Origin: Chitinophagales bacterium
GTDB lineage: Bacteria; Bacteroidota; Bacteroidia; Chitinophagales; UBA10324
DNA: 49,594 bases
Reading direction: 5' to 3'
Assembly (NCBI GenBank): GCA_013816805.1
Contig: JACDDS010000021.1
Coordinates: 1-49,594, forward strand
In this document: positions 1 to 49,594 of the stretch, piece after piece
Layout: each line of letters opens with the position of its first letter
Position numbering within the stretch: the stretch's first letter is position 1
Program-made: the position numbers and the translations under genes
Notes under the pieces: model-generated
The model's input: only the letters and a program-made list of their open reading frames with translations
Databases searched by the model: none
Told to the model about the DNA's origin: nothing

Positions 1-120
1 AACAAAATGAGCGTACTCAATGCAGTCAAAAACAAATTACTGGCGCGCGTTCTTGCTGTGGTTAAACGCGGAGAACCTTATGAAAAAAATTACTCATTAA
101 AATGTTTGGCCGTGTCATAG
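1..120 (+). CDS. IS110-family transposase, C-terminal fragment (5' end outside window)
   Basis: An open frame enters from the left edge and stops at 118-120. The last ~38 residues (MSVLNAVKNKLLARV..., then VVKRGEPYEKNYS) resemble the tail that follows the Transposase_20 domain in IS110-family (DEDD-type) transposases of Bacteroidota. No catalytic residues are in the window, so the call rests on this tail only. The final residues, including the stop, probably come from the flanking gene, because the same bases on the minus strand still read as the neighbouring gene in frame. The element is therefore inserted inside the minus-strand gene ending at 90, and the IS end lies at roughly 90-110. Contigs often break in repeated IS copies, which fits the position at the edge. 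Confidence 0.6.
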   Translation, partial: NKMSVLNAVKNKLLARVLAVVKRGEPYEKNYSLKCLAVS

Positions 121-473
121 AAATCAATGGCTGAAAAGGAGAAATCCCCTAAATTGAGATTCTTCCCATTTTTCATTAGCTGGAAATCCCGGTTATAGAT
201 ATCCAGGCCGTTCGTATAAAACATCAATTTCCCATCTTTGTCACAGATGCTGGCATTGCATCTCCAGATTGGCATATCACTTGGAAATGCAACTGCAATG
301 GTGCTGTCACCATTAAAATCAAGGCCGCTGCCTTCAAATGATATCCATTGATTCGCTTCTTTCTGGGCAAACCCCTTTTGTGTGAGCAGAATAAAAATAA
401 TTATCAAAAATCGGTTTATCAATGGATAATAAGCAGTTTTTTCGAATCGATGAACTGTGAGATATTGGTGCAA
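90..473 (-). pseudogene. T9SS-type secreted protein, 3'-truncated by IS110 insertion
   Basis: This 127-residue frame has a hydrophobic signal segment (LINRFLIIIFILLTQKGFAQ, about residues 18-37) followed by a segment closely parallel to the N-terminal part of the 498-residue neighbour at 511-2007. Both carry ASICD.(D/E)GKL.FYTNG, then a run like (N/D)..LGD. It stops abruptly after ...FYDTAKHFNE, where the minus-strand reading crosses into the IS110-like sequence, and the stop codon is supplied by the element. An intact copy would need about 370 more residues, including a C-terminal sorting domain. Without that domain the product could not be a T9SS cargo, so I treat it as a broken paralogue. 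It lies 37 bases downstream of its paralogue and is probably the last gene of the same transcript. A start closer to the signal segment (a TTG at the L of LINRF) is possible. Confidence 0.7.
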
Positions 474-510
474 TTATCTAGTGTTAAGTGGTTGTCTTTA
501 TAAACTTAAA

Positions 511-2007
511 TCATTCATTTAAAATCTTTTCCGTTACCTCTCTACGGTCTGTTTTCGCTTTAAGTAAGTAAACTCCTGGCGGCTGATCATATAGATTGAT
601 AAAAGCATGCACAAAACCATTTATTGGTTGCAGCGTAGCGTTGTAGATTAAATTTCCTATAGTGTTATAGATGCTGATAAGCACTTCATGATTAACTCCT
701 GTTATGCTCAGTTGTGTTTTCTGATAGCAGGGATTGGGATAGACGCCATGTGTAAAAACAACATCTTTAACTATAGGCAATGAAGTAAAGACAGTATCAC
801 ATAGGCTGCCTTCTAAAGCGCCCAAATTGTAATTTGGAATGTTGGGTGCACAACCGAACCACGTAGTGCTATCAATTAAAGGGAAACCCCATTCCACAAA
901 ATGACATGCGGTATCTGGTAAATCGGGATTATTAATTACATGTAAGGCATAATCGGCATCGTATGGGGTTATATATATTTTTCCATCTGGACCTAATTGA
1001 TGTAAATAATAATTAGCAGGAAAGGGATCTTCGATTCCGTTATCTCTGCCAACTATCTGTCTAGTGTTAAAAATATCAGCTTTGGTAATATCAAATTGAA
1101 GAATTTCATTAAAATTTGAACTTACATATACAAATTGATTATTAGGTGAAATGCTTACACCTCTTGCCGGCACCCATACACTATCAATTTGAAATGAACG
1201 ATAATTATACAAATTGCCTGTGCACCTATCGAAATTCATCAGCTCCACGATATTTGAATCACGCGATTGATGTACAAATAAGCTTCCATCGGCAGAGAAC
1301 TTCATCGGGCTGCTTATTTGTGCATTTACCAGCTTATAAACTATCCCAATATCCTGGATATAAGGCCCTTCAATTCCAGAAGAATCAATCAGGAATTTGT
1401 AGTACCTGTTACTTCCATATTCGTGACAAACAAGCCACCAATCTCTTCCATTACCGTGCTTAACAGCTTGTATTCCAGAATCAGTAAGTGTATCTGTCAA
1501 CACTACAATTTGTTTTTCTCCATTCAATATTGTTCCTAAACCATAGTTTTTACCAAATGAGATTTTTGCATAATAAAGATGGGTTGGATAAAGAATATTG
1601 CCAAGTTCTGTATTAATGTAATTCAAGTCATTATAAAACAGATAATAGTTAGAATCATTTGAAGGAAGAGGTAGTATTACTGCACCATCCGGAGTGGCAT
1701 TGAATCCGTATCCATAAGAAATATAATCGCCTAATGCAAGACTGTCACCATTCTGCATTATTTCACCTAACTGATTAAATACTCGAAAACCATTCGTGTA
1801 AAAGAGTAGTTTGCCCTCACTGTCGCAGATACTAGCACTTGTACGCCAAAATAGTTGGCTGTCTGCCCTTGATGAACTCTCAGCAGTATTCAAAAAAGTT
1901 ATTTCCCCTTTGAAACCACCAACCCATATATTTCCCTGCTTTTGCGACGTAGCATTCATACTTAAGAAAAATAACACGCAGAGGGTAAGATAACACTTCA
2001 TACTCAT
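511..2007 (-). CDS. T9SS C-terminal sorting-domain protein, beta-propeller-like
   Basis: A 498-residue exported protein. An N-terminal signal peptide (CYLTLCVLFFLSMNATSQ) is followed by a beta-rich region containing ASICDSEGKLLFYTNG, a motif common in Bacteroidota secreted proteins with WD40/YVTN-like propellers. Later repeats such as GVSISPNNQFVYVSS and LGPDGKIYITPY look like propeller blades. Residues 421-498 (GVYPNPCYQKTQLSI... PPGVYLLKAKTD...) form a typical type-A T9SS sorting domain, so the mature protein should be secreted and attached at the surface. Its start overlaps the stop of the giant upstream gene by four bases (ATGA), which suggests translational coupling. MSM offers two starts six bases apart. 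The molecular function is unknown; the propeller assignment is inference. A truncated paralogue follows directly downstream. Confidence 0.8.
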   Translation of the reverse strand: MSMKCYLTLCVLFFLSMNATSQKQGNIWVGGFKGEITFLNTAESSSRADSQLFWRTSASICDSEGKLLFYTNGFRVFNQLGEIMQNGDSLALGDYISYGYGFNATPDGAVILPLPSNDSNYYLFYNDLNYINTELGNILYPTHLYYAKISFGKNYGLGTILNGEKQIVVLTDTLTDSGIQAVKHGNGRDWWLVCHEYGSNRYYKFLIDSSGIEGPYIQDIGIVYKLVNAQISSPMKFSADGSLFVHQSRDSNIVELMNFDRCTGNLYNYRSFQIDSVWVPARGVSISPNNQFVYVSSNFNEILQFDITKADIFNTRQIVGRDNGIEDPFPANYYLHQLGPDGKIYITPYDADYALHVINNPDLPDTACHFVEWGFPLIDSTTWFGCAPNIPNYNLGALEGSLCDTVFTSLPIVKDVVFTHGVYPNPCYQKTQLSITGVNHEVLISIYNTIGNLIYNATLQPINGFVHAFINLYDQPPGVYLLKAKTDRREVTEKILNE

Positions 2008-5000
2008 CTGATTTTAGCAATCTTCGCCCAAAAAATTTTTCCATCCTGAGTTACCAGCTTAAAGAAGTATAATGCAGATGGTAAATAAGTCAATGAAATA
2101 TTATACTCATCTACACCTGCTGAAATGATATGAGAATCAATAAGGGTTCCCCAACTGTCGAATAATTGTCCTTTAGATGTATTATCTAAACCCTGTTTAA
2201 AAAGGATGGTACAATCTGTTTTTGTAGGATTGGGTATAACACTCATTAAATTTAATGGTGAAGGTTGCAGCGAATCAATTTCATTTTCTTTAGAGGGTGG
2301 TGTGCATATTGGGTTATTAACGGGACTAACATTACCCATGGGGTCAAATCCGCTCGCAGCCCCATTTTCGCTATTTAAATAACCTGAACTCGTAGTTGTG
2401 AAAAAAATTGTAAAAGCCCCATTAGCACTTTGATTATATGTATGCCATCTACCGTGAGAAGTACCATCATACCATCCAGAAGTAGGTGTCCAATAATTAT
2501 TTGAAGCCTTATTGCTTGCTCCAATATTTCCTGCATTCGCATCATCTATTAAATAAAACCCTCTTTTGTTATGATTGAACGTATTGCAGTAAATAGAACT
2601 TTGATTCAGGGATAATGAAGAAAGTGTCATTCCTTTTTCTACGCCATCCATCTCATTCTGCTCCACATCAAATTGTGTTGCGTTCTCTATATAAAGTCCT
2701 GTGGTACCTGAGGTATAGTTGGTTACAGAGCTTCCAAAACCAATTGTGTTGTTATTAACTTTTGATCCATCACCTCCAGTAATTTTGATTCCATAAGTGC
2801 TCGCAGGGTTGCTACTGCTCATGTTAATGGTGGTGCCGTAGCTTTGCACATTGCTGTTGATCGCTTCTATACCAATGGTGGATGAACTTATAGTATTGGC
2901 CAAACCCAAGTCAGACGCATCCCCAAATATGAATGTAGAAATGCCATTAACATATATGGCGCTTCCGGCAGTGCTGCTTCCGGAAAAAGTGTTATCAGTC
3001 ACCGTTGCATCGAAGCCGAAGCGATAATCTTCAAGATGGAGATGCTGGTTGTTATTTTGAAAAATGGCGGATTTAATCGACATTCGGGAATCCCTCGAAG
3101 CAAAGATGGCTGTGGTGGCATCCTTAATGACGGGGCTCGTTCCAGTTGTATTTATAATAAGCCCGTCATTATTCACCAGGTTGCCTTCGATATCTATACC
3201 ATCCCACGTGCCGCTACAGCCTTTTAATTGTGTACCGTTAGAAATAGTTAGCTGGCAATTAGGCTCAATTATAATTTTTGCCTTCGGTCCGAAATTAATA
3301 TTTGTACAATTATTCAGTGTTAGGTTCAGGTTAATTAAGAAAAGCCCGTTGATAGTAATATTGCTGCTGTAATTTTTAATTTCTGCTGCATCATCCAGTG
3401 ATATACCATTTGGAGTAAAGTAAGTATATGTTCCATTTAAAAATTCAACAAGGTCAAAAGCCGTCAAGTAATTACTTCCACTCTGACCTGATTGTAAATA
3501 TTCATCTGAGAACGGGTAATAGGTCCCGCTGCCGGTGCAGCAATTCAATACATGGACGGTTGTTTGGTCAGTAGTAGCAGGGCAGGAGGGAGGTGTTGCC
3601 GTAAAAGTATAGGTATAGTCCCCTGCATTGTTGGTGTTGCTTGGAGGTGTAAACACGGGATTAGCGGCAGTGGTTGGACTTAAATATGATATATGGCCTC
3701 CAGACCACGCCAGGGTTTGGTTAGGATAGCTTACAGTTCCGCCTAGTTCAGGATGGTTATCATCTTTTCCGCTGGTGCATACATACACATCCGGCCCTGC
3801 ATCGGCCTTAGGGTAAACGTTAGCGGTGACCGTTTGCTCATTGCAATAGCACTTGCCATCAGTTGCAGTTACTGTATAGGTAGTTGTTACATCGGGAGAT
3901 ACTACGACTGAAGTTCCTTCATTGTTCTGTTCAGAGGGATACCAATCGAAAAGTGCACCGGAGGCACCGGATTTTGATAATGTTAGCTCATCCCCAGGAC
4001 AGATATTTGAGGAACTTGTGCTTACAGAATAGTTGAGGAAGCTTCCGACATTGATTTGAACGGTAACAGAACCACTGATTGCATTGGGAGCAATTGCCTG
4101 AATAGTATAAGTCGTTGTTACGCTAGGATTTACTATCGCGGTTGCAGTCGGTCTACTGTAATTGATGGAAGTTGCAGAAGGAGAAATTAAATATTCAGTT
4201 CCTCCGCTAAGATACAATGTAACACTGCCACCAGGGCATACGGAGGAATTCGAAACCTGCACATTGGGAAGTAGGGTATACTGTGGCATGTTAACTAAGG
4301 AATTTTTTATTACCGTTATACTAAAGGCCGGTAAAATAATATATGAATACAACGTACCCAGAGTTCCGGATATTTCCTTTATTTCTCCAGAATGACCGGT
4401 AATGTATCCAAGCGGATTGATAGAAGAAGTATAATTTGGATCTTGCGTTGCCTGAATATATGTTCCGCCATAAGGGAATAATTCATTTGTATACATAAAT
4501 GTGGTGGAAGAATTAAGATTTAAGACCACTGCTATATTGCTATCACTAGAAGAGTATGGCTGATATTGATCTGCAGCACTGCTAAACATCCAACCATAGA
4601 CACCTGGATTTTCAGAGTTATCTGCACCCTTATTTTGAAGCGCCTGAGGTAAAGTTATTTCCCTTGCTGTGCGTGCATTTTTGGCAGCTAAGGCTATGTA
4701 TCTTATCCCTGCACCACTAGCAGCCAATGCATATTTTATGGTAGCGGGACCGCCGCTGCCGAATCCATTTTCATCTTCGAATAAGCCGCCCTTTTCTGCA
4801 TCAGCAATCATTGTGTGAAAGGTAATATGGGTGATTTTACTATCTTTTAAAAAATTAAGTGCCATCGCACCAACAAACAAGCTGTGTGCCCACCTGCCAC
4901 CGAGATCGTAGGTATCATCATCTAAATTAAACTCAGTGATCCATCCGTCTTTATCATAAGTACCCAGCAATGAAAGCTGTGGCTGCGGATCATTATCTGT

Positions 5001-7637
5001 TTCTAAACTATTGTAAGTTACAAAGGGCTGGCTGAACACGATTGGAAGCACCTTAGTCCACAGAGTGGTCAGGTCATAGTTATCGAGGTCTGGATCACTA
5101 AAACCATCAGTAGACTTCAGTCCAGAGGATGGATAGACATGAAAGGTCAGTGCATCAATATTATTCATATAGTTGCTTTCAAACAGATGAGTATTCCATT
5201 CATTTCTTCTATCGGGGGAACCATTTTTTGTAGTAGCGGCGACAGCGGAAGTTTTAATATCCGGAAAATATTTTTTTATTTCTGCATCCCAATCATGAGC
5301 TGCTTGTGCATAATCTCCAGCAGTTTCAAATAATGCATTTGTTTCATCACCGTCTAAATAAAATTCATTACCGAGTTCAGCATACTTAATAGGCAGATTA
5401 AGGCAATGGGCTTTAAATAATTCTCCAATCTGTGTGCCCATGTCCGAAGTAATTAAATTGAGTGCGAATATTGGCATGGCAGCAGTTCCGTCTGTTAAAT
5501 ACTTTAAGTCCTGAAGGGTATTCGGTAGGGGTGATGCAGCTCTGTTATCCCATGGAAGATCATCTTTAGCGTAGTCAGGCAGTGGATAGGGATCGAAAAA
5601 ATTTCTAGCGTCTGCACTTGATGAATTAGCAGTAAAAGTATAGGGATCGTAATTAGTATTATAAAGTGGGTTATCATATCCTCGAAACCATCCTGATTGC
5701 CAATTCCACCAGTTTGAAATACTGCCACCCGGATAGCGGATCAAATCAGGATGCATTGCAGGCGCCTTAGTTGGAGGGCCGGGATCTACGCGTTGGCCTG
5801 TGCCTATTCCTATACCATTTTTGACTATGTTTTCACCGTTATTACCTATATAGTCCTCACATTTTCGCGCAGTGAGAGATAAATTGGGCTGTAAAATCAC
5901 CGTGAAATGAGCGCCGCACCCCGTAATGGCAATGTATCCTATTGTTGCCAAAGTGAATTGACCATTTAATGAGGCAAGATTGGCATTGCTTCCTGATAAA
6001 AATATGCCATTTAATTCTGCCGTCCCTAATGTTTTAAGACTATCACGAACTCTAAAAAATACCTGATTAAAATTTACTCCCTTCAATTTAATAGTTCCCG
6101 AATTTACCGTCAGAGACCCATTTATATCGAAGGCAAAGTAGGAATCTGAATTGCCATTCAGGGTTAAGGTGTCAGTTAGAGTAACATTTCCGGTTATTCT
6201 ATAAATACCAGGAGACTGAGTTACATTATTTAAATTGGATGATATTGCTGTAGCAGTCAGTTGAGAAATTTTAGTTTTTGCAGTGTCAGCATGCCGCAAT
6301 GCTAAATTAACTGAAGATGTATTCACAAGTACTGAGTCACTTGCAAAAATGCTATCAATTGAAAAGCCGGATCCAACAGCACCTTCAACGGTTATAGTAC
6401 AATTTAAACTCCAAATGCTACCCTGAGCGAGTAGTGGAAATCTTTTGACTGATTTAATATCAAAGCCATTCACCGTTACATTCACCGAATCGAAGCCAAT
6501 TGAGCCATCTGCATCTGATACGCGCAAATAATATTTATTCGTCGTAAAGGGTGTTGCATATGGATTAGCTGAGGTTGCATTGTCCAAAGCGTAAGAGGTA
6601 ATCCACTGATAAGAATAGGGTGAAACCCCACCTGTTGCAGATGGCGAGCCTCCAAGTGTAGCAGTAGAACCTAGGGAAATACTTGTATTACTGCCGGCAT
6701 GAGAATAAACCTGACTTGATCGTTTACCAATGGTAAAATAGCTCAAGGCATTTACTGTGCTATTTGATTGCATGCTTCCACTGCTTACCGTACCACTTAT
6801 GGTAACAGGACCAACGTTGTTCCATTTTCCACCATCCCATCTTGCAATTTTTAATGATTGAGTTGTTACAATATCACAGGTACTATTATCCCAATAGAGA
6901 GTAACCTTTACCAGGCTTGTACCTAGAGTCCTCTTTAAGATCCAGTACTCGCATTTGCTGATATATGTCAGGGAATCCCGATTTATGCTAACACTTTGAC
7001 CAGTATTAAAATATTCTGCGCGAAACGCATCAGTTGCTACCGAAGGCGCTGTGATAGCAATAGGTTTATACGTTGTTCCCTTTCCTACTGGAAAGGTAAA
7101 GGCACTGTTTCCAACCTTAATTATTGGTCCTTTCACGAAGCTGCTGCCAGAAGCACTCGTGGCGGTTGCACCGCTTCTTAAGGTTAGCACATTCACCGTA
7201 TCGGTAATTAGATAACCATTTACCAAGTCTATATTGTTCGATACAGAAAGGTTCTTCTGCAACGTCACTTGTCCACCGTTTTTATCAATTACCACCTTAT
7301 ACAACTGCGGCGAAACCGCACCATAGATGGTTTGAGCATTGGTCCCGGTAAATTTAAAGGTTGTGGTACCTATGGAATTGAACGAAGTGTTATTCCACTT
7401 TATGTTTTTCAGTATTTTTAATATGCCACCATTGATAATGCAATCTGCAGTTTGAGAAGTAAGGAATGTATCAGCTACCTGGACTGTACCGGAGACCGTG
7501 TGAACACCACCCATGCCAAACATCTCAAGATCATAAAACTTCATGGTGCCACTGGAGCTATTCTTCAGCGTGTTATTGTAGTAACAGATCACCCGTGAAC
7601 TTCCTTCATTTACTGTTCCGGCGATATATTCCCACAT
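2004..7637 (-). CDS. Giant modular surface protein, main part: DUF3494 ice-binding-like + GH-A-like glycosidase + Ig-like + beta-helix + T9SS tail (5' part frameshifted)
   Basis: This 1877-residue frame has no signal peptide and opens in mid-domain; it continues the 305-residue frame upstream after a one-base shift near 7666. Modules in order: beta-strand repeats (~1-300); an Ig/PKD-like module (~320-390); a DUF3494 ice-binding-like module (~391-580: SPGIYRITGNVTLTDTLTL, YFAFDINGSL, VFFRV...LGT); a TIM-barrel glycosidase-like module (~620-1112) with RYPGGSISNWWNW, a candidate acid/base Glu in ELGNEFYL (~757) and a candidate nucleophile Glu in WITEFNL (~902), as in clan GH-A; at least three Ig-like modules (~1115-1365); a parallel beta-helix-like region (~1390-1770); and a T9SS sorting domain (VIPNPTKTD... 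to the end). The predicted role is an exported polysaccharide-active adhesin or enzyme; the substrate is unknown. It overlaps the downstream T9SS gene by four bases. Confidence 0.8.
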   Translation of the reverse strand: MWEYIAGTVNEGSSRVICYYNNTLKNSSSGTMKFYDLEMFGMGGVHTVSGTVQVADTFLTSQTADCIINGGILKILKNIKWNNTSFNSIGTTTFKFTGTNAQTIYGAVSPQLYKVVIDKNGGQVTLQKNLSVSNNIDLVNGYLITDTVNVLTLRSGATATSASGSSFVKGPIIKVGNSAFTFPVGKGTTYKPIAITAPSVATDAFRAEYFNTGQSVSINRDSLTYISKCEYWILKRTLGTSLVKVTLYWDNSTCDIVTTQSLKIARWDGGKWNNVGPVTISGTVSSGSMQSNSTVNALSYFTIGKRSSQVYSHAGSNTSISLGSTATLGGSPSATGGVSPYSYQWITSYALDNATSANPYATPFTTNKYYLRVSDADGSIGFDSVNVTVNGFDIKSVKRFPLLAQGSIWSLNCTITVEGAVGSGFSIDSIFASDSVLVNTSSVNLALRHADTAKTKISQLTATAISSNLNNVTQSPGIYRITGNVTLTDTLTLNGNSDSYFAFDINGSLTVNSGTIKLKGVNFNQVFFRVRDSLKTLGTAELNGIFLSGSNANLASLNGQFTLATIGYIAITGCGAHFTVILQPNLSLTARKCEDYIGNNGENIVKNGIGIGTGQRVDPGPPTKAPAMHPDLIRYPGGSISNWWNWQSGWFRGYDNPLYNTNYDPYTFTANSSSADARNFFDPYPLPDYAKDDLPWDNRAASPLPNTLQDLKYLTDGTAAMPIFALNLITSDMGTQIGELFKAHCLNLPIKYAELGNEFYLDGDETNALFETAGDYAQAAHDWDAEIKKYFPDIKTSAVAATTKNGSPDRRNEWNTHLFESNYMNNIDALTFHVYPSSGLKSTDGFSDPDLDNYDLTTLWTKVLPIVFSQPFVTYNSLETDNDPQPQLSLLGTYDKDGWITEFNLDDDTYDLGGRWAHSLFVGAMALNFLKDSKITHITFHTMIADAEKGGLFEDENGFGSGGPATIKYALAASGAGIRYIALAAKNARTAREITLPQALQNKGADNSENPGVYGWMFSSAADQYQPYSSSDSNIAVVLNLNSSTTFMYTNELFPYGGTYIQATQDPNYTSSINPLGYITGHSGEIKEISGTLGTLYSYIILPAFSITVIKNSLVNMPQYTLLPNVQVSNSSVCPGGSVTLYLSGGTEYLISPSATSINYSRPTATAIVNPSVTTTYTIQAIAPNAISGSVTVQINVGSFLNYSVSTSSSNICPGDELTLSKSGASGALFDWYPSEQNNEGTSVVVSPDVTTTYTVTATDGKCYCNEQTVTANVYPKADAGPDVYVCTSGKDDNHPELGGTVSYPNQTLAWSGGHISYLSPTTAANPVFTPPSNTNNAGDYTYTFTATPPSCPATTDQTTVHVLNCCTGSGTYYPFSDEYLQSGQSGSNYLTAFDLVEFLNGTYTYFTPNGISLDDAAEIKNYSSNITINGLFLINLNLTLNNCTNINFGPKAKIIIEPNCQLTISNGTQLKGCSGTWDGIDIEGNLVNNDGLIINTTGTSPVIKDATTAIFASRDSRMSIKSAIFQNNNQHLHLEDYRFGFDATVTDNTFSGSSTAGSAIYVNGISTFIFGDASDLGLANTISSSTIGIEAINSNVQSYGTTINMSSSNPASTYGIKITGGDGSKVNNNTIGFGSSVTNYTSGTTGLYIENATQFDVEQNEMDGVEKGMTLSSLSLNQSSIYCNTFNHNKRGFYLIDDANAGNIGASNKASNNYWTPTSGWYDGTSHGRWHTYNQSANGAFTIFFTTTSSGYLNSENGAASGFDPMGNVSPVNNPICTPPSKENEIDSLQPSPLNLMSVIPNPTKTDCTILFKQGLDNTSKGQLFDSWGTLIDSHIISAGVDEYNISLTYLPSALYFFKLVTQDGKIFWAKIAKIR

Positions 7638-8527
7638 GGTGCTTCCACCATACCTATTCTTCCCATTAAGGTTACCGTTCCTCCTGTTTTATTAAATTGA
7701 ATATTTGGCATCTTACCAGAGATACTACTGCCCTGGTTATCATTAATGGTTTGCGTACCGGTGCCGTTAACGATGATGGTAACCGTTCCACCTCCAACGG
7801 ATGCTGTATTGGAACTTAGAATATTACCAGGTACTTCAATGGTAGAGCTGGTAGTGGTATTCAGGAAGAGTTGATTACTACCTGACAACGTCAGCTTATG
7901 ATCTACCTCAAGTGTTATGTTTTTAATAGTGAACTGAGTTGTTTGAGATGGAGCAGTAAATTCAGCATCGTAGAAGATATAGCGGCTGGTATTACCTGAT
8001 GAATTAACAATGGTAGTGGTACTAGAGGCTCTTTTGAAAACAACTTTACCACTGTTATGTGTGAAGCTTCCTGTCTTTAGGGTTACATCACCTGCTAAGG
8101 TCATGGTGCCTGAAGTGCTGGTGAAAGCAGTTCCATCAATGGTAAAGGAGCTATTGCAGTTGATGGTAGCACTGCCGCCACTAAAGATGCCGCCTTTGAA
8201 GCTACCGATATCAAAGGTGAGTGTCTTGCCGGTATTAAGCGAAACGGTGCCGGTATATAGTGAAGTCATGGTCACCTTAGCAACGGTAAGGTTTGAATCC
8301 AAGGTCGCACTGGTTACCGAACAGTTATTGAAGATGATGGTATCAACTAAGGTCGGTGGTGTAGTTGCTATTCCACCACTGCAGCTTCCAACCTGATAGT
8401 TCCCTTTAACCTTCATACTGGTGGAAGCACCTTGCGGCTTCCAGTAGAGGTTCCGCTGTGAGTAAATATTTGATGAAATCGAAAAGAATAGGGAAAAGAG
8501 TAGTGAGGTGAGTAATAGTTTTTTCAT
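7610..8527 (-). CDS. Giant modular surface protein, N-terminal part (frameshifted from the 2004-7637 frame)
   Basis: A 305-residue frame with a clear signal peptide (MKKLLLTSLLFSLFFSISSNIYSQ) followed by strand-turn repeats rich in S, T and G (for example SGTMTLAGDVTLKTGSF). Such repeats are common at the N-terminus of large Bacteroidota surface proteins. The last 18 residues (from MGRIGMVEAP) look out of frame. If one A is restored in TTAAT at 7666-7667, the reading becomes TVTLNGKNRYGGSTMWEYIAG and runs straight into the 1877-residue frame, giving about 2174 residues. It ends inside the next frame (28-base overlap) and carries no sorting domain itself. As read, this piece would be exported to the periplasm without T9SS targeting. 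The cause could be a real mutation or an assembly or sequencing error. Confidence 0.8.
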   Translation of the reverse strand: MKKLLLTSLLFSLFFSISSNIYSQRNLYWKPQGASTSMKVKGNYQVGSCSGGIATTPPTLVDTIIFNNCSVTSATLDSNLTVAKVTMTSLYTGTVSLNTGKTLTFDIGSFKGGIFSGGSATINCNSSFTIDGTAFTSTSGTMTLAGDVTLKTGSFTHNSGKVVFKRASSTTTIVNSSGNTSRYIFYDAEFTAPSQTTQFTIKNITLEVDHKLTLSGSNQLFLNTTTSSTIEVPGNILSSNTASVGGGTVTIIVNGTGTQTINDNQGSSISGKMPNIQFNKTGGTVTLMGRIGMVEAPCGNISPEQ

Positions 8528-8634
8528 GGAGGTGAATCAGGTTGAGAATAGTGGTAGGAGAAATGATTAAGTGCATTGAGGTGTGGACGTATCTATGCCA
8601 CACTACATTAAGATGATGGTGCGATATGGTTTGC

Positions 8635-8979
8635 TTAGAAGTACGATGCTTTGTACTCCATCTCTTCCACGGTAGTTGCTTCAGTGGTTAGAAGAAGGTC
8701 GAGGTAGTAGTCACCATGAGAAAAGCTTCCAAGTGGCAGAACAAGCATGTTATCTGCTTCGGTCAAGTTGGTTCCTAAAGTGAACGTTTGATTCGATAGG
8801 TCACTGCTGTCAGGAGCTGAGCCGATGAGTACCTGTACCGATTGCACTGGAAGGCTGTCAGAGAGGAATACGGTGAGGTTACCGGAAAACCAGTCGATTG
8901 AAGAATCGAGGATCTTCGTTTGGGCTTTTGAAAAAAGCACGCTTAAAAAAAGCACACCAAGTGTGGAGAAAAGTTTCAT
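8635..8979 (-). CDS. Small secreted protein of unknown function
   Basis: A 114-residue protein with a clear signal peptide (MKLFSTLGVLFLSVLFSKAQ) and about 94 mature residues. I do not recognise the family. The mature part alternates short hydrophobic strands with turns (LTVFLSDSLPVQSVQVLIGS, then MLVLPLGSFSHGDYYLDLLL), as expected for a small beta-sandwich. It has no cysteines and no T9SS sorting domain. It is 107 bases upstream of the giant surface-protein gene on the same strand, so the two may be co-transcribed. A role as partner or accessory to that protein is inference from position only. Confidence 0.6.
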   Translation of the reverse strand: MKLFSTLGVLFLSVLFSKAQTKILDSSIDWFSGNLTVFLSDSLPVQSVQVLIGSAPDSSDLSNQTFTLGTNLTEADNMLVLPLGSFSHGDYYLDLLLTTEATTVEEMEYKASYF

Positions 8980-9136
8980 AGAGAGAATAGGGTTTATTGT
9001 AAAAAGGGTGAGAAGTGAAGTTTCAAATTAACCTAGAGACATATAAAACTATCAAGGTTTAATTTGAGATTATACAAACTCATCAACTTTTGTTACTAAA
9101 AGAATATTGGAACGCAAAGGAGGTTTGTCGCACCAA

Positions 9137-9164
9137 GGAAAAAGCCGAATGAATATTCGGCTTT
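9137..9164 (-). terminator. Rho-independent terminator of tRNA-Phe
   Basis: On the minus strand, AAAGCCGAAT, loop ATTC and ATTCGGCTTT form a 10-bp perfect stem ending in a run of Ts. It begins six bases after the tRNA 3' end, as expected for a tRNA terminator. Confidence 0.75.
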
Positions 9165-9169
9165 GAGAG

Positions 9170-9242
9170 TGGTGAGGGCCAGAATTGAACTGGCGACGCA
9201 AGGATTTTCAGTCCTTCGCTCTACCAACTGAGCTACCCCACC
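9170..9242 (-). tRNA. tRNA-Phe (anticodon GAA)
   Basis: A complete 73-nt cloverleaf on the minus strand. The acceptor stem is GGTGGGG/CCTCACC with one G-U pair, the D arm GCTC AGTTGGTA GAGC, the anticodon stem AAGGA/TCCTT with loop CTGAAAA, and the T arm GCCAG TTCAATT CTGGC. The anticodon at positions 34-36 is GAA, which reads Phe codons. The discriminator base is A, and CCA is not encoded, so it must be added by the CCA-adding enzyme. Confidence 0.96.
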
Positions 9243-9256
9243 CTGGTAAAGGAATG

Positions 9257-9264
9257 CAAAAGTA
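9257..9264 (-). promoter_or_regulatory. Bacteroidota -7 promoter box of tRNA-Phe
   Basis: TACTTTTG on the minus strand matches the Bacteroidota -7 consensus TAnnTTTG and ends 14 bases before the tRNA 5' end. I see no good -33 TTG at the usual spacing. Confidence 0.5.
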
Positions 9265-9290
9265 AAAGATTTGAATAAAAGTGGAAAGGA

Positions 9291-9797
9291 TTAATCCAGT
9301 TGCAATGGAATTTTTAAAAAGGAGCTCATTTCTCTACCGGTTAATAATAAGTGTTCCTTGTTTTTTGAATAGGCAACTGTAACATTTTTTCCGTTATCGC
9401 TTAATAAGCCCAAAAGGAATTTTTGATTCCCTTTCGCAGTCAGTAAAACCTTATCAAAAGAAGTGAGCGGATAAGTATAAATCTTTTGAAAATATCCTAA
9501 GTGTTTGTATATAAAATAACATTTAGATTCATTATTATCTAATACTATTTTTCCATTTGCAGAAAGTATCCAAACACCGGAAAACAAAATGAGTGTAGAA
9601 AGTGCTAAAGGAAATACAGCAAGCTCACTGTTAAAAAAGCCGCGGAAAAGCATGGATAAAACAAACGTGATTACCCCTGCAGTAAAGACCGGATTCCAGA
9701 CCTTATTAGGAATGCTTTCAAGGACGAGGAATTGATCTTGTTTTTCTGCCAGCAAAGGAATATTTACATAATTTACCAGGTATAAAATTTTTTTCAA
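9291..9797 (-). CDS. Hypothetical membrane protein with two transmembrane segments
   Basis: A 168-residue protein. Two adjacent hydrophobic stretches (about residues 36-52 and 58-80: VFTAGVITFVLSMLF and VFPLALSTLILFSGVWIL) form a membrane hairpin. They are followed by a soluble C-terminal half of predicted beta strands (GKIVLDNNESKCYFIYKHLG ...) resembling the small PH-like domains attached to such hairpins in many bacterial proteins; this resemblance is a guess. No catalytic motif is visible. It is a single minus-strand gene upstream of the tRNA and divergent from the aminotransferase gene at 9921. I do not recognise the family. Confidence 0.6.
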   Translation of the reverse strand: MKKILYLVNYVNIPLLAEKQDQFLVLESIPNKVWNPVFTAGVITFVLSMLFRGFFNSELAVFPLALSTLILFSGVWILSANGKIVLDNNESKCYFIYKHLGYFQKIYTYPLTSFDKVLLTAKGNQKFLLGLLSDNGKNVTVAYSKNKEHLLLTGREMSSFLKIPLQLD

Positions 9798-9920
9798 TCC
9801 GTAAAAGTTATCTAAACGAAAAAGTAGATTTATCCGGCAATATTTTTATTTAGTTTAATCAGCGTATTTATTGTGCAGAATTAAAAATCCGGTTAAAATC
9901 ACAGCAGAAATACCATTAAG

Positions 9921-11111
9921 ATGGGAGATAACAGACAGCTTTTTTTAAATCGTATTGCGCAAACTTCAGGCATTCCCTTACTGCTTGAAATCGAAAAGGC
10001 TGAAGGCATTTTTCTATATGATTTTTCGGGAGAAAAATACTTGGATCTGATTTCCGGTATCAGTGTAAGCAATATTGGCCATCGGAATCTTAATGTGATC
10101 AAAGCAATTAATTACCAGTTGGAAAAGTACCTGCATGTAATGGTGTATGGTGAATTTGTTTTATCGCCTCAAGTGCAATTTGCTCAAATGCTCACTGATC
10201 ACCTTCCCATCGACTTGAATTGCGTTTACTTTACAAATTCCGGCACGGAAGCTACCGAAGGAGCATTAAAGCTTGCCAAGCGGCTGACTAATAGGGCAGA
10301 AGTAGTTTCCTTTCGCAATTCCTATCATGGCAGCTCACAGGGTGCCTTAAGCGTAATGGGTGATGAATATTGGCGCAATGCCTTTCGTCCGCTGATTCCC
10401 GGGAACCGGATACTACATTTCAACAATGAGGACGACCTTCTTTACATAAGTAATGAAACAGCAGCTGTAATTCTTGAGCCGGTACAGGCCGAGGCAGGAG
10501 TGATAGTTCCTGAAAATGATTTTCTGAAAAAGGTAAGAAACCGATGTAATGAAACCGGTTCAATAATGATTCTGGACGAATGTCAAACCGCATTTGGCCG
10601 AACAGGATCATTATTCTGCTTCGAACAATATGAATTTATTCCTGATATAATATTATTAGCAAAAGCACTTGGCGGCGGAATGCCTTTAGGAGCTTTTATC
10701 TCTTCGAAAGAAAAGATGATTGCCTTAACTGACAATCCTGTTTTAGGCCACATCACCACCTTTGGAGGGCATCCTGTTTGCTGTGCCGCGGGAAAAGCCG
10801 CTATGGAAGTATTAATAGAAGAAAAATTGATAGATAGTGTTCAGGAAAAAAAAATTCTTTTCCAAAACAATCTGCAGCATCCTGCTATTAAGAGCTTCAG
10901 AAGTGCAGGACTTCTGATTAGTTTAGAATTTGAAAATGAAATGATAAACCAGAAGATTGTTCAGGCATGTATTAAAAAAGGGGTATTGACGGATTGGTTT
11001 TTATTTGCTCCACAATGCATGCGTATTGCTCCTCCATTGATTATTTCTTTAGAGCAAATAACAGAGATATGTAAAATTATTTTAAGCTCTATTGATGAAG
11101 TGCTGAAATAA
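9921..11111 (+). CDS. Class-III PLP-dependent aminotransferase (acetylornithine/ornithine aminotransferase-like)
   Basis: A 396-residue soluble enzyme of fold type I, subgroup class III. Visible motifs are the PLP-phosphate binding TNSGTEATEGALKLAKR, an aromatic-His pair SYHGSSQGAL, EPVQAEAGV, the cofactor Asp in ILDECQTAFGRTG, and the Schiff-base lysine in LLAKALGGGMPLGAF (about residue 247), then TTFGGHPVCCAAG. The length is normal for ArgD/RocD relatives. Family members transfer an omega-amino group to 2-oxoglutarate. The exact substrate cannot be fixed from sequence, and no arginine-biosynthesis genes are nearby, so I withhold a symbol. It is transcribed divergently from 9291-9797 and converges on the BNR-repeat gene, with only 17 bases between the two stops and no clear terminator. 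Confidence 0.88.
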   Translation: MGDNRQLFLNRIAQTSGIPLLLEIEKAEGIFLYDFSGEKYLDLISGISVSNIGHRNLNVIKAINYQLEKYLHVMVYGEFVLSPQVQFAQMLTDHLPIDLNCVYFTNSGTEATEGALKLAKRLTNRAEVVSFRNSYHGSSQGALSVMGDEYWRNAFRPLIPGNRILHFNNEDDLLYISNETAAVILEPVQAEAGVIVPENDFLKKVRNRCNETGSIMILDECQTAFGRTGSLFCFEQYEFIPDIILLAKALGGGMPLGAFISSKEKMIALTDNPVLGHITTFGGHPVCCAAGKAAMEVLIEEKLIDSVQEKKILFQNNLQHPAIKSFRSAGLLISLEFENEMINQKIVQACIKKGVLTDWFLFAPQCMRIAPPLIISLEQITEICKIILSSIDEVLK

Positions 11112-11128
11112 TAATAACAACAATAATC

Positions 11129-14100
11129 TCATTCTTTTATAACCCGTTCCGGATCTGCAACCTTAAGTTGCAGTTGTTGTGCCGCATTATTAAATGCAGG
11201 TACTTGTAAACTATAAATATTCTGGAGACGAGTCATTATTGGAGCTATCCTGCTGTTAAGTTCTGTGAGTACTGCAAATTGCTGTTGCGTAGGTCGGGTA
11301 TCTGAATTCCGAATAAAATCCTGTAAAGCGTTATAGCGCTCTATAAGCTGCATAGGATAGCGAAGATCATCTTCTCCGGCTTTAATCTTTGAGTTTATCA
11401 GCGTGTCCTGTATTTTCTGCAACGAATCAATTAAAGGATCAGCAATTTTTTTGAGCGTTAATATTTTAGTGGTGTCACTGAAGCTATTGACAAAATTATT
11501 AACCTGATCCTGCACACCGCGAATCTGTAAAATGGTTTTAATGATTTCATTTTGTTTCTTATTGATCTGCATCATTAAATCCTGCTGCGAATTGAGGTCT
11601 TCAACAGAAGATTTTACTTTTGGATTTAACATAACGGAAAAGCTTCTTTGCATCAGCAACGTATCACCTTTCATGAGTTTCACAATGTAATTTCCGGGAA
11701 TTACTTTCGGGCCTTTAAGTGATTCATTTCCCCAATACTCGTCCTCAATATGCCGGGAATCCGGATACCTCAGATCCCATGCAAAACGATTCATGCCACT
11801 GTCAGCCGGAAGAATATCCTTTTTATGTTTTGGGTCTTCATAGAAATCCGGTTTGTTTTTCAATGGTTCTCCGTACTTATCAATTTTATTGGAAAAAGCA
11901 ATAATACTATCGCCACCTGAAGTATAGAAAGCCAGTTTAATTTCTCCTTTTGGTTTTCGTTTTAAATAATAGTCAATTATTACTCCGTTTGGTGCATTTG
12001 TTCCTTCCTGCCGCTGAACGACTTCATCACTTTCCGCCTCAAGTTGCTTTCCGTCCATGCGAATGGCAGGATTGGGCTGGTAAAGCCAATAGGCAGAATG
12101 GGATATAGAATCGTTAATCTGGTAGAGCGGGCTTAAATCATCGAGCACCCAGAATGCTCTTCCGTGTGTAGCTATAACCAGGTCTTTTAAATCTTTCTTT
12201 ACCTGGATATCATGAACAGGAGTTACAGGAAGATTGAGCTGAAGCGACTGCCAGTGATCACCATTATCGAATGAAGTATATACACCCGTTTCAGTTCCTG
12301 CATAAAGCAACTTTTTTCTATTGGGGTCTTCCCGCACACATCGCGTATATACATCAGCAGGTAATCCCCTGGTGATCATTTCCCAGGATTTTCCATAGTT
12401 GGTAGTTCGATAAATATAAGGATGGGTATCATCAAGGCGATAACGATGCGCTGCAAAGAAACAGGTGCCTGCATCATAATGGGAGGGTTCAATGATGCTT
12501 ACTGTTGACCATGCAGGTAAAACTTTTGGAGTAACATCTGTCCAGTTCTTGCCATCATCGGTGCTTAAATGTATAAGGCCGTCATCACTTCCAGCCCAAA
12601 GTTCACCCTGTTTGGCCGGAGATTCTGCAAAAGCATATACAGTGCAATAAATTTCAGCGCCTGTATTATCGGGTGTAATAGGTCCTCCACTTTGCAATTG
12701 CTTTGAGGGATCATTACGGGTAAGATCTGGTGATATAGTTTCCCAGCTCATGCCGCCGTTTACAGACCGATGGATATATTGTGAAGTGCAAAACAGCTCT
12801 TTAGGATTCCATGGTGAAAAAGCAATTGGATAAGTCCATGCAAAGCGGTTTTTTAAAAAATCTGCTCCCCAGCCGTCATTAATAAGCGGATAGACTGAAA
12901 CTACCTGAAATTGCTCGTTATTTTTATCGTGACGGGTCATTATGCCATCGTATTCACCTCCATAAGATACAATGGGGTCAGTCGGGTCAGGCACTATATA
13001 GCCTGCTTCGCCACCTGCGGGCACATACCAGTCGCTTGCACCAATAGTTGAACCATATGATCTGGTTGCAATTCGGACAGGCCCCCAATCCTGCTGTCCT
13101 CCGTATGCATGGTAAGGGAAATCGTTATCGAGGTTTACGTGGTAAAACTGGCAGGTCGGCAAGTCTTCGCGGGTCCAGGTTTTGCCACCGTTAAATGTCA
13201 CTGTAGCACTTCCGTCATCAGCAATAATAAAATTATCAGAGTTATCCGGGTTGATCCACACATCGTGGTTATCTCCATGTTCCTGTGTTATTTTTGAAAA
13301 TGACATTCCTCCATCTATAGATTTCCAGAACTCTACATTACTTATATAAAGCAGGTTTTCATTATTAGGATCACAATATATTTCGGAAAAGTACCATGGT
13401 CTTTGAGTAAGGTCATTTTTTGCAGATGCAGTGTCCCATGTTTTTCCGCCATTATCACTTCTATATAACCGGGCATTTTTATTTTCTACCATTGCATATA
13501 CCCTTTGCGGGTTTGAAGCCGCAACTGCAATGCAAATCTTTCCCAGCAATCCTTTGGGCATGCCCGGGTTCTGTGAAAGAGATGTCCAGGTATCGCCTCC
13601 ATCAATGCTCTTATACAATCCACCTCCTGTTCCTCCGCTGGTAAGTTTCCAGGGCTTTCGGTTTACCTGCCATAGGGATGCATATATAATGTTAGGATTT
13701 GTGGGATCATAATCAATATCAATAGCTCCCGTGCTGTCATTTTTTACAAGCACCTGCTGCCAGGATTTACCTCCATCTTTTGTTCTGTATACTCCGCGCT
13801 CTTTATTTACCCCAAACATTTTCCCCATCACCGCCGCAAAAGCGACATCCGGATTATTTGGATGGATGATAATTCTTCCTGTTGCTGACGCATCAAGAGT
13901 GAGCACATGTTTCCATGTTTTACCTGCATCGATGGATTTATAAATTCCGTCACCCATTATAGCAGTATTACGAATGGCTGCTTCACCCATTCCAGCATAT
14001 ATTACATTGGGATCACTGGCGGAAACAGCCAATGCTCCTACTGATGCTGAATGAAAATTTGAATCGGAAATAGAGACCCAGGTGTTCCCTGCATCAGTGG

Positions 14101-14353
14101 TTTTCCATACACCGCCTCCTGTTGCACCAAGATAATAGATAAGCGGATTTCCAACTACTCCGCTGGCAGTCAGCGATCGTCCACCCTGGTAGGGTCCAAT
14201 ATTTCGCCACTTCATTCCGGAATATAGCTGCCTGCTGAATACTTCCGTGGAAGCGGCATTGCTCACTTTTTTGGAGGAAGATTTCTGTGCAAAACCGTAT
14301 GAAGCGAATAAGAAAGAATGGATCGATACAATAAAGACTAACTGAACTCTCAT
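11129..14353 (-). CDS. Large exported BNR/VPS10-like beta-propeller protein
   Basis: A 1074-residue protein with a signal peptide (MRVQLVFIVSIHSFLFASYGFAQ). From about residue 45 to 740 it holds many BNR/Asp-box repeats of the form S.D.G.TW (GGVWKTTDAGNTWVSIS, IYKSIDAGKTWKHV, LYKSIDGGDTWTSL, RSVNGGMSWETIS, IHLSTDDGKNWTDV), as in sortilin/VPS10 and sialidase-type propellers. The C-terminal third holds a beta domain (FAWDLRYPDSRH...) and a helical region. Close relatives in Bacteroidota are annotated as glycosyl hydrolase or VPS10 domain proteins, but sialidase catalytic residues are not evident, so enzymatic activity is unproven. No T9SS tail is present; the protein is probably periplasmic or outer-membrane associated. 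It follows the membrane-protein gene at 14381-15430 by 27 bases and is likely co-transcribed. Confidence 0.82.
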   Translation of the reverse strand: MRVQLVFIVSIHSFLFASYGFAQKSSSKKVSNAASTEVFSRQLYSGMKWRNIGPYQGGRSLTASGVVGNPLIYYLGATGGGVWKTTDAGNTWVSISDSNFHSASVGALAVSASDPNVIYAGMGEAAIRNTAIMGDGIYKSIDAGKTWKHVLTLDASATGRIIIHPNNPDVAFAAVMGKMFGVNKERGVYRTKDGGKSWQQVLVKNDSTGAIDIDYDPTNPNIIYASLWQVNRKPWKLTSGGTGGGLYKSIDGGDTWTSLSQNPGMPKGLLGKICIAVAASNPQRVYAMVENKNARLYRSDNGGKTWDTASAKNDLTQRPWYFSEIYCDPNNENLLYISNVEFWKSIDGGMSFSKITQEHGDNHDVWINPDNSDNFIIADDGSATVTFNGGKTWTREDLPTCQFYHVNLDNDFPYHAYGGQQDWGPVRIATRSYGSTIGASDWYVPAGGEAGYIVPDPTDPIVSYGGEYDGIMTRHDKNNEQFQVVSVYPLINDGWGADFLKNRFAWTYPIAFSPWNPKELFCTSQYIHRSVNGGMSWETISPDLTRNDPSKQLQSGGPITPDNTGAEIYCTVYAFAESPAKQGELWAGSDDGLIHLSTDDGKNWTDVTPKVLPAWSTVSIIEPSHYDAGTCFFAAHRYRLDDTHPYIYRTTNYGKSWEMITRGLPADVYTRCVREDPNRKKLLYAGTETGVYTSFDNGDHWQSLQLNLPVTPVHDIQVKKDLKDLVIATHGRAFWVLDDLSPLYQINDSISHSAYWLYQPNPAIRMDGKQLEAESDEVVQRQEGTNAPNGVIIDYYLKRKPKGEIKLAFYTSGGDSIIAFSNKIDKYGEPLKNKPDFYEDPKHKKDILPADSGMNRFAWDLRYPDSRHIEDEYWGNESLKGPKVIPGNYIVKLMKGDTLLMQRSFSVMLNPKVKSSVEDLNSQQDLMMQINKKQNEIIKTILQIRGVQDQVNNFVNSFSDTTKILTLKKIADPLIDSLQKIQDTLINSKIKAGEDDLRYPMQLIERYNALQDFIRNSDTRPTQQQFAVLTELNSRIAPIMTRLQNIYSLQVPAFNNAAQQLQLKVADPERVIKE

Positions 14354-14380
14354 GAGTATATTTTTGGTGTAAGTATAGAA

Positions 14381-15430
14381 TTATCGGGCAGCAACCTTTT
14401 TAACGGCAGGTCTTTTTCCAGTAAAAATATTATTGAACTCTTTACCGATATTGATAAACGTAAGATGGTTGAGAGGAAACTCCAGCAGCACATGGGAAAA
14501 GCTGAGAAAAAACAGCCATTTTAATCCCAATTTGTAATCATAAGCATAAATACCAATTGAGGCAAGCCATATTATTATAATTCCTGCAAGACGTGACTTC
14601 GAAATATTATGCCACTGGATTACAGATGTTTTGGAAAACCAGTTCAGATAATGATACATGTAGGCAAACCCTATAAATGCCATTACTGCAAAAGCAGAAC
14701 GACTCTGATAGAGTGCATTGTTAACGAACTGAAAGTATTCCTGGATATTGGCCGGCTGATTAAAATCATGTTTGGTAAAGGGTGTCATTAAATAATAATT
14801 CAACATCTGGAAATCATGGTAATTATTTTTGACATTAGAAGAAACGATATAGCCGGTTCTTTCAGGAAATAAATAAAAGAAACTCATCGTGCATAAAATA
14901 AATACTGCAAGAGAACTGATTCCGGAAATGCTTCTTCCCCGAAGGGCACCCACAAGTATAAAGAGACCGGTGAATATAAAAACATGAATTATGGTGGGAA
15001 GAAAAACACTGAATACAGAGCTTAATGCATCACTTTTAACAACCAATCCTGAAAGAGGAAATAATAAAAAGATAAGCAAGAGCCGGGTATAAATATTCTT
15101 AACCAGAACAAAGATGAGCGCTGTGCTGAAGGCGAAAAAAGTAATAGCGGTTGCCATTCCCGGTGTTATGCGGGGAATCAACTGAAGGGAAGCTAACGTA
15201 ATAAGTACCCCGGCAGCAAGCAGTAATATAAAGTCGTATTTACCTTTTGTAAAATAGTGACGGTCATGAAGCCATGAAATTTCCGTTAGATAATGCAATG
15301 GGCCAAGCACTGCATATACCACAAGAAAAGTTTCAAAGGGAAATATAAAGGCCGTTATTGCCGAAATGATCATCAGGCCAATATTCAGGTAATTCACCTG
15401 GTCCGCCGATAGCTTTAAGTTAAACATCAT
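14381..15430 (-). CDS. Polytopic membrane protein of unknown function
   Basis: A 349-residue integral membrane protein with about nine or ten hydrophobic segments spread along its length and no signal peptide. A conserved-looking cytosolic or interfacial stretch, HYLTEISWLHDRHYFTKGKY (about residues 46-65), carries several histidines. A further histidine lies near the C-terminus in LSFSHVLLEFPLNHLTF. The histidine-rich polytopic layout faintly recalls the Brp/Blh carotene-cleaving dioxygenase family, but I cannot confirm this. It is the first gene of a likely two-gene unit with the BNR-repeat protein. The C-terminus is basic (GKRPAVKKVAAR). Confidence 0.6.
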   Translation of the reverse strand: MMFNLKLSADQVNYLNIGLMIISAITAFIFPFETFLVVYAVLGPLHYLTEISWLHDRHYFTKGKYDFILLLAAGVLITLASLQLIPRITPGMATAITFFAFSTALIFVLVKNIYTRLLLIFLLFPLSGLVVKSDALSSVFSVFLPTIIHVFIFTGLFILVGALRGRSISGISSLAVFILCTMSFFYLFPERTGYIVSSNVKNNYHDFQMLNYYLMTPFTKHDFNQPANIQEYFQFVNNALYQSRSAFAVMAFIGFAYMYHYLNWFSKTSVIQWHNISKSRLAGIIIIWLASIGIYAYDYKLGLKWLFFLSFSHVLLEFPLNHLTFINIGKEFNNIFTGKRPAVKKVAAR

Positions 15431-15542
15431 GTAATAGCAGGTGACGAAATTAATTCATTCCGAAGGAAGAATTTACGATTATTTAAGAGGTGTATCTTAA
15501 CAAGGAAATAGAGATGGATTCATTTCCAATTTTGAAGTTAAG

Positions 15543-16091
15543 TTAAATATGCTCCACATCTTTTACAGCACTGCTGATTTTAATTAGTGCACTTCCGAAA
15601 AACATTAAATCAACACCAATACCAAACCCAATAACATATAAGCCAGAGAAAGGCCATTTTATAAAAACAAGGATTCCCAGCGATAAGGACAAGATACCAC
15701 TAAACAGGATCCATGATTTTCCTGCAAACTCATTTGTTGTTGCCACAATGATGCGGTAAATACCGCCTAATATTAGAAACGCTGCAAGAACTATTGTCAT
15801 GGAAAAAGCCGTAGCCGTGAAATTGGTTGCGATTAAACCACCGGCAATAATGGAAAGAATGCCGAAGATCAATTCAAAGTTTAATCCGCTTTTAGTTTCC
15901 GCCGGACGGAAGCCATATATACCCTGCACAATACCGGCTATTATCAAAATCATTCCAAAGAAAAGCACGCTTACCAATGTGGCAACCATGGCGAAAGAGA
16001 GTGCAATAATGCCTAATATAATCAGGAAAATTCCCAGTAGCATTATCCATCTTCGGTTTTCTTCTAATTCATCAATAAAATAAGCTTTCAT
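15543..16091 (-). CDS. HdeD-family (DUF308) membrane protein
   Basis: A 182-residue protein with six hydrophobic segments arranged as three hairpin pairs, the DUF308 layout of HdeD. The repeated patterns (LGIFLIILGIIALSFA, FGILSIIAGGLIA, SGILSLSLGILVFIKWP) are typical of this family, including the W-P near the last hairpin. HdeD takes part in acid resistance at high cell density in Escherichia coli; a general envelope-stress role here is inference. The gene stands alone on the minus strand, divergent from the GT2 gene, with a good Bacteroidota promoter immediately upstream. Confidence 0.85.
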   Translation of the reverse strand: MKAYFIDELEENRRWIMLLGIFLIILGIIALSFAMVATLVSVLFFGMILIIAGIVQGIYGFRPAETKSGLNFELIFGILSIIAGGLIATNFTATAFSMTIVLAAFLILGGIYRIIVATTNEFAGKSWILFSGILSLSLGILVFIKWPFSGLYVIGFGIGVDLMFFGSALIKISSAVKDVEHI

Positions 16092-16107
16092 GAGAGGTGT
16101 TTGGTAT

Positions 16108-16137
16108 CAAAGTTAAAAGAAGGAAAAGTATGTACAA
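16108..16137 (-). promoter_or_regulatory. Bacteroidota-type promoter of the hdeD-like gene
   Basis: Reading the minus strand, a TTG (-33 element) is followed by 19 bases and then TAACTTTG, a perfect TAnnTTTG -7 box that ends 16 bases before the start codon at 16091. Both elements and their spacing match the known Bacteroidota consensus. Confidence 0.6.
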
Positions 16138-16262
16138 GGTGTTTAATCTTTATTTTTAACGTAATCATTGCTTTAGTTAAGGTCAAGTACCGTTTATTTA
16201 GTTCATTTTTTTTATCCATTCAGTATTTTTATCGACTATAAAAATTTTGTTTTCGTTATAAT

Positions 16263-16988
16263 ATGGAAAAAAAGGAAACATTAAGCATTATAATACCCGC
16301 TTATAACGAAGGCAAAACCATCCATCTTATTCTAAATAAAATAAAAACAGTAGCGTTAAAAGCAAATATTAACAAAGAGGTAATTATAGTTAACGATTGC
16401 TCTCTGGATAACACCGAGGAAGTAATTCTTACTTACATTAATACCAATCCCCAGCTAAAAATTCAATATTATAAACATAATAAAAATGCAGGTAAAGGTG
16501 CTGCATTACATACAGGTATTAATAAAGCCTCCGGTGAATATATTATTATACAGGATGCTGATCTCGAATATGACCCGAATGAATACAATATTTTGCTGGA
16601 ACCCATATTGAATGGATTTGCTGACGTAGTATTTGGTTCGCGGTTTATGGGAGGTAAGCCCCACCGGCTATTATTTTTCTGGCATTCTATTGGGAATAAA
16701 ATGCTTACCTCATTGTGCAATATGTTTTCAAACCTCAACATGACGGATATGGAAACCTGTTATAAACTATTTAAAACAGAGATTCTTCATTCCATTGTTC
16801 TTAAAGAGAAACGTTTTGGATTCGAGCCTGAGGTAACATTAAAGATTTCGCGTGTACCTGATGTGCGTATTTATGAAGTCGGAATTTCTTACTATGGACG
16901 TACCTATTCAGAGGGAAAAAAAATAGGATGGAAGGATGGACTTTGGGCTATCTTTTGCATTTTTAAATATGGCTTAATGTCTTCATAA
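16263..16988 (+). CDS. Family 2 glycosyltransferase (polyprenyl-phosphate sugar synthase type)
   Basis: A 241-residue GT-A fold enzyme. The N-terminal LSIIIPAYNEGKTI, the acidic pair in IIVNDCSLDNT and the metal-binding IQDADLEYDP (about residues 96-105), followed by FGSRFMGG, place it in GT2 near DPM1/dolichol-phosphate mannosyltransferase-like enzymes. These load a sugar from an NDP donor onto polyprenyl phosphate. There are no transmembrane segments, so it would be a peripheral enzyme of the inner membrane's cytoplasmic face. The next gene, 64 bases downstream, is a GT39-type membrane transferase that could use the lipid-linked sugar. The start ATG lies in an AT-rich leader without a Shine-Dalgarno motif, normal for this phylum. 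Confidence 0.88.
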   Translation: MEKKETLSIIIPAYNEGKTIHLILNKIKTVALKANINKEVIIVNDCSLDNTEEVILTYINTNPQLKIQYYKHNKNAGKGAALHTGINKASGEYIIIQDADLEYDPNEYNILLEPILNGFADVVFGSRFMGGKPHRLLFFWHSIGNKMLTSLCNMFSNLNMTDMETCYKLFKTEILHSIVLKEKRFGFEPEVTLKISRVPDVRIYEVGISYYGRTYSEGKKIGWKDGLWAIFCIFKYGLMSS

Positions 16989-17052
16989 GCAAATTGGTTG
17001 TATCATTTTTGTTTTTTAAAATTTCAATATTCTCATCCAGCAGTCAGGTATC

Positions 17053-18684
17053 TTGAATTTTCCCAGCAATTCTTTCGGCCTTCTTTTTATTGTTACTACA
17101 ATAGTTTATGTAATTGGATTATTTGTTGAAGTAATGGATGTAGATGCAGCTCAATATGCATCGATAAGCCGTGAAATGTTTAACAATCACCAATATTTAC
17201 AAGTACTTTATAATGGTGAAAATTATCTTGACAAGCCCCCATTGCTTTTTTGGCTTTCTGCTATATCCTTTAAGATCTTCGGGATAAATACTGTTGCTTA
17301 TAAACTACCTTCCTTTTTATTTACACTTCTGGGAGTTTATTCTACTTATCGGCTGGCAAGCCGGTTGTATGATATTAAAACAGGAACCCTGGCTGCGTTA
17401 ATACTCTATACCTGTCAGGCTTTTTTTCTGTTTAATAATGATGTTCGGACGGATACCATTCTTACAGGCGCATCGGTATTTGCTGCCTGGCAGCTTCTCG
17501 TTTTTTACGATACCGACAGGTTTCGAAATTTAATACTTGGCTTTACAGGAATTGCTTTTGCTATGATGGCGAAAGGCCCTATCGGGGCAATTGTTCCGGC
17601 CTCAGCTATTGGGGTTCATCTTTTTTACCGGCGGGATTGGAAAAAGCTTTTTAATTGGAAATGGCTGGCAGGAATAACCTGGGGCCTGTTATTAATGGCT
17701 CCCATGTTATGGGGCCTGTATGAACAATACGGGGGATATGGGCCTAAGTTTTTTTTCTGGATTCAAAGCTTCGGTCGCATTACCGGTGTGAATACATGGG
17801 AAAATAATACGGGATATTTTTTTTTCGTCCACACTTTTTTGTGGGCATTTCTGCCATGGTCACCCCTGACTGTGGTAGCTTTATTTTCGAAAATTACTGA
17901 ACTGTTTAAGACACATTTTGTAAAGAATACTTCTTTAGAGTTATTTTCATTTGGTGGATTTTTATTACCCTTTTTTGCTTTGTCTTTTTCCCATTATAAA
18001 TTGCCTCATTACATCTTTATTCTTTTTCCCTATGCTGCAATTATGTGCGGCAATTTTTTATATGGAGCTTCCCTAAATCAGGTAAGAACATTCCGCATTC
18101 TTTTTCCCTTCCAATATATTATTATGCTGTTATTATGGATTTCAGTAATCATTTTATGCATCTATATTTTCCCGATTGAAAATGCTTTTAAATGGGCCAT
18201 TTTAGCTTTTATTTTAGCATATATAATATACTGTTGGCGAGGTACAGAAAATAACCGGCATAAATTTATTGTTGTTTCTGCATTAACGATGGTAGCAATA
18301 AATTTTATTCTTAATGCGCACATCTATCCTGCACTACTTAAGTACCAGTCAGGAAGTATGCTTGCGAAAATTGCAGTCGCAAAAAAAATTCCGGATAATA
18401 GTTTGGTTTTTTATAAAGATGAAATTAATTCCTTCGAATTTTACTATGGGTCAATTATTCCTGTTATAACTGCGGAAGAATTAAAAAATAAAATTGAAAG
18501 GAAGCAAAGTTGCTGGATATTGGGAAATGATGATTTAATAGAGAGTTTGAAGGAAAATAATACTATTCCATCGACTAAAATAGAAGTAAATGATTTTCCT
18601 ATTACAAAGTTGAATTTTTATTTTCTTAATCCGTCAAAGCGACAAACTCAACTTAGAAAAAAATATCTGGTTGCTATCATGTAA
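17053..18684 (+). CDS. GT39/ArnT-like membrane glycosyltransferase
   Basis: A 543-residue protein with about 11-13 transmembrane segments. The first periplasmic loop has EVMDVDAAQYASISREMF, with the acidic residues used for catalysis and metal binding in PMT/ArnT (GT-C fold) enzymes, then YLDKPPLLFWL, a strong signature of the family. The C-terminal part (~430-543) is a small soluble domain. Members transfer a sugar from polyprenyl phosphate to lipid A or protein in the periplasm; the acceptor here is unknown. The start is TTG; the first internal Met would remove the first membrane segment, so TTG is preferred. The GT2 gene just upstream probably provides its donor. Confidence 0.87.
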   Translation: MNFPSNSFGLLFIVTTIVYVIGLFVEVMDVDAAQYASISREMFNNHQYLQVLYNGENYLDKPPLLFWLSAISFKIFGINTVAYKLPSFLFTLLGVYSTYRLASRLYDIKTGTLAALILYTCQAFFLFNNDVRTDTILTGASVFAAWQLLVFYDTDRFRNLILGFTGIAFAMMAKGPIGAIVPASAIGVHLFYRRDWKKLFNWKWLAGITWGLLLMAPMLWGLYEQYGGYGPKFFFWIQSFGRITGVNTWENNTGYFFFVHTFLWAFLPWSPLTVVALFSKITELFKTHFVKNTSLELFSFGGFLLPFFALSFSHYKLPHYIFILFPYAAIMCGNFLYGASLNQVRTFRILFPFQYIIMLLLWISVIILCIYIFPIENAFKWAILAFILAYIIYCWRGTENNRHKFIVVSALTMVAINFILNAHIYPALLKYQSGSMLAKIAVAKKIPDNSLVFYKDEINSFEFYYGSIIPVITAEELKNKIERKQSCWILGNDDLIESLKENNTIPSTKIEVNDFPITKLNFYFLNPSKRQTQLRKKYLVAIM

Positions 18685-18781
18685 TTTATCAGTTAATGCA
18701 GCAACCATCATATTGCTAAAAGATTGATCAGGCTTTTCAGTAGAATATTTTTTTAAAATACCTTTGAATGCAGATTTAATT

Positions 18782-20254
18782 ATGAATTCATTCTATTGCC
18801 GCTCCTTTTGTTGTTTGCTCTATTTTCTTGGTACCTCTTATAGTGTCTGGTGTCAGCAACTGGCTTTCTCCGCTCCCCAGAAAATTACTGCAGGTAATGC
18901 CCAGGTTGAAATACTGGGTCGGAATTCGCAGGGTACACTCATCCGTGAAAAAACAAAATCAGATGATGTTATTGCGGCATATTTTGACGACCTGCAATTT
19001 CGATGGAAAAAAAACCTGCCCCGAAAGGAACGAAATGCAGACATCCAAAAAATTCTCATCGATAATGATTCACTTATCTTCTTTTATACGGTACCAATCA
19101 AAAATGATTTAATTCTTAAAGCATTTAAGACAAATGCAAGGCTGGAATCATACGGAGCTTCCGTTATTTGTGATACAGTTACTTCATCCTTTGTAAATGG
19201 TATTCCTAGATTGCAATTTACGGTTACACCTGACAGGCAGAAAATATTAATTTACTATGATACACCTGTTTTTCGTGATAATAAGCTGCTTTACGGTTTA
19301 TGCTTAAGCAACAGCTTAAAGAAACTCTGGAAAATAAAAATAAAGGTAAAGGCAGTCGAAGCCCCTGATCTGATAGATGCTATTGTAGATTCTGCAGGGA
19401 ATGGATTTTATGTAGTAGGTGACATGAACATCAAAAGCTTTAACAATGATTTCCCATATTCTACTTTAAACCTGATTTGTGTTCGTGGCAATGCGGATAG
19501 GGTAGATCAGTATGTATTGAATCAAAAAGATCAATTCCTGGGTGAGTGTAAGGCAAAACTTGATGCAGAAAGAAAAAATGTGGTACTTACAGGATTATAT
19601 TCAAATAACGAAGGCAATGAATCAAACGGAGTTTACTACTTTATATTCAACCTTAAGAATGACAGTTTAATAGCTAAAAGCCTCGAACCATATAATGAAG
19701 ATTTTCTCATTCAGCTTACCGGGAATAATCCACCCCATAAAAATGATGGATTTTTTAATTTTAAACCCGTAGACCTAATAGTTAAAAGGGATGGAGGCGC
19801 CATCTTTATTTCGGAATCACAGTCCGTTTCTTCGGAAACCTATAATAACACCGCATATAACGGATTCGGATTTTCTACAGGTTTCACAGTTAATTATTAT
19901 CATTATGACGACCTGGCGGTTTATTCATTTTCTTCAGGCGGAGTTTTAGAATGGAAACAGATTTTACATAAAACACAAACGTCAGAAGGCGACGGAGGCT
20001 TTTATTCATCGTTTATAACTCTGATTGGGCCAGATAAACTATATTTTGTTTATAATGATATTGAGAATGGCCAAACGAGTGTATCTTCCTATAGCCTCAC
20101 CATAAAAGGAGATCAAGCCAGATCTGACATTTTTAGTGCAGACAGAAAGGGCGTAATGATTATACCACAGTCATCCAGGCAAGTTTCTCCCTTCGACATT
20201 ATTTTGCCTAGTATAAAAAGAAACTATTTGCAATTTGTAAAAATCAGTTTTTAA
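18782..20254 (+). CDS. Exported protein of unknown function
   Basis: I place the start at ATG 18782, giving about 490 residues; an in-frame TTG lies 18 bases upstream. The ATG gives a compact signal peptide (MNSFYCRSFCCLLYFLGTSYSVWC, cleavage near CQQ). The mature part is beta-rich with repeated strand-turn patterns such as GNGFYVVGDMNIKSF, VVLTGLYSNN and GGAIFISESQ, suggesting a propeller-like fold. Similar Bacteroidota proteins are annotated only as hypothetical. No lipobox is convincing and no T9SS tail is seen. The DUF6427 gene follows after 12 bases, so co-transcription is likely. Confidence 0.68.
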   Translation: MNSFYCRSFCCLLYFLGTSYSVWCQQLAFSAPQKITAGNAQVEILGRNSQGTLIREKTKSDDVIAAYFDDLQFRWKKNLPRKERNADIQKILIDNDSLIFFYTVPIKNDLILKAFKTNARLESYGASVICDTVTSSFVNGIPRLQFTVTPDRQKILIYYDTPVFRDNKLLYGLCLSNSLKKLWKIKIKVKAVEAPDLIDAIVDSAGNGFYVVGDMNIKSFNNDFPYSTLNLICVRGNADRVDQYVLNQKDQFLGECKAKLDAERKNVVLTGLYSNNEGNESNGVYYFIFNLKNDSLIAKSLEPYNEDFLIQLTGNNPPHKNDGFFNFKPVDLIVKRDGGAIFISESQSVSSETYNNTAYNGFGFSTGFTVNYYHYDDLAVYSFSSGGVLEWKQILHKTQTSEGDGGFYSSFITLIGPDKLYFVYNDIENGQTSVSSYSLTIKGDQARSDIFSADRKGVMIIPQSSRQVSPFDIILPSIKRNYLQFVKISF

Positions 20255-20266
20255 ACGCAGGACAAC

Positions 20267-21268
20267 TTGATAAGCATTTTTAGATCCTATCATCCTGCTG
20301 TTATCTTCCTGCTGCTGGTTTATACTATATTTTTTCGGTTAATCCTTTTTAAGGAAACTGTTCACTTACAGCCGGAGCAGGAATCTGAAATGATGACAGG
20401 GTTTTTATATGAAACATTGAATCAACTGCTTGTCAACCGAGCATGGTTATTCCATATTACTGCAATAATGGTTACTTTCCTTCAGGCTCTTTATTTTAAT
20501 TATATAGTTAACTATTATCGTATTTTATCGAAGCCGTCTTACTTGCCTGCCCTTTCTTACATTCTCATATCCTCTCTTTTTTCGGAATTCCTTTACCTGA
20601 CGCCCGCATTATTGGCCAACCTGTTTTTACTGCTGGCTTTTTCTAAGATGTTTTCTTCCTATAAAAAAGAGAACGCGCTCAGTATCATCTTTGATGCAGC
20701 GTTTTATATTTCAATTGCTTCCCTGATTTTTTTTCCATATCTGGTTTTTATCTTTTTTATTATTATTCCAATACTTATATACCGTCCATTTAATTTAAGA
20801 GAGTTGATTATCCCTTTTGTGGGGCTGCTCATTCCATATTATTTTTTGGGAGTATATTTTTTTTGGGAAAATAGATTGAATGAGTTTCTTCATTCATTAA
20901 TGATATCTGAATTGCGTTTCAGTCCGGATGTATTGGAAAAAAGTATTCGAATTTTAACGGAAAGCATACCTGTATTGTTCGTAATGGTCTGGTCGGCCCT
21001 CTTTATTCAGGCGAACTTGTTTAAAATGGTAGTTCAGGTAAGGATTTATCTTATGCTGTTCATAATCTTTTTTTTAATAGGCATCTTTAGTCTGGCTATT
21101 CATTTTAATGGGGAAATAGACCACTTCATCTGGATTATAATTCCTGCAGGCATTGCTTTCGCGTTATTTTTTACAGAATATAAGAAGCGGATTGTACCTG
21201 AAATCCTTCATTTATTTTTAATTTTAGCGATCCTGTTTTTTCAATATTATAAGGGAATTGTATTGTAG
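20267..21268 (+). CDS. DUF6427-like polytopic membrane protein
   Basis: A 333-residue protein with about eight to ten transmembrane segments. It begins ISIFRSYHPAVIFLLLVY and contains YRPFNLRELIIPFVGLLIPYYF, features I associate with the Bacteroidota DUF6427 family; function unknown. The start is TTG, 12 bases after the preceding stop, and no upstream ATG is available. In Bacteroidota such proteins often lie next to nucleotide-metabolism or polyprenyl-sugar genes. Here purQ follows 66 bases downstream and glycosyltransferases lie upstream. A role in the envelope is inference. Confidence 0.65.
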   Translation: MISIFRSYHPAVIFLLLVYTIFFRLILFKETVHLQPEQESEMMTGFLYETLNQLLVNRAWLFHITAIMVTFLQALYFNYIVNYYRILSKPSYLPALSYILISSLFSEFLYLTPALLANLFLLLAFSKMFSSYKKENALSIIFDAAFYISIASLIFFPYLVFIFFIIIPILIYRPFNLRELIIPFVGLLIPYYFLGVYFFWENRLNEFLHSLMISELRFSPDVLEKSIRILTESIPVLFVMVWSALFIQANLFKMVVQVRIYLMLFIIFFLIGIFSLAIHFNGEIDHFIWIIIPAGIAFALFFTEYKKRIVPEILHLFLILAILFFQYYKGIVL

Positions 21269-21334
21269 AAAGTTAACAATGTTCAGTTTCCGGGTTCGTT
21301 ATACATTTCTAAAGTAGATTTAAAATAATGTGAC

Positions 21335-22066
21335 ATGAAATTTGGAGTAGTCACTTTTCCTGGATCCAATTGTGATCGTGATTTAATTTACGTGCTTGAG
21401 GAAGTGCTGAAACAACAGGTTACAGTATTATGGCATAAGGATAAAGACTTAGATAATTTCGATCTTCACGATTGTATTATGTTACCGGGAGGATTTTCCT
21501 ACGGAGATTATTTAAGAAGTGGAGCCATTGCCCGCTTTTCACCAATTATGAGACCGCTTAAGGAATTTGCAAGCCAGGGAGGATTTGTCTGGGGCATTTG
21601 TAATGGATTTCAAATTTTATGCGAGGCTGGACTACTGCCCGGGGCGTTGATGAGAAATATTTACCAGAAATTTATTTGTGATAATAGTTATATAACGCCA
21701 ACAACTACCGATTCTGCTGTTACTCATTTATTAGAATCAGAAAAACCTTATAAAATCCCGATTGCTCACGCAGAGGGAAGATATTTTGCTGATAACGTAA
21801 CAATAGAACGCCTGAAAAAAAACGGGCAAATCATTTTTCAATATTGTAATAAAAAAGGTTTCATTAATCCTGAATCTAATATCAATGGCTCAATAATGAA
21901 TATTGCAGGTATTTGTAATGAATCAAGAAATGTTTTTGGCATGATGCCACATCCCGAACGTGCTTCAGAAGAAGTGCTCGGTAATATTGATGGCAGGCTC
22001 ATTTTTGAATCATTTCTTCAATTTATATCCGAAGAAGTTAATGTAATTGATAATTCATTTCAATAA
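21335..22066 (+). CDS. purQ: Phosphoribosylformylglycinamidine synthase, glutaminase subunit
   Basis: A 243-residue class-I glutamine amidotransferase. It opens KFGVVTFPGSNCDRDL, the PurQ signature, then has MLPGGFSYGDYLRSGAIARF, the nucleophile Cys in WGICNGFQ (about residue 89) and the catalytic His-Glu pair in MMPHPERAS (about 206-208). PurQ releases ammonia from glutamine for the PurL subunit, step four of de novo purine synthesis, in the cytoplasm. The length is slightly above the usual ~225. No purL or purS is adjacent. The presence of a free PurQ implies a split PurL/PurS/PurQ enzyme rather than the fused large form. dsbD follows 57 bases downstream. Confidence 0.95.
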   Translation: MKFGVVTFPGSNCDRDLIYVLEEVLKQQVTVLWHKDKDLDNFDLHDCIMLPGGFSYGDYLRSGAIARFSPIMRPLKEFASQGGFVWGICNGFQILCEAGLLPGALMRNIYQKFICDNSYITPTTTDSAVTHLLESEKPYKIPIAHAEGRYFADNVTIERLKKNGQIIFQYCNKKGFINPESNINGSIMNIAGICNESRNVFGMMPHPERASEEVLGNIDGRLIFESFLQFISEEVNVIDNSFQ

Positions 22067-22123
22067 AATGAAAATAATTGAAAAGCTTCTTGATAGTCCG
22101 GTATACTATAAAATCAGGCTGAA

Positions 22124-24223
22124 ATGAAAAAAGCCACGGAGGTTATTTTGTTTTTTCTGCTGTTTTTACATGTAACGAACAGTTTTAGCCAGATACTTAC
22201 ACCGGTTAAAATAAATTCTTCGGTAAAGGATCTGGGCAATGGCGAGTATCAACTGATTTTTGAAGCAAAAATAGAAGATGGCTGGCATTTATATTCTCAT
22301 TTTGTCCCTGAAGGGGGCCCTATTCCTGCCTCAGTCAATTTTGAAAATAGAAAAGGATTTCAGATTGGTAAATTCTCTGAAGAAGGGGAAAAGATTCAGA
22401 AAAATGAGCCACTGTTTGGTATGGATCTGGTATGGTATGAAGGTAAAGCAGTATTTAAACAAAAAATTAAGGTCAATTCAGCCACTGCTAATGTCAAAGG
22501 ATATTTTGAATATGGCATCTGTAATGACCGTTCATGCCTTCCTCCTTCTGACGTAGAGTTTGATTATAAGCTAAAAGGTGTCGTTCTATCTAAAAGTGAT
22601 TCAGGAAAAACTGCAATAGCCGTTCCCGAAACCTCTAAAATAAAAGAGGTTAATGTAGACATTAAAGGAACTACTGCGGCTTCAGTGGCGGATACTTCAC
22701 AAAAAATTTCTTCTGTTATTTCAACTACCGGAAAGCAGGTCAATATAAATCCTATTGGATGGTGGAAGATTTTCATAGGGGGATTTGGTGGTGGCCTGCT
22801 TGCATTGCTTACCCCCTGTGTATTTCCTATGATCCCGCTTACGGTAAGTTTTTTTACTAAGAAAAATCATAATCGTAAAAAAGCAATTATAGGGGCATTA
22901 ACTTATGCGTTTTCTATAATTATTATTTATGTCGCCCTAGGCTTTATTGTTACCAAGCTTTTAGGTTCTGATGCATTAAATCAACTGGCAAGTAACGGCA
23001 TTTTTAATGTTACCTTCTTTATAATCTTTGTCATTTTCGCAATTTCCTTTTTTGGTGCCTTTGAAATAACCCTGCCCAGTGCTTGGGTAAACCGATCAGA
23101 AACAATGTCGGATCGCGAAGGAATGATCGGAATATTTTTTATGGCATTTACTTTGGCCCTGGTGTCTTTCTCGTGCACAGGCCCTATTATCGGCACCTTG
23201 CTGGTACAGGCTGCGGTAGGAGGAAACAGTGCGGGGCCTCTTTTAGGGATGGCTGGCTTCGCCATCGCGCTGGCTTTGCCATTCGGGCTGTTTGCAATGT
23301 TTCCCGGTTGGTTGAAGTCTTTGCCCCGGTCTGGTGGATGGTTAAACACGGTTAAAGTAACTCTCGGCTTTCTCGAATTGGCTTTAGCCTTAAAATTCCT
23401 ATCAAATGTTGATTTAGCCTATCACTGGGGTATTCTAGACCGTGAAGTATTTTTAGTCTTATGGATTACTATTTTCTCCATGCTGGGTTTTTACCTTTTA
23501 GGCTACATTCGCTTTGCTCACGATACGGAGATGAGCCATGTTTCTATTTCCCGACTATTTGCTTCTCTTTTGTGCTTTGCTTTCTCAATCTATATGTTGC
23601 CAGGTTTGTGGGGTCATCCATTACTTGCAATAAGTGCTTTTGCGCCACCCCAATCTACACTTGATTTCGATTTATCTAAGCTAGTTGAAGCGCAGGACAA
23701 TTCACAAGTATCGCTGCAAAGCGATGAGAAAAAGCAGTATTCTTCGATTTTTCATTGTCCCCATGGCATAGATTGTTATTTTGATTATGATGAAGGGCTT
23801 TCGGCCGCAAGAGCTATGAATAAACCTGTAATGCTTGATTTTACAGGATGGAGCTGCGTCAATTGCCGTAAAATGGAGACTTCTGTCTGGAGTAATCCTG
23901 AAGTTCTTCAGCGATTGAAAAATGATTATGTGCTCATCTCTATGTACGTTGACGATAAAACAGCATTACCTGATTCAAGCCAATATATTTCTCCTTTCAG
24001 CGGAAAAAAAATAAAAACCCTTGGTAATAAATATAGTGATGTTCAGGCAACACAGTTCGGAACCAACTCTCAACCTTATTATGTTTTGGTTGATCCTTTT
24101 ATAATACAGAAAGCACCACCAATGTTATTAAATCAACCGAGAGCATTTGATCTGGATGTTAAAAGTTACATTAACTTTCTGGATAAAGGGCTTCATGATT
24201 TTAAATTAAGACGTAATTCCTGA
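22124..24223 (+). CDS. dsbD: Thiol:disulfide interchange protein DsbD
   Basis: A 699-residue protein with the three-part DsbD layout. A signal peptide (ends NSFSQ) precedes a periplasmic N-terminal domain (~25-155) with GWHLYSHF and a Cys pair in EYGICNDRSCLPP. After a linker, a membrane part of about eight segments (~215-515) includes LLTPCVFPMIPLTV and SFSCTGPIIGTLL, the paired cysteines of the CcdA-like core. A C-terminal thioredoxin domain (~550-699) has CxxC in WSCVNCRKM (about residues 578-581). DsbD carries electrons from cytoplasmic thioredoxin across the inner membrane to periplasmic isomerases and cytochrome maturation proteins. All expected cysteines are present. Confidence 0.93.
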   Translation: MKKATEVILFFLLFLHVTNSFSQILTPVKINSSVKDLGNGEYQLIFEAKIEDGWHLYSHFVPEGGPIPASVNFENRKGFQIGKFSEEGEKIQKNEPLFGMDLVWYEGKAVFKQKIKVNSATANVKGYFEYGICNDRSCLPPSDVEFDYKLKGVVLSKSDSGKTAIAVPETSKIKEVNVDIKGTTAASVADTSQKISSVISTTGKQVNINPIGWWKIFIGGFGGGLLALLTPCVFPMIPLTVSFFTKKNHNRKKAIIGALTYAFSIIIIYVALGFIVTKLLGSDALNQLASNGIFNVTFFIIFVIFAISFFGAFEITLPSAWVNRSETMSDREGMIGIFFMAFTLALVSFSCTGPIIGTLLVQAAVGGNSAGPLLGMAGFAIALALPFGLFAMFPGWLKSLPRSGGWLNTVKVTLGFLELALALKFLSNVDLAYHWGILDREVFLVLWITIFSMLGFYLLGYIRFAHDTEMSHVSISRLFASLLCFAFSIYMLPGLWGHPLLAISAFAPPQSTLDFDLSKLVEAQDNSQVSLQSDEKKQYSSIFHCPHGIDCYFDYDEGLSAARAMNKPVMLDFTGWSCVNCRKMETSVWSNPEVLQRLKNDYVLISMYVDDKTALPDSSQYISPFSGKKIKTLGNKYSDVQATQFGTNSQPYYVLVDPFIIQKAPPMLLNQPRAFDLDVKSYINFLDKGLHDFKLRRNS

Positions 24224-24363
24224 TTCAGAACAGACTTTCCTAACCAAAACAGGATACCATACAACCATTTTTATGTTTTAGACGTCTCCAATCAAAGGCT
24301 ACATTACTTTTCGTGCACAATTTATAAAGCTTCAAACATTTTTTCACCAAACAAAAAAGGCGT

Positions 24364-27300
24364 ATGAGTAAAACTCTTCGATTTTTAATGCTGATACTTG
24401 CCGTAATAACCTGGCACGTATCCTATGCACAAACCCGTACCATTACAGGCACCGTTAAAGACAATAAAGGAGAACCGGTTATCGGCGCTTCCGTAATTGT
24501 AAAAGGCACAAGCCAAGGTACCTATACTGATGTAGACGGGAACTACAACATTACTGTTCCAGCCAATTCCAATATTCTTGTATTTAAATATCTTGGATAC
24601 AAAAACAATGAAATGGTAATTGGCAGCACAAATGCCGTTAATTCTACTTTGCAGGAAGACGTATTGGGATTAGATGAAGTAGTAGTAACGGCGCTTGGAA
24701 TAAGCCGGCAAAAGAAAGCATTAGCCTATGCTACCCAGGAAATAGGTAGTGATCAATTGGGAAATACCGGTTCTGGAAATGTACTGCATGATCTGAATGG
24801 AAAAGCAGCCGGTTTAACGGTTATTAATAGCAATGGCGATCCAGGAAGCGGTACTTACATACGCTTGCGTGGTGTTACTTCTTTAACAGGTAATAATCAG
24901 CCACTTATTATTGTAGATGGTATACCTATTGATAACTCCATTAACAATTACGATCCAACAGGTGCGGGATTTCAAGCTTCCGGAGCGGCTGGAAATACCA
25001 CGGGTGGTACTTCCCCCTCTAACCGCGCAACCGATATTAATCCGGACGATATAGCTTCTGTAACTGTATTAAAGGGCCCTGCAGCAACCGCTTTATATGG
25101 TATTCAAGCTGCGAGTGGTGCTCTTGTAATTACTACCAAAAGAGGAGGGCAGGGTGCTCATAAAGGTGCTAATATTAGCTTTACTTCCAGCTTTGGCATT
25201 AATAAGGTTAACCGGTTGCCACCGTTGCAAAATCAATATACGCAAGGGTCGAAGGGCATTTATGCGGGTCCTGATAAGACTGGCTTAGGAGGTATAATCC
25301 TTTCCAGCTCAGTAGCAGCTGGAAGAAGGACTACCTGGGGTCCAAAGATAGATACCCTTTCCTGGGATGGAATGCCTTACCTGTATGACGTAAATGGAAG
25401 AGTAGTTAGCTCCTCAGACCCTACTGCAGCCTATAAGGTAACTCCTTATGATAATGAACATAACTTTTTTGTGGATGGAACTTCACTAGATAATAATTTA
25501 GCAGTTTCAGGAGGAAATGATAAATCAGGATATAGAGTTTCCATAGGAAATAATCATCAAACAGGAGTAGTTCCCAAAACATTTGCTGACAAAACAACCC
25601 TTAGCTTAAATGGCCAGGCTTCGGTAATTAACAAATTAAATGTTTCCGGAGGAGTTACTTATATTAGATCCCGTGATAATAAAGCGCAGCAAGGATCAAA
25701 TGTTTCAGGTATTATGCTTGGGCTGTTACGTACTCCCCCAACATTTGATAATGCAATGGGTAGTTTGGATCCGGCTAATGATCCTAGATCCTACTTATTA
25801 CCAAATGCTAACGGAGATATAGCTTTCCCTAATGGCCAGCAACGTGACTACAGGGGCGGACCGGGCTATGATAATCCTTACTGGACCGTAAACCGTAATA
25901 TTTTCAATGAAGATCTAAATCGTGTATATGGATTCGGACAGGTGGATTATAATGCTTTTTCATGGGCTAGTTTAACTTATAGGATAGGAGGAGATGCTTA
26001 TTCCCAGAGCAATAGAAATGGATATGATATACAATCAAATTCGTTTCCTGAAGGCTCTCTTTTCCAGGATGATTATTTTAATCAGCAATACAATTCGGAT
26101 TTGATATTGAATCTCCATAAAGACTTCAGCGATAAGTTTAATGCATCATTGATTTTAGGGCATAACTACTTTGTTACTATTTCTTCTGAGCATTGGGCAC
26201 AAGGAGATGGATTTGTTTTCCAGAATTTCTTCGATATGTCAAATGCTTCTACCTATTTAGCTCACCGTGCTGATACCAGGAAAAAAACCATGGCATTTTA
26301 TGGCGATCTTAATTTAGGTATTGCAGATCAGCTCTTTATAGAACTTACCGGCAGAAATGAGGTTTCATCAACACTTCCAGGAAAGAACAATAATTTCTTC
26401 TTTCCTTCTGCAAATATAGGTTGGGTGTTTACAGATGCTTTAGGTTTATCAACGAGCGAAACTTTTGGTTATGGTAAACTGAGAGCGTCTGCCGCCAGGG
26501 TAGGTAAAGATCCTTTACCTTTTTCATTGCAGACCTACTATACATCCGCAACAATATTTGATGGGTTTACTTCCGGAATAACTTTTCCCTTTAACAGTAT
26601 TCCAGGATATCAGCTTGCAAATGGAACTAATGTTATTGGTAATCCTAATTTAAAACCTGAGTTTACCAATTCTTATGAAGGCGGATTAGACCTGTCATTT
26701 TTTAAAAACAGGTTGTCTTTTAATGGAACCTATTATTATTCCAAAACAACGGGTCAGATATTTACCGTTCCAATCGCACCTTCTACCGGCTTTGCAGCAG
26801 CTTTGCTGAATGCAGGCGAAATAAGAAACCAGGGAGTTGAGCTAACCTTAGGTATAACACCTGTTAAAACGAAAGGTGGTTTTCAATGGGATTTAACTTT
26901 TAACTGGAGCACGAACAAAAGTAAGGTTGTTAGTTTAGCCACTGGAGTGGATAACTTATTCTTAGGAGGATTTCAAAATGGAGCTGTATATGCTGTAGTT
27001 GGAAAGCCTTATGGACAAATATTTGGACCTGCATTCGTTAAAAGTACAGATGGTCAGTTAATTATTGATGATAATCCCGAAAATGCCGGATTTGGATACG
27101 GTGATCCGATTCCTGGATCCCAAAATACAGTATTGGGAGATGTGAATCCGGATTGGATTGGTTCCGGTATTAGTTCTTTCTCGTTTAAAGGTTTTGCGTT
27201 GTCTTTTCAGGTTGATATAAGACAAGGTGGTGACGTGTGGAATGGAACACGGGGTGCTTTAGATTATTTTGGGACGGGAGCTGAAACCGCAAATCGGGGC

Positions 27301-27732
27301 ACCACAACTGTTTTTCAGGGTCTTTTAGGCCACCTCGATGCTACAGGAAATGTTGTGCATTTTGCAGCGGATGGCTCTGAGGTAGCTGGCCCTGGAGGTG
27401 CAAATACAACCACCACTACATTAGATCAGTTTTACTGGCAGAATATCGGAAGCAGCTTTATCGGTCCTGCAGAACCTAGTGTTGAAGATGGATCTTATGT
27501 AAAGCTTCGTGAAGTGAGTATCGGTTACGCACTTCCAAGTAAAATGACCTCTACCATAGGTTTGAGCAGCCTTTCCTTTGCATTGTTTGGAAGTAATTTC
27601 ATACTGCATACTGATTACCAGGGTGTTGATCCTGAAACCAGTTTGGTAGGACCTGCAAATGGTCAGGGCCTGGATTATTTTAATAATCCTGGCGTAAAAA
27701 CATTTGGAGTAAGGTTGAATTTAGGTCTATAA
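24364..27732 (+). CDS. SusC/RagA-family TonB-dependent outer-membrane receptor
   Basis: A 1122-residue protein with a signal peptide (ends SYAQ), a carboxypeptidase-regulatory-like domain (~25-100: ITGTVKDNKGEPVIGASV), a TonB box region (LDEVVVTALGISRQKK), a plug domain (~115-260 with LRGVTSLTGNNQPLIIVDG and ALYGIQAASGALVITTK) and a 22-strand barrel ending in LNLGL. It imports an oligomeric nutrient, probably a glycan or peptide, through the outer membrane using TonB energy. There is no STN signalling domain, so it is probably not an anti-sigma transducer. The SusD partner begins 24 bases downstream. No ECF sigma or anti-sigma gene is nearby, and no degradative enzyme is in the unit, so the substrate is unknown. 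Confidence 0.96.
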   Translation: MSKTLRFLMLILAVITWHVSYAQTRTITGTVKDNKGEPVIGASVIVKGTSQGTYTDVDGNYNITVPANSNILVFKYLGYKNNEMVIGSTNAVNSTLQEDVLGLDEVVVTALGISRQKKALAYATQEIGSDQLGNTGSGNVLHDLNGKAAGLTVINSNGDPGSGTYIRLRGVTSLTGNNQPLIIVDGIPIDNSINNYDPTGAGFQASGAAGNTTGGTSPSNRATDINPDDIASVTVLKGPAATALYGIQAASGALVITTKRGGQGAHKGANISFTSSFGINKVNRLPPLQNQYTQGSKGIYAGPDKTGLGGIILSSSVAAGRRTTWGPKIDTLSWDGMPYLYDVNGRVVSSSDPTAAYKVTPYDNEHNFFVDGTSLDNNLAVSGGNDKSGYRVSIGNNHQTGVVPKTFADKTTLSLNGQASVINKLNVSGGVTYIRSRDNKAQQGSNVSGIMLGLLRTPPTFDNAMGSLDPANDPRSYLLPNANGDIAFPNGQQRDYRGGPGYDNPYWTVNRNIFNEDLNRVYGFGQVDYNAFSWASLTYRIGGDAYSQSNRNGYDIQSNSFPEGSLFQDDYFNQQYNSDLILNLHKDFSDKFNASLILGHNYFVTISSEHWAQGDGFVFQNFFDMSNASTYLAHRADTRKKTMAFYGDLNLGIADQLFIELTGRNEVSSTLPGKNNNFFFPSANIGWVFTDALGLSTSETFGYGKLRASAARVGKDPLPFSLQTYYTSATIFDGFTSGITFPFNSIPGYQLANGTNVIGNPNLKPEFTNSYEGGLDLSFFKNRLSFNGTYYYSKTTGQIFTVPIAPSTGFAAALLNAGEIRNQGVELTLGITPVKTKGGFQWDLTFNWSTNKSKVVSLATGVDNLFLGGFQNGAVYAVVGKPYGQIFGPAFVKSTDGQLIIDDNPENAGFGYGDPIPGSQNTVLGDVNPDWIGSGISSFSFKGFALSFQVDIRQGGDVWNGTRGALDYFGTGAETANRGTTTVFQGLLGHLDATGNVVHFAADGSEVAGPGGANTTTTTLDQFYWQNIGSSFIGPAEPSVEDGSYVKLREVSIGYALPSKMTSTIGLSSLSFALFGSNFILHTDYQGVDPETSLVGPANGQGLDYFNNPGVKTFGVRLNLGL

Positions 27733-27756
27733 TCAATTCAAACAAAAAAGAACACA

Positions 27757-29115
27757 ATGAAAAAATACAATATAATTTTACTGAGCTCGCTGGTAGTTGT
27801 AGTGTTGTTCAGTGTATCCTGTAAAAAGTCTTTTTTTACGGATGCAAATATTAACCCTAATGCTCCACCAACCGTTACGGAAACATATATTCTGGGTCCC
27901 GTTGAAACATCGATTGCTTATGCAATAGGGGGTGATATGTCAAGATTTACTTCAATAATAACACAGCAAACGTTTGGTTTTTCAAGGCAGTCTGCTGCTT
28001 ATCAGACTTATATCTTTACGGAGCAGGATTTTGATAATTTATGGGCACTTCTTTATGAAAATTGCATGTATAATACGGATACTCTTATCAGCCAGGCTGA
28101 CAAAAATGGTAACAATGCATATGCCGGCATAGGCAGAATGCTGCTTGCTTACACCTTGCAAATGACAGTTGATATGTGGGGTGATATTCCTTATTCCCAG
28201 GCATTTCAAGGCTTGCAGAATTTAACGCCAACCTTTGATAAAGGCCAGGATGTTTATAATAATATACTTCTGTTGGTTGATGCTGGTATAGCAAATCTAA
28301 ATAATGCCGAACCAGGCGTTTTGCTTCCCGGAGCGGAGGATAATATTTATGGAGGGGATCCTGCAAAATGGATTTTATTTGGACATGCTATTAAGGCACG
28401 GATATATATACATCAAAGCAAGAACAACCCTGCGATGGCACAAGCGGCATTAGATGAGGCAAATCAATCTTTTACCAGTAATGCCGATAACGCCACGTTT
28501 GCTTTCGGTATTACTGAAACGAATGCAAATCCTATTTATCAGTTTAATGAGCAAAGAGCCGATATTGCTTTTGATATTAGTACGCTTGCTGATACTCTTT
28601 TAGCGGATAACGATCCCCGGTATAGTGTTTATGTCAATCCTGATTTTACTGATATAAATGGAGTAGGATTGGGTGATTTCTTTGGAAGCATCAATTCAGG
28701 CGTTGATTTAATAACTTATGATGAAATGGAGTTTGTAAAAGCCGAAGCATCACTTAGGTCAACCAGTGATTTTACAAATGCAGATAGCGCATATCGAAAC
28801 GCCATTCGTGCGAATTTTCAGAAATATGCAATTGATGATTCTTCTACATCGGCTTATGTTTCCGCAAATCCTATATCTACTACATCCGCTGACGCTAGTT
28901 TAGCTACTATTGGGGTTCAGGAATGGATAGCTCTTTATCTTAATCCGGAGGAATTCACTACATGGAGAAGACTTAATTCTCCAAATTTAGAATCACAGGG
29001 AAATTCAGCAATTCCAAGACGGTTTTTATATCCTCAAGCAGAGCGTTCTTATAATGGTGCTAATGCTCCGCAAGCAACTTTGCTTACTCCCCTTATTTTT
29101 TGGGATACGCCTTAA
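27757..29115 (+). CDS. SusD/RagB-family nutrient-binding lipoprotein (SusD-like_2 type)
   Basis: A 452-residue lipoprotein with a lipobox at the end of its signal peptide (VVLFSVSC, Cys about residue 22). NINPNAPPTV, TVDMWGDIPYSQAFQG and TPTFDKGQDVYNNIL are hallmarks of the SusD fold with TPR-like helices, and the C-terminal EWIALYLNPEEFTTWRR is typical of the SusD-like_2 subgroup. The protein forms the lid over the SusC barrel encoded just upstream and captures substrate at the cell surface. A strong terminator follows, which defines a two-gene susCD unit. Confidence 0.95.
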   Translation: MKKYNIILLSSLVVVVLFSVSCKKSFFTDANINPNAPPTVTETYILGPVETSIAYAIGGDMSRFTSIITQQTFGFSRQSAAYQTYIFTEQDFDNLWALLYENCMYNTDTLISQADKNGNNAYAGIGRMLLAYTLQMTVDMWGDIPYSQAFQGLQNLTPTFDKGQDVYNNILLLVDAGIANLNNAEPGVLLPGAEDNIYGGDPAKWILFGHAIKARIYIHQSKNNPAMAQAALDEANQSFTSNADNATFAFGITETNANPIYQFNEQRADIAFDISTLADTLLADNDPRYSVYVNPDFTDINGVGLGDFFGSINSGVDLITYDEMEFVKAEASLRSTSDFTNADSAYRNAIRANFQKYAIDDSSTSAYVSANPISTTSADASLATIGVQEWIALYLNPEEFTTWRRLNSPNLESQGNSAIPRRFLYPQAERSYNGANAPQATLLTPLIFWDTP

Positions 29116-29133
29116 CGTTTGCTTAAGTTAAAT

Positions 29134-29168
29134 AAGAAGCTGTCTGATATCAGGCAGCTTCTTTTTTT
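29134..29168 (+). terminator. Rho-independent terminator after the susCD unit
   Basis: GAAGCTGTCTGA and TCAGGCAGCTTC form a nearly perfect stem (one G-U pair), flanked by AA on the 5' side and followed by seven Ts. It begins 19 bases after the SusD stop and ends before coaX. Confidence 0.85.
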
Positions 29169-29188
29169 CATACCAATACCAGGCGATA

Positions 29189-29914
29189 ATGAATCTTGCC
29201 TTAGATTTTGGAAATTCTTTCACTAAGCTGGGTATTTTCGAAAGAAATAATCTTATTTTTTTTCAGTCATATAAGAACTTATCAGTAAGAAATCTTCATG
29301 AGGTATTAAAAAGGTTTCCGATAAAGACAGCTATTATCTCGTCAGTAGTAGAGGATAGTGCCAAAATTGAAAAATACTTGCGGCGCTTGTATCATGTTGT
29401 AGAAATGAAATCTGACATTCCCCTTCCACTTGAAAATCTATATGAAACACCTGGTACTCTGGGCGCTGACCGGATTGCAGGTATCGTTGGTGGTTATGCT
29501 CTTTTCCCGAAAAACAATATTTTAGTAATCAATGCGGGAACCTGCATTACCTATGATATTGCAATTGCAAATAAGGGTTACCTGGGGGGAAATATAACAC
29601 CGGGCATAGACATGCAATTAAAAGCGCTTCATACTTTCACACAGCGTCTGCCGTTAGTCAAAAAGCAATTTTCTGAAGACTTGCTGGGAAAAAGCACTTC
29701 TTCTTCAATTTTAACAGGCGTTATGAAAGGTACAGTTTTAGAAATGGAAGGATTTATAAAGGCTTACAAAAAGGATTATATCGCTTTAAAAGTTTTGCTT
29801 TCAGGTGGTGATGCTTTAATGTTTGAAACCCAGCTTAAAACGAAGATATTTGCAGTACCAAATTTAGTGCTTTTCGGCATTAATAAAATCCTGACAATGA
29901 ATGAACCTGACTAA
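29189..29914 (+). CDS. coaX: Type III pantothenate kinase
   Basis: A 241-residue ASKHA-fold kinase. The N-terminal phosphate loop LALDFGNSFTKLGIF, the pantothenate-binding GTLGADRIAGIVGGY, the second phosphate loop INAGTCITYDI and GGNITPGIDMQLKALHTFT are all CoaX signatures. It phosphorylates pantothenate in the first step of coenzyme A synthesis and, unlike type I enzymes, is not inhibited by CoA. It starts 21 bases after the susCD terminator and overlaps the next gene by 14 bases, so it leads a translationally coupled unit with the OMP and lptC genes, an arrangement that recurs in Bacteroidota. Confidence 0.94.
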   Translation: MNLALDFGNSFTKLGIFERNNLIFFQSYKNLSVRNLHEVLKRFPIKTAIISSVVEDSAKIEKYLRRLYHVVEMKSDIPLPLENLYETPGTLGADRIAGIVGGYALFPKNNILVINAGTCITYDIAIANKGYLGGNITPGIDMQLKALHTFTQRLPLVKKQFSEDLLGKSTSSSILTGVMKGTVLEMEGFIKAYKKDYIALKVLLSGGDALMFETQLKTKIFAVPNLVLFGINKILTMNEPD

Positions 29915-31169
29915 ATGTGCCCTCTTTATAATTGCTTTGTTAGGTTGTGGCCTGAACCTTAAAGCGCAGCAAAATTTACCTTATTCGCGCTATGGTATTG
30001 GTACTTTAAGTGAGCCTGACCCGGCTAGTTTAAAAGGTTGGGGAGATCTTACTGCTCCTTCCCATAATCCTTCAGCTATAAATTTAGGAAATCCTGCATC
30101 TTATAGTGCGCTTAAAATAACCACCTTTGAAGCAGGAATTTTTGGCAGTTTAATTACTATCGGCGATAAGGATTCCAGTCAAACCTTTGGAGATGGTTCA
30201 GTATCCAACTTTGCACTTGGATTTCCGGTTATAAGAAATAAATTAGGAATTTGTCTTGGTATTACCCCATTCAGCCGGGTTAACTATAACATCATTCAAA
30301 AAAATGACAGTGTACCCGGATTAGGTCAAACGGGAAATAGCTTTCAGGGAAGTGGGGGACTTTATCGTTTTTTTTTAGGTAGTGGTATTAAATACAAAAA
30401 CCTGGCAGCAGGTTTAAATATTGCATGGGTTTTTGGAACAGATAATTATACTGATATTTTAGTTTTTGAGGATACTGTAAATGCTTTGAGCACAAAAAAG
30501 GTTGAACAGCGCGTTTTGGGAGGTTTCCTTCTTGATGCTGGTTTACAGTATAGAGTTCCTCTGCAGAACGGCTTTTCTTTTGATTTGGGCTTGCAGGGAA
30601 ATTTTAAAACTAATATTTCATCCAGGAGAAATTTAGTTTACCAGCGGCTGCATTATTCTTTACTTAGCGGAGAACAAATAATTGATACTGTGTTTAATAG
30701 TCCAGATTCAAGCGGAAAAACAACATTACCTGCATCTTTTTCAGGCGGAGTTATTTTCAGGAATGAGAATCATTTTTCTGTTGGGGTAAATTATCGGTTT
30801 ACAGCCTGGGATCAATACAGGTTTTTTGAACAGAAAGATATTACCATTAATAATTGGAATTTAAGTATCGGTACTGAATGGATACCCAATTATAAGGCGT
30901 ATAATAATTACTTAAATATAATAAGCTATCGTACAGGCTTACGATATGGTAAAGATTATATTCAGTTTAATCAAAAGGATCTGCCGCAATATGGTGTTAG
31001 TGTTGGTCTGGGGCTTCCATTAAAGCGGACTATTTCCCAGATCTCGCTCTCCGGGCAGTGGTTACATACAGGACATACTTCAGATAATCCTGTATCAATT
31101 AATACCTATCGTCTTACCCTTGGGCTCACCCTTAATGATGTATGGTTTTTAAAGCGAAGATTTGATTAA
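29901..31169 (+). CDS. Outer-membrane beta-barrel protein of unknown function
   Basis: A 422-residue protein with a signal peptide (MNLTKCALFIIALLGCGLNLKAQQ) and then a barrel-like series of amphipathic strands. It starts LPYSRYGIGTL and has many G-F/L-G turns (for example FALGFPVI, LGSGIKYKNLAAGLNIAWVFG, FSVGVNYRFTAWDQYR). The opening YSRYGIG is a hallmark of a Bacteroidota OMP family that lies next to coaX; some members are related to the FadL/OmpP1-type fold. No enzymatic residues are visible. It overlaps coaX by 14 bases and lptC by 8 bases, so all three are probably translated from one mRNA. A role in outer-membrane biogenesis is suggested by the context but not proven. Confidence 0.75.
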   Translation: MNLTKCALFIIALLGCGLNLKAQQNLPYSRYGIGTLSEPDPASLKGWGDLTAPSHNPSAINLGNPASYSALKITTFEAGIFGSLITIGDKDSSQTFGDGSVSNFALGFPVIRNKLGICLGITPFSRVNYNIIQKNDSVPGLGQTGNSFQGSGGLYRFFLGSGIKYKNLAAGLNIAWVFGTDNYTDILVFEDTVNALSTKKVEQRVLGGFLLDAGLQYRVPLQNGFSFDLGLQGNFKTNISSRRNLVYQRLHYSLLSGEQIIDTVFNSPDSSGKTTLPASFSGGVIFRNENHFSVGVNYRFTAWDQYRFFEQKDITINNWNLSIGTEWIPNYKAYNNYLNIISYRTGLRYGKDYIQFNQKDLPQYGVSVGLGLPLKRTISQISLSGQWLHTGHTSDNPVSINTYRLTLGLTLNDVWFLKRRFD

Positions 31170-31803
31170 GCAGCAGTTGGATCAATTTTATCTAAAATTC
31201 GGTTTTGGTCGATCCAGGGATAATAAATTTTATGTTTTAATAATCATTTGTTTTTCATTTATTTTATTAGGCTTGCTTTCCTCCTGCGAGAATGACATGG
31301 CCGTTGTTAAAAAAATTGCTTCGCAAAAAGAAGCCTCAGCGGAAACAGGAAAAGATGTAGAAGTATTATACAGTGACCAGGGGAAAATAAAAGCAAAACT
31401 CCGGGCTCCCACTTTAAGCAGGTTTCATGTAAAGGATTCTTACACAGAAATGCCTGACGGCCTCAAGCTGTTATTTTTTGATGCTGATGGTAAAGTAAAC
31501 AGTCAGTTAACTGCAGGATATGGCATATCGTATGATAAATCAAGCCAGATGATAGCCCGGAATAATGTCGAGGCAATAAATATTTACGGTGATAAATTAA
31601 ATACTGAAGAGCTGATCTGGAATCAGCAAACACAAAAAATATCTTCTGATAAATTTGTAAAAATTACCACAAAGGACGAAATCATATTCGGAGATGGTTT
31701 TGAATCCAATCAGGATTTAACAAACTATACTATCAGGAAAATCAGGGGAACTATAAGACTGAATCAGGATCTATCCGTACCTGCTGATAGCAGTCATCAA
31801 TAA
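31162..31803 (+). CDS. lptC: LPS export ABC transporter periplasmic protein LptC
   Basis: A 213-residue protein. After a short basic start, a hydrophobic segment ends in a lipobox-like LLGLLSSC (Cys about residue 43), then the LptC beta-jellyroll: VLYSDQGKIKAKLRAPTLSR, MPDGLKLLFFDADGKVNSQL, GYGISYDKSSQMIARNNVEA and LNTEELIWNQQTQKISSDKF. LptC receives LPS from the LptBFG transporter and passes it to LptA. The start is TTG, overlapping the upstream stop region; an in-frame TTG 15 bases further on is an alternative. A possible lipid anchor instead of the usual single transmembrane helix is a feature often seen in Bacteroidota LptC proteins. Confidence 0.88.
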   Translation: MIKQQLDQFYLKFGFGRSRDNKFYVLIIICFSFILLGLLSSCENDMAVVKKIASQKEASAETGKDVEVLYSDQGKIKAKLRAPTLSRFHVKDSYTEMPDGLKLLFFDADGKVNSQLTAGYGISYDKSSQMIARNNVEAINIYGDKLNTEELIWNQQTQKISSDKFVKITTKDEIIFGDGFESNQDLTNYTIRKIRGTIRLNQDLSVPADSSHQ

Positions 31804-31977
31804 TATCAAATTGAAGTTAAACTTAAATTGGTTGAAAGTGCTGTATCCCGTAAGGGAATTGGAGCAACGGTACGTTAGTACCTGATTCTATGACATTTAA
31901 ATGCAGTCTTCATTTGGATATTCCCTTTCAAAAACCTTATTTTGCACTTCCTTTTTATTTTAAAATTAATAGATTAA

Positions 31978-34107
31978 ATGGCAATTATATCTAAGATTAG
32001 AAACCGGCTGGGTCCTATTATTGTCATTGTAATTGGTTTGGCATTAGGAGTATTTGTTCTCGAAACTGCCCTCAATTCCAATTCTTCCTTATTAAAAGGA
32101 AATAAAGACATAGTGGGTGTAGTGGATGGAAACGAAATTCATTACCGGGATTTTCAAAATAAGGTGGATACCGCGCTTAATAGCTATAAGCAGCAAACAA
32201 ACCAGAATTCACTGGATGATAATACTACCTATATGCTGCGCGATCAAACCTGGAATCAGATGGTGAATGATATGATAAATGGAGAAGAATTTCACAAGCT
32301 TGGTTTAACCATTTCCGTAAATGAATTAACTGATATGTTTATGGGAAAAGATCCTATTTCCGAAATCCGTAAACCATTTACAAATCCGCAAACAGGTACT
32401 TTTGATCCGCAGGCAGTAAAAAATTACATTAATAATCTTGATAAGCCACAGCAGGGAGATCAAACCCCTCCGGGCCAGCGCCGGGCTCAATGGGTAGCCT
32501 TTGAAAAAGCTGCCAAGCAGCAACGCATGGTTGAGAAGTACGCCAACCTTGTTAAAGGAGGTTTGTACATACCTAAGTGGCAGGCTCAGATGGATTATGA
32601 TGAGAAAAACACCCATGCGGAGGTTAAATATGTAATGGTCCCTTACACTTCAATTTCAGACTCAGCTGTAAAAGTTACGGATGCCGATATACAGACTTAT
32701 ATAGATGCACATAAAGAGCAATTTAAGCAGGACGAAAATCGCAAATTGGAATATGTGATCTTTTCTGTGAAGCCTTCCTTACAGGATAGCGAAGAGGTAG
32801 TGAAACAAATTAATAATATTTATACAAAGCTTTCTTTGGCGCCTGACGATACGAACGATTTAAAGTTAAATGCCGACAATGGAATCGACAGGTTCTATTA
32901 TTCAAAGGAAAATATTGCTTCAGCAAAGGTCAGGGATACACTTTTAAAGCTGAATATCGGATCTCTTATAGGTCCTTACTTTGAAGATGGTGCGTATAAA
33001 ATTGTGAAATTATTGGATCGGCGTATGGTTCCTGACTCGGTAAGGGCTCGCCATATTTTAATACGTGTCGCGCAAGGGGTAGATTCTGCAGTTGCTCTTA
33101 AAAAGACGGATAGCTTATACCAGGCTTTAAAGAATGGAGCTTCCTTTGATTCACTGGCGATCAGGTTCTCTGATGATAAAGGTTCAGGGCAAAAAGGCGG
33201 GGATTTGGGTTATATGCAGCAGGGAAAAACCGTGAAGAATTTTAATAATTTTCTTTTCTTTCAGGGTAGGCAGGGAGAAGTAAATGTTATAAGGACCGAA
33301 TTTGGGTATCATATTGTAGAAATATTAGATGCCAAAGATTTTCACCCGGCAGTTCAAATTGTGTTTATTACCCGTCCTTTGGAAGCAAGCTCAGAAACGG
33401 ATAAATTGGCTTACGAACAGGCCACACAATTTGCCAGCAAGTACAATACGCGGCAATCTTTTGAAAAGGAAGTATCCTCAAAGCCATATACAAAGCAATT
33501 AGCCCCTAACGTACAGAAAAATGCTTACCAGTTACCCGGGCTTACTTCGGCCAGGGAAATTGTAAAATGGGGTTATTCAGCAAAAGTAGGGGAAGTATCA
33601 CAGGTATTTTCATCAGATAATAATTATGTGGTAGCCCTTCTTACAGAAGTAAAGCCGGAAGGTACTATGAGCGTTCAGGATGCAAGGCAGCAAGTGCAAC
33701 TAGCAGTGCTTAAAGAGAAAAAGGGTGCTCAAATCGCTGCTCAGCTTGCCGCATCAGGTACACTGAATGCAACTTTAGAATCTATTGCTACCAAGTTCAA
33801 TCAACCGGTTAAAAGCATTTCGAATCTTGCTTTTGCAAATGCTTATGCCCAGGATTTAGGATTTGAGCCCAAAGTAGTAGGTGAAACTTTCGCATTAAAA
33901 TCCAATACGGTTTCAAAACCAATACTTGGGGAATCAGGAGTTTTTGTTATTTCTGTTTCATCTCTAAATAAACCTACTCCTATAGCTGATTATAATTCTT
34001 ACAAACAGCAAATCCTATCTTCCCTGCAGCCAAGGTTACAGTATGGATACGCTGAAGCTTTAAAAAAATCTATTAAAATACAAGATGACCGTTACCTGTT
34101 TTTCTAA
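31978..34107 (+). CDS. PpiD/SurA-type periplasmic peptidyl-prolyl isomerase
   Basis: A 709-residue inner-membrane-anchored chaperone. One N-terminal transmembrane helix (PIIVIVIGLALGVFVLE, about residues 13-29) is followed by a SurA-N-like helical region (~40-260, containing VVDGNEIHYRDFQNKV). A parvulin PPIase domain (~355-455) has ARHILIRVAQ, FDSLAIRFSDDKGS, GGDLGYMQQG and FGYHIVEILD, and a C-terminal chaperone region follows. It is thought to help newly translocated outer-membrane proteins fold as they leave the Sec translocon. It follows lptC by 174 bases on the same strand. A strong terminator lies 72 bases downstream. Confidence 0.9.
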   Translation: MAIISKIRNRLGPIIVIVIGLALGVFVLETALNSNSSLLKGNKDIVGVVDGNEIHYRDFQNKVDTALNSYKQQTNQNSLDDNTTYMLRDQTWNQMVNDMINGEEFHKLGLTISVNELTDMFMGKDPISEIRKPFTNPQTGTFDPQAVKNYINNLDKPQQGDQTPPGQRRAQWVAFEKAAKQQRMVEKYANLVKGGLYIPKWQAQMDYDEKNTHAEVKYVMVPYTSISDSAVKVTDADIQTYIDAHKEQFKQDENRKLEYVIFSVKPSLQDSEEVVKQINNIYTKLSLAPDDTNDLKLNADNGIDRFYYSKENIASAKVRDTLLKLNIGSLIGPYFEDGAYKIVKLLDRRMVPDSVRARHILIRVAQGVDSAVALKKTDSLYQALKNGASFDSLAIRFSDDKGSGQKGGDLGYMQQGKTVKNFNNFLFFQGRQGEVNVIRTEFGYHIVEILDAKDFHPAVQIVFITRPLEASSETDKLAYEQATQFASKYNTRQSFEKEVSSKPYTKQLAPNVQKNAYQLPGLTSAREIVKWGYSAKVGEVSQVFSSDNNYVVALLTEVKPEGTMSVQDARQQVQLAVLKEKKGAQIAAQLAASGTLNATLESIATKFNQPVKSISNLAFANAYAQDLGFEPKVVGETFALKSNTVSKPILGESGVFVISVSSLNKPTPIADYNSYKQQILSSLQPRLQYGYAEALKKSIKIQDDRYLFF

Positions 34108-34179
34108 GTTTAAAGTGTTTCTTTTATAGATACAATTCCAGTGTAATAATTCAATAAAATACTCAGAAATGAAAAGTGG

Positions 34180-34211
34180 GGTGGATATGAACTATCCACC
34201 TCTTCTTTTTT
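34180..34211 (+). terminator. Rho-independent terminator after the PpiD-like gene
   Basis: GGTGGATA, loop TGAAC and TATCCACC form an 8-bp perfect stem followed by a T-rich tract. It separates the PpiD-like gene from the DUF2480 gene. Confidence 0.8.
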
Positions 34212-34231
34212 GTTAAATGTAAAAGCCATTA

Positions 34232-34750
34232 ATGGAATCTTCAGATAAAATAATTAATAAAATTGCAGAAAGCGGACTGATTACTTTGGATCTGGAAGAA
34301 ATGTATCCTTCAGAAGAGAAAGCAGCTTTTGATATTAAAGATTATCTGTTTATGGGATTAATCCTGAAAGAAAAAGATTTTAGAGAATCTCTAAAGAATT
34401 TGGATTGGCAAAAGTTTGAGAAAAAAAGCGTGGCTGTATTTTGTTCTGCAGATGCTGTAGTTCCCGTTTGGGCATATATGCTAGTTGGAATATATCTTCA
34501 GCCGGTGGCAAAGCGATTTTATTTTTGCAGTCAGGAAGATCTCGATGCAATGATATATTATGAGGAAATTGATAACATAGATGTCTCTTTATATCGTGAT
34601 CAAAGGGTTATAATAAAAGGATGCAGCGATAAACCTGTTCCTCCGGCTGCTTATGTTGCCATTGCAAGAAAATTGCGCCCCGCTGTGAAAAGCTTAATGT
34701 ATGGGGAGGCTTGTTCCAATGTACCTTTATATAAACAAAAAGTTCTGTAG
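34232..34750 (+). CDS. DUF2480-family protein
   Basis: A 172-residue soluble protein. KIAESGLITLDLEEMYP at the N-terminus, VAVFCSADAVVPVWAYML in the middle and PVPPAAYVAIARKLRP near the C-terminus match what I know of DUF2480, a small Bacteroidota-restricted family of unknown function. It has a few cysteines (CS.DA.VP, IKGCSDKP, GEACSNVPLY), two of them in conserved-looking motifs that could bind a metal or act in redox chemistry; this is speculative. Its stop lies 16 bases before the start I prefer for the next gene, with which it is probably co-transcribed. Confidence 0.8.
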   Translation: MESSDKIINKIAESGLITLDLEEMYPSEEKAAFDIKDYLFMGLILKEKDFRESLKNLDWQKFEKKSVAVFCSADAVVPVWAYMLVGIYLQPVAKRFYFCSQEDLDAMIYYEEIDNIDVSLYRDQRVIIKGCSDKPVPPAAYVAIARKLRPAVKSLMYGEACSNVPLYKQKVL

Positions 34751-34766
34751 GTATAAATCTGCTTTA

Positions 34767-35705
34767 ATGAAAGAAGGTGTTTTAAGAAGGTTAAGGTGGA
34801 TGCTTTTGATTGGAGCAGCTGGATTTGGAATTTTATTCTTTATTCAAAAGACTCAAAGCGCTCCGGATCCTGTTAAATATTCAAAAGAAAATGTTCTTTC
34901 CCCATTCGATAATAAAATTTATGCGATACAAATTCCTGATAGAATGGATTTTGCCGGAGAACCTGTGCCGCTGAGTAATACGGATGTAAAACAGCATTTA
35001 GACCGTGAATTGTTAATTAACGCTTACTGGCATTCACAAACTATATATATCTTAAAACAATACCCGCAGATGATATCTTACATTGAACCGATTTTAAAAA
35101 AGAATGGAATACCTCATGATTTTATTTATTTGTGCGTGGCGGAAAGCGGCTTACAATACAATGCAATGTCGCCGGATGGTGCATTAGGATTATGGCAATT
35201 TATGAAAACAACAGGGCAGAGATACGGATTAGAAATTTCAGCGGAAGTAGATGAGCGGTTGAGCTTTGAAAAATCTACGGAAGCAGCTTGCAGATATTTG
35301 TTGGATTCCAAACAGCGCCTGGGAAGCTGGACACTGGCTGCTGCAGCCTTTAATATGGGATTGGATGGTCTTTCTGAGGTTATTAGAAAGCAAAAGGTTA
35401 ACAATTATTATGATCTGTATCTTAACCGTGAAACGTCCCGATACATATATCGGATTCTCGCATTGAAAGAAGTAATGAATAATCCTTCGCAATATGGCTT
35501 TAACCTTGAAGTTAATGACCTTTATAATCCTTATAAATATAAATCCGTAAAAGTTGATACAACTATAACAGACCTTGCAGCTTTTGCTCAAATGGAGAAA
35601 ACAAATTATAAAATGTTACGCGTCCTTAATCCCTGGATTATCGGATATACTTTAACTAATACGGAGGGCAAATTGTATAATATTAAAATTCCAATTGCGG
35701 ATTAA
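34767..35705 (+). CDS. Lytic transglycosylase, MltD/Slt-like
   Basis: About 312 residues from ATG 34767, which I prefer because it puts a membrane or signal segment at the N-terminus (RRLRWMLLIGAAGFGILFFI). An upstream ATG at 34701 would add 22 residues that overlap the DUF2480 gene. The SLT goose-type domain (~105-235) has the catalytic Glu in LCVAESGLQYNAMSPDGALGLWQF (broken here by the key ES at about residue 125), then YGLEISAEVDERLSFEKS and AAAAFNMGLDGL. It cleaves the MurNAc-GlcNAc bond in peptidoglycan, giving 1,6-anhydro ends, and acts in the periplasm in cell-wall turnover. The C-terminal ~60 residues (LAAFAQMEKTNYKMLRVLNP) resemble the tail that follows SLT in MltD-like proteins, but no clear LysM is seen. 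Confidence 0.85.
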   Translation: MKEGVLRRLRWMLLIGAAGFGILFFIQKTQSAPDPVKYSKENVLSPFDNKIYAIQIPDRMDFAGEPVPLSNTDVKQHLDRELLINAYWHSQTIYILKQYPQMISYIEPILKKNGIPHDFIYLCVAESGLQYNAMSPDGALGLWQFMKTTGQRYGLEISAEVDERLSFEKSTEAACRYLLDSKQRLGSWTLAAAAFNMGLDGLSEVIRKQKVNNYYDLYLNRETSRYIYRILALKEVMNNPSQYGFNLEVNDLYNPYKYKSVKVDTTITDLAAFAQMEKTNYKMLRVLNPWIIGYTLTNTEGKLYNIKIPIAD

Positions 35706-35921
35706 CATTTAATTCGTCTGCTATTGCTTTGATACGTTATCTAAATCAATTATCGTCAGTTTTCTGAATAGGGATAACTGTCTTCTTTAATGAATCGGTA
35801 GCAATGGCAATAATGAAAGTTCATTTTAAATAGTGAATGTGGATAAAAAAATCTAAGCCAGCTTTCTGTATTCATCCTGAAAGCATTTACTTTGATCAAC
35901 AGATATTCAAAGTGAGACTAA

Positions 35922-36560
35922 ATGCTCAAAGCATTCTTTAAAAAAGATGAAACTGAAGCGGGTTGTGATGAAGCGGGTCGGGGATGCCTTGCCGGGCCTG
36001 TATTCGCCGCAGCAGTAATCCTTCCATCCTATTTTTCTCATCCATTGCTTAATGATTCAAAACAATTAAAAGAAAGCGATCGCTATTTTCTTCGTGATGT
36101 TGTAAAAGAAAATGCCATTGCTTATGCAGTCTCTTCAGTAAACCATAAGACAATTGATAAGATCAATATTCTGAATGCTTCCATACTCGCAATGCATAAG
36201 GCGTTAAAAGCATTGCAAAAAAAACCTTCCTCTATTATAGTGGATGGAAATCGCTTTAAGAAATATAAGAGAGTACCCCATACTTGCATTATCCAGGGAG
36301 ATGCTCAGTTTGCATCCATTGCTGCTGCCAGTATTCTTGCAAAAACGTATCGTGATGATTATATGAGGCAGCTCCATGAAAAATTTCCTCATTACAACTG
36401 GAAACAAAATAAAGGATATCCTACGGATGAGCATCGGGATAAAATTACGGAGCATGGTGTTTCCGTTCATCATCGGCTTTCCTTTAATATTTTTGGATAT
36501 CCAAAAGAAGACGAATTAGCCTGCTTAGAAGCTCAGTCCGATGAACAACCCTACTCCTAA
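35922..36560 (+). CDS. rnhB: Ribonuclease HII
   Basis: A 212-residue enzyme that removes ribonucleotides and RNA primers from RNA-DNA hybrids. AGCDEAGRGCLAGPV holds the first Asp-Glu pair of the active site, SIIVDGNRF the next Asp, and GDAQFASIAAASILAKTYRDDYM a further Asp and the conserved region. HGVSVHHRLSF at the C-terminus is also typical. The length is normal. The gene converges with the response-regulator gene, 9 bases apart. The 216 bases upstream hold no gene; a weak TTTACTTTGATC near the end could be a promoter but does not fit the consensus exactly. Confidence 0.94.
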   Translation: MLKAFFKKDETEAGCDEAGRGCLAGPVFAAAVILPSYFSHPLLNDSKQLKESDRYFLRDVVKENAIAYAVSSVNHKTIDKINILNASILAMHKALKALQKKPSSIIVDGNRFKKYKRVPHTCIIQGDAQFASIAAASILAKTYRDDYMRQLHEKFPHYNWKQNKGYPTDEHRDKITEHGVSVHHRLSFNIFGYPKEDELACLEAQSDEQPYS

Positions 36561-36569
36561 CATATGCCA

Positions 36570-36788
36570 TTACAGAGTGCAAAGGAAAACCAGGCCTGCC
36601 GTATTTTTAGAGCTGGTTTTGTGAAGCAGGTGATTCCGATGACCCTCTACCGTACGGGGTGATAAGGATAACTGTTCAGCTATCTCACGATTTGACAACT
36701 CTTTACAGATGTATGTCAGCACTTCCTTTTCCCGGTCAGTCAACGGATAGGGTGCCGTCACTTTTTTGGGACAATAAGCTTTTATCAA
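36570..36788 (-). CDS. Response regulator, C-terminal LuxR-type DNA-binding part (frameshifted)
   Basis: A 72-residue frame that is the GerE/LuxR helix-turn-helix: LTDREKEVLTYICKELSNREIAEQLSLSPRTVEGHRNHLLHKT. It should be joined to the receiver frame (36736-37221). If one A of the six-A run (complement of 36762-36767) is removed, the reading passes from RLVDKSLLSQK to VTAPYPLTDREKEV without a break, giving a single NarL/FixJ-type regulator of about 220 residues. As read, the regulator is split and probably non-functional unless slippage occurs. The initiation at an internal ATG (MIKAYCPKK) is an artefact of the shift. Confidence 0.75.
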   Translation of the reverse strand: MIKAYCPKKVTAPYPLTDREKEVLTYICKELSNREIAEQLSLSPRTVEGHRNHLLHKTSSKNTAGLVFLCTL

Positions 36789-37221
36789 CCAGCCTTTTAA
36801 ATAGTGCTTCCGACACCTCTCGGGAATAATAATGATGATCGTTTAATACAGTAGTAAGTGCTTCCTCAATTTCTTCACGGTCCGTATTCTTTAATAAATA
36901 TGCGGATGCTCCATTGGCAAACATCTCGATCACAAACTCCTGGTCATCATAAAAAGTTAGCGCGATAATTTTTATGTGAGGATATAACTTTTTTACTGTT
37001 TTAGTTGCTTCTATGCCATTCATGCCCGGCATTTTTACATCCATAAAAATCAGATCCAATGATTCTTTCATGATCAGATCCAGAACTTCGAGCCCATTCT
37101 GGGCTTCTTTAATGGAGGAGATCTGGTTGATTGAATTCAGGATCGTGATTAATCCAGCTCTGAAAATTTTGTGATCATCTGCAATTAAAACCTTCAATGT
37201 ATTTTGTTTCATATAATTCAT
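36736..37221 (-). CDS. Response regulator receiver part (NarL/FixJ type, frameshifted before its DNA-binding domain)
   Basis: A 161-residue frame. Residues 9-125 form a REC domain: VLIADDHKIFRAGLI with the acidic pair, the phospho-acceptor Asp in LDLIFMDVKMPGMNG, the switch Thr in IIALTFYDD and the conserved Lys in SAYLLKNTDREE. The last residues (SDGTLSVD) are out of frame compared with the LuxR-type HTH that continues on the shifted frame. Such regulators are normally phosphorylated by a sensor histidine kinase and bind DNA as dimers. No histidine kinase is in the window, so it is an orphan here. A 25-bp palindrome lies 55 bases upstream of the start. Confidence 0.85.
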   Translation of the reverse strand: MNYMKQNTLKVLIADDHKIFRAGLITILNSINQISSIKEAQNGLEVLDLIMKESLDLIFMDVKMPGMNGIEATKTVKKLYPHIKIIALTFYDDQEFVIEMFANGASAYLLKNTDREEIEEALTTVLNDHHYYSREVSEALFKRLVDKSLLSQKSDGTLSVD

Positions 37222-37275
37222 ATTATAAAAATTATTTATAAATATATAACTCGCTGAAATAGAATAAAAAATTTA

Positions 37276-37300
37276 ATTATATTACATTATGTAATATAAT
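37276..37300. promoter_or_regulatory. 25-bp perfect palindrome, candidate operator
   Basis: Arms ATTATATTACAT and ATGTAATATAAT are exact reverse complements around a single central T. It is placed between two divergent genes, 55 bp upstream of the response regulator start. Perfect 12-bp arms suggest a dimeric regulator site, possibly autoregulation by the NarL-type regulator; this is inference. The AT-richness means chance is not excluded. Confidence 0.4.
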
Positions 37301-37313
37301 CAGTTTCCGTTGG

Positions 37314-37338
37314 AATCAATTAGAAATTGATTTTTTTT
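37314..37338 (+). repeat. AT-rich inverted repeat with T tract
   Basis: AATCAATT, a 3-base loop AGA and AATTGATT form an 8-bp perfect stem, followed by a run of Ts. It could act as a weak terminator on the plus strand or mRNA hairpin, but no gene reads into it from the left, so its role is unclear. Confidence 0.3.
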
Positions 37339-37479
37339 ATCTGCAACAAATATCTTCTGCAGTAAAAAATTAAACTTTACAAGCTATTTCCTGTCTGTTA
37401 AAATGAATAAAAAATCAGGAACATTTAATTTATTTATACATGGCTATAATTTGACTACAATTGCTTTAATTGAATAGTT

Positions 37480-37487
37480 TAAATTTG
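37480..37487 (+). promoter_or_regulatory. Possible -7 box of the sulfatase gene
   Basis: TAAATTTG matches TAnnTTTG and ends 38 bases before the sulfatase start. A TTG 16 bases upstream is slightly closer than the usual -33 spacing. Confidence 0.4.
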
Positions 37488-37525
37488 CTCCCTTCTTTAG
37501 ATCAAAACCATTTTAACTCATTTGT

Positions 37526-39277
37526 ATGAAGAATTTTCTCCTGTTTTGCCTTTTTACCTTATATACTTGTATATCATTTGCACAACAGCAGCCTGCAACA
37601 TTGAATGATGTAATTAAGAAATACGGGGAACCAGGAACTACATCTCCCCACGTTTCCACAAGGGATAGTCGTCCGAATATTTTATTTATCATGCTTGATG
37701 ATGCACGTTATGACTCATTCGGACCAGAAGATCCTATTCCTTTCTTTCCCACCCCGAACATCGACCGCATTGCTAACGAAGGAATAAATTTTAAGACTAC
37801 TGTAGATGTGCTTTCTCTTTGTACGCCTGCCAGGGGCACATTTTTTACAGGATTATATCCCCATAAAAACGGCGCTACCAGTAACCCGGAAAATATAAAA
37901 AATAATCTGCCATGGATATCCTCTATTTTGAAATCTTCCGGATATTATACAGGCCTGTCAGGCAAATTGGGATTTGATGAAGACAGCGTTCGGGGTTTTG
38001 ATAAATATCTTATCAGCACCCAGGAGAGTTACATTGATTCACGCTATAATTATAATGGACATCCTAATATTCATATCGCAGGCCACACCACCGACGTACT
38101 AACAAATTATGCTGAAGACATTATTGCTACCCGTCCTGTAGATCAGCCTTTCTTCCTTTATCTTGCTCATCGTGCGCCTCACGTTCCTTACATCCCCCGT
38201 CCGGAAGATGCGAACCTTTTTACAAACGATACAATGCCTTTCCCCCCTAATGATACCCCTTATGTAAAAAATTATCCTTCATATCTGTATCCTTTTAACC
38301 AGGCAGGGGATTCTATAGCCCAGGATACGGAATACCGTGGTTATTTCAGAATGCTGGCAGGTGTGGAATACAATACCGGAGTATTGCTGAATTATCTGGA
38401 CAGTCTTGGATTACTGGATAATACTGTAATATTTTTCACTAGTGATAACGGAAATATTAAATCAGAACATCTTTTACAGGGAAAACAGTTACTATATGAA
38501 GAGTCAATTAAAATTCCGCTTTTCATACGCTATCCTGCCTGGTTTGCACCTGGTACAGTAATTACTAATCAGATTGCTGCAAACATTGATTTTGCGCCTA
38601 CTTTAATGGATTTAGCAGGAGTTACCAATACTTATGGAATGGATGGAGTGTCTTTGCGAAAGCTTGCCAGCCAGGAGGTTATCCGGCACAATATAATGTG
38701 TGAAGTATTTCAGGAGAACGAAACTCCTTCTATGAGGGAGGCACGTACGATGGATTATACCCTTATTAAAAGCTTTTGTGACCAGGAGACGGAGGAATTT
38801 TTTGATCTGGTAAACGATCCCAGGGAAAATATTAATCTTATTAATGACCCTGCTTATCAATCCATAATTAAATATTACCGTTGCAAATTAGACAGCATGC
38901 GAGTAGCCTTAAAAGACTTTGGTATCGATACTATTATTTCCTGTAAGCTGAAATTTGAAGATACCAGTCATGTAGGCTTTTCAGACAATCCAGGTCCTAT
39001 TCCTGCTTGTGTTGTTCCTGTATTTGACGCTGGCGATCCCTACAACCAAGGCGGTGGCAGCACTACCGGTATTGATAATATTCCAGTCGAAGAATCAGGA
39101 ATATGGAATGTAACCGTTTTTAATTTATTAGGACAACCTGTGTTCAATGATAAACGCTTCTATAAGTTTCCACTCTCGGATCAATTAATCTATGTAGGTA
39201 ATACTCCCCCTGGCATATATGTTATTTCATTTGAAAATCAGGGGCAGCATTTAGTGAGGAAGATTTTTTTGCAATAA
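37526..39277 (+). CDS. Type I sulfatase with T9SS C-terminal sorting domain
   Basis: A 583-residue exported enzyme. A signal peptide (MKNFLLFCLFTLYTCISFAQ) precedes an alkaline-phosphatase-like sulfatase domain (~48-480). RPNILFIMLDDARYDSF gives the metal-binding Asp pair (58-59), and CTPARGTFFTGLYPHKNG carries the Cys99 that would be converted to formylglycine (C-x-P-x-R), then LAHRAPHVPYIPRP and FFTSDNGNIKSEH (metal ligands near 306). The last ~75 residues (IWNVTVFNLLGQPVFND...TPPGIYVISFENQGQ...) are a T9SS sorting domain, so it should work at the cell surface or be secreted. It removes sulfate esters, likely from a polysaccharide. The maturase for formylglycine is not in the window. It is convergent with the flavoprotein gene, 9 bases away. 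Confidence 0.9.
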   Translation: MKNFLLFCLFTLYTCISFAQQQPATLNDVIKKYGEPGTTSPHVSTRDSRPNILFIMLDDARYDSFGPEDPIPFFPTPNIDRIANEGINFKTTVDVLSLCTPARGTFFTGLYPHKNGATSNPENIKNNLPWISSILKSSGYYTGLSGKLGFDEDSVRGFDKYLISTQESYIDSRYNYNGHPNIHIAGHTTDVLTNYAEDIIATRPVDQPFFLYLAHRAPHVPYIPRPEDANLFTNDTMPFPPNDTPYVKNYPSYLYPFNQAGDSIAQDTEYRGYFRMLAGVEYNTGVLLNYLDSLGLLDNTVIFFTSDNGNIKSEHLLQGKQLLYEESIKIPLFIRYPAWFAPGTVITNQIAANIDFAPTLMDLAGVTNTYGMDGVSLRKLASQEVIRHNIMCEVFQENETPSMREARTMDYTLIKSFCDQETEEFFDLVNDPRENINLINDPAYQSIIKYYRCKLDSMRVALKDFGIDTIISCKLKFEDTSHVGFSDNPGPIPACVVPVFDAGDPYNQGGGSTTGIDNIPVEESGIWNVTVFNLLGQPVFNDKRFYKFPLSDQLIYVGNTPPGIYVISFENQGQHLVRKIFLQ

Positions 39278-39286
39278 AATCATATG

Positions 39287-40240
39287 TTATTTTTTGATGG
39301 AAAAAAAGGTGATTTCTCTTTGAACGGTTAGAAATTCATTCCATGTTTCCTCTATAATAGATGCAGCAGGTTTAATATCCTTTATTAATCCGCTTACCTG
39401 ACCTATTTCTAATTCGCCTTCATCAAGGTCACCCTCAAACATTCCGCGCTTGGCTCGCGATCTGCCTAATAAAAGGCTCAGCTCTTCTTTGGATGAACCA
39501 TTATCTTCAGCCGCTTGAATTTTATCATAAAATTTATTTTTTAATAACCGCACCGGCATCAATTTCTTCAAAGTAAGCACAGTGCTTCCTTCTTCGCTGT
39601 CAATAATTTTATTCTTAAACTTATGATGGCCACTTGCTTCAGTACTGGCGACAAAGCGGGACCCCATTTGAACACCTTCCGCCCCCAAAGCAAAGGCAGC
39701 CATCATGGCACGGCCCGTTGCAATACCACCAGCAGCTATTACAGGAATATTTACTGCTTTCTTTACCAGAGGAACTAAAACCATCGTAGTAGTTTCTTCA
39801 CGACCATTGTGACCACCTGCCTCGAACCCTTCGGCAACCACTGCATCGCATCCGGCATCCTCCGCTTTCTTTGCAAACTTAGCACTCGATACCACATGCA
39901 CTACCTTTATTCTATCTGTTTTTAATTGGGAAGTCCATGCTTTAGGATTGCCTGCAGAGGTAAAAACAATGGGTACATTTTCATCTCTGATAATTTTCAT
40001 GTGCTGATCAATATCGGGGTACATTAAAGGAACATTCACTGCAAAAGGCTGTGAAGTCGCTGCTTTACATTTGCGGATATGGTGCTGAAGAATTTCCGGA
40101 TACATTGAGCCTGATCCAATAATACCTAAGGCGCCTGCATTCGAGACGGCTGATGCAAGCTCCCAACCACTGCACCAAATCATTCCCGCCTGGTTAATAG
40201 GATATCTTATACCAAATAATTGTGTGATACGATTGTTCAT
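39287..40240 (-). CDS. NAD(P)H-dependent flavin oxidoreductase / nitronate monooxygenase-like
   Basis: A TIM-barrel flavoprotein of about 317 residues from the ATG at 40240 (MNNRITQLFGIRYPINQAGM). The in-frame ATG eight codons upstream adds MQYFYFHK, which is not conserved-looking. Family signatures are SNAGALGIIGSG, the catalytic-type His in AEGFEAGGHNG and IPVIAAGGIATGRAMMAAFALGAEGVQMGSRF, which bind FMN phosphate. Members oxidise nitronates such as propionate-3-nitronate, or act as FabK-like enoyl reductases or quinone reductases, so the true substrate is uncertain. It is cytoplasmic. It lies 101 bases downstream of the nucleotidyltransferase gene. Confidence 0.85.
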   Translation of the reverse strand: MNNRITQLFGIRYPINQAGMIWCSGWELASAVSNAGALGIIGSGSMYPEILQHHIRKCKAATSQPFAVNVPLMYPDIDQHMKIIRDENVPIVFTSAGNPKAWTSQLKTDRIKVVHVVSSAKFAKKAEDAGCDAVVAEGFEAGGHNGREETTTMVLVPLVKKAVNIPVIAAGGIATGRAMMAAFALGAEGVQMGSRFVASTEASGHHKFKNKIIDSEEGSTVLTLKKLMPVRLLKNKFYDKIQAAEDNGSSKEELSLLLGRSRAKRGMFEGDLDEGELEIGQVSGLIKDIKPAASIIEETWNEFLTVQREITFFSIKK

Positions 40241-40341
40241 TTTATGAAAATAAAAATATTGCAAATGACGTGCACATCCCTTTATATAGATTTCAGCCGG
40301 GTAATTATTAATTATTCAGACGGATAAACAATAAAGATGGC

Positions 40342-41340
40342 TCAGCGCATATCAATTTCTGTATCATCACCGAGATTAAGGGTCTGGCTTATACCTCTGA
40401 TGGTAGTATCATTGCCTATCAATGAGTGGTGAAGCAGCACATCTTCTATAACTGAATAACTGCCTATAATCGAATCCCGGATAACGGATGAATCTATAGT
40501 TGTGTTTTCTCCAATGGTAACGCTGGGACCAACAATGCAGTTGCTAAGACGGCAATTTTCGGCAATGCTTACGGGATCTATAATAATAGAATTTTCAAAA
40601 AGCAATGAAGAAGAAAGAGAGTGCCCCATTTTTTTCAGAAGAATTGAATTTGTCTCCAGCAATGATTCTTTTCTGCCGCAATCGAACCAGTTATTGACTT
40701 TATATCCTTTAAATACAATACCTCTTTCAACCATACGCATTAGTGCATCTGTAAGCTGGATTTCCCCGCGCGTGAGTATCATATTTTTAATGTTATATTC
40801 CAATGCATCAAATAACTCTTTCGATTCGTTGATTTTATAAAGACCAACCAAAGCAAGATTTGATTTTGGGATTTGTGGCTTTTCGATCAGACGTATAATA
40901 GTGCCATTTTTTTCTACCATTTCCGCGACTCCAAAATCTCTTGGGTCATCAACTTTTTTTAAACATAAAATAGAATGGGGAGAATCCACAAGGTCTTTCA
41001 TGTTTAAATCAAAAACACTGTCACCGAGAGCAATAAAGACCGGCTCATCAGGATCAACATGATTTCTTGCATGCCAGATAGCATGGCCGATTCCTTCGCG
41101 TATTACTTGCTCAACAAAAGTTGCATTGATGTGAGGATATTTTTTTTCAACGAAATCCCTGATTTTTTCTCCCAAATAGCCTATTATAAATATATAATTG
41201 GTAATTCCTGCAGCAATCATTTCATCAATGATAAATGCAAGTATTGGTTTTCCGGCTATCGGAATAAGTGCTTTTGGTTGCGTATAGGTGTGAGGCCGCA
41301 GCTTGGTTCCGGTTCCCGCAACTGGAATAATAGCTTTCAT
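40342..41340 (-). CDS. Sugar-1-phosphate nucleotidyltransferase with left-handed beta-helix tail
   Basis: A 332-residue enzyme. The N-terminal GT-A nucleotidyltransferase domain starts KAIIPVAGTGTKLRPHTYT with QPKALIPIAGKPIL, the nucleotide-binding loop. EPVFIALGDSVFDL holds the metal-binding Asp, then GVAEMVEKNGTIIRLIEKP and NWFDCGRKESLLET. The C-terminal ~75 residues show hexapeptide-like repeats (CRLSNCIVGPSVTIGENTTI, SVIRDSIIGSYSVIED) forming a left-handed beta-helix. It activates a sugar-1-phosphate with NTP; the sugar (glucose or mannose class) and the nucleotide (UTP, dTTP or GTP) cannot be fixed. It would supply donors for envelope glycans. Confidence 0.87.
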   Translation of the reverse strand: MKAIIPVAGTGTKLRPHTYTQPKALIPIAGKPILAFIIDEMIAAGITNYIFIIGYLGEKIRDFVEKKYPHINATFVEQVIREGIGHAIWHARNHVDPDEPVFIALGDSVFDLNMKDLVDSPHSILCLKKVDDPRDFGVAEMVEKNGTIIRLIEKPQIPKSNLALVGLYKINESKELFDALEYNIKNMILTRGEIQLTDALMRMVERGIVFKGYKVNNWFDCGRKESLLETNSILLKKMGHSLSSSLLFENSIIIDPVSIAENCRLSNCIVGPSVTIGENTTIDSSVIRDSIIGSYSVIEDVLLHHSLIGNDTTIRGISQTLNLGDDTEIDMR

Positions 41341-41476
41341 GAGAGGTGTTTCTCCGTGCTAAATGTACGAAACATCCGGATCAGGGATAGTTTACAGCTT
41401 TGCAAATGCATTTAGCTTATTTGAATTTTGTATTGAATTATATTATTATTACAAATAGCATTTGGTACCCTTGTAG

Positions 41477-42628
41477 CTAATCTTTATGAAACATGATTGG
41501 TTTCATAGAAATAGTTGCTACTATCGGGAAATGGTCTGAATATTCTTTACAAATGGTTTTATAATTATTTACAACAAATTGTTTATCTGTAAAGATGTAG
41601 TCGATACGATATATTTTCAGAATACCGGAGTAAGTTGGCCCAATCCCCCATCCGCCAGCTAAAAAGGCATCCTGTAAATTGCTGCTTATTATATGGTATG
41701 CAAAAGACACCGGCGTATCGTTAAAATCGCCGCACAGGATTACCGGGTAAGGGCTTTCTTTAACAGCAGTTTCGGTTTGGATTGCTTGTTTTTCGCGGAG
41801 AATAAATGCCTTCCTTAATTTCGCAACAATGGCTTCAGTTGGTCTAACCTGCAAATTCTGATTTGCGGATATATCTTCGAGATATTTATAGTCTTTATCT
41901 GATAGGTAAATTGATTGCAGGTGAATATTGAATACGCGAATAGTTGTATCATCTAATTTAATATCGGCATAACAGCATGAATTTTGGGTGGGCTTTTCAA
42001 ACTCAATACTTCCTGTGCCTGCGATTGGATAATGGCTGAAAATTGCAATTCCCCATGCATCCACCATACGATGTTCATACGTTTTTTCAAAAAAATAATA
42101 TTTAAAGCCAGCCTGATCCATCAGCATTTTAATAGTTTGAAAATTGCCTTTTGAAGAGGTATAAAATTCCTGAAAGCAAATTATATCGGGATTTTGCTCT
42201 TTTATCAGTTTTAAAATTTCGTTTAATGTTCCATTTTTTTTAGACCAGTGATAGAGGTCGAAATTGCGCACGTTATAACTCATCACTTTTAAGGGTGACG
42301 CTTTTGATCTTCCGGCTATAGAAGGAAAAGGAAGTGAAAAATATGTTTTCAACACAGGGAAAGTCAAAGAAATAGCAATAATGGAAATGAAACTATATTT
42401 AAACCGGACAATAATCCAAAAAAAAATAAAGAAAATATTGATAAAAATAAAGATTGGATAAGCCAGGCCAAAAAATGAAAATACCCACAGCCTGGAAGGA
42501 TTGGCATATATACTTATTCCACCTGCTAACAAACCAGACGCAGCAATAAAATTTAAGAGTAAGATTATTTTTCTTAGGAAGGTCAACGTAATGACTTTAA
42601 TTAGAAAAGAGTATAAGGCGATTTTCAC
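41477..42628 (-). CDS. Endonuclease/exonuclease/phosphatase family membrane protein
   Basis: A 383-residue protein with three N-terminal transmembrane segments (~15-100), then an EEP-superfamily catalytic domain. Motifs are MSYNVRNFDLYHW, the metal-binding Glu in IICFQEFY, DAWGIAIFSHYPI, the catalytic CGDFNDTPVSFAYH, RIDYIFTDK and SDHFPIVATI. All key positions (N, E, D-N, D, D-H) are present. EEP enzymes cleave phosphodiesters in nucleic acids or phospholipid-like substrates; a membrane-anchored member with its domain outside the cytoplasm may act on lipids or extracellular nucleic acids. It is 50 bases downstream of the rhomboid pair, an arrangement that recurs in Bacteroidota genomes. Confidence 0.85.
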   Translation of the reverse strand: MKIALYSFLIKVITLTFLRKIILLLNFIAASGLLAGGISIYANPSRLWVFSFFGLAYPIFIFINIFFIFFWIIVRFKYSFISIIAISLTFPVLKTYFSLPFPSIAGRSKASPLKVMSYNVRNFDLYHWSKKNGTLNEILKLIKEQNPDIICFQEFYTSSKGNFQTIKMLMDQAGFKYYFFEKTYEHRMVDAWGIAIFSHYPIAGTGSIEFEKPTQNSCCYADIKLDDTTIRVFNIHLQSIYLSDKDYKYLEDISANQNLQVRPTEAIVAKLRKAFILREKQAIQTETAVKESPYPVILCGDFNDTPVSFAYHIISSNLQDAFLAGGWGIGPTYSGILKIYRIDYIFTDKQFVVNNYKTICKEYSDHFPIVATISMKPIMFHKD

Positions 42629-42678
42629 GTCTCATATATTCTGAAAACTTATCAATTCCAGCGTAAGCTCCGGAAGGA

Positions 42679-43590
42679 TTATTTATCTTCCTTGCTCACG
42701 TTAAATAAAAAATCTTTTTCTGATTTCGTCAGAGTATCATATCCTGACTGGGCAATTTTATCGAGTATAGTATCGAGCTGTTCTTGTTTTGATACAGAAA
42801 CATTCTTCTTTTGCGGAGCGGAAGAATAAGTTTTCTTTTTAGAAGAGTGAACTATTTTTACAGGGGGTTTTTTATTAAAAAAATGTGTGAAGTAATCTAT
42901 CAGCCAGTTTACGCCCTGTCCTAAATCCCTTCCCGATTGCAGTTGGCGTATGTAAACAAATCCAAAAAAAGCACCACCTAAATGTGCAATATGACCCCCG
43001 GGATTGGAGGTGGGTATGCTGATGATATCCAGCAGAATAAGCACCACAGCAATCCACTTTATTTTAACGGAGCCAAATAGTAAGAGGAACATGGTATAAT
43101 CGGGCACCAATGTAGCTGCAGCAATCATAATTGCCATAACGCTTGCGGATGCTCCCCAGGCACGTGACTCTGCAATGGCATCGCTGAATACCGGGAATAC
43201 CTGATAAGTAATGATAAAAAGAAGAGCCCCAAATAACCCGCCCATTATATAAAGCGGCAAAATTTTTCGGTTACCCAAAAATTCAGAAAGAATTTTGCCA
43301 AACCAATACAGCATAAGCATATTGAACAGTATGTGGGTAAATTCAAAATGAGTAAATGCATACGTAATTAGTGTCCACGGTTGATGCAGCAGCTGATTAA
43401 AATCAGCAGGAATTCCCAGGTAAAATCTTAAGGATTCAGGATTGAAACTTTTGCCTGCAAGGAAATATGGAATACTAATTATATTGACAGTAAGAAATAC
43501 GACCACGTTTAGGGCGATCAATTGATATACCATGCGATCGCTTCGCTTAAAAGTTTGTTTTATCTCTGTCCAGATCGTATTGCTTCTCAT
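42679..43590 (-). CDS. Rhomboid-family intramembrane serine protease (second of tandem pair)
   Basis: A 303-residue protein with six or seven transmembrane segments. Catalytic Ser lies in WGASASVMAIM and the His in GGHIAHLGGAFFGF; FEFTHILFNMLMLYWFG carries the conserved loop residues (H...N). It has a ~75-residue cytoplasmic tail rich in K, S and Q (SSKKKTYSSAPQKKNV), ending with a short helical motif LDTILDKIAQSGYDTLTKSE that is common in Bacteroidota rhomboids. It cleaves transmembrane or membrane-proximal substrates; substrates are unknown. Its ATG overlaps the upstream rhomboid's stop (TGATG), so the pair is translationally coupled. Confidence 0.9.
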   Translation of the reverse strand: MRSNTIWTEIKQTFKRSDRMVYQLIALNVVVFLTVNIISIPYFLAGKSFNPESLRFYLGIPADFNQLLHQPWTLITYAFTHFEFTHILFNMLMLYWFGKILSEFLGNRKILPLYIMGGLFGALLFIITYQVFPVFSDAIAESRAWGASASVMAIMIAAATLVPDYTMFLLLFGSVKIKWIAVVLILLDIISIPTSNPGGHIAHLGGAFFGFVYIRQLQSGRDLGQGVNWLIDYFTHFFNKKPPVKIVHSSKKKTYSSAPQKKNVSVSKQEQLDTILDKIAQSGYDTLTKSEKDFLFNVSKEDK

Positions 43591-44414
43591 CAGTAAAAAT
43601 CAATTCTTCTGTTTCGGTTCCAGTATTTCACCAGTAAAAATCCTATTACTGCTCCGCCTATATGTGCAAAATGCGCCACATTATCCTGTGCCCCGCTAAA
43701 GCCCGCATATAATTCAAAAGCTGCATAGATAAATACAAAATATTTTGCCTTAACAGGTACAAAAAAATAAACATAAAGATAAGTATTCGGAAACAGCATT
43801 CCGAAAGCTACCAGCACTCCGAAAACAGCACCGGAAGCGCCGACAATAGGAATATCAGCATATATTTTTAAGATGCTGTAAGCAAGATCAACAGATTGCC
43901 GGGCAATAGAAGTATCTTTCGGAATCTGTTTCCATTGGTCAATAAAACTTTGAACAGCTCCGGAATTAAGTAAATAATCGTAGCGCGCAGTGAGCGTGGC
44001 GAAAGAAGCAATATCGGGGTGGAGGGCATATGTATCAATTGCGCTTTGCATATGGGAATATACAAACCAGGTAACTCCCAGATGCATTACAGCACCTCCT
44101 AATCCACATACAAAGTAGAAGATGAGGAAACGCTTTGGACCCCATACATTTTCCAATGCACTGCCAAACATCCAGAGTGCAAACATGTTGGAAAAAATAT
44201 GCAGGAAGCTTCCGTGCATAAACATGTGACTAATTAGCTGGAATGGCTTAAATAGGCTTGATGAAAAAAAATGCAGCCCCAGTAAATTGACGAGATCAAC
44301 ACCATACTTTTGCTGTATTACCAGAGTTGTAAAAAACATAAGGACATTTATTATCAGTAAGTTTTTTACAATTACGGGCAGGATTTGAAACCGGGTGGGC
44401 CGAAAGTCAGACAT
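43590..44414 (-). CDS. Rhomboid-family intramembrane serine protease (first of tandem pair)
   Basis: A 274-residue protein with six or seven transmembrane segments. The catalytic Ser is in VGASGAVFGVLVAFG, and the His in HFAHIGGAVIGFLLV; HGSFLHIFSNMFALWMFG has the conserved H..N region. Between the second and fourth segments there is an insert of about 60 residues (HMQSAIDTYALHPDIAS...) that is longer than in the minimal fold. It shares the fold with its neighbour but is clearly diverged, so this is an old tandem duplication. It stands first in the rhomboid-rhomboid-EEP unit; upstream lies an antiporter, with about 140 bases between the two genes. Confidence 0.9.
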   Translation of the reverse strand: MSDFRPTRFQILPVIVKNLLIINVLMFFTTLVIQQKYGVDLVNLLGLHFFSSSLFKPFQLISHMFMHGSFLHIFSNMFALWMFGSALENVWGPKRFLIFYFVCGLGGAVMHLGVTWFVYSHMQSAIDTYALHPDIASFATLTARYDYLLNSGAVQSFIDQWKQIPKDTSIARQSVDLAYSILKIYADIPIVGASGAVFGVLVAFGMLFPNTYLYVYFFVPVKAKYFVFIYAAFELYAGFSGAQDNVAHFAHIGGAVIGFLLVKYWNRNRRIDFY

Positions 44415-44556
44415 GTCGCGAAGTTATAGGTTATCGTGAATAGGTTAATGTAAGCACGAATAGAATATTGGAAAACTCTTTTGGTAGCAACCATAATATT
44501 TTACGGCAATTTTTAACGTGGTAAATCATTAAAGCGCTGCGCGTTAGTAAATACTG

Positions 44557-45831
44557 CTATAAAAAAATCAGCCATATAAGAGCCAGAATGGGTAGCAGGA
44601 TTGGAAAAGCATAGCTCCATATATATCGAAAAAAGGAGGGCATTTCCACACGCATGTCTTCAGCTATTGATTTTACTATAAAATTTGGTCCATTTCCTAT
44701 ATACGTTATAGCGCCGAAAAATACGGCGGCCATCGAAATAGCTTTGAGATAAATAATATACTCCGGATTTTGAGAGAAAAGATAAACCGAAGAATTGTCA
44801 GTAGCAGCGAGGTTAAAGTAGGACATTACTACGGTTAAAAAAGTGAGATATGCCGGTGCATTATCGAGAAAACTGGAGGCAATACCAGTGCTCCAGAAAA
44901 TAATACCAGGATTAAAATATTCCGTACTCCTGTATTGATTTGTAAAATCAGAAAGAAATGTTAAGGCTGGAATCATTGTAAAAAATATCCCAAAAAATAA
45001 AAATCCTACCTCCAGAATGGGTTCCCAGTGAAACTTATTACGTACCAATATTTTTTTATCACAAAAGATATAACAGGCGAATAGAAGGACACCTTGTAAA
45101 ATCTCACGCACAAAAGAATGACCATGAAATGAGGGCAGCCAGTGTATTTTTGCCGGATCCAGAAATACGGTTAGCATAATGAGAATTAGCCAAATAAGAT
45201 TTTTTAAACCTTCAATTCTTAAGGTTCCGGTTCGCTTCTGAAAAGGCAAAACACTTTTTTTATTATTTCGAGAATCAAAAAAAATAAAAATGGTCAACAA
45301 TAATCCCACAACAAATAACCATTGATAAAATATATTATGGATCATCCATTCAAATGGAATACCCCGAAGGTAACCGAGAAATAATGGTGGCCCCATAGGC
45401 GTGAGGCCGCCTCCGACATTGCTGACTAAAAAAATAAAAAATACAATCAGGTAAGGCTTAATACGGTGTTCGTTTAATTGTATAAATGGCCGGATCAGCA
45501 ATATAGAGGCGCCGGTAGTACCTATAAAGTTTGCAAGAACAGCTCCTGTAAATAAGATTAAGGTGTTAACAAAAGGACTAGGCTTGAAATCCAGCTTAAT
45601 GAATATACTCCCGGAAACGACAAATAAGGCACTCAGTAAGGATATAAAAGAAAAATAATCAAAGCCAGCGGTTTCTATATCATGAATATTTTTTTTAATA
45701 AAAATATAGTAACCTATTACCAGCGCACTTAAAAAAATGGATATGGATTTATAATTTCTCTTCCAGTATTTTGGAAAAGCAACCGGTCCTAAAGCAATTA
45801 ATAATAGTAAAATGACGAAAGGTGAAACCAT
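44557..45831 (-). CDS. Sodium:proton antiporter / CitMHS_2-like ion transporter
   Basis: A 424-residue polytopic protein with about 11 or 12 transmembrane segments in the ion-transporter (IT) superfamily fold. Signatures are two discontinuous-helix motifs, ANFIGTTGASILLIRPFI and ASSFLDNAPAYLTFLTVV, and GGGLTPMGPPLFLGYLRGIPF. Similar proteins are named Na+:H+ antiporter or putative citrate transporter (CitMHS_2). I favour ion antiport or anion transport without more precision. The gene is single on the minus strand, divergent from kup1, with 221 bases between. Confidence 0.8.
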   Translation of the reverse strand: MVSPFVILLLLIALGPVAFPKYWKRNYKSISIFLSALVIGYYIFIKKNIHDIETAGFDYFSFISLLSALFVVSGSIFIKLDFKPSPFVNTLILFTGAVLANFIGTTGASILLIRPFIQLNEHRIKPYLIVFFIFLVSNVGGGLTPMGPPLFLGYLRGIPFEWMIHNIFYQWLFVVGLLLTIFIFFDSRNNKKSVLPFQKRTGTLRIEGLKNLIWLILIMLTVFLDPAKIHWLPSFHGHSFVREILQGVLLFACYIFCDKKILVRNKFHWEPILEVGFLFFGIFFTMIPALTFLSDFTNQYRSTEYFNPGIIFWSTGIASSFLDNAPAYLTFLTVVMSYFNLAATDNSSVYLFSQNPEYIIYLKAISMAAVFFGAITYIGNGPNFIVKSIAEDMRVEMPSFFRYIWSYAFPILLPILALIWLIFL

Positions 45832-46026
45832 ACTTTAGGTGGAATGCCTCAGATGAAAACAAGATCAAACATCAGAAAACCTAGTGCTACTTACCTATTT
45901 TCATAGGGTATAAAGAAAAGTCTTTCGACCTAAAGCCATTTTTAAATGATATCTAACCGGCATAGCTATATCATTCCATCCCTATAATAACATATTATAA
46001 GCAAGCCCCGATTAATTATATCGGCT

Positions 46027-46034
46027 TAACTTTG
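46027..46034 (+). promoter_or_regulatory. -7 promoter box of kup1
   Basis: TAACTTTG is a perfect TAnnTTTG and ends 18 bases before the GTG start, so the leader is very short. The sequence from here to the start resembles that in front of the second kup copy at the same spacing. Confidence 0.5.
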
Positions 46035-46052
46035 CGCGCCTAAATTTTTACA

Positions 46053-48044
46053 GTGGATAACAGGAGTACTGTCAACCGTCTTTCCGTTGGTCTTTTAATG
46101 ATAACCATTGGAATCGTTTTCGGGGATATTGGCACTTCTCCGCTCTATGTCATGTCCGCTATTATAGGCGATAAAACCTTGAGCAAAGAGCTTATTTATG
46201 GAGGTGTTTCCTGCGTGTTCTGGACGCTTACATTAATTACCTCGATAAAATATGTACTGCTGGTGCTTCGGGCCGATAATAAGGGAGAGGGTGGAATTTT
46301 TGCTTTGTATGCTTTAGTGCGAAAGCGGGCTAAGTGGCTGGTAATCCCTGCTATTATCGGTGGTGCTACACTATTAGCTGATGGTATTATTACCCCGGCT
46401 ATTTCTGTATCTTCTGCAGTGGAAGGATTGCGCGATATAAATGATAGCATTGAAACGGTGCCCATTGTATTGGTTTTAATTGCTATCCTGTTTATTTTTC
46501 AGCGTGCTGGTACTCGTATTGTTGGTGCTGCTTTCGGCCCTGTCATGTTTATATGGTTTCTCATTCTGGGATTATTTGGTTTTGAAAAAATTCTGGGTCA
46601 CCTTCAGATTTTAGGTGCGATTAATCCGGTATATGCCATAGACCTTGTGGCGGAATACCCTAATGGATACTGGTTACTGGGTTCGGTATTTCTTTGTACT
46701 ACGGGGGCTGAAGCTCTTTATTCAGATCTTGGTCATTGTGGAAAAATAAATATTCGCGTAAGCTGGGTCTTTGTTAAAATTTGTCTTCTGCTCAATTATT
46801 TCGGTCAGGCTGCCTGGCTGATGCAGTATCAGGGAATGCAACGTTCTGACCTTCCCGCTTCCAATCCATTTTATGGTATTATGCCTGATGGATTTCTTAT
46901 TTATGGAATCATCTTAGCCACATTTGCTACCATCATTGCCAGCCAGGCAATGATAACCGGGGCTTATACATTGATTAATGAAGCGATGCGGCTCAACTTT
47001 TGGCCTAAAGTACGGGTCCGGCATCCTACGGACCAGCGTGGTCAATTGTACGTGCCTTCTATCAACTGGATATTGTTGGTCGGATGTATTGCAGTCGTTT
47101 TATTTTTCCGGGAATCGAAGAATATGGAAGCTGCTTATGGCCTTGCAATAAATATTACCCTTTTGGTTACCACTATTCTTATATGTGCATATGTCTATAT
47201 CCGGAGAGGCTCGCTAACCATAGCTATAGCTATAGGTGTTGCTTATTTATTTATAGAAATTATATTCCTTATAGCTAATCTTATCAAATTTCCACACGGA
47301 GGATATATTGCAATCATTGCATCATTATCATTCTTTGTAGTCATGTTTGTGTGGTATAAAGGCAGAAGGATCAAGAATCGTTTTTTGGAATTTGGATCCA
47401 TGAAAGACTTGCTGCCGAAATTGGTAGAGCTCAGTGAAGACCAGAGTGTTCCCAAGTATGCATCTCATGTCATTTTTTTAACGAGCGCCAACTATCCTTC
47501 CCAGATAGAATCGAAAGTATTGTTTTCTATTTTCAACAAGCAGCCGAAGCGTGCCGATACGTACTGGTTTGTTCATGTTGATGTGATAGATGAGCCTTAT
47601 ACAATGGAATATGAGATGGAAGTGCTGGAACCGAATTTGGTGTTCCGCATAGATTTCAGGTTAGGATTCCGAATGGAGCCACGGATCAATTTGTTTCTGC
47701 GCAAGGTTATTGAAGACATGGTAGAAAAGGGTGAGGTAGATATAACGAGCCGGTATGAATCGCTGAATAAATACCACCTGCCGGGTGATTTCCGGTTTGT
47801 AGTAATGGAGAAATTTCTCTCCTATGAGAATGAGCTGCCCTTCTTTGAAAAGATCATAATGGATATTTATTTCTTTTTAAAAAGGATTTCACTGTCTGAA
47901 GGAACAGAATTTGGCCTGGATACCAGTGCAGTAACCATAGAAAAGATTCCACTTATACTCACCCGGCCCCGGGAACTAAAATTAACAAGGGTAGAGGAAA
48001 ATGGAGATATGTTAGAGAAAGCAGAAACCACAGTGGAACTATAA
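46053..48044 (+). CDS. kup: KUP-family potassium uptake transporter, copy 1
   Basis: A 663-residue K+:H+ symporter. The N-terminal half has about 12 transmembrane segments with IGIVFGDIGTSPLYVMS (hallmark GDIGTSPLY), RADNKGEGGIFALYAL, ADGIITPAISVSSAVEGL and TGAEALYSDLGHCG. The C-terminal ~220 residues (after WYKGRRIKNRFLEFG, about residue 434) form the cytosolic domain. The start is GTG in front of DNRSTVNRLSVG, which matches the start of the second copy. It takes up potassium for turgor and pH homeostasis. It is the first of a tandem pair; the next gene starts 138 bases later with the same orientation. Confidence 0.93.
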   Translation: MDNRSTVNRLSVGLLMITIGIVFGDIGTSPLYVMSAIIGDKTLSKELIYGGVSCVFWTLTLITSIKYVLLVLRADNKGEGGIFALYALVRKRAKWLVIPAIIGGATLLADGIITPAISVSSAVEGLRDINDSIETVPIVLVLIAILFIFQRAGTRIVGAAFGPVMFIWFLILGLFGFEKILGHLQILGAINPVYAIDLVAEYPNGYWLLGSVFLCTTGAEALYSDLGHCGKINIRVSWVFVKICLLLNYFGQAAWLMQYQGMQRSDLPASNPFYGIMPDGFLIYGIILATFATIIASQAMITGAYTLINEAMRLNFWPKVRVRHPTDQRGQLYVPSINWILLVGCIAVVLFFRESKNMEAAYGLAINITLLVTTILICAYVYIRRGSLTIAIAIGVAYLFIEIIFLIANLIKFPHGGYIAIIASLSFFVVMFVWYKGRRIKNRFLEFGSMKDLLPKLVELSEDQSVPKYASHVIFLTSANYPSQIESKVLFSIFNKQPKRADTYWFVHVDVIDEPYTMEYEMEVLEPNLVFRIDFRLGFRMEPRINLFLRKVIEDMVEKGEVDITSRYESLNKYHLPGDFRFVVMEKFLSYENELPFFEKIIMDIYFFLKRISLSEGTEFGLDTSAVTIEKIPLILTRPRELKLTRVEENGDMLEKAETTVEL

Positions 48045-48156
48045 TGATATTGTTCATAGCCAGAATCTTCAGCATGTAAAAATAAGTGTCGATAAAATTA
48101 TAGTAAAGCTTAAATTGCCTTGTTAAAAAACCAACAATATCGATATCGCAATCTCT

Positions 48157-48164
48157 TATCTTCG
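48157..48164 (+). promoter_or_regulatory. -7-like box of the second kup copy
   Basis: TATCTTCG is one base off TAnnTTTG and ends exactly 18 bases before the GTG start, the same distance as in front of kup copy 1. It may give the second copy its own promoter. Confidence 0.35.
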
Positions 48165-48182
48165 TGAACGTAAATTTTTATT

Positions 48183-49594
48183 GTGGATAGCAGGAGTACT
48201 GTCAATCGCCTTTCGGCGGGTTTATTATTAATTACAATTGGTATTGTCTACGGCGATATAGGGACGTCTCCCCTATATGTGATGTCTGCCATTGTAGGCA
48301 ACAGGGTGATAAGCAAAGAGCTTATTTATGGAGGGGTTTCCTGCGTATTCTGGACACTTACACTTATTATTTCTATTAAATATGTATTTCTGGTTCTTCG
48401 AGCCGATAATAAAGGGGAAGGAGGAGTCTTTGCCTTGTATGCTTTAGTGCGAAAACGTGCCAGGTGGCTGGTTATACCTGCTATGATCGGTGGATCTACA
48501 CTGCTTGCTGATGGAATGATTACTCCTGCTATTTCTGTTTCCTCTGCTGTAGAGGGACTAAGAAATATTAATGAGGAAATTCAAACGGTTCCAATTGTTA
48601 TTATTATAATAACCTCCTTATTTCTCTTCCAGCGGGCAGGAACCCGAATTGTGGGAAGCTTATTTGGGCCGTTTATGGTTATCTGGTTCCTGATGCTTGC
48701 TGTAATGGGTGTGAGCAAAATTGTTCATCATATTGAAATTTTTAAGGCTATTAACCCGATGTATGCCATTCAGTTACTCACTAATTATAAGGAGGGGTAC
48801 TGGTTGCTCGGTGCCGTATTTTTATGTTCTACCGGTGCCGATGCTCTATATTCTGATTTGGGGCATTGCGGAAAAGTTAATATTCGTGTAAGCTGGATTT
48901 TTGTAAAAGTTTGCCTCCTGCTAAACTATTTCGGGCAGGCAGCCTGGCTGATGCAATACGAAGAGCTGAAAAGAACAGATATTCCGGTAGCCAACCCTTT
49001 CTATGGCATTGTACCGGATTGGTTCCTGCTACCTTCCATTGTTATTGCAACGTTTGCCGCCATTATTGCAAGCCAGGCCATGATTACAGGAGCTTTTACA
49101 TTAATAAATGAAGCTATGCGACTTAATCTTTGGCCAAAGGTGCGAGTACGGTATCCCACAATTCAACGGGGCCAATTATATGTTCCCTCCATTAACTGGA
49201 TACTATTAACAGGCTGCATTGGGGTTGTGCTGTATTTTCAGGAATCTAAATATATGGAAGCTGCTTATGGTTTAGCAATTAATGTTACCATGATTGTTAC
49301 TACGATATTAATTAGCACGTATGCTTATGTCAGACGCGGATCATTCACGATTATGCTCACCATTGGTTTCACATTTTTATTTATTGAGTTTTGTTTTCTG
49401 GTTGCTAACCTGATCAAGTTTCCTCTTGGAGGGTATATTGCTTTTCTCGCAGCATTTACCTTTTTATCTATAATGTACGCATGGTATAAAGGCAGAAGGA
49501 TCAAGAATCGTTTTTTGGAATTTGGATCCATGAAAGACTTGCTGCCGAAATTGGTAGAGCTCAGTGAAGACCAGAGTGTTCCCAAGTATGCATC
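48183..49594 (+). CDS. kup: KUP-family potassium uptake transporter, copy 2 (3' end outside window)
   Basis: The frame starts at GTG 48183 and stays open to the end of the window (470 codons). The product begins MDSRSTVNRLSAGLLLITIG and contains YGDIGTSPLYVMS and GEGGVFALYALVRKRARW, matching copy 1 codon for codon without gaps up to codon 433 but with many substitutions. From codon 434 (49482) to the end, 113 bases are identical to copy 1 (47352-47464). The first 433 codons are therefore a true diverged paralogue, while the last 38 may be an assembly join or recent gene conversion. The cytosolic domain is mostly missing because of the edge. Confidence 0.9.
   Translation, partial: MDSRSTVNRLSAGLLLITIGIVYGDIGTSPLYVMSAIVGNRVISKELIYGGVSCVFWTLTLIISIKYVFLVLRADNKGEGGVFALYALVRKRARWLVIPAMIGGSTLLADGMITPAISVSSAVEGLRNINEEIQTVPIVIIIITSLFLFQRAGTRIVGSLFGPFMVIWFLMLAVMGVSKIVHHIEIFKAINPMYAIQLLTNYKEGYWLLGAVFLCSTGADALYSDLGHCGKVNIRVSWIFVKVCLLLNYFGQAAWLMQYEELKRTDIPVANPFYGIVPDWFLLPSIVIATFAAIIASQAMITGAFTLINEAMRLNLWPKVRVRYPTIQRGQLYVPSINWILLTGCIGVVLYFQESKYMEAAYGLAINVTMIVTTILISTYAYVRRGSFTIMLTIGFTFLFIEFCFLVANLIKFPLGGYIAFLAAFTFLSIMYAWYKGRRIKNRFLEFGSMKDLLPKLVELSEDQSVPKYA

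Follow-up and report, generated by a model that had tools for sequence, protein, structure and literature searches.

Gene conversion and the concerted evolution of bacterial paralogues have been described for tufA and tufB (PMC6053082, main text), and adjacent kup duplicates have been reported from Lactococcus, in which kupA and kupB share over 70% amino-acid identity (PMC6108528, main text). For KimA, a transporter of the KUP family, PMC10284832 describes a cytosolic domain that makes a swapped dimer and binds c-di-AMP. The words 'potassium' and 'transporter' are absent from the main text of PMC6053082, as is the term 'gene conversion' from the main text on Lactococcus kupA-kupB (PMC6108528), and the titles and abstract openings of the open-licence papers searched yielded no report of gene conversion of bacterial kup.

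The tandem kup pair described here is a new example of known processes. Like tufA and tufB as presented in the main text of PMC6053082, its members are paralogues of the same genome that appear to have been made alike at silent and replacement sites by recombination; unlike tufA and tufB, they appear homogenised in the C-terminal part only, and lie in tandem with membrane parts that are still 75% identical. The likeness to Lactococcus kupA-kupB, which follows the published description (PMC6108528, main text), is that of neighbouring kup duplicates.

A tandem kup pair at the end of a contig

The window, i.e. the whole stretch of 49594 bases analysed here, is an entire contig (C21), one of the 31 in a 3.57-Mb assembly, and the window end is the contig end. 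Its last two genes, both on the forward strand, are the tandem K+ transporter genes kup1 and kup2. The first of the pair, kup1 (46053-48044), is an open reading frame with a GTG start at 46053 encoding 663 amino acids, in which PF02705 K_trans spans residues 15-446 (517.9 bits) and PF22776 K_trans_C residues 472-627 (77.1 bits), both above their cut-offs. Following a forward-strand spacer of 138 bp (48045-48182), kup2 starts with GTG at 48183 and runs for 470 codons to 49594, where it is truncated by the contig end. Its PF02705 match again covers residues 15-446 (520 bits; curated Pfam cut-off 24.8), and the gene is cut before K_trans_C, of which a second contig, C1, would hold only the last part. 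Both gene starts lie within a direct repeat, 79% identical over 300 nt, that begins 28 bases upstream of each start codon.

A profile search of the genome returned two PF02705 K_trans matches only, kup1 and kup2. The cut-off of the NCBIfam equivalog model for kup, TIGR00794 (539.6), was not reached by either gene (403.5 and 400.3 bits, kup2 being partial), and the name kup is therefore used at the level of the KUP/HAK/KT family, with no equivalog claim. In a single-sequence search against solved structures, all seven distinct matches at E <= 0.001 corresponded to plant Potassium transporter 5, the best stretch being 96-444; KimA was absent from the matches at this threshold.

Exact identity opens at codon 434

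The preliminary description of this DNA had noted an exact 113-bp identity between the two copies from codon 434 onwards, which was borne out: 49482-49594 equals 47352-47464 at 113 of 113 bases, with frame and alignment unshifted. In kup1 and kup2 alike, the run opens with the first base of codon 434, and the copies differ one base before. Divergence just ahead of the junction, as also described, was recovered, the ungapped alignment upstream of the edge (offset 2130) matching at 916 of 1299 nt (70.5%); at this per-base identity, the chance of 113 consecutive matches is about 7e-18. A 29-base junction probe allowing up to 3 mismatches detected two sites only in the window, and 0 of 100 shuffles gave any.

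The membrane parts of the two proteins are 75.1% identical in amino acids. At third codon positions, 182 of 433 match upstream of the edge (42%), as against all 37 in the sequenced tail codons, and the earlier rejection of a uniform duplication therefore holds. A comparable step was absent from 13 comparison pairs (11 between genomes and 2 dispersed pairs within genomes), among which third-position identity of the tail minus that of the membrane part ranged from -6 to +10 points, compared with 58 points, over 37 codons, in the window pair.

The block continues on a second contig

In a protein search of the genome, one more piece of kup, the third, was located where C1 begins. Bases 1-107 of C1 equal 47901-48007 exactly, divergence sets in from C1 base 108, and the frame continues to its own stop at C1:153. 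With 47352-48007 as a DNA query (E <= 0.001), three sites only were found in the genome, namely the full copy in kup1, the 113 bases at the end of C21 and the 107 at the start of C1. Because C1 opens with 107 bases matching 47901-48007, the block spans at least 47352-48007 in kup1 (656 bp, codons 434 to about 652), whereas on the kup2 side C21 holds only its start, the 113 bp of 49482-49594 up to the contig end. The 113 bp thus stand as an exact match and fall as the full length of the block, since C1 extends it to 48007 on the kup1 side. With respect to domains, the block covers the end of the K_trans match (its final 13 residues, 15-446 being the full match), the whole of K_trans_C (472-627) and the linker between them.

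Repeat content, frame and synteny point to a putative join between C21 and C1. If C21 leads through the block into C1, the length arithmetic gives a gap of 436 bp and a kup2 of 2001 nt, in whole codons ending in a stop; the remainder of kup2 is predicted to end on C1 at base 153, and the 436 bp that would lie inside the assembly gap probably match kup1. A distinct in-frame 3' end is the kind of outcome that the preliminary description had counted in favour of gene conversion; here it is seen between contigs, across the putative join rather than within a long read. From the right edge of the block, about 12 codons remain to the stop of kup1 and 15 to that of kup2. Past 48007 and C1:107 the two 3' ends seem unrelated rather than diverged, which makes the right edge weak evidence for a tract; it may mark the end of homology between the copies instead of the end of a tract.

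Downstream of the kup2 end, C1 has a pterin-4a-type dehydratase gene and an IPExxxVDY gene on the opposite strand (NCBIfam names), followed by ORFs that we take to be acpP, fabF and rnc. Among 16 kup loci from the same family, kup adjoins the dehydratase and IPExxxVDY genes in five, in the order in which C1 continues, and four of these five also have acpP-, fabF- and rnc-like ORFs further along the same stretch; the other 11 of the 16, of which two sit on contigs 4.5 and 6.3 kb long, lack this order. In three relatives examined closely, a 2.1-kb opposite-strand ORF, presumably gliding-type, lies between kup and the dehydratase, a position occupied by few bases in the window genome.

Why the contig stops

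Both ends of all 31 contigs were compared, scoring exact recurrence of terminal sequence in other ends or in the window interior; 60 ends were readable and 2 masked, and matches between an end and the interior of another contig fall outside this comparison. At least 80 terminal bases were shared in 49 of the 60 readable ends, exactly 127 in 26 and more than 127 in none, with 11 ends below 80. The 113- and 107-base ends fit the range of the other shorter shared ends (85 and 103-126). The 127-bp ceiling probably reflects assembly by a de Bruijn graph in which k is about 127, and the break at kup2 resembles those induced by repeats in short-read assemblies of this type, in which ends share up to k bases, here with a ceiling of 127 bp.

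Being longer than k = 127, the block would appear in the assembly graph as a repeat node, which the assembler would have traversed once, for kup1, and inside which it would have halted for kup2, leaving the 113 and 107 bases. Both the place where the contig ends and the value of 113 bp are properties of the assembly, not of biology. Graph overlap and gene conversion had been offered at the outset as alternatives; a graph break does set the contig end and the 113 bp, but the identity itself is no artefact, as C1 carries the far end of the block in frame into a distinct 3' end. Because 48008-49481 (B) is flanked by the block (R) on both sides, linear routes through the graph take the form A-R-(B-R)n-C, with n >= 1. 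The graph is compatible with one or more copies of the unit and does not fix n, which makes kup copy number at this locus a measurable question; formally, B and R could also lie on a circle of their own.

At the opposite end of the window, positions 1-146 comprise stretches of 117-136 bp, 95-100% identical, that are common to the ends of five other contigs (C6, C20, C22, C26 and C29). With its left end repetitive too, C21 seems to be broken by repeats on both sides.

Recent gene conversion as the most likely origin of the shared block

Three features together point to recombination: silent sites that are identical, a left edge defined to the base, and a protein difference of 25% elsewhere. We consider that the shared block is best explained by recent gene conversion between the tandem kup paralogues, with an ordinary graph break on a really homogenised stretch, and assign this reading a probability of roughly 0.8. 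Under such a scenario, the paralogues would have been made by duplication, probably within the lineage, and would later have diverged, after which recombination would recently have copied about 656 bp, codon 434 to 652, from one gene onto the other. We infer gene conversion in the broad sense, i.e. a non-reciprocal homologous recombination, or an unequal exchange giving the same product. The outcome would be two transporters with different membrane cores and an identical C-terminal domain. Copying may have run from kup1 to kup2 or the reverse, and a few differences between them could have been smoothed by the assembler.

The age of the duplication bears on how this scenario compares with its main rival. 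In a tree of 16 sequences, the membrane parts of kup1 and kup2 clustered together, the support being moderate (86/93, short of the strict threshold; 82% of 200 bootstrap trees) and the two branches 0.30 and 0.20 changes per site long. This grouping and these branch lengths suggest that the duplication probably arose in this lineage and is not young. The duplication would then be older than the homogenised stretch, although this would not be decisive if one membrane part came from outside. The main rival invokes precisely such an outside source: a recent tandem duplication, which would begin 28 bases ahead of the start codon and end at the right edge of the block, would have been followed by replacement of one membrane part with the diverged allele of a relative, the tail being the part left unreplaced. 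The same mosaic would be produced, the right edge would be the duplication junction, in keeping with the unrelated 3' ends, and membrane grouping at only 86/93 on long branches would allow for an unsampled close relative as donor. Against this, the membrane parts are alike in GC and GC3 (0.413/0.365 and 0.409/0.374), they group with each other and not with any sampled genus, and an outside donor is required on top of the duplication; we therefore regard this history as unlikely.

An assembly artefact, in which the last 113 bases were wrongly joined to kup2 at a chimeric contig end and the true kup2 tail is different, draws on the observation that ends in this assembly routinely bear shared sequence of up to 127 bp. 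Such ends are, however, expected to reflect real k-mers shared at graph branches. The match also begins at a homologous codon with frame and alignment unshifted, C1 independently has the other end of the block on a different 3' end, in frame, and the genome contains no third gene as a source. On these grounds a chimeric end was rejected as very improbable. Strong selection on the C-terminal protein sequence, which might keep the tails alike without recombination and would agree with a C-domain more conserved than the membrane part in several close orthologs (83.5% versus 75.8% of amino acids between kup1 and G003a), was rejected as having a negligible probability, being contradicted by third positions identical in 37 of 37 codons (42% in the membrane part) and by an edge abrupt to the base.

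Tandem kup pairs elsewhere in Bacteroidia

Tandem kup pairs were sought in two partly overlapping genome samples, 393 at order level and 395 at class level, from which 90 and 55 multi-copy genomes, chosen by eye, were re-examined. These genomes yielded 12 other kup pairs in which both genes lie on one strand and start 2.0-2.9 kb from each other, and 3 further tandem pairs were identified among the best 80 of 584 loci of a named collection, including L148, with starts 3.9 kb apart. The tandem set excludes opposite-strand pairs and those whose same-strand genes are separated by about 10 kb (G494 and G703). Silent-codon identity of the tail minus that of the membrane part was then evaluated against cross-genome pairs with a comparable identity in the membrane part (10,711 in total; sequences recur among these controls, which are not independent). 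The window pair stands outside the test, with the tail of kup2 falling in the assembly gap.

A silent-site excess in K_trans_C was found in 3 of the 15 pairs, each at or beyond the top 2% of controls, values as large occurring in 0/1300 controls for G377, 0/192 for Mucilaginibacter terrigena L126 and 1/52 for G314. Two further pairs stood out on amino acids, not on silent sites: L148, extreme on the former (0/1447; silent sites 149/1447), and G666 (6/2723; silent sites 692/2723). The remaining 10 were unremarkable on silent sites, with G744 running the opposite way. A rule that tandem kup pairs homogenise their C-domain was rejected, given that 12 of the 15 pairs lack a strong silent-site excess. 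The excess in a minority of pairs would represent decayed traces of the same homogenisation, of which the window pair would be the freshest. A recurrent pattern in Bacteroidia, in which domain-bounded conversion maintains one C-terminal domain for both members of a tandem kup pair while their membrane cores specialise, seems to us doubtful.

L148, a Chitinophagaceae MAG with two kup genes, also shows identity at the other end of the gene: its first 30 codons are 93% identical in both protein and third positions, compared with about 47% at third positions in the membrane part. This 5' identity is a second homogenised block.

GC3 was also surveyed across 147 kup genes. In kup1 it is 0.476 in the C-terminal domain (47352-48007) and 0.362 in the membrane part, a difference that ranks 3 of 147. 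Raised GC3 in the C-domain of kup1 would fit GC-biased gene conversion, with a mixed picture among the other homogenised pairs, the two genes of which rank 10 and 14 in L126, 28 and 34 in G377, 12 and 115 in L148, and 68 and 98 in G314.

As parallels to the truncated kup2, we examined kup genes broken near contig ends in G312, G462, G436, G090, G104, G229, G337 and G407. Two-copy identity like that of the window was absent from all broken kup genes compared; for G229, G337 and G407, the fragments were located only. In G312, one kup gene is divided between two contigs (L201 and L229) that overlap by exactly 127 bp, with no second gene copy there; unlike this one locus divided over contigs, the window genome has two loci sharing the sequence. 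In G462 (L217 and L233) and G436 (L219), kup is cut off by the end of a contig, no more than about ten codons away from the membrane/tail junction. The G462 tail lies at the edge of another contig, where an overlap was sought and none found, and no cause was identified for the G462 and G436 breaks.

Implications and other repeats in the genome

If kup C-domains dimerise as described for KimA (PMC10284832), a shared domain would permit mixed dimers under one regulator, and domain-bounded conversion, should it recur in kup pairs, would offer a route to ask whether KUP transporters form mixed dimers via their cytoplasmic domains. If real, direct repeats of 656 bp at a distance of 2130 bp would also give the cell a means of deleting or amplifying kup2. 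For genome annotation, contigs are broken at tandem paralogues that were homogenised recently, one of the two copies then being listed as an incomplete gene; where a gene is truncated and its match to another abruptly becomes perfect at the contig end, this can signal real biology masked by short-read assembly.

Repeats of another kind were also observed at contig ends of the window's genome. CRISPR-like arrays occur at the starts of C10 (L044) and C28 (L061), each comprising six repeats at 64-67-bp spacing, and the two arrays share the same unit of roughly 30 bp in opposite orientation.
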